NCBI RefSeq assembly: GCF_023243045.1
Contig: NZ_JALKFX010000046.1
Coordinates: 15,477 to 51,888 of the forward strand
Source: Frankia sp. AgB32
GTDB taxonomy: Bacteria > Actinomycetota > Actinomycetes > Frankiales > Frankiaceae
DNA length: 36,412 nucleotides
Direction: 5' to 3'
Positions 1 through 36,412 of this stretch are shown in pieces. The first letter of the stretch is position 1. Each line of letters opens with the position of its first letter. The notes beneath the pieces were generated by a model. That model was not told the DNA's origin, made no database searches, and was given only the letters and a program-made list of their open reading frames with translations. Made by a program: the position numbers and the translations under genes.

Positions 1-81
1 GGGGCCGCCCCCCCCGCCGCCGCGGGCCCCCCCCCGGCCGGCCCCGGCCCCGGCCCCCCCCCGGGGGCCGCCCCCCGGCGG
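1..81. other. Uninterrupted G/C-only stretch
   Basis: The first 81 bases contain no A or T and consist of C and G runs. The stretch lies just past the stop codon (TAG, 90-92) of the minus-strand lipoprotein gene. It could form very strong GC hairpins and act as a transcription barrier, or it could be a contig-edge or low-quality assembly artefact. No coding signal is visible in it. Confidence 0.6.
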
Positions 82-89
82 ACGGTGGG

Positions 90-1307
90 CTACTTGCTGG
101 TCACGCAGCTGGGCGTGGCGCCGTTCGGCGTGCTGAAGGCGCCGTTCCTCAGCTCGGTAAGGAACCAGCATCCGACCGGATGCGCCTTGCCGGCGGCGAA
201 GGTGAGCGGGGAGGCCATGCCGCCCAGCGTTTCGCCGTTCAGCGAGGTCAGGCCCGTCACCAGCTCGGCCGCGGTCGGCTGGCCGCTCGCGCCGAGGCCA
301 CCCGCCTTGGCGGCGGCCTCGAACAGCAGGCCGGACACCCAGGCTTCGCTCGCGATCTCGGTGAAGTCGTCGGCGTTCCTGCGGAGCCCGGGCGCGTACC
401 TGTCCAGCGCCGTGTTCATCGCGGTGATCGCGGGGGAGTCGGCGAAGTAGGGCAGGTTGGGCGACGGTGACACGAGGTTGTCCCTGAGGCCGGGGGCGCT
501 GCGGAAGCCGTTGGAGAGGATCTCCCCGTCGACCACGTAGATCGGGTGGTAGCCCTGCTGGGCGCAGTTGGCCGCGACCTTCTCGGCGACGGCGGTGACG
601 TCCGCGATGAACAACGCCGAGACGTTGCTCTGGCGGGCGGCCACGCACTGCGCGGTGTAGTTCGGGGCGGTCGCGGAGACCTCGCCGGCGTAGACGACGG
701 GCAGGCCGAGGGCCTGGCCGGTCTGCTTGAGCGGCGCGATGCCCTCCTGGCACTGGACGGCCTCGGCGCAGTAGATGAGCCCGAGGTTCGTCGCTCCGGC
801 CGCCTTCGCGGACCCGACGATCGAGGGGAACAGCGCCTGCTCGGTCTGGCCCTCGGGGTAGAAGTCCGGGTTGGTGAACATCGGAGTCGTCGAGGTGCCC
901 GAGCCGATCACCGGGATCTTCGCGGCGGCCACGTAGGAGGCCCAGGTCTCGTCGTCATTGGTCATGTCGACGATGGCCACCACGTGCTTGCCGACCAGGT
1001 CGTGCGCCGCGGTGGTCGACTTCCCCGGGTTGGCGGCGTCGTCCTCCAGGAGGAACTGGACGGGGTGGCCGTTGATACCGCCGGCGGCGTTCGTCCGGTC
1101 GACCCACGCCTTGTAGACGCGTGATGCCGGGTTCTGGTTCAGCGGCCCGGAACAGGTGCAGATCGCGCCGATCCTGATCGTCGATGCGCCCGTGCCGGAG
1201 CCGGTGCTGCCAGCGGATCCGCCTGACGAGCAGGCGGCGGCTGCCAGCACTACGGCGGCCGTTGCGACGCAGAGTGCTGGCAGCCGTCTGAGTAAGTGTC
1301 CGATCAC
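90..1307 (-). CDS. ABC transporter substrate-binding lipoprotein (Leu/Ile/Val-binding type)
   Basis: Extracytoplasmic solute receptor of about 405 residues, the usual length for the branched-chain amino-acid (HAAT, periplasmic-binding type 1) family. The N-terminus has a twin-Arg-containing n-region (RR at 7-8), a hydrophobic stretch and a lipobox ending in Cys26 (AAAC), followed by a Ser/Gly-rich linker. The mature part begins with IRIGAICTCSGPLN, the typical first beta strand of the family. The start is GTG at 1307, with an AAAGGA-like ribosome site upstream. No permease or ATPase genes lie in the window, so it must use a transporter encoded elsewhere, or act as a sensor. It is the last gene of a co-directional catabolic cluster, 163 bp after the amidohydrolase, suggesting it captures the substrate of that pathway. 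Members of this family also bind aromatic acids, amides and urea, so the ligand cannot be read from sequence. Confidence 0.85.
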   Translation of the reverse strand: MIGHLLRRLPALCVATAAVVLAAAACSSGGSAGSTGSGTGASTIRIGAICTCSGPLNQNPASRVYKAWVDRTNAAGGINGHPVQFLLEDDAANPGKSTTAAHDLVGKHVVAIVDMTNDDETWASYVAAAKIPVIGSGTSTTPMFTNPDFYPEGQTEQALFPSIVGSAKAAGATNLGLIYCAEAVQCQEGIAPLKQTGQALGLPVVYAGEVSATAPNYTAQCVAARQSNVSALFIADVTAVAEKVAANCAQQGYHPIYVVDGEILSNGFRSAPGLRDNLVSPSPNLPYFADSPAITAMNTALDRYAPGLRRNADDFTEIASEAWVSGLLFEAAAKAGGLGASGQPTAAELVTGLTSLNGETLGGMASPLTFAAGKAHPVGCWFLTELRNGAFSTPNGATPSCVTSK

Positions 1308-1380
1308 CGGATGGTGTCCTTTCGGTGGATCGCAGGGCAGCGCGAAGTTGACGTCACCCTCGAGATTCGAGCGGGAAGTC

Positions 1381-1401
1381 GATGGTGGATGGTGGATGGT
1401 G
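1381..1401. repeat. 7-bp tandem repeat, three perfect copies
   Basis: GATGGTG is repeated three times head to tail in the 163-bp gap between the amidohydrolase stop (1471) and the lipoprotein start (1307). It is probably replication slippage. No function is assigned. Confidence 0.7.
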
Positions 1402-1470
1402 GGTCTCCTGCCGCGCGCCGAGTGGTCGCGCGCTGGGAGATCGGTCCGGCTGACCGCGGCCCCGGCCTGG

Positions 1471-2715
1471 TCAGCCGAAGGTCAGCTGCCGGGCGTTCTC
1501 GACCATGATCCTCCGCTGGTCGTCGGCCGTGAACGCGCCAAGGCCAGCCAGGAAGTCCCGCGGTTGGCCGAGCCCTTCCGCGTGCGGCCAGTCCGACCCG
1601 AACAGGATGCGCTCGACCGGCAGGTGCGCGGCCAGTTCCTCGACGCTGTCCTCGACGAACGGTGCGACCCAGCAGTGCTCGACGAACTGGTCGACGGGCG
1701 AGGTCCGGAACATCCGCGGGTTCTGCGCGGCCATCAGCGCCAGCCCGTGGAGCAGCGGCCCGACCCAGGTGCCGCCGTTCTCGATGTAGGCCACGCGCAG
1801 GCCGGGGAAGCGCTCGAACAGGCCGTGGCTGACGAGGGCAGCGGCGAAATCCTGCACAAGGCGGTGCTTCATGACCATCTGGACGAACGGCTCGCTCAGG
1901 TTGATCGCGTTGGTGTCGCCTGCGCGCTGGGACGCGCGATAGCCCCAGGCGTGGGCGACCGCCTCGTCGACTTCTCGATACCCGTCGTCGAATCCGGCGT
2001 GCGGCGCCACGACGACCCCCGCCTCCTGGACGCGGGCCCAGAACCGGTCGAACATGGGGTCGGCCGGCGAACGGGTGCCGTCCGGGGTGAACGCCGGCCC
2101 GTTGCGGATGCTCACGACCCGGGCGCCGTGCTCCAGACACCAGTCGAGCTCCGTCACCGCGCCGTCGGCGTCCGACAGCGAGAGGTACGGGACCCCGAAG
2201 ATCCGGTTCTGGTAAGCGAACCCCCAGTCCTCCTCGAGCCAACGGTTGAAGGCTCGCAGGACCTCCAGGGATCCCTCGATGTCCGGCTGCATCGGCCCTT
2301 CGAGGCAGACGGCGTGCGACGGGAACATCCACGCAGCCTCGACCCCCTGGGCGTCCATACAGACCAGCCGGGCGTCCCGGTTGAACCATTCAGGGTGCTC
2401 GGCGGGCGCCTCGCTGGCCAGCTCCGCACCGACCGAGCCCTTGTCGGAGCGGCCCGCGAAGTAGTCGTGCAGGGCGCCGGGCCGAGGCCGCGGGTGCGCG
2501 TCGCCGGGTCCTGGCAGGATGGGGTGTGGCTGGCGGCCGATGAGGTAGCGCAGCGTCCCGTCCACCTCGACGACCCGCAGGCCGCGGTCGGCGAACGCGG
2601 GGTCGCGGTGGCGGGTGAAGGCGTCGCTCGGCTCCCAGTAGTGGTTGTCCGCGTCGAACACTGCCTCCAGGGAAGCAGCCCCCAGGGAGCCGGTCCCTAA
2701 GTCGGTCTCTGCCAT
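1471..2715 (-). CDS. Amidohydrolase-2 family metal-dependent hydrolase/decarboxylase
   Basis: TIM-barrel metalloenzyme of 414 residues in the amidohydrolase-related (ACMSD-like) family, whose members hydrolyse or decarboxylate small cyclic acids. Visible signatures are the N-terminal metal motif D21-x-D-N-H25 (DADNHYWEP), an internal VVAPHAGF strand with a candidate metal His, and the C-terminal GSDWPHAEG motif carrying the catalytic Asp. The start at ATG 2715 is chosen because a near-perfect GGAGGAA lies 9 nt upstream (2725-2731). Longer frames extend back through the neighbouring gene and are shadows. It lies 35 bp downstream of the D-aminoacylase-like gene and is surely cotranscribed. Paired hydrolases of these two superfamilies next to oxygenases and CoA ligases suggest ring or amide opening late in a catabolic pathway. 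The substrate is unknown. Confidence 0.85.
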   Translation of the reverse strand: MAETDLGTGSLGAASLEAVFDADNHYWEPSDAFTRHRDPAFADRGLRVVEVDGTLRYLIGRQPHPILPGPGDAHPRPRPGALHDYFAGRSDKGSVGAELASEAPAEHPEWFNRDARLVCMDAQGVEAAWMFPSHAVCLEGPMQPDIEGSLEVLRAFNRWLEEDWGFAYQNRIFGVPYLSLSDADGAVTELDWCLEHGARVVSIRNGPAFTPDGTRSPADPMFDRFWARVQEAGVVVAPHAGFDDGYREVDEAVAHAWGYRASQRAGDTNAINLSEPFVQMVMKHRLVQDFAAALVSHGLFERFPGLRVAYIENGGTWVGPLLHGLALMAAQNPRMFRTSPVDQFVEHCWVAPFVEDSVEELAAHLPVERILFGSDWPHAEGLGQPRDFLAGLGAFTADDQRRIMVENARQLTFG

Positions 2716-2750
2716 GACGTGTCGTTCCTCCGCTCGGTCGGTGCCGTGAC

Positions 2751-4475
2751 TCAGTCGGTGCCGTGGCGCAGGAGGCGGCCGGGCGTCACGTTCGTGCACT
2801 CGCCGTCGACGAAGGTGGTCTGACCGTTGACGATGATGCGGTCGTAGCCCTTCGCCTTCTGGATGAGGCGCCACTCGCCGGCCGGGTAGTCCCAGACGCG
2901 CTCGGCGGGCAGGCTGTCGACGGTGTCCGGGTCGTAGACAATCACGTCGGCCGGCGCGCCCTCGCCGAGGAATCCTCGGCCCTTCAGCCCGGCGGCGGCC
3001 GCTGGATAGGCGGACAGCCGCCAGTGCGCCTGTTCCAAGGTCATGATCTCGTGGTCGCGGACCCACAGGCCCAGCAGCTCGCTGGGGTAGCGGGCGGTGG
3101 TGACGAACTTCGTGTGCGCGCCGCCGTCGCTGACGCCGGGCAGTGCGACCGGGCAGTTCGCGATCTCGCGCATCGACGCGGGCGGTGTCTCCAGCAGCGG
3201 GGTGGCGAACCCGACCCGCAGCTCGCCGGCCACGGCGACGTCGAGCATCGCGTCGATCGCGTGCTTGCCCTCCCGGGCGGCGATCTCGCCGATCGTGTAG
3301 CCCTCGTAGGTGTCCTTGAGCTCGCGGGCCCGGGCGACGTCGCTGGAGATCCAGTGGACCTTGATCTGGTCGAGCGGGTAGCCGGAGGCGAACAGCCCAC
3401 CGCGCTGCTCGTGAACCTCCTTCATGGCGGCGCGTCGAGCCGGGTCCGCGAGCTTGACCCGCTTGTCGGGGACCGTGCCGAGCAGGGCTTCCTTCCAGCA
3501 CGGGACGGAGTCCGCGAGGTTGTACTCCTCGAAGGTGAACTCGGAGGCGAAGTTGGTCGTAAGGGCCTGGGCGAAGACCCGGACGCCTTCGTCCTCGTTC
3601 AGCTCGGCCAGGCGCTTCAACGCGTCCCGGTGTGACATCTGCTGGCCGCCGTGCTGGTTGAGCGCGCCGTCGGCGAGAAGCGCGTTCCAGATGATGGGCC
3701 GGCCGCTCTCGCGGGCCATGAAGGCTGCCGTCTCCAGCGGTGCGGTCACCTGGGACACGCCCCGGCCCAGCGAGCCCAGCGCCCGACAGAACGCGCGCAG
3801 ATCCCGCTCGCTCATCAGGTCGGTCACCATCGGGGTTCCGTCGTAGTCGAGCTGGACGTTGCCGACCTCGCCGAGGATCTGGGCGGACAGGCCGCAGGCC
3901 CCGCTCCGCATCGCCTCGACGAGCAGCCGGCACATGCGCGCCAGCTCGTCCTCGGTCACCGCCCGGCCCTTGGCCTCGTCGAGGCCGACGACATAGCCGT
4001 ACAGCGGCGAGAGCGGGACGAACGACATGACGTTGACGCCCTTGGGCGCCCGGTCGACGCTGTCGAGGAACTGCGGGAACGTCTCCCAGTCCCACGGCAT
4101 GCCGGCCTTCATCGTCTCCATCGGCACGGCCTCGTTGCGCGACAGGCTGAGCATGGTGCGCTCGCGGTCGGACGGCTTGCAGGGCGCGAACCCGAAGCCA
4201 CAGTTGCCGATCACCACGCTGGTGACGCCGTGCCAGCCCGACATCGTGCACCACGGATCCCAGAACAGCTGGCTGTCGTAGTGCGTGTGCAGGTCGACGA
4301 CACCCGGTGCGACCACCTTCCCGGAGGCGTCGACCACCTCGGCGCCGTCGGCGGCGTTGATCCGACCGACCCCCGCCACCCGACCGCCGGCGATGGCGAC
4401 GTCGGCCTTGTAGCGGGGGGTCTGCAAGCCATCGATGACCGTTCCACCTTTGATCACAAGGTCGTAGAGCGGCAT
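2751..4475 (-). CDS. N-acyl-D-amino-acid deacylase-like amidohydrolase
   Basis: 574-residue amidohydrolase of the D-aminoacylase/dihydroorotase-like branch, full length for the family. The N-terminal beta-sandwich segment (MPLYDLVIKGGTVIDG) is followed by the metal-binding DLHTHYD motif (H63, H65). Near the C-terminus a VSDGGAH motif supplies the catalytic Asp. Family members cleave N-acyl amino acids or cyclic amides with one or two zinc ions, but many actinobacterial paralogues are uncharacterised. The start is ATG 4475, with GAGAGG about 14 nt upstream. A longer open frame to 4592 would swallow the promoter. It is the first gene of a three-gene sub-operon (deacylase, amidohydrolase-2, binding lipoprotein). 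A good promoter (TTGACC, 17 bp, CACTAT) and an imperfect palindrome lie just upstream. Confidence 0.85.
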   Translation of the reverse strand: MPLYDLVIKGGTVIDGLQTPRYKADVAIAGGRVAGVGRINAADGAEVVDASGKVVAPGVVDLHTHYDSQLFWDPWCTMSGWHGVTSVVIGNCGFGFAPCKPSDRERTMLSLSRNEAVPMETMKAGMPWDWETFPQFLDSVDRAPKGVNVMSFVPLSPLYGYVVGLDEAKGRAVTEDELARMCRLLVEAMRSGACGLSAQILGEVGNVQLDYDGTPMVTDLMSERDLRAFCRALGSLGRGVSQVTAPLETAAFMARESGRPIIWNALLADGALNQHGGQQMSHRDALKRLAELNEDEGVRVFAQALTTNFASEFTFEEYNLADSVPCWKEALLGTVPDKRVKLADPARRAAMKEVHEQRGGLFASGYPLDQIKVHWISSDVARARELKDTYEGYTIGEIAAREGKHAIDAMLDVAVAGELRVGFATPLLETPPASMREIANCPVALPGVSDGGAHTKFVTTARYPSELLGLWVRDHEIMTLEQAHWRLSAYPAAAAGLKGRGFLGEGAPADVIVYDPDTVDSLPAERVWDYPAGEWRLIQKAKGYDRIIVNGQTTFVDGECTNVTPGRLLRHGTD

Positions 4476-4499
4476 GGCATCATCACGCACCTCTCGAAG

Positions 4500-4523
4500 C
4501 TCGACATCGACCTCGATATTGAG
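4500..4523. promoter_or_regulatory. 24-bp imperfect palindrome, putative operator (copy A)
   Basis: The two 12-nt halves match at 9 of 12 positions when folded. The right half read on the minus strand is CTCAATATCGAG and the left half is CTCGACATCGAC. It falls immediately downstream of the -10 box at 4528-4533, over the expected transcription start of the deacylase operon, a classic repressor position. A related 24-bp palindrome occurs at 21832-21855 upstream of the second SnoaL-like gene. That makes a shared repressor likely. The TetR protein encoded at 17493 is a candidate, by inference only. Confidence 0.5.
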
Positions 4524-4527
4524 CCTG

Positions 4528-4556
4528 ATAGTGACGTGGCACACAGCCGCGGTCAA
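4528..4556 (-). promoter_or_regulatory. Putative sigma70-type promoter of the deacylase operon
   Basis: On the minus strand TTGACC (4556-4551, 5 of 6 to consensus) is separated by exactly 17 bp from CACTAT (4533-4528, 3 of 6). Transcription would begin near 4521, giving a leader of about 45 nt before ATG 4475. Confidence 0.45.
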
Positions 4557-4648
4557 GTGCGACCTCGTTTTCCTCCCGATCGCCGCGGACACCGGACTGA
4601 CCGTTCCGACTGGCCTGTTGCTCTCGAAACAGCCTGTCGCGAGGCCGC

Positions 4649-4719
4649 CGGACCAGCACCGGACAGTCGATCATCGTCGACGCCGGCGGCGTGATGCTCG
4701 GAGGAGCGAAGCACCACGC
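4649..4719 (+). pseudogene. Relic of an SDR gene 3' end
   Basis: On the plus strand the frame reads RTSTGQS followed by IIVDAGGVMLG, nearly the C-terminus of the intact SDR encoded at 19188-19973 (RTITGQS, VVVDAGGVMLG). The homology continues past the SDR stop: CGAAGCACCACGC (4707-4719) also follows the intact gene at about 19172-19184. The stop codon itself is altered (GGAGGAG in place of GGCTGAC). No upstream SDR body is present, so this is a stranded fragment in the gap between the acyl-CoA ligase and the deacylase. Confidence 0.65.
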
Positions 4720-4739
4720 CAGCGCGGATCACGGCCCGT

Positions 4740-6416
4740 TCAGCCCGCCGATGCGGCGACCTTGGCGGCCCATCGGTAGTCGGCCTTTCCCGCCCCGGTC
4801 CGCTGGATCGCGTCGACGAACACCCAGGCCTTCGGAAGTTTGTAGCGGGCGACGTGCCGTGCGGCCTCCGCGGCGAGATCGTCCTCTGCCGCGGTCGCGC
4901 CGTCGCGCAGGTGAACGATCGCGACGACCTCCTGACCCCAGCGCTGCGATGGCCGGGAGGCGACCACCACGTCGGAGACGTCGGGATGGGCGATGATCGC
5001 TGCCTCGACCTCCTCGGCGAAGATCTTCTCCCCACCCGAGTTGATGGTCATCGAGTCGCGGCCGAGCAGTTTGATCGTGCCGTCGGCCAGCCACTGGGCC
5101 CGGTCGCCGGGGACCACCATCCGCTCGCCGGCGACGACGGGGAAAGCCTGGGCCGTCTTCGCCGGATCACCGAGGTACCCCAGCGGAATGTCTTCCCGCT
5201 TCGCCAGCCAGCCGACGTCGTCCGCTCCGGGACCGAGCACGCTGTCGAAGTCCGCGGACACGACCACGGACCCCGCGACAGGAGAGAAGGCGCCGGTCGA
5301 ACCCGGGCCTGTCGCCGTGATGGTCCGCACGGCCTGACCACCACCCTCCGACGAACCGACGCTCTCGACGAGAGTCACCGCCGGCATGCGGGCAAGGAGC
5401 CGTGTTTCCACCGCAGGGGTCAGCGCCATTCCGCCGGACAGGACCGTGCGCAGGGATGAGAGGTCGTAGTCGCCGCGTTCCATCTCCTCGATGATCGGTC
5501 GAGCGAACGCGTCGCCGATCATCTGGAGGTACGTCACCCGCTCCCGACCGACCACGGAACAGACATCGGCCGGGTCGAGGCGTTCGACATTGTCCTGTAT
5601 CACCACCGTCCCGCCCTGGTTCAGGCCCAGCAGGGCCGTCCAGTGGCCGGCGCCGTGCATGTAGGGCGACGCCGCGAGCACCACGTGGGGATTCGGATTC
5701 GTCGCCACGAACCCGGCGAGCTCGTCCAGTGTCTGCCAGGGCTGCCGGGTGATCGGGTTTCGCCCGCCCAGGGCCGTGCGATACACGTCGGCCTGGCGCC
5801 ACAGCACCCCCTTGGGCGCGCCGGTGGTGCCGCCGGTGTAGACGATGTACAGGTCGTCGGGAGACCAGTCCGGCGCCCACTCGGGAATCGAGGTGGGGGC
5901 TTCGGCGAGGGCCTCCTCATACCATTCGGCGCCGGGAAGAAGCTCGTTGCCGGAGCCGTCCTCAAGCTGCAGCAGGACCCGCAGCTCGGGTAGGTCGGCC
6001 AGTACCTCGGCCAGCGTCGGAGCGAACGCCGAGTGATACAGAATCGCTTTCGCGGCGCTGTTCCGCAGGACGTAGCGCAGTTCCTCGGCGACGTACCGGT
6101 AGTTCACGTTCACCGGGACGACCCGGGCCTTGAACGCCCCGATCATCGCTTCGAGGTACTCGTTGCCGTTGAACGCGTAGACGGCGAGATGATCCTGATG
6201 GGACTCGTATGGTCCCAGGCCGGCGCGTCCCTGTGGCCGAGCGCCAAGGCCGCGGTCGTGCAGGACATGCGCGAGCTGCCGGGTGCGGGTGGTCAGCTGT
6301 GCGTGGGTGAACCTGCGGTCGCGGAACACTATCGCGGCTCGGTCGGGGACCTGCTCGGCAACGGCTTCGCTCACCGCCGCGAGACTGTGCTGCGAGGTCG
6401 TCCTGTCGGTGGTCAT
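4740..6416 (-). CDS. Acyl-CoA synthetase (AMP-dependent synthetase/ligase)
   Basis: 558-residue ANL-superfamily adenylating enzyme that would activate a carboxylic acid to its CoA thioester through an acyl-adenylate. The ATP-binding loop YTGGTTGAPKG is intact (about residue 190). The linker region carries GDRAQWLADGTIKLLGRDSMTINSGGEKIFAEEVE, here cited only as a marker of the A8 region, and the C-terminus keeps the catalytic lysine in GAGKADYR. Sequence style resembles actinobacterial FadD proteins acting on fatty, steroid-side-chain or xenobiotic acids. The start ATG 6416 shares one base with the stop of the Rieske gene (TGATG), so translation is coupled. It is the last gene of the upper cluster before a 264-bp gap. 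The substrate cannot be told from sequence. Confidence 0.88.
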   Translation of the reverse strand: MTTDRTTSQHSLAAVSEAVAEQVPDRAAIVFRDRRFTHAQLTTRTRQLAHVLHDRGLGARPQGRAGLGPYESHQDHLAVYAFNGNEYLEAMIGAFKARVVPVNVNYRYVAEELRYVLRNSAAKAILYHSAFAPTLAEVLADLPELRVLLQLEDGSGNELLPGAEWYEEALAEAPTSIPEWAPDWSPDDLYIVYTGGTTGAPKGVLWRQADVYRTALGGRNPITRQPWQTLDELAGFVATNPNPHVVLAASPYMHGAGHWTALLGLNQGGTVVIQDNVERLDPADVCSVVGRERVTYLQMIGDAFARPIIEEMERGDYDLSSLRTVLSGGMALTPAVETRLLARMPAVTLVESVGSSEGGGQAVRTITATGPGSTGAFSPVAGSVVVSADFDSVLGPGADDVGWLAKREDIPLGYLGDPAKTAQAFPVVAGERMVVPGDRAQWLADGTIKLLGRDSMTINSGGEKIFAEEVEAAIIAHPDVSDVVVASRPSQRWGQEVVAIVHLRDGATAAEDDLAAEAARHVARYKLPKAWVFVDAIQRTGAGKADYRWAAKVAASAG

Positions 6417-7624
6417 CAGGAGCGGCCGCTCGCCGTTGTCGTGAGCCCGCGCCGCGCCTGGGCATGTTCCGCGATGGGAGCGTCGCCCGCGCCGGCGTAA
6501 TCCGCGAGGATCTGGCGGTGCGCGGCCTGGCAGCCGATCTCGTTGCGGCCGAGCACGACATCGGTGTGGCCCGCGGCGAGGCCCTTTCCGGAACGTTCCA
6601 GGACGACCGCGTCCTCGTCGCGGACGACGGCCTGAATCTGGGGAACGTAATCCTTGAAGAAGGCGGCCACCCCGTCGTCGGACAGTGGAAACCGGGACAG
6701 GACGGTATGGCGGACGGTGCTGCTCGCCGGGGTCGAACCGGGGTAGAACTGCAGCAACTCGGCGCCCAGCGGTGAGGTGGAGATCACTGAACACGGGTGG
6801 ATGTAGTAGATGCAGGTCATGTTCTCGCCCTCGGTCGGTTCCGGGCCGGTGCCCAGGCTGCGCAGGGGCACACCGAGCCGGTGATGGCGGCCGAACTGGT
6901 CGAACGTCACGATGTTCGAGATGGTGCCCCGACCGACGAGTGATCCGCCGTGGACGTAGGGGAAGTGGTAGGTCTCCTGGAATGCCTCGAGGGCGCATTT
7001 CCAGTTCGACTCCAGCGGGAGTTCCATCGTCGCGGTGACCTCGTGGTGGTCGAAGTCCCAGGCCGCGAGCTCCTGGTCCAGCGGTCCGAGGTGCCGCGCG
7101 ACGTCGATCACACCGGCCGGGTCGCGCACGGCCCAGACGAATCCGTGGCGGACCTCGCTCGGGAGCTCGACGAGCCCGTGCGCGGCGGGGTCGAGGTCGT
7201 CGAATCCCTGTCGCCGGTCGGGTATCCCCACGAGTGCGCCGTCAGTGTCATATGCCCAGTTGTGGTATGGGCAGGTGAAGCGGCGGGTGCAGCCCGAGCC
7301 CTCCGCGACCATCGCGCCGCGGTGCCGGCAGGCGTTGACCAGCACCCGGACCTTCCCGCCGCCGCCGCGAACGACGATCACCGGCGTGCCCAGCAGATCC
7401 AAGGTCAGGAAGCTCCCCGCCTCGGGAACCGCGGAGCTGTGGGTGACGAGCAGCGGCGCGGAGAACGTCGTCCGTCGCTCCACGACGGCGACTGCCGGGT
7501 CGGTGTAGTTCGCGTTGGGGATCCGCATCGTCGACGGCGCCAGGTCGCCTACTCCAGCGAGGACCGCGGTGTGCGCCCTCGGGGTGAGTTCGCGGATCGG
7601 GAGTGGAGGAGGTCCGTTGCCCAT
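6416..7624 (-). CDS. Rieske non-heme iron oxygenase, alpha subunit
   Basis: 402-residue ring-hydroxylating-type oxygenase component that uses O2 and electrons to hydroxylate or demethylate a substrate. The Rieske [2Fe-2S] ligands are plain: C99-x-H101 and C118-x2-H121 (CRHRGA and TCPYHNW), with the usual 16-residue spacing. The catalytic domain has the mononuclear-iron motif ETYHFPYVH (H220, H225). No beta subunit, ferredoxin or reductase lies next to it, so it is probably an alpha-only (homotrimeric) enzyme that borrows electron carriers from elsewhere. The start at 7624 has GAAGGG 10 nt upstream. It lies 24 bp after the thiolase-like gene and overlaps the ligase gene by one base. Together with the P450 it supplies the oxidative steps of the cluster. 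Confidence 0.9.
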   Translation of the reverse strand: MGNGPPPLPIRELTPRAHTAVLAGVGDLAPSTMRIPNANYTDPAVAVVERRTTFSAPLLVTHSSAVPEAGSFLTLDLLGTPVIVVRGGGGKVRVLVNACRHRGAMVAEGSGCTRRFTCPYHNWAYDTDGALVGIPDRRQGFDDLDPAAHGLVELPSEVRHGFVWAVRDPAGVIDVARHLGPLDQELAAWDFDHHEVTATMELPLESNWKCALEAFQETYHFPYVHGGSLVGRGTISNIVTFDQFGRHHRLGVPLRSLGTGPEPTEGENMTCIYYIHPCSVISTSPLGAELLQFYPGSTPASSTVRHTVLSRFPLSDDGVAAFFKDYVPQIQAVVRDEDAVVLERSGKGLAAGHTDVVLGRNEIGCQAAHRQILADYAGAGDAPIAEHAQARRGLTTTASGRS

Positions 7625-7648
7625 TCTGAAGCCCTTCGAGGCGGTGTT

Positions 7649-8809
7649 TTAGTGGAACGGCTGCAGGCTGTTGGCGACGATCCACATGGAGAAGTACTGG
7701 CTCTGCGCGCCGTAGGCCATGCCGAGGGCGACCTTGGCGCCGTCGACCTGGTGCTCGCCCGCGCCGCCCCGTACCTGGTTCGCCGCCTCGGCGAAACGCA
7801 GCAGGCCGGAGGCGCCGATGGGGTTGGTCGACAGCACGCCGCCGGAGGGGTTGATGGGAAGGCGCCCGCCGATCTCGGTGTCGCCCTTGTCGACCAGCTG
7901 CCAGCCCTCGCCCTCGTCCGCGAGCGCGTGGGCCTCCAGCCAGATCGGTTCGTGCCAGGAGAACGGCACGTAGAGCTCGGCCACGTCGATCTGCTCACGG
8001 GGGTTCGTGATGCCGGCTTCCTGATAGACGTCGTCCGCGCACTGCAGGCAGGCACGGGGTCGGACGGGATCCCGGCCGGGGAACCCGCCCGCCTCGCTGC
8101 GGGAGGACATGCCGAGGATCCACGCCGGCGGACGGTTGTCGGCCGCCGCGGCCCGGGCGCCCTCCTCGTCGGTGATGACGACCGCGCAGGCTCCGTCGGA
8201 GGACGGGCAGGACTCCAGGTACCGGATCGGATCCCACATCATGGGCGAGTCCCGTACCTTCTCGATCGAGATGTCCTCGATCCTGAGGTGGGCGTAGGGG
8301 TTCTTCAGCGCGTTGAGGCGATCCTTGACCGCGACCGTCCACCCGATGTGCTCCGGTGCGCCGCTGCGGTGGATGTAGGCGCGGACGAAGGGGGCGAAGG
8401 AGCCACCGGCGCCGAGGGAGGCGCCCCGCCCGGAGCCGAGGGCGAACTGGGCGTTGCCCTCGGACTGCTTCTCGAAGGCGACCGCGAGCACGGTGCGGTG
8501 TTTGCCGGCCCGCACGTGCGAGGCCGCGACCAGCCCGGTGGTCCCCCCCACCGAGCCGGCGGTGTGGACCCGGAACATGGGCTTGCCCACGGCGCCGAGC
8601 GCGTCCGAGAGGTAGAGCTCGGGCTTCATCACGCCTTCGAACAGGTCCGGCGCCTTGCCGAGGACGACGGCGTCGATGTCGGCCATCGTCATCCGGGCGT
8701 CGTCGAGGGCCCGGAAGACCGCCTCCCGCACGAGGCCGCCGAACGACACGTCGCGCCGTCGCGACTTGTGATGGGTCTGGCCGACGCCGACCACCGCGCA
8801 GGGAATCAT
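7649..8809 (-). CDS. Thiolase-like protein (lipid-transfer/acetyl-CoA acetyltransferase clade), nucleophile Cys absent
   Basis: 386-residue thiolase-fold protein. The N-terminal strand AVVGVGQTHH and the C-terminal NPSGG...GASGLLRFAEAANQVRG are family hallmarks. The segment that normally carries the nucleophilic Cys reads HTAGSVGGTTG with no cysteine, and the GHP motif near the C-terminus reads TNPIGASG, so the usual His is also missing. It is therefore unlikely to be a biosynthetic or degradative thiolase. Cysteine-independent relatives include the aldol-lyase Ltp2, which works with a DUF35 partner in steroid side-chain removal, and a DUF35 gene lies two genes upstream. Start ATG 8809 overlaps the preceding stop by 4 nt (ATGA), implying obligate partnership with the second thiolase-like protein. 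Confidence 0.82.
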   Translation of the reverse strand: MIPCAVVGVGQTHHKSRRRDVSFGGLVREAVFRALDDARMTMADIDAVVLGKAPDLFEGVMKPELYLSDALGAVGKPMFRVHTAGSVGGTTGLVAASHVRAGKHRTVLAVAFEKQSEGNAQFALGSGRGASLGAGGSFAPFVRAYIHRSGAPEHIGWTVAVKDRLNALKNPYAHLRIEDISIEKVRDSPMMWDPIRYLESCPSSDGACAVVITDEEGARAAAADNRPPAWILGMSSRSEAGGFPGRDPVRPRACLQCADDVYQEAGITNPREQIDVAELYVPFSWHEPIWLEAHALADEGEGWQLVDKGDTEIGGRLPINPSGGVLSTNPIGASGLLRFAEAANQVRGGAGEHQVDGAKVALGMAYGAQSQYFSMWIVANSLQPFH

Positions 8810-9861
8810 GACCGGCCCTCCAGCACACAGATGAGGTTTTGCTGCAGGCACGGCCCGCTCGTCGCGTGGCCCAGCGCCCGGGTACCCCCTGCGAAGACGT
8901 GATCGGCCGCGTAGCCGATCCGCGCCAGCCCGGTGGCCATGATCGGATTGGCCCGCAGGGCACCCCCCGACGGGTTGACGCTCACGTCGTCGCCGAGGTC
9001 CAGCACGTGCCGCAGCAGCAGCTCCTCGTGCGTGAACGAGGCCTGCAGCTCGGCGACCTCGACCCCACGGTCGTCGAGTCCCGCCTCCCGGGCCGCGATC
9101 CGGGTGGACGGCGAGTCGTCGAGGCGGCGCAACGCCGGGTTGTGGCACTCCGTCCGGTGGTCGAAACCGGTGATGTAGGCGGGGCGTTCGACGAGCTGGC
9201 GGGCCCGGTCGCCGGTCGCCAGGACCATGGCGACGGCGCCGTCGGTGATGGGCGGCAGGTCGTGGCGGCGCAACGGCTCGCGGACGTACTCACCGGCGAG
9301 CAGCTCGTCGACGGTGCCCTTCCCCCGGCTGCGGATCGAGACCTCGGCCATGGCTCGTTCGTCGGCGAGGCCGGCGGCGATCACCGCTCGGGCCTGCAAC
9401 GCGGCGAACGTGACCAGGTCGGCTCCCAGCGGGGCGAGCACATAGGGGTCCATCTCCATCGGGTAGATCAGCGAAGGGTCGCCGGTGGAGGAGCGACCCG
9501 ACCCGGTCACGACCGCGATCTCGATGTCGCCCTCGTGCAGCCGAAGCCACGCCTCGTAGAGCGCCCAGGCGCCGTCCATCTCGACGTGCGAGTCGCGCTT
9601 GGGGGGCCAGGCGCCGATCGCGTCGAGGTTGGCGACGAACGAGAACGCCTGCCCGGTGATGTAGTCGCACGACCCGAGACAGGTGAAGTCGACGTCGGCC
9701 CGGGTGAGGCCCAGCGGGGTGAGCGCGTCGGTGATGGCGCTCATCAGCATCTGGGTCTCGTTCTGGTCGGTGCGCCGCTCGATCGCGGCCTGCGCCCACC
9801 CGATGACAGCGATGTCCGTGCTCGTCCTGGGCTGGCTGGTACTGGTACTGGTAGCGGTCAT
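8806..9861 (-). CDS. Second thiolase-like protein, partner subunit
   Basis: 351-residue thiolase-fold protein beginning TDIAVIGWAQAAIERR after a Ser/Thr-rich tail. It keeps the fold landmarks DGAVAMVLATGD and VNPSGGALRANPIMATGLARIG but has no nucleophilic cysteine in the HVEMDGAWALYEAW segment and Asn in place of the GHP histidine. Start ATG 9861 shares one base with the DUF35 stop (TGATG). An in-frame start 20 codons earlier would lie inside that gene. DUF35, thiolase-like and thiolase-like genes in an overlapping row are expected to make a stable complex. In known steroid pathways this class of complex performs retro-aldol cleavage of a CoA thioester. That role is inference here. Confidence 0.8.
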   Translation of the reverse strand: MTATSTSTSQPRTSTDIAVIGWAQAAIERRTDQNETQMLMSAITDALTPLGLTRADVDFTCLGSCDYITGQAFSFVANLDAIGAWPPKRDSHVEMDGAWALYEAWLRLHEGDIEIAVVTGSGRSSTGDPSLIYPMEMDPYVLAPLGADLVTFAALQARAVIAAGLADERAMAEVSIRSRGKGTVDELLAGEYVREPLRRHDLPPITDGAVAMVLATGDRARQLVERPAYITGFDHRTECHNPALRRLDDSPSTRIAAREAGLDDRGVEVAELQASFTHEELLLRHVLDLGDDVSVNPSGGALRANPIMATGLARIGYAADHVFAGGTRALGHATSGPCLQQNLICVLEGRS

Positions 9862-10850
9862 CAGTAGATCCGATTCACGAGGTCGGGGTCGTGCGCGTCC
9901 GGCTCTCCGCTGGGCGTCCAACCGAGCAGGCTGCCCATCGGGCGGCCGATGCCGCTGAAGGTGTCGACCGGTGCGTCCGCGGGCGCCCAGACGGCGGTGA
10001 CCCGGACGCCCACGTGGATGTCGTGCACCGGAAGGTCGATGACGGGCTGGTAGGTGAGAACCACCTCGGTGTCATCGAGCAGGACGAACACCCGCGCGAA
10101 CGGCTCGGTCTCGGTCTGCCCCGGATAGCGCACGGGCTCGACCACGATGAAGTTCGTCAGGGTACCCGTGGTCGGGAGGTCGACCTCCGCGTCCGGGCCG
10201 AGCTCCAGGGCGTCGACCGGGCAGTAGGGCCGGTCGCCGCCCACGTACACCCGCTCGCAGGTCGGGCAGCGCAGCCCGACGAGGCGCCGCTCCCGGGTCG
10301 CCGCGACGGCACGATCGGCCATCTCCGGGACCGGCGTGCTGTAGGTGACCGCGGCCGTGTAGTCCATCAGCTCGACCGGCTGACCCGGCGCACCGGCGTC
10401 GGGGCCGTCGACCTGGGCGTCCTCGCCGGGGACGAAGCACGCGATGTCGGTGATGTGGCCGACCCGGCGGCCGCGCCAGCGAGGCGCCACCCGCATGCCC
10501 GCGCGGACCGCGGCGGGCGACCCGGTGTCCACCGCGTGCAGCAGCGGGACGGACGCGCCGTCCAGGCGGATGAAGGCGAACGCGAAGGGACGGTCGAGCG
10601 GATGCGCCTCGGTCGGTTCCGGTACCCAGGTCCATGCCTCGACGGTGCCGGCCGGACCGACCTCCACCAGCTCGGCGGCCAGTTCGGCGCCGGACACGGG
10701 ATCCCATTCCATCGGCGGTACCAGCACGCCCGAGCCGCTGCGCACGCCGAGAATGCGCTTGTCCGCGAGCGCCGTCATGAACGCGCCCGTCACCGGCCCC
10801 AGCGACCGCTTGTACGGGAAGGTGATGGTGCTTTCGACAAACCTGGTCAT
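9861..10850 (-). CDS. Tandem DUF35/OB-fold protein, one zinc ribbon degenerate
   Basis: 329 residues, about twice the length of a single DUF35 (ChsH2-like) protein, and built of two copies. The C-terminal copy has a rubredoxin-like zinc ribbon (LRCPTC, C195 and C198; YCP, C210; Asp213 where the fourth Cys is usual) followed by an OB-fold (TGTLTNFIVVEPVRYPGQ). The N-terminal copy keeps the spacing (ILGVRSGSGVLVPPMEWDPVSG) but every zinc ligand is replaced, so that ribbon cannot hold zinc. DUF35 proteins act as acyl-CoA-binding partners of thiolase-like enzymes. The overlap with the two thiolase-like genes fits that role. Start ATG 10850 has GAGAGG about 8 nt upstream. Fifty-eight bp separate it from the alcohol dehydrogenase gene. 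Confidence 0.82.
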   Translation of the reverse strand: MTRFVESTITFPYKRSLGPVTGAFMTALADKRILGVRSGSGVLVPPMEWDPVSGAELAAELVEVGPAGTVEAWTWVPEPTEAHPLDRPFAFAFIRLDGASVPLLHAVDTGSPAAVRAGMRVAPRWRGRRVGHITDIACFVPGEDAQVDGPDAGAPGQPVELMDYTAAVTYSTPVPEMADRAVAATRERRLVGLRCPTCERVYVGGDRPYCPVDALELGPDAEVDLPTTGTLTNFIVVEPVRYPGQTETEPFARVFVLLDDTEVVLTYQPVIDLPVHDIHVGVRVTAVWAPADAPVDTFSGIGRPMGSLLGWTPSGEPDAHDPDLVNRIY

Positions 10851-10908
10851 GGAACCTCTCAACAATGTGGCGGCGCGAACGACGTAATCTCTGGTCGTCG
10901 CGGCCCGT

Positions 10909-12027
10909 TCAGTCCTGGAAGGTGACGACGCCCCGGAGAATGGTGCCGGCGGCCTGATCGACATATCCCTCGTTGACCTGGTCGAGCGTGTACGTCCGCG
11001 TGACCATCTCGTCCAGCTTGAGTCGGCCGCGCCGGTACAGGTCGAGGAGGAAGGGAATGCGCTCGCGCGGACTGGCACCGCCGTAGATCGAGCCGACGAG
11101 CGTCTTGCTCATCATCGCGAACGTGAACGCGTTGAGCTTGACGTCGATCTCGGTCAACGGCGCGACGCCGGTCAGGCAGCACACGCCGCCCTTGCGGGTC
11201 AGCTTCAGCCCGGGCTCGATCATCCAGCCGTGCAGCACCGAGGGCGAGAGGATCACGCGGTCGGCCATCACGCCTCGGGTGATCTCGGCGACGGCCGGCA
11301 GCGCCTCGTCCATCGACGCGAAGGTGTCCGTCGCGCCGAAGATCTTCGAGGCTTCGCGGCGGCTCTCCAACGGGTCGACCGCGAGGACGCGCGACGCGCC
11401 GGCGATGCTCGCCCCCTGCACGGCGGACACGCCGATGCCGCCGACGCCGACGACCACCACGACGTCGCCCGGGCGGGTTCCCGCCCGGTCGACGGCGGAG
11501 CCGTAGCCCGTCGCCACCCCGCAGGAGACAAGGGCGACCGCGTGCCACGGGATGTCGGGGTCGACCTTGACGACCGACTGCTCGGAGAGCAGCTGCTTCT
11601 CGCTGAACGCACCGAGCTGGCTGAACCGCGCGAGCGGCGTGTCACCGATGCGGTGGGCGATCCGGTTGTTGGCCATCATCCCGACGTTGAAGAGCTTCGC
11701 GCCCTCGTCGCACAGGTAGGACATTCCCCGCGCGCACCACGTGCAGCGGCCGCACGCGGGTACGAACGAGAGCGCCACGTGGTCTCCCGGCGCGACACTG
11801 GTGACGCCGGCACCCACCTCGATGACCTCGCCGGCGCCCTCGTGACCGCCGACTAAGGGGAAGTGCGGTACGGGCATGTCACCGGTACGCACATGCTCGT
11901 CGGAATGACACATTCCGCAGGCCTTCATGTCGACGAGGACCTCGCCCGGCCCGGGGGCGTCGACGTCGACCTCCTCCACCTTCCAGTCCTGGCCTGGTTC
12001 CCACATCACGGCGGCGCGTGTCTTCAT
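10909..12027 (-). CDS. Zn-dependent alcohol dehydrogenase (NDMA-dependent type)
   Basis: 372-residue medium-chain dehydrogenase/reductase. Catalytic zinc ligands are C37 (ACGMCHSDEH) and H62-E63 (GGHEGAGEV). The structural zinc site is complete: C92, C95, C98, C106. The nucleotide-binding glycines lie in VVVVGVGGIG. The overall style matches actinobacterial NDMA-dependent alcohol dehydrogenases, which hold NAD(H) tightly and oxidise primary alcohols. The start ATG 12027 has GAGGAG 13 nt upstream. It lies 63 bp after the aldehyde dehydrogenase gene, so the two would convert a primary alcohol, for instance a P450 product, to the acid that the CoA ligases activate. This pathway order is inference. 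Confidence 0.88.
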   Translation of the reverse strand: MKTRAAVMWEPGQDWKVEEVDVDAPGPGEVLVDMKACGMCHSDEHVRTGDMPVPHFPLVGGHEGAGEVIEVGAGVTSVAPGDHVALSFVPACGRCTWCARGMSYLCDEGAKLFNVGMMANNRIAHRIGDTPLARFSQLGAFSEKQLLSEQSVVKVDPDIPWHAVALVSCGVATGYGSAVDRAGTRPGDVVVVVGVGGIGVSAVQGASIAGASRVLAVDPLESRREASKIFGATDTFASMDEALPAVAEITRGVMADRVILSPSVLHGWMIEPGLKLTRKGGVCCLTGVAPLTEIDVKLNAFTFAMMSKTLVGSIYGGASPRERIPFLLDLYRRGRLKLDEMVTRTYTLDQVNEGYVDQAAGTILRGVVTFQD

Positions 12028-12090
12028 GGAAGCTCGTTACTCCTCTGCGAAACGGAAGGCGGGACCGCATGGCGGTCCGGCTGTCCGAGG

Positions 12091-13536
12091 TCACCGGGCG
12101 GGGGGAATGATGGTCTGGGTCTCGAGGTACGCGTCCAGACCTTCGCGGCCGAGTTCGCGGCCGAGCCCGGACTGCTTGAAGCCGCCGAAGGGGTTCAGCA
12201 GGTCGATCACCGCGCCGGAGTTGACCGCGACCGAGCCGGTACGGATGCGCTTCGCCACCGCGGTTCCGCGCTCGGCGTCGCCGGTCCAGACCGAGCCGGA
12301 AAGCCCGTAAGGCGAGTCGTTGGCGATGCGAACGGCCTCGTCCTCACTGTCATAGGGCAGCACCGACAGCACCGGGCCGAAGACCTCCTCCTGCGCGATG
12401 CGCATCCGGTTGTCGACGTCGGCGAACAGGGTCGGCTCGACGTACCAGCCGCGCGGGAGGTCGGTGGGACGGCCGCCGCCGCAGACCAGTCGGGCGCCCT
12501 CGCTGACACCGGAGCCGATGAGTCCCTCCACCCGGGTGCGCTGGCGCTCGGCCACGAGCGGCCCGACGACCGTCTCCGGGTCCGCGGGGTCGCCGACCTT
12601 GATGGCCTCGATCGCGCCGGCGAGTGCCTGCACCACCTCGTCGTGACGGCGCCGCGGCACGAGCAGGCGGGTCTGCGCGACGCACGCCTGCCCGCTGTTC
12701 ATGAACACCGCCGGCAGAAGCTGCGGGACGACCGTGGCGAGGTCGGCGTCCGCCAGCATGATCGAGGCCGACTTGCCGCCGAGCTCCAGCGTGCACCGTT
12801 TGAGGTGCTCGCCGCAGATGGCGCCGATCCGGCGGCCGACGGCGGTACTGCCGGTGAACGACACCTTGTCGACCCCGGGATGGCGGACCAGCGCCTCGCT
12901 CGCCGCGGCGCCGGCCGTGACCACACTCACGACACCGGGCGGCAGCCCGACCGCGTCGAGCACCTCCGCCAGCAGGTAGCCGGTGAGCGGCGACTCGGGC
13001 GCCGATTTCACAATCATGGTCGAGCCGGCGGCCAGACAGGCGCCGAGCTTCATCGAGATGATGAACAGCGGCACGTTCCACGGCGCGATGGCGGCGCTCA
13101 CCCCGACCGGATGCTTCACGACCCGGGACATCCCCAGCAGGCCCGGCCGCTCCTCCTCGAAGGGGTACGTGTCGAGCAGGCCCGCGAACCCGTCCAGGAC
13201 GAACGTGGACGCATAGGCGTTGCCCATGAGGGCGAACCCGTTGGGGGAGCCCATCTCCAGGGTCGCGGTGTCGGCGAACTCCTGCGCCCGGGCCTTGATG
13301 GCCGCGCTGATGGAGCGGATCACCTCGGCGCGGTCCTTCGGCGAGGTGTGGGGCCACGGGCCCTCGTCGAAGGCCCGGCGGGAGGCGGCGACAGCGCGAT
13401 CGACGTCGTCCTCGTCGGCCTCCGGCACCGTCGCCACCAGCTCCTCGGTGTGCGGGGAGAGGACATCGATCGTGCGAGAGCCGTGGGCGGACACCCACTC
13501 GCCGCCGATGTACAGGGTGTCCTTCGTGATGGTCAT
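12091..13536 (-). CDS. Aldehyde dehydrogenase (NAD(P)+-dependent)
   Basis: 481-residue ALDH-superfamily enzyme oxidising an aldehyde to the carboxylic acid. The key residues are present: N154 in APWNVP, E251 in TLELGGKS, nucleophile C285 in SGQACVAQTR, and the cofactor motif FTGSTAVGRR. ATG 13536 is chosen because a perfect GGAGGA lies 4-9 nt upstream. A longer frame to 13608 has no such site and a low-complexity N-terminus. It sits between the acyl-CoA ligase (49 bp) and the alcohol dehydrogenase (63 bp), forming an alcohol, aldehyde, acid, acyl-CoA module. Confidence 0.92.
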   Translation of the reverse strand: MTITKDTLYIGGEWVSAHGSRTIDVLSPHTEELVATVPEADEDDVDRAVAASRRAFDEGPWPHTSPKDRAEVIRSISAAIKARAQEFADTATLEMGSPNGFALMGNAYASTFVLDGFAGLLDTYPFEEERPGLLGMSRVVKHPVGVSAAIAPWNVPLFIISMKLGACLAAGSTMIVKSAPESPLTGYLLAEVLDAVGLPPGVVSVVTAGAAASEALVRHPGVDKVSFTGSTAVGRRIGAICGEHLKRCTLELGGKSASIMLADADLATVVPQLLPAVFMNSGQACVAQTRLLVPRRRHDEVVQALAGAIEAIKVGDPADPETVVGPLVAERQRTRVEGLIGSGVSEGARLVCGGGRPTDLPRGWYVEPTLFADVDNRMRIAQEEVFGPVLSVLPYDSEDEAVRIANDSPYGLSGSVWTGDAERGTAVAKRIRTGSVAVNSGAVIDLLNPFGGFKQSGLGRELGREGLDAYLETQTIIPPAR

Positions 13537-13585
13537 GCTTCCTCCTTCACCCGGCGGGTCCACGCCCGCGGGCCGCGGGTCGGCC

Positions 13586-15145
13586 TCAGTGGACGAGCCG
13601 TTCGGCACCGGCCCAGTAACGAGCGCGCAGTGCCTTCTTGTCTGGCTTGCCCAGGGGGCTGACCGGGATCGCGTCGACGACGTCGATGGACTTCGGCGCG
13701 TGGTGGGAGCCCTTGTGCTGGCGCACGAGGGCGATGAGCTCCGCGGTGTCCACGGTGTGGCCTGAGCGGACGACCACGACCGCCTTCACCGCCTCGCCCC
13801 ATTTCTCGTCGGGGACGCCGACGACGGCGACCGCCGCGATCGAGGGATGCCGGGAGATCACGTCTTCGATCTCGCGGGGAAACAGGTTGAAACCCCCCGA
13901 AACAATCATGTCCTTCTTGCGGTCGACAATCGTCAGGAATCCCTGCTCGTCCGCACGGCACACATCACCGGTGTGCAGCCATCCGCCGTCAAGGGCCTGC
14001 GCCGTCTCGGCCGGCTTGTTCCAGTACCCCCGCATCACCAGCGGGCCGCGTACGCACAGTTCACCGGGCTCGCCCTCGGCGACCTCATTGCCGGCGTCGT
14101 CGAGCAGGGCGACATGGGTCCAGGGTACGGGTCGACCGCAGGATGTCAGCCGCGCCAGGTCGTCGACGAGGTGTTCCTCCTTGCGCAGGACGCTGACGGT
14201 CATCGGAGCCTCGGTCTGCCCGAAGAACTGGACGAAGATCGACCCCAGCTTCTCGATCGCCTCCCGCAGGCGGGTCGGCGATATCGCCGACCCCCCGTAG
14301 TAGATCGACTGCAGGCTGGACAGGTCGGTCTGGGCGAACCGAGGATGATCAAGAAGTGCGTAGATCATCGAAGGGACGAGCATCACGGTCGTGATGCGAT
14401 GGCGTTCGATCGCCTCGAGCACGGCGCCGGCCTCGAACGTCGGCAACACGAACATCACCGCGCCCTGCAGCTGCAACGGCACGAAGATCGACGATCCGGC
14501 GTGGCTGAGCGGCGTGCACACGAGATGGCGGACCTCCTCGGGCCACTGCCACTCCGACACCATGATCTGCGCCATCGCGGCGCTGCTGCGGTAGGTGGCC
14601 ATCACGCCCTTGGGCTTGCCGGTGGTGCCGCCGGTGTAGGCGAGGGCCGAGATGTCCTCGCCGTCCACCTGGGGAGCCACGAGGCGCTGTGGCGTGAACG
14701 CCGCCGCGAGGCCGATCAGGTCCTCGCCGACAGGCGCCTCGCCGTACGAGAGCAACCGCAGACCGGGAAGGCGCCTGCCCAGCTCCTGAACGTGATCGGC
14801 GAAGCTCGGATCGAACAGCAGCGCCTCGATACCAGCGTCCTCGAGAACGTAGGCGTGGTCCTCGAGCGAACCGAGCGGATGTAACGCGGTGTTCCGGCAC
14901 CCGGACACCATCACCGCTCCCATGGAAAACAGCACCTCGACGCGGTTCTTCGACAGGGTCGCCACACCGGCACCCCGTTCCAGGCCGCGGGCCCGGAACG
15001 CCTGCACATAGCAACTGATCTTCTCGCGCACCTGCGCCGACGAAAGTGTGGCGTCGCCGATGTGCACCGCGGGTCGGTGACCGTTCCTCTCCAGCGCCCT
15101 GATCAGCAGATCAGGCAGAAACATAGGACGGTACAGGTCCTTCAT
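13586..15145 (-). CDS. Long-chain-type acyl-CoA ligase (AMP-binding)
   Basis: 519-residue ANL-superfamily ligase. The P-loop is YTGGTTGKPKGV. Further motifs are YYGGSAISP, FGQTEAPMTV, the hinge GWLHTGDVCRADEQGFLTIVDRKK and the C-terminal catalytic lysine in PLGKPDKKALR. All catalytic positions look intact. The start ATG 15145 has AGAGGA 11 nt upstream. A frame extension to 15178 lacks a better site. It is the second of two CoA ligases in the cluster. The pair probably act at different stages (parent acid and degradation intermediate) or on different substrates. Confidence 0.88.
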   Translation of the reverse strand: MKDLYRPMFLPDLLIRALERNGHRPAVHIGDATLSSAQVREKISCYVQAFRARGLERGAGVATLSKNRVEVLFSMGAVMVSGCRNTALHPLGSLEDHAYVLEDAGIEALLFDPSFADHVQELGRRLPGLRLLSYGEAPVGEDLIGLAAAFTPQRLVAPQVDGEDISALAYTGGTTGKPKGVMATYRSSAAMAQIMVSEWQWPEEVRHLVCTPLSHAGSSIFVPLQLQGAVMFVLPTFEAGAVLEAIERHRITTVMLVPSMIYALLDHPRFAQTDLSSLQSIYYGGSAISPTRLREAIEKLGSIFVQFFGQTEAPMTVSVLRKEEHLVDDLARLTSCGRPVPWTHVALLDDAGNEVAEGEPGELCVRGPLVMRGYWNKPAETAQALDGGWLHTGDVCRADEQGFLTIVDRKKDMIVSGGFNLFPREIEDVISRHPSIAAVAVVGVPDEKWGEAVKAVVVVRSGHTVDTAELIALVRQHKGSHHAPKSIDVVDAIPVSPLGKPDKKALRARYWAGAERLVH

Positions 15146-15184
15146 CGCTCGACATCCTCTCCGCGGTGACGCCACCAACGACTG

Positions 15185-15212
15185 TTTCGTCGATAACTTT
15201 CGCCTGACGAAA
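15185..15212. promoter_or_regulatory. Inverted repeat in the crotonase-ligase gap
   Basis: TTTCGTC (15185-15191) and GACGAAA (15206-15212) are perfect 7-bp arms around 14 nt, in the 72-bp gap between the crotonase stop and the ligase start. It could be an operator for an internal promoter or a weak attenuator hairpin. No T-run follows on the minus strand, so an operator is slightly more likely. Confidence 0.35.
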
Positions 15213-15217
15213 GGCTG

Positions 15218-16027
15218 TTATCTACGCCGGAAATTCGGAGTTCGCTTCTCGGCGAACGCCTTCGGGCCCTCCTTGGCGTCCTCGGACGCGAACACCGCCC
15301 GGCTTCGCTCCAGCTCGCGCGCGAATCCCTCGTCCTCGGTCAGGCCCGACGACTCCCGGATCGTCGCCAGGATCGCCTCGACGGCGAGCGGGCCGTTCGC
15401 GCAGATCTGATCGGCGATCTCACGCGCCACGGCGAGCGCGGCACCGTCGTCGACAACCCGCCCGATCAGCCCGATACGCTCGGCTTCCTCCGCCGAGATG
15501 TGCCGACCGGTCAGCAGGATCTCGGCCGCCTTGGTGTAGGAGATCTGCCGAGGAAGGCGCACCGGTGAACCCATGTTCGGGTACAGCGACCAGCGCGCCT
15601 CGGACAGACCGAAACGGGCGCCGCGGCCGGCGACCCGGATGTCCGTGCCGAGAAGGATCTCCGTTCCACCGGCGACGCAGACCCCCTCGACGGCCGAGAT
15701 GATCGGCTTCGACGGCCGGCCGATCTTCAGGAAGCCCCGTTCGACGTAGCGCGGGTCGACGATCCGCCGCCGGGCGAGGTCGTCGGCACCGTCGTCATCC
15801 GGGTCACCCGCCATGGCCCGCAGGTCGGCGCCCGCCGAGAAGTTCCCCTCGGCTCCCGTGATCACGATGCAGCGGATGTCGTCGTCCGCGGCGGCCTCGG
15901 CGCAGGCGTCGACGATGCGGGCGAGCATCGTGCTGGTGATGGCGTTCAGCCGCTTGGGACGGTTCAGGGTGAGTTGCAGGACCGCGCCGTCCCGCTCGAC
16001 CAGCAGGTGGGGCATGGCTGTCGTCAC
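15218..16027 (-). CDS. Enoyl-CoA hydratase/isomerase family protein (crotonase)
   Basis: 269-residue crotonase-fold protein, normal length. The oxyanion-hole segment NFSAGADLRAM and the helix GVCVAGGTEILLGTD carry the first catalytic Glu (GGTE). The second Glu position is filled in GLSEARWSLYP. It is therefore competent for hydration or isomerisation of an enoyl-CoA. The start is GTG at 16027, overlapping the P450 stop by 4 nt (GTGA). ATG 16015 is a weaker alternative. The tail ends in FRRR. As the gene directly coupled to the P450 it probably acts on the CoA thioesters made by the neighbouring ligases. Confidence 0.87.
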   Translation of the reverse strand: MTTAMPHLLVERDGAVLQLTLNRPKRLNAITSTMLARIVDACAEAAADDDIRCIVITGAEGNFSAGADLRAMAGDPDDDGADDLARRRIVDPRYVERGFLKIGRPSKPIISAVEGVCVAGGTEILLGTDIRVAGRGARFGLSEARWSLYPNMGSPVRLPRQISYTKAAEILLTGRHISAEEAERIGLIGRVVDDGAALAVAREIADQICANGPLAVEAILATIRESSGLTEDEGFARELERSRAVFASEDAKEGPKAFAEKRTPNFRRR

Positions 16028-17235
16028 TGGTGGACCGCCTGGACGCCGACCGGCCGGGTCGGGGTGAAGCGCACGGGCACGCTCTCGTAGCCGCTGACGA
16101 AGTTCGCCGCCCGGTGTTTCGGTTCCTCGTCGTTGACCAGCGCGAGGTCGGGCAGCCGGTCGAGGAGCCGATCGAGCACCACGCGCAGCTCGAGGCGGGC
16201 GAGGTTCGCCCCCATGCAGTAGTGCGCGCCGAACCCGAAGGCCACGTGTTCGTTCGGGGTGCGGCGCATATCGAACCTGTTCGGCTCCTCGAAGACCGCG
16301 TCGTCGCGGTTGGCCGACGGGTAGAGCAGGAGCAGCGTGTCGCCGGCGGCGATCGACTGACCGGCGAGGTCCACATCGGCGGTCGCGGTGCGGGCCATGT
16401 TCTTGATCGGGCTCACCCAGCGCAGCATCTCCTCGATCGCCGAGGGGATCAGGGCCCGGTCGTCCCGGAGCGCCGCCCAGTTACCGGGCGCGCGTAGCAG
16501 CTCGTAGACACCGCCGGAGATGACGTGGCGGGTCGTCTCGTCACCGCCGTTGAGGATCAGCAGGGACTCGCTGATGATCTCATTGTCCTTGAGGCGGTCG
16601 CCGTCGACCTCGGCGTGTACCAGAATGCTCATCAGGTCCTCGGTCGGAGTTTCCCGCCGGGAGTCGATGACGCGCTGGGCGTAGGCGTAGTACTCCATTC
16701 CGGCCTGCGCGGCGACCTGCATCGCTTCCTCGTTGCGCTGCCCGAGCGCGCCCATCATGGCCTCGCTCCACCGCAGCAACTTCTCGCGGTCGGCCGGGTC
16801 GACCCCCAGCTCGTCGGCGATGACGATCAGGGGAAGCCACGCGGCGATGTCCCACACGAGGTCGCACTCGCCGCGCTCGCACACACTGTCGATGATCGTG
16901 TCGACCGTCTGGCGGATCGATGCCTCCTTCCGCCCGACCCGCCGCAGGGTGAAGCCCTTGTTCACCAGCTTCCGGCGCTTCTGGTGCTCCGGGTCGTCCA
17001 TGTCGATCATCATCGGCATGGCGTCCTGGTCCGGTCGGATCCCGCCAGCGTTGCTGAACAGCTCTCGGCGGCTGGCGACGTGCTTGAGGAGTTCGTAGGT
17101 GGCGACCCCCCAGACTCCGGTGCGCGGGTCCCGCCACACGGGTGCGTTCGCCCGAAGCCAGGCCAGCTCCTCGTGCGGATTGCGCCCCCAGAACAACCCA
17201 TCCACAAGATCGATTCGGCTTTCGATGTCCTTCAC
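16024..17235 (-). CDS. Cytochrome P450
   Basis: 403-residue soluble class I bacterial P450. Motifs in order: I-helix oxygen-activation motif GGDETT (230-235), ExxR at E269-R272 (EEMLR), and the heme-binding loop FGFGAHYCMG with axial C340. No membrane anchor is present. The start is GTG 17235 with GGAGGG directly upstream. The open frame continues to 17460 but that part is unlike any P450 N-terminus. It is the first gene of the long minus-strand cluster and is divergent from the TetR gene. Ferredoxin and reductase partners are not in the window. Family relatives next to CoA ligases hydroxylate steroid, terpenoid or alkyl side chains. Confidence 0.92.
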   Translation of the reverse strand: MKDIESRIDLVDGLFWGRNPHEELAWLRANAPVWRDPRTGVWGVATYELLKHVASRRELFSNAGGIRPDQDAMPMMIDMDDPEHQKRRKLVNKGFTLRRVGRKEASIRQTVDTIIDSVCERGECDLVWDIAAWLPLIVIADELGVDPADREKLLRWSEAMMGALGQRNEEAMQVAAQAGMEYYAYAQRVIDSRRETPTEDLMSILVHAEVDGDRLKDNEIISESLLILNGGDETTRHVISGGVYELLRAPGNWAALRDDRALIPSAIEEMLRWVSPIKNMARTATADVDLAGQSIAAGDTLLLLYPSANRDDAVFEEPNRFDMRRTPNEHVAFGFGAHYCMGANLARLELRVVLDRLLDRLPDLALVNDEEPKHRAANFVSGYESVPVRFTPTRPVGVQAVHQ

Positions 17236-17492
17236 TCGCCCTCCGGGCTGGTGTCTTTGCCCTCGGCCTGCGGGAACCGCGGCTCGGCGGCCGTTGGCGT
17301 CGTCTCGATGGCGGCCCACGGCGTCGCCGTCCTCTCGCGTACCTGGCCGCGGCGCCCCCCCCGCCGCGCGAGCGACCGCTGCTCGGGACGCAAGCTGGAT
17401 GCTCTGTGGGCGGCGCTCTGGTCGCGTGGAGCCACCATGCTTGCTCTCTTCTGATTGCACATGATCTGAAATATGTAACTTGAGATAGGGTT
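17236..17492. promoter_or_regulatory. Divergent promoter region between P450 and TetR genes
   Basis: This 257-bp gap separates the divergent P450 (minus) and TetR (plus) genes. Its TetR-proximal end (17455-17492) is strikingly AT-rich for this DNA (TGAAATATGTAACTTGAGAT), as expected for promoters and an operator. I cannot assign exact -10/-35 boxes. A TetR protein usually binds this kind of gap to control itself and the cluster. Confidence 0.45.
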
Positions 17493-18155
17493 ATGCCATG
17501 GGACCGCGAAAGTCAACCGGCGTTGGGGCGTAGAGGCTGGGGCGGCTCGCCGCCCAGGGACGACGGCGAGGCGCGTCAGCGGATCCTTGACGCGGCCGTC
17601 CAGTGCATCGAGCGGCAGGGGCCGGCGCGGACCACCCTGTCCGGCGTCGCGCTCGAACTCGGCATCACCCGGCGGACCATATACCGCTACTTCACCAGCA
17701 CCGAGGACCTCTTCGGCGGGGTGGCCGAACTGGCGTTGGATGACTGGATCGCGCGGACGCGGGCTGTCGCTGGAGGGGCGGAGAACCCGACCGACCTGGT
17801 GGTCGAGGCGGTTGCCTTCATCATCGAGCAGCTACCGAAGGAGTTGTTCCTGACGCTGCTGCTCGCCAGCGGACGGGCGGAGCTCTTCAGCCGCCAGATG
17901 TTGACGTCGACCAGCATCGCGCGATGCCGGATGATCCTTGTGGACACCCGCGTCGACTGGGCCGCTCTCGGCTACGAAGACCGAGAGTTCGACGAACTCG
18001 TCGAGCTCCTGCTACGGATCATCCAGTCCATGGTGATCGCCCCGCCGGAGCAGCCCCGCTCCGGCGACGAACTCCGCGGAATCCTCCGACGGTGGATCGG
18101 GCCGGCGCTGTCCACCGTCGGAGGATGCGGCTCACGGCGATCCGAGTCGAGCTGA
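17493..18155 (+). CDS. TetR/AcrR family transcriptional regulator
   Basis: 220-residue one-component repressor. The N-terminal helix-turn-helix is clear (ILDAAVQCIERQG, then LSGVALELGITRRTIYRYFTSTEDLF, residues about 32-73). The C-terminal ligand domain is variable and unassigned. It lies divergent from the P450 gene with a 257-bp AT-rich gap, so it most likely represses the catabolic cluster and itself and is released by the substrate or an acyl-CoA intermediate. ATG 17493 is preceded only by a weak ATAGGG, so the transcript may be nearly leaderless. A hairpin and T5 run lie just past its stop. Confidence 0.9.
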   Translation: MPWDRESQPALGRRGWGGSPPRDDGEARQRILDAAVQCIERQGPARTTLSGVALELGITRRTIYRYFTSTEDLFGGVAELALDDWIARTRAVAGGAENPTDLVVEAVAFIIEQLPKELFLTLLLASGRAELFSRQMLTSTSIARCRMILVDTRVDWAALGYEDREFDELVELLLRIIQSMVIAPPEQPRSGDELRGILRRWIGPALSTVGGCGSRRSESS

Positions 18156-18174
18156 GGCCTGCGGCGGCTGAGCC

Positions 18175-18214
18175 GCGAGCGCGGGGACGCTCGCTCTCCT
18201 TGCCAGGGGTTTTT
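18175..18214 (+). terminator. Putative intrinsic terminator after the TetR gene
   Basis: GCGAGCG (18175-18181) and CGCTCGC (18188-18194) form a perfect 7-bp stem with a 6-nt loop, 20 nt after the TetR stop. A TTTTT run ends at 18214, about 15 nt past the stem. The distance to the T-run is long, so termination may be imperfect. It lies between convergent genes. Confidence 0.45.
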
Positions 18215-18246
18215 CTCGGGGGGCGACGCTGCGGCCCGCCTCAACC

Positions 18247-18283
18247 TTCTTGTTGGTCATTGTTCTTCTTGTTGGTCGTTGTT
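18247..18283. repeat. 18-bp near-perfect tandem duplication at a gene 3' end
   Basis: TTCTTGTTGGTCATTGTT (18247-18264) is repeated with one change and a 19-bp period at 18266-18283. The second copy codes for the last residues (NNDQQEEQ) of the minus-strand crotonase and the first spans its stop, so the duplication has rewritten the C-terminus. Confidence 0.7.
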
Positions 18284-19063
18284 CGAGCGGATCTTGGTCT
18301 TCATCTGGTCGAGGTTCACCAGGACCGGGAGGCCGCTGACCGACAGCGCGTTGCCGTGCCCGGTCTGGTGGACGTCGAAGACCGACTGGATTGCCGCGTA
18401 GAACCCCTGCACGTCCAGCGTCTGGTTGACCGCCCGTTTGGCCTGCCGAAGCCCGAACGACGGCATCGTCGCGATGTGTGCGGCCAGTGCCCGCGTCTCG
18501 GTGTCCAGCGCGGCCCGCGGCACCACCCGGTTGACCATGCCGACCTGCTCGGCCTCCTGTGCGGTCAGGGCCCGGCCGGTGAAGAGGATTTCCTTCGCCT
18601 TGCGGGGGCCGAGCTCCCAGGTGTGCCCGTGGTACTCGACACCACCGATTCCCATCGCCACCACGGGATCCGAGAACAGCGCGTCCTCTGCCGCGATGAT
18701 GAGGTCGCACGGCCAGCACAGCAGCAGCGCACCGGCTATGCACCGGCCCTGCACGGCCGCGATCGACGGCTTCGGCACGTTCCGCCAGCGAAGCGAGTAC
18801 TCCAGATAGCGGCGCGCCTCGACCTGGTAGATCGCTTCAAGCGTCAGCTTCGCCGGCTTGCCTGGCCCTTTCAGGTCATGACCGGCGGAGAAATGCTTTC
18901 CCTCGGCCCGCAGGATGATGACCGCGACCTCGTCGTCCGTCGCCGCCCGAGTCCAGGCCGCGTCGAGCTCGTCGAGCAGCTCCATGTTCTGGGCGTTGGC
19001 GGCCTCGGGCCGATTGAGCGTGATAGTCGCGATCCGGTCGGCGACTTCGTAGAGAATGTACAT
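18257..19063 (-). CDS. Crotonase-fold protein lacking both catalytic glutamates
   Basis: 268-residue enoyl-CoA hydratase/isomerase family member. The oxyanion-hole segment KHFSAGHDLKG is intact. The two positions that carry catalytic Glu in true hydratases are not acidic: the first segment reads GRCIAGALLLCWPCD (Leu for Glu) and the second FSDPVVAMG (Val for Glu). It should still bind an acyl-CoA but probably does not hydrate enoyl-CoA in the usual way. Other crotonases lacking these residues are decarboxylases, thioesterases or acyl-CoA carriers. ATG 19063 has GAGGAG 8 nt upstream. It is the last gene of the SnoaL / SDR / crotonase unit, 124 bp after the SDR. The C-terminal tail QQEEQ derives from a short duplication. 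Confidence 0.82.
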   Translation of the reverse strand: MYILYEVADRIATITLNRPEAANAQNMELLDELDAAWTRAATDDEVAVIILRAEGKHFSAGHDLKGPGKPAKLTLEAIYQVEARRYLEYSLRWRNVPKPSIAAVQGRCIAGALLLCWPCDLIIAAEDALFSDPVVAMGIGGVEYHGHTWELGPRKAKEILFTGRALTAQEAEQVGMVNRVVPRAALDTETRALAAHIATMPSFGLRQAKRAVNQTLDVQGFYAAIQSVFDVHQTGHGNALSVSGLPVLVNLDQMKTKIRSNNDQQEEQ

Positions 19064-19187
19064 GTCAGCTCCTCGGTCAGCCGCCGTCGTGTGCCGCGAG
19101 GATCAAGACGTTCTCGGTCCTCGCGGCGGCTCATGCGTTCGAAGCGGCTTGCCGGCGTGGCGCCCGCCTCCGAGCGTGGTGCTTCGG

Positions 19188-19973
19188 TCAGCCGAGCATC
19201 ACTCCGCCGGCGTCGACGACGACCGACTGGCCGGTGATGGTGCGGCTCTCGTCGCTGACGAGGAACAGCGCGGCGTTGGCGACGTCGGTCGTCGAGGAGA
19301 TGTCGCGCAGCGCGACTCCGGACAGCACCTTCGCCCGCTGCTCGTCGTACTCGACGCCCTGCTCACCGGCCGTCCGCCGGACCCAGTTCTGCCACAGCTC
19401 GGTGTCGATGCTGCCGGGCACCAGGCAGTTGCAGCGAATCCCGTACGAGCCCACCTCGTTGGCGACGCCCTTGGTGAAGGCGCGTAGTGCCGACTTCGCG
19501 GTCACATAGTGGGTCTTGCGGGGCATGCCGGCGAAGCTCGCCGTCGAGGAGAAGTTGAGGATGACGCCCGAGCGGCGTTCCATCATCGACTGCCTGAGAA
19601 CCTCACGGGTACAGAGCATCGCCGCCGTGACGTCGATACCGATCGTGTGGTTCCAGTTCTCGAGGGTCTGTTCCCAGATCCAGGTGTCCTTGCCGGGGGC
19701 GGCGGCGTTGTTGCACATGATGTCGACCTGGCCGAACTCGGCCACGGCACGGGCGACCATCGCGACCACGTCGTCCTCGTTGGTCACGTCCGCACGCATC
19801 GCGATCGCGTCCGGCCCACACGCGGCCGCGGCCTCCTTGACCAGCTCCTCCCGCCGGGCCGTGAGGAGCACCTTCGCGCCCTCGTCGACGAAGAGCTTCG
19901 CCATCACGGGCCCGAGGCCGGTGCTGGCACCCGTGATGATCGCGACTTTCCCAGCAAGGCGTCCGGTGCTCAT
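19188..19973 (-). CDS. Short-chain dehydrogenase/reductase (SDR), classical type
   Basis: 261-residue NAD(P)-dependent oxidoreductase. The nucleotide motif TGASTGLG (14-21), the CNNA motif (87-90), the catalytic Ser142/143 and Y156-x3-K160 (HYVTAK) are all intact. The C-terminus ends TGQSVVVDAGGVMLG. ATG 19973 overlaps the SnoaL stop by 4 nt (ATGA). It probably oxidises a hydroxyl or reduces a ketone on an intermediate of the neighbouring catabolic pathway. It is the parent of at least two relics in this window, one at 22456-22584 (both ends, middle deleted) and one at 4649-4719 (3' end only). Confidence 0.92.
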   Translation of the reverse strand: MSTGRLAGKVAIITGASTGLGPVMAKLFVDEGAKVLLTARREELVKEAAAACGPDAIAMRADVTNEDDVVAMVARAVAEFGQVDIMCNNAAAPGKDTWIWEQTLENWNHTIGIDVTAAMLCTREVLRQSMMERRSGVILNFSSTASFAGMPRKTHYVTAKSALRAFTKGVANEVGSYGIRCNCLVPGSIDTELWQNWVRRTAGEQGVEYDEQRAKVLSGVALRDISSTTDVANAALFLVSDESRTITGQSVVVDAGGVMLG

Positions 19974-20482
19974 CGAGCCACCGCCCCGAAGAACTGCGGC
20001 ACGACGCCGGCAAGCAACTCCCGACCGGCACCGGTGCCATCAAGCAGGCGGTTCGTCCGACGCCGCACTCCCCAGCCGTCGTCGCCGCGCGTCAGGTCCC
20101 AGTGCGCCACGCTCACCCGCCACAGGTAGAAACGACCGTTCGTGTCGTCCCGGCGCATGATCAGCGAATAGGTGACCGCAGTGGCCGTGTCACCATCGAC
20201 ATCGATCAGGGGCGGGCTGGCCACATGGGCGACTCCGGCGTGGATCAGACCCTGGTGCCCCTCGGTCCGCAGCATGGCCTCCACGGCGGCGCGGCCGTCG
20301 TACGGTGCGCCGTTCGCGTCCCAGTCGTAGACGCCATCCTCCTGCCACGCGGACGCGGCCAGATCGACCAACCCTGCGTCGGCCGCGGGACCATACGCCA
20401 GGATCAACCGCCTGATCGCCCGCTCATCCTCAACGGCGCGTAACCGACCCTCGAGTGCGGCTAGATCTTCCGCGACCCCCAT
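19970..20482 (-). CDS. SnoaL-like / nuclear transport factor 2-fold protein (copy 1)
   Basis: 170-residue alpha+beta-barrel protein of the SnoaL/NTF2-like superfamily. Actinobacterial members serve as isomerases, dehydratases or ring hydratases in steroid and polyketide pathways, or have unknown function. The conserved style is RAVEDERAIRRLILAYGPAADAG near the N-terminus and a C-terminal WGVRRRTNRLLDGTGAG. ATG 20482 is preceded by a strong GGGGAGG. The in-frame extension to 20575 has no site. It is the first gene of the SnoaL / SDR / crotonase unit. A closely similar paralogue of exactly equal length lies at 21947 in opposite orientation. Confidence 0.85.
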   Translation of the reverse strand: MGVAEDLAALEGRLRAVEDERAIRRLILAYGPAADAGLVDLAASAWQEDGVYDWDANGAPYDGRAAVEAMLRTEGHQGLIHAGVAHVASPPLIDVDGDTATAVTYSLIMRRDDTNGRFYLWRVSVAHWDLTRGDDGWGVRRRTNRLLDGTGAGRELLAGVVPQFFGAVAR

Positions 20483-20594
20483 GAGCACCTCCCCATTCCA
20501 CGGCGGCGCAGCCACCGCGCAGATCGACCCACCCCGCGACGGGACTGCGCATCGCCCCGCGCGGGAGCGGTCCATCAGCAGCCGTCAGAGCCGG

Positions 20595-20623
20595 AGTATA
20601 TGAATATTGACGTCAATGTTTAA
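20595..20623 (-). promoter_or_regulatory. Promoter of the SnoaL/SDR/crotonase unit with an operator in its spacer
   Basis: On the minus strand a TATACT box (20600-20595, 5 of 6) lies 17 bp below a weak TTAAAC (20623-20618). The spacer is filled by an 18-bp near-palindrome at 20603-20620, with the perfect core ATTGACGTCAAT and one mismatched pair in the flanks. A repressor bound there would block RNA polymerase directly. The half-site GTCAATAT also occurs in the 21832-21855 palindrome, and CTCAATAT in the one at 4500-4523. Confidence 0.55.
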
Positions 20624-20680
20624 GTTCATGTGAGTCGGGCGCCAACTCGTCCCGCGATCCGCGGAGCGGAGCGTACCGCA

Positions 20681-20712
20681 GGATCGGACACCGTCCCACC
20701 GATGTCCGATCC
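20681..20712. promoter_or_regulatory. 32-bp inverted repeat, copy 1
   Basis: Perfect 10-bp arms GGATCGGACA and TGTCCGATCC flank 12 nt. The 9-bp core arms (GGATCGGAC, GTCCGATCC) with a 14-nt gap recur identically at 21744-21775. This copy lies 199 bp upstream of SnoaL copy 1 and 240 bp downstream of the EthD-like gene. An operator for a dimeric regulator is the simplest reading, and a termination hairpin for the EthD transcript is the alternative. Confidence 0.55.
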
Positions 20713-20951
20713 ACCGCCACAGGGGACCGAAACGGCCGCCCCCACGCCCGCAGCCCGACGTGGCGCGCCTACCCCCAGGGGGTACCAGGGTGGCCCGTCA
20801 TCGCCGCTCGACGCCGGTGACGGGACCCGGCGCCACGTGGCGCTCGACGAACGAGGATCGCGCGGAGTCACTCTCCGTACACCACGCCGCTGGACGTGAC
20901 CTGCGACCAGCACGGCGGGGCTGCCAGTGCCGGCCGTGGGCTTCTCGCTGG

Positions 20952-21683
20952 TCAGCCGCTCCAGGCAGCCCACTGGATCATGGATCGTAGAGGCCCGGCG
21001 AACAACGGCCGTACGTCTCCCGAGGCCCATCGCCGCTCGATGGTGGGAGTCAGTCGTTTCGTGGTCGCCAAGGGGTCGTCGTCGAGGTAGACGACGGTGA
21101 TGTACTGCGGTCCGCCCTGGCAGGCGGGGTCCAGCCGCCAGAAGTCGGTGGAGCCGTACTGCCAGGCGCCGGCGACGCCGGGCGTCTGGAGCAGCGCCGG
21201 GTAGTGCTGGGCGTGCAGCCACTGAAGCCAGCCGGAGACGTCGTCCGTCACCGGCTCCTCGATGATCATGAGGATGCCGCGGTGCGGTCGGAAGGGCACG
21301 ACCTCCGGGGAGATCAGTGCGCGTGGCGCGGCGTACCAGCGTTGCAGCGCCAGCAGCCGCAGCTGCAGCGAGGGGCGACGTTCGGGGAAACGTCCGGCCT
21401 CGGCGAGGCGCAGGCCGAGTTCCAGGAAGTCGTCGTGGGTCTGTTGGACGGGGTCGCCGACGAGGTAGTTCACGATGTTGCCGACGTCGGCCAGGGGGCC
21501 ACTGCCGGCGATGCGGGCCTGTCGGTACTCGTCCTCGGCGATCCACCGTGTCGCGTGGACGAGCCCTGGTAGCTGATACTGCTCGGGCATGTGGTCGAGC
21601 AGGTGCCAGCGCAGGTAGCTGCCGTCGTCTCCGGGCGGCGCTGGCTCCGTCGCGCTGAAGAACGCTGCCTTCACTCGGATCAT
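20952..21683 (-). CDS. EthD-like tandem dimeric alpha/beta-barrel protein
   Basis: 243 residues made of two similar ferredoxin-like halves. The first has DGSYLRWHLLDHMPEQYQLPGLVHATRW and the second, after about residue 130, has GWLQWLHAQHYPALLQTPGVAGAWQYG. The pattern H...P...PGV is typical of EthD and related dimeric alpha/beta-barrel proteins, which bind small hydrophobic ligands or act as monooxygenase-like helpers in ether and aromatic degradation. ATG 21683 has GGAGG 10 nt upstream. It lies alone between two inverted SnoaL-containing units and is divergent from SnoaL copy 2. The family assignment rests on motif pattern only. Confidence 0.62.
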   Translation of the reverse strand: MIRVKAAFFSATEPAPPGDDGSYLRWHLLDHMPEQYQLPGLVHATRWIAEDEYRQARIAGSGPLADVGNIVNYLVGDPVQQTHDDFLELGLRLAEAGRFPERRPSLQLRLLALQRWYAAPRALISPEVVPFRPHRGILMIIEEPVTDDVSGWLQWLHAQHYPALLQTPGVAGAWQYGSTDFWRLDPACQGGPQYITVVYLDDDPLATTKRLTPTIERRWASGDVRPLFAGPLRSMIQWAAWSG

Positions 21684-21742
21684 CAGGCCGCCTCCATTCC
21701 TCGGTGTCGCACGCTGGCGCGCGGTGCGGGTCATCCTCCCGC

Positions 21743-21776
21743 GGGATCGGACGTTCGCGCAAAACTGTCCGATCCC
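21743..21776. promoter_or_regulatory. 34-bp inverted repeat, copy 2
   Basis: Perfect 10-bp arms GGGATCGGAC and GTCCGATCCC flank 14 nt, in the divergent gap between the EthD-like gene and SnoaL copy 2. The 9-bp core arms and the 14-nt gap are identical to those at 20681-20712, while the gap sequence differs. Conserved arms with a free spacer are typical of a protein-binding operator. It is 171 bp upstream of SnoaL copy 2. Confidence 0.6.
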
Positions 21777-21831
21777 CGGGTGCGCTCTCGTCTCGAACCC
21801 GAGGGCGGCTTTGTCGTCGACTGTCCTATAT

Positions 21832-21855
21832 CTCGATACCGATGTCGATATTGAC
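21832..21855. promoter_or_regulatory. 24-bp imperfect palindrome, putative operator (copy B)
   Basis: The halves CTCGATACCGAT and GTCGATATTGAC match at 8 of 12 positions when folded. The element is closely related to the one at 4500-4523. It follows a TATATC box (21827-21832), so it would overlap the transcription start of SnoaL copy 2, the same relative place as copy A at the deacylase promoter. Confidence 0.45.
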
Positions 21856-21946
21856 TTTTGGCTTCCGGCTGTGGAAGGGTTGCCTTCTGCCGTGTGGGGC
21901 GTAGGTCCGGGCGGTGGCTTGTGCCGCTGCGGATGGGGAGGTACAC

Positions 21947-22459
21947 GTGGGTGCTGTTGAAGATCTGGCCTCGCTGGCGGCGCGGCTGAGACGCGTTGAG
22001 GACGAGCTGGCGATCAGGCGGCTGATCCTGTCGTACGGTCCCGCGGCCGACGCGGGGCTCGTGGACCTGGCCGCGTCGGTGTGGCGCGAGGACGGTAGCT
22101 ACGACTGGGACGCGGCCGGTGCGCCGTACGAGGGGCGCGCCGCCGTGGCGGCCATGCTGAGGGCCGACACCCACCAGGGCCTGATCCAGGCCGGCGTCGC
22201 CCACGTGGCGGGGCCGCCGCTGATCGACCTTGACGGTGACGCGGCGACCGCGATCACCTATTCACTGATCATGCGCCGGGATGCCGCGGACGGCCGGTAC
22301 TACCTGTGGCGGGTGAGCGCCGCCCACTGGGAGCTGACCCGCGACGGTGATGTCTGGGCGGTACGACGCCGGACCAACAGGCTTCTCGACGACACCGGCG
22401 CCGGCCGGAACCTGTTGAACTCGGTCGTGCGCGAGATGTCCGGGGCGGCCGCCCGATGA
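21947..22459 (+). CDS. SnoaL-like / NTF2-fold protein (copy 2)
   Basis: 170 residues, the same length as and highly similar throughout to copy 1 at 19970-20482 (shared IRRLILSYGPAADAGLVDLA, TYSLIMRRD, RRRTNRLLD). GTG 21947 is chosen because it aligns with the ATG of copy 1 and is preceded by the same GGGGAGG. An in-frame start at 21914 would run through that site. Its stop overlaps the start of the 42-codon SDR remnant by 4 nt (ATGA), exactly the junction seen in copy 1. The unit is thus an inverted duplicate of the SnoaL / SDR pair in which only the SnoaL half has stayed whole. A diverged substrate range relative to copy 1 is possible. Confidence 0.85.
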   Translation: MGAVEDLASLAARLRRVEDELAIRRLILSYGPAADAGLVDLAASVWREDGSYDWDAAGAPYEGRAAVAAMLRADTHQGLIQAGVAHVAGPPLIDLDGDAATAITYSLIMRRDAADGRYYLWRVSAAHWELTRDGDVWAVRRRTNRLLDDTGAGRNLLNSVVREMSGAAAR

Positions 22460-22584
22460 CCACGGGACGCCTGGCCGGGAAGGTCGCGATCATCACCGCA
22501 GCGAGTACGGGTCCGGGGCCGATGATGGCGACGCTGCTTGTTCAGTCGATCGTCGTCGACGCTGGCGGGGTGATGCTCGGATGA
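22456..22584 (+). pseudogene. SDR gene reduced to 42 codons by in-frame internal deletion
   Basis: The open frame keeps the first about 28 codons of the neighbouring SDR (TGRLAGKVAIIT) and its last about 14 codons (QSIVVDAGGVMLG then stop), joined in frame. About 220 codons containing the active site are gone. The nucleotide-binding motif has also decayed (TAASTGPG for TGASTGLG). Both ends remain translationally coupled: ATG overlaps the SnoaL stop by 4 nt and the TGA overlaps the LLM gene ATG by 4 nt. It cannot be an oxidoreductase. It may persist only as a coupling cistron that hands ribosomes from SnoaL to the LLM gene, or it may be a plain relic. Confidence 0.8.
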
Positions 22585-23477
22585 GTGCGACACCAGCCCT
22601 GCGGCTGTCGGTCCCCAGCCCTGTCCTGACGATGCTGCCCGGCGCACACGCCCGCTGGGAGGAGACCGCCGGCATCGAGGAGGTCGCCCGCATAGCGCAG
22701 GCCGCCGACCGGCTCGGCTACCACCACCTGACCTGCAGCGAGCACATCGGCGTCCCCGCCACCGAGGCGGTCCGCCGCGGCGCCCGCTACTTCGACCCCC
22801 TGGCGACCTTCGGCTACCTCGCCGCCCGCACCGAACGCATCATGCTGGCCACCAACGTGCTGGTCCTCGGCTACCACCACCCGCTGGAGATCGCCAAGCG
22901 CTACGGCACCCTCGACGTGATCAGCGGCGGACGGGTGATCCTCGGCCTTGGCGTCGGCACGCTCAAGGAGGAGTTCGACCTCCTCGGCGCGTCCTTCCCC
23001 GACCGCGGGGCCCGCGCCGACGACGCGCTGCGCGCGCTGCGGGCGGCACTGTCGCAGCCGATCCCCGCCTACCAGGGCGACTACTACACCTTCGGCGGGC
23101 TCGTGGTCGACCCGTGCGCCGTGCAGGAGCGGCTGCCCCTGTGGGTCGGCGGGCGGACCCTGCGGTCGCTGCGGCGGGCCGTCGCGCTGGCGGACGGCTG
23201 GTGCCCGTTCGGTGTCACCCCGGCCCAGGCGAGCGAGTGGATCCGGCGGGAGGAAATCCCCTCGGGCTTCGAGATCGCGCTCGGCCCGGAACATCTCCTC
23301 GACCCGGGCAAGGAGCCGGACGCGGTGCGCGAGGAACTCGCCGCGCTCGCCGCCGCCGGAGCCACCATCGCCTCGGCCAGGCTCGTCCACCACTCGCTGG
23401 ACCACTACCTCGAGCAGCTCGAAGCACTCGCTGCCATCAACGGCCAGACGCACACCGTCATCGCCGGGAAGGGCTGA
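22581..23477 (+). CDS. LLM-class (luciferase-like) F420/FMN-dependent oxidoreductase
   Basis: 298-residue TIM-barrel protein of the luciferase-like monooxygenase superfamily. Typical segments are AQAADRLGYHHLTCSEHIGVP, YFDPLATFGYLAARTERIML, VLGYHHPLEIAKRYGTLDVISGGR (cited as family marker) and LWVGGRT. Actinobacterial members of this look commonly use coenzyme F420. The cofactor is not decidable here. The start ATG 22581 overlaps the SDR-remnant stop by 4 nt. It is the last intact gene of the SnoaL copy 2 unit, so an oxidation or reduction on the same intermediate family is likely. Immediately past its stop begins another SDR fragment. Confidence 0.87.
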   Translation: MSATPALRLSVPSPVLTMLPGAHARWEETAGIEEVARIAQAADRLGYHHLTCSEHIGVPATEAVRRGARYFDPLATFGYLAARTERIMLATNVLVLGYHHPLEIAKRYGTLDVISGGRVILGLGVGTLKEEFDLLGASFPDRGARADDALRALRAALSQPIPAYQGDYYTFGGLVVDPCAVQERLPLWVGGRTLRSLRRAVALADGWCPFGVTPAQASEWIRREEIPSGFEIALGPEHLLDPGKEPDAVREELAALAAAGATIASARLVHHSLDHYLEQLEALAAINGQTHTVIAGKG

Positions 23478-23620
23478 GCGCCCGCGCTGGCCGCCGAGGG
23501 CGCGTCCGTCGTCATCAACGACCTGGGCACCGACGAGGTCGCGCAGGGAGCAGGCCGTTGCGCCGCCGACGGCACAGTAGAGGAGATCCGCGCCGCCGGC
23601 GGCAATCGGGCTGCCGTTCT
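23478..23620 (+). pseudogene. Fragment of an SDR N-terminal Rossmann domain
   Basis: Directly after the LLM stop, in the same frame, the sequence reads ALAAEGASVVINDLGTD and then GTVEEIRAAGGN. This is the beta2 strand and following helix of SDRs of the hydroxyacyl-CoA-dehydrogenase type. The preceding TGxxxGIG motif and everything after beta3 are absent, and no start codon is present. It differs from the SDR at 19188, so it derives from another SDR gene. Confidence 0.6.
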
Positions 23621-23706
23621 CCGATCCCATGCTCGCTCCTCGACGCCACCGACCGTGTCGGTCTCGCACCGACCATGACACCGTCCCCGGCAGGCAGGCA
23701 TGGAGA

Positions 23707-24603
23707 TCAAATGCCGGGGGCCGTGAGAACGCCGGGGGCCGCGGGAACGCGGTGGGCCGTCGGAACGCGGTGGGCCGTGGCCCAGTTCTCGTAGGCCGCC
23801 GCGAGCGCTCGGTCGGCCGCATCCGGCCGCGCCGCGGTCGACGCGAGGACGAGAGCGGGCACCGTCACATCGCCCTGGTGGCGCAGAAGCCACGCCAGGT
23901 CGGCCGCGGCCAGGGACGCCCATCCCTGAACTCCGTAGCGGCTGCCCCACGACTGCGGCAGCTTGTACCGGCCGGTGCTGACATCGAATCCGGTGATCTC
24001 GTACTCGTGGCCACCTGCCACCGCGGTCGAGCGATCAACATTGATCAGCCCCTCCGCGTCGGTCTCGAACATCGATTCGAGCCACACCGTCCCCACGATC
24101 ACCGGGCCGGCCTGCAGGGCCGAGTTCAGCGCAGCAACGCTGAACGCATGGGTGTAGGTGCTGGCCAGGCCGAGCACCTGCAAGGCCTTCACCACACCCA
24201 GCCCGGATGAGCCGGTGTCCGTGGGCGGGTACTGGCCGGCGAAGGCGTCGAGGCGGGTCGCCAGCTCGTACAGCAGCAGAGCGAAGTCCTCGTCCAGGTC
24301 GTAGGTGCGGGCGGCAAACACGTTCTGGCTCGCCGCGGCTGCGGGGGCGGTGATGGTCACCGAGATCGATCCGGTTCGCCCCGCACCGTCGGTGCCGAGG
24401 AGCCCAGTCGCGGCGTTCCCGGTGCAGGAGCCAAGCTTTCCCTGGTCAAGGATCGGAATCCGCCTCCTCCAGTCCACGGTCTGAATCGCCGACACCGGCA
24501 GGACCCCGTGGGCATAAGGCAGCGACCTGGGATCGTGCTGGACATGACGGCCGAGGCCGTGCGGAAGGTCGGGAAGTTCGGGAATACGGACTAAGGCTGT
24601 CAT
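23707..24603 (-). CDS. C1-like (papain-fold) cysteine peptidase
   Basis: 298-residue protein with the papain-family order of active-site residues. The oxyanion Gln54 and nucleophile C60 lie in [13 protein letters not shown], the catalytic H199 in [11 protein letters not shown], and the final motif [13 protein letters not shown] corresponds to the N-S-W-G motif. In the last, Gln217 takes the place of the catalytic Asn. Gln could partly replace it, so activity is plausible but not assured. There is no signal peptide, and no propeptide is obvious beyond about 45 N-terminal residues, which suggests a cytoplasmic protein. ATG 24603 has GAAGGAG 9 nt upstream and overlaps the stop of a small upstream ORF by 4 nt. 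The C-terminal 24 residues are built of a hexapeptide repeat. Confidence 0.75.
23713..23784. repeat. 18-bp imperfect tandem repeat, about four copies
   Basis: Four units with an 18-bp period (consensus GCSGKGGGCCGYSRGAAC) lie at the 3' end of the C1-like peptidase gene. On the minus strand they encode hexapeptides of the form T-A-H-R-V-P ([23 protein letters not shown]). The repeat probably grew by slippage and makes a flexible tail. Confidence 0.7.
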
Positions 24604-24929
24604 ATGAATGCTCCTTCGGTGAAGGCATCGATAGGGGTGATGGCCTCGCAGGCCGCGAAAGCGGCCGTGTTCCCCACCGCTTCGGCCGGCGTCCACAAGG
24701 CGCCAACGCGAACGGTTCGTCCGTGGTCGGAGGCGGGGCCCTGAGTCAGGCCAAGGCCGGACAGCACCTGCGCTCGCGCCCACCAGGCGGCCGGCTGATC
24801 GTCGGTCACCGGTCGCCGGGTAGTTCGCGACCTGCAACCTGCGGCCCGGTCCGGCGGAGGCATCAGCGCAGTGAGATCACCACCCAGTAGGTACCCACCG
24901 AGGACACCCTGAATACTCAGGGAGTGCAT
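24600..24929 (-). CDS. Small hypothetical protein coupled to the C1-like peptidase
   Basis: 109-residue frame from ATG 24929 to a TGA that overlaps the peptidase ATG by 4 nt (ATGA). I do not recognise the family. The N-terminus [22 protein letters not shown] is short, hydrophobic and contains two Gly-Gly pairs. The C-terminal half ([32 protein letters not shown]) looks like ordinary folded protein rather than out-of-frame translation. No strong ribosome site precedes 24929. ATG 24863 (87 residues) is an alternative, also without one. The overlap argues that it is real and works with the peptidase, as substrate, inhibitor or partner. Confidence 0.42.
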
Positions 24930-25628
24930 TCGAGTGGCCCGGTGACAGCGTCTGCCAGCTGGACCCGGCCATGGACGCCCGCGAGCGCAAACGATCTCCA
25001 GGCTTCCCTGGAGATCAACATGGTGGCGAGGTTCGCGGTACCGACCTGACCGGTCTTGCGGGCTCCGGCTGGCTCTGCGCCGGTTTGACGCGCCACGTGT
25101 GGGGCGGTCGGGCCCGATCTGGTGGCTCCGTTCGCGCGATGTCGGGTGAACCTCGCGGACCCGTGGCCGTGGTGTGCGCAGACCCCTGGTCCGCCTCGAC
25201 CGGTGATTCGGTCGAGGTCGAGTCGGCAGCAGAAATGACACCTGGGCTACCCCGGTCGCCGCGGGCCGGGAGCGTGGGACCGGGTTGTCTCCGCTGTGAT
25301 GGCGGACACCGGCAGGAAAGTGGTTCACCTGATGGTGGGAATTCTGGCACGGGACTTTCTGCGCGTGTTTCGGATGCCGGATTCCCGCTAGAGTTCAGGG
25401 CGTCGGGCCGGGTCGTGGAAGCGGGCGGATGGTTAGCGTGACCAGCGCCGGCAGGTTTCTCGGCCGGTGCGTCGAGCCGTGCGGCGCGGGAGGCGTCCAT
25501 CCGCCGGTCTCGGCTCCGTCGGCGGTAACGACATTGTCATTGTGGGCTGCCCGGCGGCGGTCGTCACACCCGACGCCGGGACCGCGCGCGTCACCGCCGG
25601 CAGCGGCATCACCATCGGGAGCGGAATT
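24930..25628. other. 699-bp region without a convincing gene
   Basis: This gap lies between the small ORF and ctaD. It is less GC-rich than its neighbours. Plus-strand frames (for example 24971-25441) have no family resemblance and no ribosome site. The part nearest ctaD presumably carries its promoter. A TAGAGT hexamer at about 25389 is a possible -10 box, but no good -35 is seen. Confidence 0.5.
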
Positions 25629-27317
25629 GTGACAATCGTGCAGGACAGGCCGGCCGGGCACTCGGACCCGCCGGCGGGGGACGCGCCGCCGAGGGCGATG
25701 AAGACCCTGGCACAGTACCTGCGGACGACGTCCCACAAGGACATCGCGCTGATGTACACCCTGACCTCGCTGGTGTACTACGCCTTCGCCGGCGTGCTGG
25801 CACTGTTCATCCGGGCCGAACTCACGAAGCCGGGTCTGCAGTTCTTCTCGAACGAGCAGTACAACCAGCTTTTCACGATGCACGGCACGCTGATGCTGCT
25901 GATGTTCGCGACGCCGATCGCGTTCGCGTTCGCGAACTACCTGGTCCCGCTGCAGATCGGCGCGCCGGACGTCGCCTTTCCCCGGCTGAACGCCATGTCC
26001 TTCTGGTTCTTCTTCTTCGGGAGCCTGACGGTCATCGCGGGTTTCCTGACGCCGAACGGGGCCGCCTCCTTCGGGTGGTTCGCCTACGCGCCGCTGTCGA
26101 GCGCCGCCTACTCGCCGGGCGTCGGCAGTGACCTGTGGCTGGTGGGTCTCACCGTTTCGGGCCTCGGCACCATCCTGGGCGCCGTCAACTTCATCACCAC
26201 GATCCTGTGCCTGCGGGCGCCCGGGATGACGATGTTCCGGATGCCGATCTTCACCTGGAACCTGCTGGTCACCTCGATCCTGGTGCTGGTGGCCTTCCCG
26301 GTGCTGGCCGCGGCGCTGATCGCGCTGGAGGCCGACCGCCGGTTCGGCACGCACATCTTCGACGCGTCCAACGGTGGGTCGATCCTCTGGCAGCACCTGT
26401 TCTGGTTCTTCGGGCATCCCGAGGTCTACATCATCGCCCTGCCGTTCTTCGGGATCATCACGGAGATCATCCCGGTGTTCTCCCGCAAGCCACTGTTCGG
26501 CTACAAGGGACTGGTCTTCGCGACCATCGGCATCGCGGCGCTGTCGATCGCGGTGTGGGCGCACCACATGTACGTGACCGGTGCGGCGCTGCTGCCGTTC
26601 TTCTCCTTCCTGACGTTCCTGATCGCGGTGCCCACCGGGGTCAAGTTCTTCAACTGGATCGGCACGATGTGGCGGGGGCAGATCAGCTTCGAGGCGCCGA
26701 TGCTGTTCGCCGTCGGCTTCCTGGTGACGTTCCTCTTCGGTGGTCTCACCGGTGTTCTGCTGGCCAACCCGCCGATCGACTTCCACGTCAGTGACAGCTA
26801 CTTCGTCGTCGGCCACTTCCACTACGTGGTCGCCGGCCTGCTGTTCGCCGGATTCGGCGGGATGTACTTCTGGTTCCCGAAGGTCACCGGCCGGATGATG
26901 AACGAGAAGCTGGCGCGGCTGCACTTCGTGCTGATGTTCTTCGGCTTCCACATCACGTTCCTGGCCGACCACTGGCTGGGTGTGAAGGGCATGCCGCGGC
27001 GTTACGCCGACTACAGCGCGGCGGACGGCTTCACCACGCTGAACGAGATTTCCAGTGCCGGCAGCGTCCTGCTCGCGCTGTCGACCCTGCCGTTCCTCTA
27101 CAACCTGTGGATCTCGTACCGCAAGGGTCAGATCGTGACCGTGGACGACCCGTGGGGCCACGGAAACTCGTTGGAGTGGGCGACGTCGTGCCCGCCGCCG
27201 CGGCACAACTTCAAGTCGCTGCCGCGGATCTCCTCCGAGCGTCCGGCCTTCGACCTGCACTACCCGGAGGCTGCCGGTCAGATCGACTATCACGCCACCC
27301 CGGAGCTGCGCACCTGA
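25629..27317 (+). CDS. ctaD: Cytochrome c oxidase (aa3-type) subunit I
   Basis: 562-residue polytopic heme-copper oxidase subunit I of the respiratory chain, reducing O2 to water and pumping protons. All metal ligands are visible. Low-spin heme a: H85 (TMHGTLM) and H398. CuB: H263 with cross-linked Y267 (GHPEVY), H312 and H313 (AHHMYVTG). Heme a3: H396 in GHFHYV. About twelve hydrophobic membrane segments follow the standard order. GTG 25629 is chosen because GGGAG lies upstream and the protein then has normal actinobacterial length. A longer frame starts at 25467 with a low-complexity leader. Subunits II and III are not adjacent, which is common for ctaD in actinobacteria. A strong hairpin terminator follows, so it is monocistronic. 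Confidence 0.97.
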
Positions 27318-27338
27318 GCACGGCGCACCCGCGACGGA

Positions 27339-27380
27339 CGAATCGCCCCGGCCTCCTGACGAGAGGACCGGGGCGGTTCG
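27339..27380 (+). terminator. Strong hairpin terminator after ctaD
   Basis: The arms at 27339-27351 and 27368-27380 pair over 13 bp (CGAATCGCCCCGG with CCGGGGCGGTTCG, one G-T wobble), 21 nt past the ctaD stop. There is no U-tract, as is common in high-GC actinobacteria. Confidence 0.65.
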
Positions 27381-27486
27381 GCGTGCGCGGGTGAAGGCCA
27401 GGACGGGTAGCGCCGGGCGGCGACCAGGGGGAGGTCGGGGGCGTGGGCGATGCCGGGGGCCGCGGCGACGACGGCCGGGATGGCAT

Positions 27487-27699
27487 GAGCGAGATCACCG
27501 CCTGGCCGTCCTTCACCCCGTTCCAGGACCCCTTGATGCCGGTGTTGCAGCCCTTCTCGATCGTCCACCCGCCGGGTTCGACCCGTTCGGTGGCGACGGC
27601 GAACTCCGCGTCGAAGACGATGTCGTCGAGCTCGAAGCCGAGCGCGTCGGCCATCACCGCGACCGCGTCCTGGACCACCAGCAAGTTCGCCCGGGCCAT
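27487..27699 (-). pseudogene. Fragment of a DapB-like NAD(P)H-dependent dehydrogenase gene
   Basis: The minus-strand frame from ATG 27699 reads ELDDIVFDAEFAVATERVE followed by TIEKGCNTGIKGSWNGVKDG and AVISL. It matches the C-terminal half of actinobacterial dihydrodipicolinate-reductase-like / diaminopentanoate-dehydrogenase-like proteins. The N-terminal Rossmann domain is missing, and after ISL the frame turns into Pro/Ser/Arg-rich shadow sequence. The frame is open upstream to a stop near 27768 (HAEMARAN). It sits between the ctaD terminator and the MFS gene. It is a decayed remnant rather than a working gene. The family is assigned by motif style only. Confidence 0.55.
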
Positions 27700-27704
27700 C
27701 TCAG

Positions 27705-27720
27705 CATGACGCCCGTCATG
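27705..27720. promoter_or_regulatory. Perfect short palindrome
   Basis: CATGACG and CGTCATG flank 2 nt, in the gap between the DapB-like relic and the MFS exporter stop. It may be a leftover operator of the decayed gene. No function is proven. Confidence 0.3.
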
Positions 27721-27790
27721 CTGTTCGTTGCAAGATGCACCGTGACGGGGCTCGGAGCCAGCTGACCGTTACCGCCGGGACGGCTGGACA

Positions 27791-27808
27791 CCCCGGCCCG
27801 GAGCGGGG
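27791..27808 (-). terminator. Possible small hairpin after the MFS gene
   Basis: Read on the minus strand, CCCCG and CGGGG enclose 8 nt, starting 2 nt after the exporter stop. The stem is short with no U-tract. It is a weak candidate only. Confidence 0.3.
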
Positions 27809-27810
27809 TT

Positions 27811-29367
27811 CTACTCCACGGCGACCGGCGTGCGCGGGGCGGCCGCCTGGCCGTCCGCGCTGCCCGCCGCCGTGGGGGCCACGGGGCGGCCCGGCAGGAA
27901 CAGGCTCGCGACGAAGCCGACGGCGGTCAGGGCGGCGATCCACCAGAACGTCACGCCGAACGCCTCGCCGACCTTGTCCGCGATCGGGCCGGGCAGCTTC
28001 GTCCCGGCCGATGCGGCGAGCGCTCCCGCGCCACCGACGTTCGGCAGCCGGTGGGTGATGGCGTGCTGCAGCTCGACGGCGACGAATGCGGTGGCCAGCG
28101 AGCCGCCGACCCGCTGCAGGATGTTCAGCGTGGTCGTCGCGCGCGGCACCGCCGAGGGCGCGAGGGTCGCGTAGGCGGCGGACATCGCGGGCATCATCGC
28201 CGCGCCGAAGCCGAGGCCGCGCAGGAACAGCGAGCCGACCAGCAGCGCCTCGTTGGTGTGTCCGTCGACCTGGGTGAACACCAGCGTGCCGAGCAGGGAC
28301 AGCGCCATGCCGACCGGGACGACCGAACGGGGGCCGCGGCGGTCCGCGACACGCCCGGCGATCGCCATGGCGACCATCGCGCCGAGCCCCTGCGGGGCGA
28401 GCAGCAGGCCCGCGTCGCTGGCGCTCTGCCCGCGGGCGACCTGGTAGTACAGCGGCAGCAGGAACAGGGCGCCGAACAGCATCGCGCCGATCGTGAACGT
28501 CGTGACGCTCGCGACGGTGAACGTGCGGTCGCGGAACAGCCGCAGGTCGAGCAGGGCGTTGTCGTGGCGCAGCGCGTAGAGGACGAATCCGACCAGCAGG
28601 ACCAGGCCAATGGCGATGCTGACCTGCACCTTCGCGGCGCCGAAGCCGCCGCCGTTGCCGGCCTCGGACAGGCCGTAGACGAGCGCGGCCAGGCCCGGGG
28701 AGATCAGCAGCAGGCCGAGCAGGTCCAGCCGGTGACTCGCGGAGCCGCGGTCGCTGCGCGGCAGCACCCGCCACGACATGAACAGGGCGACGACGCCGAT
28801 CGGCACGTTGACGTAGAAGATCCAGCGCCAGCTCAGATGATCGACGATCAGGCCGCCGACGACGGGCCCGAGGACCGGCGCGATGAGCGTCGGGACGCCG
28901 ATGATGCTCATGACCCGGTTCATCCGCTTCGGGCCCGCGGCCTGGGCGAGCAGCGTCATGCAGATCGGCATGATCATGCCGCCGCCGAGGCCCTGCATGA
29001 CCCGGAAGGCGATGAGCGCACCCGCGGACCAGGCCACCCCGCACAGCGCGCTGCCGGCCACGAACAGCACCAGCGAGAGGTTCCACATCCGCGTCGCGCC
29101 GAAGCGCTCGACCGACCAGCCGGCCAGCGGGATGACGACGGCCAGCGCCAGCAGGTAGCCGGTGGTGACCCAGGAGATGGTGGACAGCGGGGTGTGGAAC
29201 TCGTTGCCGAGGGCGTGGATGGCGACGGAGACGATCGTGGTGTCGAGAATCACCATGATCGCGCCGAGCATGACGGTGATGGACAGCCGGATCAGCGCTG
29301 GGTCCAGCCTGGTGTCGTCGGGCGCTGCGGCGGCGGGTGGCGCGGTCGCGTCGGGCTGATCGGGCAC
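27811..29367 (-). CDS. MFS drug exporter, DHA2 (EmrB/QacA) family
   Basis: 518-residue proton-driven multidrug efflux protein, expected to have 14 transmembrane segments. Family motifs are LDTTIVSVAIHALG (motif D1 in TMS1), WVTTGYLLALAVVIPLAGWSVERFGATR (motif A region, marker only) and VLGPVVGGLIVDHLSWRWIFYVNVPIG (motif C then the WRW[IF] signature, marker only). GTG 29367 is chosen because GGAGA precedes it, it gives normal family length, and longer starts would lie upstream of the transcription start. It is divergent from a MarR gene that most likely represses it and is released by the exported compound. Confidence 0.93.
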   Translation of the reverse strand: MPDQPDATAPPAAAAPDDTRLDPALIRLSITVMLGAIMVILDTTIVSVAIHALGNEFHTPLSTISWVTTGYLLALAVVIPLAGWSVERFGATRMWNLSLVLFVAGSALCGVAWSAGALIAFRVMQGLGGGMIMPICMTLLAQAAGPKRMNRVMSIIGVPTLIAPVLGPVVGGLIVDHLSWRWIFYVNVPIGVVALFMSWRVLPRSDRGSASHRLDLLGLLLISPGLAALVYGLSEAGNGGGFGAAKVQVSIAIGLVLLVGFVLYALRHDNALLDLRLFRDRTFTVASVTTFTIGAMLFGALFLLPLYYQVARGQSASDAGLLLAPQGLGAMVAMAIAGRVADRRGPRSVVPVGMALSLLGTLVFTQVDGHTNEALLVGSLFLRGLGFGAAMMPAMSAAYATLAPSAVPRATTTLNILQRVGGSLATAFVAVELQHAITHRLPNVGGAGALAASAGTKLPGPIADKVGEAFGVTFWWIAALTAVGFVASLFLPGRPVAPTAAGSADGQAAAPRTPVAVE

Positions 29368-29524
29368 GTGGTCTCCGTGGCGGGGACGGCGTCCGTCGGG
29401 ACGGTCGACGACGGCGGGCCGGGACCGGGCCGGATCCACCCTCTGCGGCCAGCGCGGGGGATCGGCGGGAAGCGGCGGGCGTCGTCCCGCCGGCGATCGG
29501 GCGAGACGGATCCTGTCGGTCCCC

Positions 29525-29553
29525 AGCATCGGCCGATCATTGGGTGGTGTCAA
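29525..29553 (-). promoter_or_regulatory. Promoter of the MFS exporter with an overlapping palindrome
   Basis: On the minus strand a perfect TTGACA (29553-29548) stands 17 bp from GATGCT (29530-29525). ATCGGCCGAT (29528-29537) is a perfect 10-bp palindrome touching the -10 box and is a natural MarR-type operator. Transcription near 29518 leaves a leader of about 150 nt before GTG 29367 and argues against the upstream ATG codons. Confidence 0.5.
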
Positions 29554-29651
29554 ATATATTGTGGAAGCAACGGTATGGTGGGCTGAGGTGTCGTACGATC
29601 GAACCATGATCGGACCGGCTCGCGGGATGCCGGGACAGGAGGGCTCGACAC

Positions 29652-30182
29652 GTGACCATTCCTGACCCCGCGACCCCCTACGCGGCGGCGGCCCCCGGCG
29701 ACGCGGGTCTCGGCACGGACGCCGCCCGCGAGGCGTGGCGGGCCATGCTGGCGCTGACCTTCGGCGGGGAGGCCCCCAGCCGCATGCACGCCGTCTGCCA
29801 GACGTGCGACCTCACCCCGGCGGCGCTGAAGATCCTGCTGCTGCTGTCGAGCGGCCCCCGGCCGATGCGCGAGCTCGTCGAGACGTGCCGCCACGACCCG
29901 AGCTACCTGACCAGCGTCGTCGACCTGCTGGAGCGCCGCGGCGTCGCCCGGCGCGAGCCACACCCGACCGACCGGCGGGCGAAGCGGGTCGTGATGACCG
30001 AGGAGGGCGTGCGCGTGCTCGCGCACGCGGAGGAGATGCTGTCCGTGCCGCCCGCCTCCCTGCAGTTGCTCACCCCGGACGAGCAGCGCCAGCTCCTCGA
30101 ACTGCTGATGCGCGTCGTCGACGCGGAGCCCGGCATCCACCCGGCGATGCGCCCGCGTCCCGTGCCCGCACCGTCGGGCTGA
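29652..30182 (+). CDS. MarR family transcriptional regulator
   Basis: 176-residue winged-helix regulator. The recognition region reads LTPAALKILLLLSSGPRPMRELVETC followed by DPSYLTSVVDLLERRGVARRE (marker only), and the wing is HPTDRRAKRVVMTEEG, which contains the conserved DxR motif. GTG 29652 is preceded by AGGAGGG about 11 nt upstream. It is divergent from the DHA2 exporter, the standard MarR/efflux arrangement. The 284-bp gap has an AT-rich block (29551-29570) and a palindrome at the exporter -10 box, where it may bind. Confidence 0.9.
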   Translation: MTIPDPATPYAAAAPGDAGLGTDAAREAWRAMLALTFGGEAPSRMHAVCQTCDLTPAALKILLLLSSGPRPMRELVETCRHDPSYLTSVVDLLERRGVARREPHPTDRRAKRVVMTEEGVRVLAHAEEMLSVPPASLQLLTPDEQRQLLELLMRVVDAEPGIHPAMRPRPVPAPSG

Positions 30183-30303
30183 GCGGGAGGCCCGCTCCGG
30201 GCAAGCCCCGGGGCCGCCGTGAGCCGGGCTGATGGCGGCGGCATCGGTTGACCCCTGCCGTCGGGCGCTGGGACCCTCGTGGATCTGGCGATCCGAGGTT
30301 CAC

Positions 30304-30792
30304 ATGACGACGATGGCACTCCTCGTGGACGTGACCGCTGCCGAGGCGATGGTGCGCCACCCCAAGGTCCACGGCGCCGCGACGACCGTCGATGAGGTCC
30401 GGCAGATCTTCACCGATGACCACGTGCATGCGGTGCTGATCGTCGATGGCCGGCGGCTGGTCACCCTGATCGACCGCGCCGACGTTGCCCGCGCTGACGT
30501 TGCCCGCGCTGACGTTGCCCGCGCCGACGGGGCCGACGGCGGCGGTGCCGACGGGAACGATGACCGGCCGGCGGCGTCGCTCGGCCAGCTGACCGGGCGG
30601 ATCGTCGCGCCCGCGGTGTCCGCCGCTGTCGCGCTGCGGGAGATGACGAACTCCGGCCGTCGCCGACTCGCGGTGGTCGACGACAACGGCGAACTGCTGG
30701 GTCTGCTCTGCCTCAAGCGCCGCGGCCACGGCTTCTGTTCGGACGACGACGTCCGCGCCCGTCAACTCGACCCCGGGGAGGTTCCCCGATGA
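30304..30792 (+). CDS. CBS-domain protein with a repeat linker
   Basis: 162 residues with two CBS half-domains. The first is AAEAMVRHPKVHGAATTVDEVRQIF to VTLIDRADV and the second SLGQLTGRIVAPAVSAAVALREM to RRRLAVVDDNGELLGLLCLKRR (markers only). CBS pairs bind adenine nucleotides or SAM and regulate partners. The two halves are joined by a linker grown from a 15-bp tandem repeat (ADVAR three times). ATG 30304 has GAGG 7 nt upstream. Its stop overlaps the start of the truncated molybdopterin-enzyme frame by 4 nt, so the pair was once an operon, perhaps a CBS sensor with a formate-dehydrogenase-like enzyme. Confidence 0.8.
   Translation: MTTMALLVDVTAAEAMVRHPKVHGAATTVDEVRQIFTDDHVHAVLIVDGRRLVTLIDRADVARADVARADVARADGADGGGADGNDDRPAASLGQLTGRIVAPAVSAAVALREMTNSGRRRLAVVDDNGELLGLLCLKRRGHGFCSDDDVRARQLDPGEVPR
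30478..30522. repeat. 15-bp tandem repeat, three copies, inside the CBS gene
   Basis: GCYGACGTTGCCCGC is repeated three times in frame, giving ADVAR x3 between the two CBS motifs, followed by a looser Ala/Asp/Gly run. It is likely length-variable between strains. Confidence 0.85.
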
Positions 30793-31169
30793 GCACCGCC
30801 ACCGAACATCGGGTCACGTGTTCGTTGTGCGAGGCCGTGTGCGGCCTGCGCGTCACCACCGTCGGGGACCTGGTGACGTCCATCAGAGCCAACCCGGACG
30901 ACGTCTGCTCGTGCGGGACATTCCGCGTCTGGCCGCGCGGCTGGACCGGGGCCGAGCCGGACCTCGTGCTGACCAGCCGCCGCCATCTGCGCTCGCAGCG
31001 GAACCCTCGTCGTCAACGGAGTGCCCTGCCGGGTGCGCCCCGTCGCGGCCGGCCAGCCCGCCTGACGGCCTGGCCGGCGACGCCGCCGGTCAGGACAGGG
31101 CGACGCGCAGGACCTCGTCGAGGCCGCCGGGGGTGCCGTCGGGCTCGGTCTTGTCCAGGCGCAGCGTGA
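30789..31169 (+). pseudogene. Truncated molybdopterin oxidoreductase, N-terminal [4Fe-4S] segment only
   Basis: The first 45 codons match the N-terminus of formate-dehydrogenase-like molybdopterin enzymes. The cluster motif C11-x2-C14-x3-C18 (VTCSLCEAVCGLRV) is followed by VTSIRANPDDV. The fourth cluster Cys, expected near residue 46 in a CPKG context, is Arg. After that the frame becomes Arg/Pro-rich shadow sequence to a stop at 31169. A full enzyme has 700 or more residues. It starts with ATG overlapping the CBS stop by 4 nt. A possible remnant of another part (GTLVVNGVPCRVRPVAAGQPA region, 31000-31065) lies in a different frame. It then runs into the convergent PhoD gene. Confidence 0.7.
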
Positions 31170-32850
31170 TGGCGCGGCCGGCCAGGTCGAGGTAGGCGAT
31201 CTGGCTTTCGAACCATGGACCGTCGGTGACCCGCCAGTCGATCGCCGGGTCGGGCGCGCCGGCGAGCTTCGCCAGCGCCCGGATGCCGCCGGCGACCACG
31301 CCCGCGCGGGCGAGCCGGTCGACCCGGCGCACACCCTTGCCCAGCGGGTTGCGAAACGGCGAGCAGACGGCCTGGTACACCGCGCTGCGCGCGCCCGGGA
31401 GGTCCGCGCGGGCGAGATAGGCGTGGTGGACGTCGCCGGAGAGCAGCACGATCGACGCGGGCGCCGGACCGTGCTCACCCGACGCGACGGCGCGCAGCAG
31501 CGCGGCCATCGACGCGAACGACTCCCCGAACGCCGCCCAGTGCTCGAGGTCGACCCGCTGGCGCACCCGCTCGGCCTGGCGGGCGGCGAAGCGGCCGCGA
31601 CTGCCGGCGGCGAGTGCCTCGCTGGCCGCCTCCACCCAGTGAATGCCCGGGGTGAGCAGGTACGGCAGTGACGTGGCGACCAGCAGATGGTCGACGTCGC
31701 CGTCCTGGCGGGTCTGGCCGACGACCCAGTCCCACTCGGCGTCGGCCACCATGACGCGGCGTCCGCTGGGGGAGACGACCCGGGCGCTGCGGGAGTCGAT
31801 CACCAGCAGCCGGGTGCGCCCCAGGTCCCAGCGGTAGCTCCAGCGGATGTCGTCCTGGCCGACGCCGTCGGCACGGGCGTCGGCGCGGCGGGCGAACGCC
31901 CGCAGCGTCTCCGTCGCCGTCCCCGGTTCGGTGCCCGTCCCGTCGGGGCCGCTGAGCGCGGCGAACAGCGGGTCGGCGGCGCGCTGCGCGGGGCCCAGGT
32001 TGCCCAGGTGCTGGTAGAGCCAGGCGGCCATGATGCCGCCGGTGATCCGCTCGTCCCACCACGGCGTCGAGCGGATCTCGGCTCGCCAGGCGGCGGAGAT
32101 GTTCCAGTCGTCGCGGACGTCGTGGTCATCGAAGACCATCGCGGTCGGCACCGTCGAGAGCAGCCAGCGGATCTCCGGCTGCGACCATGCCTCGCGGTAG
32201 AGCCGGGTGTACTCCTCGAAGTCGGCGATCTCCTCGCCGGGCGGGCGGGCCGTGTCCCGTCGCCCGGCGATCCAGGCGCGGGTGTCGGGGGAGACATGGT
32301 CGGCGTAGACCTGGTCGCCGAGCAGCAGCAGGACGTCAGGGACCGGCCGGCCCCCGGGGCGGGCCGGATCGGCGAGGTGTTCGCGCAGGTCGAGGGCCAG
32401 GGCGTGCAGCGCGTCGGTGCCGAGGCCGCTGTCGTCCTCGTCGGCGTTGAGGGTGTACGGCTTCTCCTGCGGCGCGGTCACCCGGCAGGATCCGAACGCC
32501 AGCGTCACCGGTCTCGCGTCGTCCGGGCCCGGCGTCGGGCGAAGCAGGCTCGGCGGCTCCCCGGGCAGCGGCCACACCGGCTCGCCGTCGACGCGGACCT
32601 CGTAGGGCCGCGCGACGCCGCTGCGCAGGCCGACCACCGTGACCACGGCGTAATGGTGCTCAGCAATCGTGAACGTGCGCGCCGATCCCGATCCGGCCGA
32701 CGGGCCGTCGGCGGTTCCGGTCAGGCCAGGGGGGCCGGGGGAGTCGGTGGTGCTGACCTCGACGGTGCCCGGGCTGGCGGTCTCCACCCAGATCGTCACG
32801 CTGGTCGAGTCGACGTGTCGCTGCATCGGGCCCAGGACCAGGCCTGCCAT
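31090..32850 (-). CDS. PhoD-like metallophosphoesterase (alkaline phosphatase D family)
   Basis: 586-residue phosphodiesterase/phosphomonoesterase-like protein. An N-terminal fibronectin-like region (GLVLGPMQRHVDSTSVTIWVET) precedes the metal domain. Metal ligands are visible in LLLGDQVYAD, MVFDDHDVRDDWN (GNHD-like position) and SGDVHHAYLAR. Unlike secreted PhoD it has no Tat or Sec signal peptide, so it should act in the cytoplasm. ATG 32850 has AAGGGAG 8 nt upstream. It is divergent from the CATRA operon (276-bp gap) and convergent with the CBS/molybdopterin relic, whose tail it overlaps. A link to the conflict system is possible but unsupported. Confidence 0.88.
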   Translation of the reverse strand: MAGLVLGPMQRHVDSTSVTIWVETASPGTVEVSTTDSPGPPGLTGTADGPSAGSGSARTFTIAEHHYAVVTVVGLRSGVARPYEVRVDGEPVWPLPGEPPSLLRPTPGPDDARPVTLAFGSCRVTAPQEKPYTLNADEDDSGLGTDALHALALDLREHLADPARPGGRPVPDVLLLLGDQVYADHVSPDTRAWIAGRRDTARPPGEEIADFEEYTRLYREAWSQPEIRWLLSTVPTAMVFDDHDVRDDWNISAAWRAEIRSTPWWDERITGGIMAAWLYQHLGNLGPAQRAADPLFAALSGPDGTGTEPGTATETLRAFARRADARADGVGQDDIRWSYRWDLGRTRLLVIDSRSARVVSPSGRRVMVADAEWDWVVGQTRQDGDVDHLLVATSLPYLLTPGIHWVEAASEALAAGSRGRFAARQAERVRQRVDLEHWAAFGESFASMAALLRAVASGEHGPAPASIVLLSGDVHHAYLARADLPGARSAVYQAVCSPFRNPLGKGVRRVDRLARAGVVAGGIRALAKLAGAPDPAIDWRVTDGPWFESQIAYLDLAGRAITLRLDKTEPDGTPGGLDEVLRVALS

Positions 32851-33126
32851 GGCGGCTCCCTTCGGGTCCGGTCCGGATTATCGTCGCGGCGATCAGACAA
32901 CGACAGGGCTGACCGGATCGTCCCCTGCCGGCCACCGGCGCCCAGGCGCGGTGCCGTGGGCGGGCAGCATCTCGCGGCCCGGCGTCACCCGGGGCGGCGA
33001 GACGCGGGGGCCCGGCGCGGTTGGCGTTGCCGGACTGTGATCGACTGGGTGCCGATCCCGGACGGTTCCCTGACAGGGCGTGCCTGGCGTCGCCCGCGCC
33101 GTCCGAGGCCGGGGAGGGCAGACCGG

Positions 33127-34596
33127 GTGCGCTCGGCGGAACTGGTCGTCCACGTGTTCACGCCGCTCGACGGTGGCCCGCTGGGCGAGCGCGGCTACAC
33201 GCTCCTGCGCGAGCTGTGGCACGCCGGCCGCGAGGAGCTGGGCCTGTCGCGCCCGGCGTCCGCGATCGACGTCCCGACCGAACTGCCGCCGTCCGTTTCG
33301 GCGTTCGCGCCGGGGGCGCTGCTGGCCGTCCAGCAGGCACCCGCGGACGGCGGGGGAGTGTTCCAGTCGGTGCTGCGCCGCCACCAGGGGCTGCTGTGCC
33401 TGTCGGCGGTGCTCGCGCCGGGACCGGACGGGCGGGCGGACGGGTTCGACTGGGCGCCGCTGGAGGCCCGCTGGGAGCGGGTGAGCGCGCCCTCGCACTC
33501 GGACCTGCTCGACGAGACCCGGATCTACCAGGGCCTGCTGCCTGCCTTCGACGTCCTCGAGGGCTACCCGCACGCGGCGACACCCGAGCTCGCGGCGGCC
33601 TGCGCGCCCGCGCTGCCGCGGTTCGACCGGGCGCCGGGATGGGAGTCGCGCGGTGCCTCGACGATCTCCGGGTTCGCGGTCTGGGAACCCGGGGCCGGCG
33701 CGGACCACCGGGCACTGCGCCGGCTGATCGTCCTCGGCGCCGCCGACCGCGAGGCGTCGCTGGGAGCATGGACCTGGTCGGCGGGGGACACCGCGCCCGC
33801 GCCCCTGGCGCTCTACCTGGCGCAGGCCGCGAAGATGCGCCTGCAGGGCCGGGTGTGGGCCGGCGGGAGGACCGCCGAGCGGCTGCGGCGTCGCCTCGAC
33901 GGCGCCGCGACGCGGCTCGGCGACCGGCTGGCCGCCGCGGGCCTGCTCGGCGTCGACCGGGCGCCCGGCGCCGCCGGCCTGGTCGACCCGGATCTCGCCG
34001 ACGGCCTCGCGCGTCTGCGCGCCGAGGTCTTCCACGAGGTGTCCGTGCGGACGACCACCGAGGATCTGCGGCGCAACGTGGAGATCGCCGCGGCCAACAT
34101 GCGGGCGCTCACCCACCGCGAGGTCATCCCGACCGGCTACGCCGACCCGTTCCGCGAGGACCAGGAATGCGCGGAGCACCTCGTGGGCCTGCTCGCGGAC
34201 GCGCAGGCGTTCCTGCACGGCGCCGGTCGCCGCGCCCGCGAGGTGGCCCGGGTCTGCGCCCGGCTCGGCGTCCTGGTCGCGCCGGCCGCGGGCGCGCCGG
34301 TCGACGTGCGCCTCACCGGCGAGGACCGACTCGCCCTGCTCGACGAGCTGGCCGACGTCTACGCCGACCCGGTCCGGGCCCGCCGGCTCGTGATCGACCT
34401 CGGCGCGCCGCGACGCCACCTGCCGGTTCCGGAGGGGCACAGCCCGCGGGACTGGTGGGCCGAGGTCCTGCACGAACTGGAAAGCGGGCTCGTCGCGACC
34501 CCTGTCCGCGGCGTGCTGCGAGCGGCTCTGGCGTCCTATCCCCACAACGTCACCTTCCGGGCGATCGCCGCCCGGTACGGCGAAAAGTCGCCCTGA
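33127..34596 (+). CDS. CATRA conflict-system protein (caspase/TPR-associated) with C-terminal effector-associated-like domain
   Basis: 489-residue protein that matches, by pattern, the CATRA family found beside caspase-like proteases in nucleotide-regulated conflict systems. The N-terminal CATRA-N-like part reads ELVVHVFTPLDGG, ERGYTLLRELWHAGREELG and VLRRHQGLLCLSAVLAP. The middle is helix-rich (about 200-330), with a LALYLAQAAKMRLQGRVW segment. The last about 95 residues (LTGEDRLALLDELADVYADP, VIDLGAPRRHLPV, ELESGLVATPVRGVLRAALASYPHN) look like an effector-associated adaptor domain. There is no membrane segment. GTG 33127 is chosen for GGAGGG 8 nt upstream. GTG 33037 in the same frame is the alternative. 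It probably serves as the adaptor or receptor that couples an input to the downstream caspase. Confidence 0.72.
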   Translation: MRSAELVVHVFTPLDGGPLGERGYTLLRELWHAGREELGLSRPASAIDVPTELPPSVSAFAPGALLAVQQAPADGGGVFQSVLRRHQGLLCLSAVLAPGPDGRADGFDWAPLEARWERVSAPSHSDLLDETRIYQGLLPAFDVLEGYPHAATPELAAACAPALPRFDRAPGWESRGASTISGFAVWEPGAGADHRALRRLIVLGAADREASLGAWTWSAGDTAPAPLALYLAQAAKMRLQGRVWAGGRTAERLRRRLDGAATRLGDRLAAAGLLGVDRAPGAAGLVDPDLADGLARLRAEVFHEVSVRTTTEDLRRNVEIAAANMRALTHREVIPTGYADPFREDQECAEHLVGLLADAQAFLHGAGRRAREVARVCARLGVLVAPAAGAPVDVRLTGEDRLALLDELADVYADPVRARRLVIDLGAPRRHLPVPEGHSPRDWWAEVLHELESGLVATPVRGVLRAALASYPHNVTFRAIAARYGEKSP

Positions 34597-34607
34597 TCAG
34601 CCCTCGG

Positions 34608-34623
34608 TATAATCGGCGCCGAT
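34608..34623 (+). promoter_or_regulatory. TATAAT box overlapping a 12-bp palindrome
   Basis: A perfect TATAAT (34608-34613) overlaps the perfect palindrome ATCGGCGCCGAT (34612-34623), 12 nt after the CATRA stop and about 90 nt before the caspase start. No consensus -35 lies 17 bp upstream. It may give the protease unit its own repressible promoter. Confidence 0.4.
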
Positions 34624-34711
34624 CATCCGGAGTTCCGTTGTCGGGCCTCGGGCCCGTCCGCACGTGCACGGGGGTGAACGTGATGGTGCCGAAACGGCGG
34701 GACGGTACGCG

Positions 34712-35662
34712 GTGAAGCGTGCCCTGCTGGTGGGGGTCGACGAGTACGACCTCTTCCCGTCGCTGACGGGCTGCTGCAATGATGTCCGCGCGCTCGAACC
34801 GCTGCTGCGGCGCAACGAGAACGAGGAACCCAACTTCAGCTGCAACATTCTCACCAGTGATCGGGGCCAGGTCACCCGGGACAACCTGCTGGCGAACCTC
34901 CGCAAGCTGCTCAACCCGGCGGGCAGCGTCGCCCTGCTGTACTTCGCCGGCCACGGTTATCGGCAGGACAACGACGTCGACCTCGTGACCTCGGACGGGA
35001 CCGAGAAGTCCCCGGGCGTCGCGTTGTCGCAGGTGCTCTCCATAGTGCAGAGCTCGCGGGTGCCCGAGATCGTTCTCATTCTCGACGCCTGCTTCTCCGG
35101 CGCGGCGGGCGGTGTGCCGCAGCTCGGCTCCGCGTCGTCGACCCTGCGGCCGGGAGTGTCCATCCTCTCCGCGTCCCAGGACGGCGAGGCCGCCGGGGAG
35201 CGCGGCGGGCGGGGAGTTTTCAGCTCCTACCTGGAAGACGCGCTGCGCGGTGGCGCGGCGGACCTGCTCGGCAGGGTGACCGTCGCCGGCGTCTACGCCT
35301 ATCTGTCCGAGATGTTCGGCCCGTGGGACCAGCGGCCCACCTTCAAGGCGAACATCGACCAGCTGCACGAACTGCGCCAGACCCGCCCGGACATCTCCCG
35401 CCCGCGGCTACGCGAGCTCGCCGCGCTGTTTCCGCGGCCCGATTACCACCTGCCGCTCGACCCGTCCTACGAACCGACGGAGGAACCGCGCGACCTCGGC
35501 CACGAGGCGGATTTCGCCCTGCTGCAGGCGGCGCGCGCGGTGAAACTGGTGGAGCCGGTGAGCGAGGAACACCTGTACTTCGCGGCACTGCACTCGACGG
35601 CGTGCCGGCTCACCCGGACCGGCCAGCACTACTGGAAGCTCGCGCGAGAGGGACGGCTTTGA
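34712..35662 (+). CDS. Caspase-like cysteine protease (C14 fold), CATRA-associated
   Basis: 316-residue protein. The N-terminal peptidase domain (about 1-220) has the caspase order: KRALLVGVDEYD strand, catalytic H81 in LLYFAGHG, and nucleophile C127 in LILDACFSGAAGG, then SILSASQDGEAAGE and GVFSSYLEDAL. The dyad is intact, so it should be active. The C-terminal about 95 residues form a distinct Pro/Arg-rich linker plus a helical region (ADFALLQAARAVKLVEP, HSTACRLTRTGQHYWKLARE) that may receive the activating partner. GTG 34712 gives the usual family N-terminus. GTG 34664 is an in-frame alternative. Its stop overlaps the next gene by 4 nt. Expected role: self-limiting proteolysis on activation, analogous to abortive-infection caspases. 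Confidence 0.88.
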   Translation: MKRALLVGVDEYDLFPSLTGCCNDVRALEPLLRRNENEEPNFSCNILTSDRGQVTRDNLLANLRKLLNPAGSVALLYFAGHGYRQDNDVDLVTSDGTEKSPGVALSQVLSIVQSSRVPEIVLILDACFSGAAGGVPQLGSASSTLRPGVSILSASQDGEAAGERGGRGVFSSYLEDALRGGAADLLGRVTVAGVYAYLSEMFGPWDQRPTFKANIDQLHELRQTRPDISRPRLRELAALFPRPDYHLPLDPSYEPTEEPRDLGHEADFALLQAARAVKLVEPVSEEHLYFAALHSTACRLTRTGQHYWKLAREGRL

Positions 35663-36135
35663 CCGCTGTCGGGTTCTCCGGCCATCAGAACCTGCCTGCG
35701 CAGGGAATCTCCCACATCACCCAGGAAATGGTTTCCCACCTGGAATCGGTCGAGCGCCCGCTGGTCGGGCTGAGCTCGCTCGCCGCCGGCGCCGACCAGC
35801 TTTTCGCCCGCATCGTGCTCGCCGCCGGCGGATCGCTGCACGTGCTGATTCCCAGCCACGACTACGCGTCCACCTTCCACACGGCGACCGATCTCGCCGA
35901 CTACCACGCGCTGCTCGGGCGGGCCGAGCAGGCCCGACACCTGGCCTTCCAGACGGCTTCCGAGGAGGCGTTCCTCGCCGCGGGCCACGCGGTCGTCGAC
36001 GAGGCCGACGAGCTCCTCGCGGTCTGGGACGGGCTGCCCGCCCGTGGCCTCGGCGGCACCGCCGACGTCGTGGCCTACGCCGAGGGACTCGGCAAGTCCG
36101 TGACGGTCGTGTGGCCGATGGGCCTGCGGCGATGA
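35659..36135 (+). CDS. SLOG/LOG-like nucleotide-binding protein
   Basis: 158-residue Rossmann-like protein. The N-terminal VGFSGHQNL resembles the GxTGHR motif of YpsA/DprA-like SLOG domains. AAGADQLFARIVLAAGG and the C-terminal LGGTADVVAYAEGLGKSVTVVWP fit the ligand-binding loops (GGxGT-like at 132-134). SLOG domains in conflict systems sense nucleotide or NAD-derived signals or process them. The start must be TTG 35659, which gives a 4-nt overlap with the caspase stop (TTGA). The next in-frame ATG would remove the first binding motif. A TTG start with coupling suggests deliberately low expression tied to the caspase. Catalytic function is unknown. Confidence 0.75.
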   Translation: MTAVGFSGHQNLPAQGISHITQEMVSHLESVERPLVGLSSLAAGADQLFARIVLAAGGSLHVLIPSHDYASTFHTATDLADYHALLGRAEQARHLAFQTASEEAFLAAGHAVVDEADELLAVWDGLPARGLGGTADVVAYAEGLGKSVTVVWPMGLRR

Positions 36136-36412
36136 GGGAACCGCGCCGGGCGAGCGGAGGGGGATCGACCGCTCGCACGCCGGCCGGCTCGCGCGAACCG
36201 GGCGACGGAGCGCGCGCCGCGGCCGTGCGGGTCCTGCGCACGGCGCCGGACTGGTCGTTGCCGGCCGCGGCCTGGCAGCCGCGCACGCACCCGGCGCGCG
36301 CGACGGTGGCGACCGCGCTGGGCGAGCTGGCGAGGGCCCTCGAGCAGCGGGACGGGACCGCGTTCGCCGCCGCGCTCGGCGACCTGCGGCGGCTGGCCGC
36401 CCGCGGCGGCGC
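36132..36412 (+). CDS. CATRA-associated small protein, 3' end outside the window
   Basis: The partial frame of 93 codons starts at ATG 36132, overlapping the SLOG stop by 4 nt, and runs to the window end. After a Ser/Arg/Gly-rich N-terminus, the segment VRVLRTAPDWSLPAAAWQ and then TALGELARALEQRDGTAFAAALGDLRRLA is helical. It resembles small helical proteins that accompany CATRA genes. The identification rests on context and pattern, and the missing C-terminus would settle it. Confidence 0.55.
   Translation, partial: MREPRRASGGGSTARTPAGSREPGDGARAAAVRVLRTAPDWSLPAAAWQPRTHPARATVATALGELARALEQRDGTAFAAALGDLRRLAARGG

Follow-up and report, generated by a model that had tools for sequence, protein, structure and literature searches.

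A 42-codon remnant of a redundant SDR gene between overlapping SnoaL and LLM genes of Frankia sp. AgB32 as a possible ribosome relay

Overlaps of the ATGA type are common in bacterial operons, and the translational coupling across them is usually treated as setting protein ratios. Laboratory operon genetics makes use of the non-polar in-frame deletion, in which the middle of a gene is removed, the start and stop regions are kept and the downstream genes stay expressed. For termination-reinitiation, two studies report that overlapping gene pairs were strictly coupled in all nine cases tested in Haloferax volcanii and also in Escherichia coli, with one exception (PMC6728339), that the last 15 nt of the upstream gene are sufficient for termination-reinitiation in E. 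coli, that a gap of about 20 nt nearly abolished coupling, and that restart across 14-15 nt was still seen in one of two pairs (PMC10666635). The locus described here resembles these systems in its 4-nt overlaps on both sides and its weaker downstream start (PMC6728339, PMC10666635), and the remnant that it contains is comparable to the short 3' piece of an upstream gene that was enough in E. coli (PMC10666635). It differs in that the upstream gene in those accounts was native or a built construct, whereas here it is a natural remnant without an apparent product. Its anatomy is the same as that of a laboratory non-polar in-frame deletion, but it is natural and arose independently in two Frankia lineages. 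Likewise, the loss of a redundant gene is in line with the gene loss in eroding Frankia genomes (PMC9379372), but in our case the frame and both overlaps were preserved. No literature on remnants kept for coupling was found by title in a search that covered few subscription journals.

The stretch of DNA analysed, hereafter the window, comprises 36,412 nucleotides of a Frankia sp. AgB32 contig (NZ_JALKFX010000046.1). The features relevant to this analysis are the following.

21947..22459, plus strand: gene for a SnoaL-like protein (PF13577), first cistron, with a GTG start after a strong ribosome-binding site; its stop overlaps the stub start by ATGA
22456..22584, plus strand: 42-codon SDR stub, codons 1-29 joined to codons 249-261 of an SDR gene, 657 nt missing between
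22543..22584, plus strand: retained SDR tail, 13 codons and the stop, the stretch adjoining the LLM start that coupling would need
22581..23477, plus strand: gene for an LLM-class F420-dependent oxidoreductase (PF00296, TIGR03619), third cistron; its start overlaps the stub stop by ATGA and its ribosome-binding site is weaker
19188..19973, minus strand: intact SDR paralogue, 261 aa, PF13561; a genome-wide search at E<=1e-60 gave no other intact member of this family
19970..20482, minus strand: intact SnoaL paralogue, overlapping the intact SDR gene by ATGA
20952..21683, minus strand: gene that we take to be 'EthD', with 243 aa if counted from 21683, pointing away from the SnoaL-stub-LLM operon
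21744..21773, no strand assigned: palindromic operator-like site, GGATCGGAC-N14-GTCCGAT, 5' of the operon, a pattern present in 7 of 9 sequences scanned
4634..4724, plus strand: third SDR trace, limited to the tail (codons 239-261); its stop codon has changed from TGA to GGA, and no LLM gene follows

The open reading frame at 22456-22584 translates as MTTGRLAGKVAIITAASTGPGPMMATLLVQSIVVDAGGVMLG, followed by a stop codon. Compared with the 261-aa paralogue, it keeps codons 1-29 and 249-261 (29 + 13), and the deletion of 786 - 129 = 657 nt is a multiple of three. The ATGA at 22456-22459 is common to the SnoaL stop and the stub start, and that at 22581-22584 to the stub stop and the LLM start. A classical SDR enzyme is expected to have an intact TGxxxGxG cofactor motif and a catalytic Ser-Tyr-Lys region. 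The stub has neither: the cofactor stretch, TGASTGLG in all ten full-length homologues, reads TAASTGPG, with A and P in place of the invariant G15 and L20, and the catalytic region went with codons 30-248. The stub has its source in the SDR family (PF13561/PF00106), but lacks 219 of 261 codons, including the entire middle. A search against Pfam and NCBIfam gave no match for the stub. The initial annotation had described an in-frame fusion of the ends of an SDR gene (about 28 and 14 codons), exact ATGA overlaps with both neighbours, a decayed binding motif, and a frame kept after the loss of enzyme function; all of this was borne out, with the codon counts refined by the paralogue alignment. 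Of the marks of a pseudogene, the stub shows an intact copy elsewhere in the genome (19188-19973) but no broken reading frame, its frame being open with both overlaps kept. Cistrons coupled by termination-reinitiation share 4 or 1 nt at the junction of stop and start codons, and the stub does so through ATGA on both sides.

The intact second copy in the window, which the initial annotation had missed, explains why the SDR gene could be lost. At the DNA level, the SnoaL-SDR region is 76-77% identical to the minus-strand paralogue along the 603-645 nt that precede the break, and 53 nt at the end match it at 83%. At 76-77% identity, the duplication that gave the two SnoaL-SDR segments is not a fresh one. 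We surveyed 35 genomes of the family with cut-offs of E<=1e-80 for LLM and E<=1e-60 for SDR, and found the LLM gene in 10 and this SDR gene in 9 of them, the latter as a single match each. The SnoaL-SDR-LLM arrangement is present in eight Frankiaceae genomes, four with the SDR gene intact in place and four with a relic. The genomes with a full SDR gene in the operon (G017, G021, G001 and G006) contain no other copy, whereas those with a relic in the operon (AgB32 itself, G000; AgKG'84/4, G007; AgB1.9, G052; and CN7, G049) have an intact SDR gene elsewhere. In the ninth SDR genome, G016, the SDR and SnoaL genes are divergent from an EthD-LLM pair; the 'EthD' gene adjoins the SnoaL-SDR-LLM operon or the LLM gene in several relatives. 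Loci taken to represent the same genome, on the basis of equal sizes, coordinates or match values, were counted once (L051 and L015/L095 as G016, L029 as G052, L030 as G049 and L032 as G007). The four relic genomes amount to three independent events, since AgB32 and AgKG'84/4 share a common block and were therefore scored as one. The SDR gene was thus lost from the operon only in genomes with a second copy, which identifies the stub as the remnant of a redundant copy; as judged from these comparisons, redundancy is a well-supported explanation of the SDR loss. A class-wide search of 393 genomes sampled from a larger group found the LLM gene at E<=1e-100 in 38. Together with a set of 43 loci, this search revealed no further stub among the loci listed, and additional intact SDR-LLM neighbours in Mycolicibacterium arenosum (L045) and an Acidimicrobiaceae MAG (L047). 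Two genomes of another family (L112, L116) have intact SDR-LLM neighbours as well.

Redundancy alone would account for the loss, and the same facts are therefore compatible with a neutral deletion that was in frame by luck and is open because it is young, leaving a stub without a role. We consider this a serious possibility, if short of an even chance, and it has to be weighed against the reading that we prefer, in which the remnant was kept open as a ribosome relay to the LLM gene. As to age, the initial annotation had offered a very recent deletion as the alternative to a relay. This is doubtful, because the retained ends of the window stub have six amino-acid changes relative to G021, including two in the otherwise invariant cofactor stretch, whereas the four intact copies of the clade have 0 to 4 over these ends. 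Counting amino-acid and silent changes from G021, the stub has 6 and 11; the corresponding numbers for the intact copies are 0 and 5 (AgB1.9_par), 0 and 10 (CN7_par), 3 and 11 (G017) and 4 and 7 (WIN_par). By this comparison, six changes would not in themselves be striking, and it is the two at invariant cofactor positions that appear so. The neighbouring genes are both still constrained, with dN/dS values between the window and G021 of 0.36 for SnoaL and 0.20 for LLM. An open frame is in itself easily explained, because about 1.3% of the single-base changes in the stub create a stop codon, and so the frame stays open easily; this is in favour of a neutral deletion.

The initial annotation had proposed to look for the same 42-codon frame in related strains. 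Indeed, Frankia sp. AgKG'84/4 carries an identical stub, with none of the 129 positions differing. The same junction is found in the AgKG'84/4 assembly (L032), which makes an assembly error an unlikely source of it. No difference is found over 761 nt, and only one over window positions 21850-23205. The identical stub lies in a block of about 20 kb (window 4394-24905) that is common to both genomes, with 99.5% identity over 18,812 nt and then 97.8% over 1744 columns (3 mismatches, 2 gaps). Rightward from 25289, the identity is only 81-94%, and left of 4394 the AgKG'84/4 stretch that was compared is unmatched except for one 60-nt piece. PMC9379372 gives an average nucleotide identity of 89% between AgKG'84/4 and AgB32, and describes parallel genome erosion in the two strains. 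The block is probably a catabolic island that was recently exchanged between the two lineages. Its content includes a P450, an acyl-CoA ligase, an aldehyde dehydrogenase, enoyl-CoA hydratases, a Rieske oxygenase, SDR, SnoaL and LLM, and the third SDR trace (4634-4724) sits just inside its left end. In AgKG'84/4 the LLM gene is split over two contigs (L032 4628-4702 and L066 1-83). Both contig ends exit the gene at a common 8-mer, CTGGTGCC, and have similar inverted ends (GTGGTGTAGATCGG), as would be expected of an insertion sequence that had duplicated 8 bp of its target, the element itself not being seen. That AgKG'84/4 keeps the stub although its LLM gene is probably interrupted counts against a relay and in favour of a neutral deletion.

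A second lineage provides a parallel case. In AgB1.9 (L029), the LLM gene (from 4001) is preceded by two stubs, one of SnoaL with 53 codons (3730-3891) and one of SDR with 38 codons (3888-4004), and all junctions overlap by ATGA. AgB1.8 and AgW1.1 belong to the genospecies of AgB1.9, and CN4, CN6 and CNM7 to that of CN7 (PMC8542509). G017, the nearest relative of AgB1.9 at this locus, has a full SnoaL gene, a full SDR gene and LLM, and relative to G017 the losses in AgB1.9 amount to 351 nt of SnoaL and 669 nt of SDR (codons 28-250). The fork of AgB1.9 and G017 in the LLM tree has a support of 100/100, with branches of 0.013 and 0.012. When the window stub and the AgB1.9 stub are forced to form a single clade, the likelihood falls by 7.6 log units; the p-AU, from 114 columns, is 0.005, and this rejection implies that the SDR gene was cut twice independently. 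A single ancestral deletion in both lineages, after which recombination restored the full gene to G017 and G021, is for this reason very unlikely. It would make sense of the near coincidence of the cut ends, and some exchange of SDR genes is indicated by the SDR tree, where G017 and CN7_par group together, in contrast to the LLM tree. However, the ends of the AgB1.9 stub are nearest to G017 and those of the window stub nearest to G021, and the two junctions differ by 12 nt.

The initial annotation had also named an outcome that would speak against a relay, namely relatives carrying a full SDR gene here with this strain alone deleted. This applies in part: four of the eight genomes (G017, G021, G001 and G006) have the full gene, but AgKG'84/4 shares the deletion, AgB1.9 has one of its own, and CN7 has a further relic. 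Two further in-frame cuts in an independent lineage, with all overlaps kept, are not readily expected of a neutral deletion. The three clean deletions (657, 669 and 351 nt) are all multiples of three, with a chance probability of no less than 1/27, or 1/9 if the case that drew our attention is left out, so that in-frame cuts by chance are a strong contender.

The two SDR cuts coincide to within two codons at either end, for which P is about 0.0007 if the ends fall at random in the gene. It is suggestive that some copies have a 7-9-mer in phase near both ends, and a deletion hot spot, at which the SDR sequence would favour cuts near codons 28-30 and 249-251 in the same phase, and hence in frame without selection, would account for the positions while being compatible with the other readings. 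In WIN_par, AgB1.9_par and G021, the common word, TCGTCGA(CG), is found at nt 83 and again, in the same phase, at nt 755. We nevertheless regard a hot spot as unlikely, because neither junction is the exact product of the repeat (657 and 669 nt were lost, against 672 predicted), because the repeat is absent from G017, the closest intact relative of AgB1.9, because such long common words are frequent in background pairs for all copies but WIN_par, and because the SnoaL deletion is left unexplained. An origin of the coinciding ends by repeat-mediated deletion was rejected, since the in-phase 7-9-mer fits neither junction.

Between AgB1.9 and G017, the LLM gene has 3 amino-acid and 17 silent changes (dN/dS 0.06), whereas the SDR stub has 6 and 2 (dN/dS 1.1, from few changes). 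In a first Fisher test, from which the differing start codon (GTG versus ATG) was left out, giving 5 and 2 changes, amino-acid changes were found at 5 of 83 sites in the stub versus 3 of 630 in LLM (p = 0.0008); three of these five are Ile/Val changes at junction codons that may not be drift, and without them the p-value is 0.09. In the SnoaL stub of AgB1.9, the 30 nt that directly precede the overlap (L029 3858-3887) show 7 differences from G017, more than expected from the silent divergence of LLM. The lack of a sign of amino-acid constraint in the AgB1.9 stub is one of several observations that make it extremely improbable that the stub encodes a functional small protein. Its frame is open and linked by ATGA, and silent changes exceed amino-acid changes against G021 (11 to 6), much of which distance may predate the deletion, but its cofactor motif is broken, it matches no Pfam or NCBIfam family, and the window and AgB1.9 stubs differ in length and at the junction.

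Two further relics show more decay. In F. nepalensis CN7 (L030), the LLM gene is preceded by the start of an EthD gene joined to the tail half of an SDR gene. This is the most decayed operon SDR among the relics; it contains internal frame shifts and keeps the ATGA at LLM. The CN7 LLM gene has an extra AAGGAGGT site, whose anti-SD energy is -16.0, together with a separate ATG located 18 nt downstream, which would fit a release from coupling, in a single case. The open frame across the CN7 relic (ORF 3552-4004, 150 codons, with an ATGA end at LLM) was dropped as evidence for frame keeping; it is uninformative because the LLM frame likewise runs through this stretch without a stop (ORF 3260-4885). 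The third SDR trace in the window, which has no LLM gene behind it, has lost both start and stop. It may illustrate how an unconstrained relic could look, and in this respect it would count against a neutral deletion.

Anti-SD energies were computed with an assumed 16S tail and are energies only; the values for LLM of L045, L047, L051 and L041 and for SnoaL of L082 are void, as the position scored was not the start codon. In the window, the energy is -13.2 at the SnoaL start and -9.8 at the LLM start. SnoaL starts have values of -13 to -17 in 6 of 9 scored, with weaker ones in G001 and G006 and one value void, and in Frankia operons the SDR starts range from -5.4 to -11.2 and the overlapping LLM starts from -3.1 to -9.8. 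LLM sites are therefore weaker than SnoaL sites, although the window LLM start, at -9.8, might work alone. A scan for promoters and terminators inside the operon, which may not cover actinobacterial promoters, found none. The stub is long enough to hand on ribosomes, given that 15 nt of an upstream gene are enough in E. coli. The idea that only in-frame deletions can reach LLM was not borne out when the wrong phases were reconstructed. Of the two wrong phases of the SDR cut, in the window as in AgB1.9, one would stop 7 nt before LLM and the other would fuse into it; for the SnoaL cut of AgB1.9, translation in one of the wrong phases would still terminate at the LLM overlap. A cut in another phase need not have been fatal, which weakens the frame argument, and out-of-phase cuts might also leave LLM translated, which would again suit a neutral deletion.

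Taking these observations together, we put the probability at slightly above one half that the stub represents what is left of a redundant SDR gene and was kept open as a ribosome relay to LLM. The genome had two SnoaL-SDR pairs, and the SDR copy between SnoaL and LLM lost codons 30-248, so that it no longer gives rise to an enzyme. In the relay scenario, ribosomes finishing SnoaL would restart at the ATGA of the stub, read 42 codons, and restart at the second ATGA to translate LLM, whose own ribosome-binding site is modest. An in-frame loss would thereby remove the enzyme and leave the hand-over of ribosomes exactly as before. We infer that LLM needs the relay and that in-frame stubs would hence be what survives; this reading of the sequences is plausible and is strengthened by the parallel case in AgB1.9, with some indirect backing also from the weak LLM ribosome-binding sites and the strong extra site of CN7. 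If so, the relay would be a naturally occurring form of the translational coupling already known and not a new kind of system.

More tentatively, coupling may act as a filter on gene loss, such that a redundant gene lost from the middle of an overlapping operon leaves a minimal relay cistron with both overlaps, which selection maintains for the sake of the gene that follows rather than for the peptide it encodes. Such an outcome would have arisen in at least two independent lineages, one represented by the window and AgKG'84/4 and the other by AgB1.9, with two relays in a row, and the CN7 relic would have been free to decay further given the strong site of its own LLM gene. We would sooner doubt than assert this broader proposal at present. 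If coupling also decides which deletions survive, overlaps would shape the shrinkage of operons, and tiny unannotated open reading frames between overlapping genes could be relay remnants. Such remnants can be counted across genomes and tested by simple reporters.

Lastly, some features around the operon should be mentioned. A piece of about 45 codons of another SDR-like gene lies directly 3' of LLM on the plus strand (window 23478-23610), and the stretch 3' of the LLM gene in G021 matches this piece at 83% over 41 residues, inside a longer SDR match. A second GGATCGGAC-N14-GTCCGAT palindrome is present at window 20681-20710, and such sites were also detected in the AgB1.9, CN7, G017 and G006 stretches and in neither G021 nor G001, among the 9 sequences scanned. 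A TetR_N gene is located at window 17493-18155, and the palindromes are possibly the operator of a TetR-type regulator.
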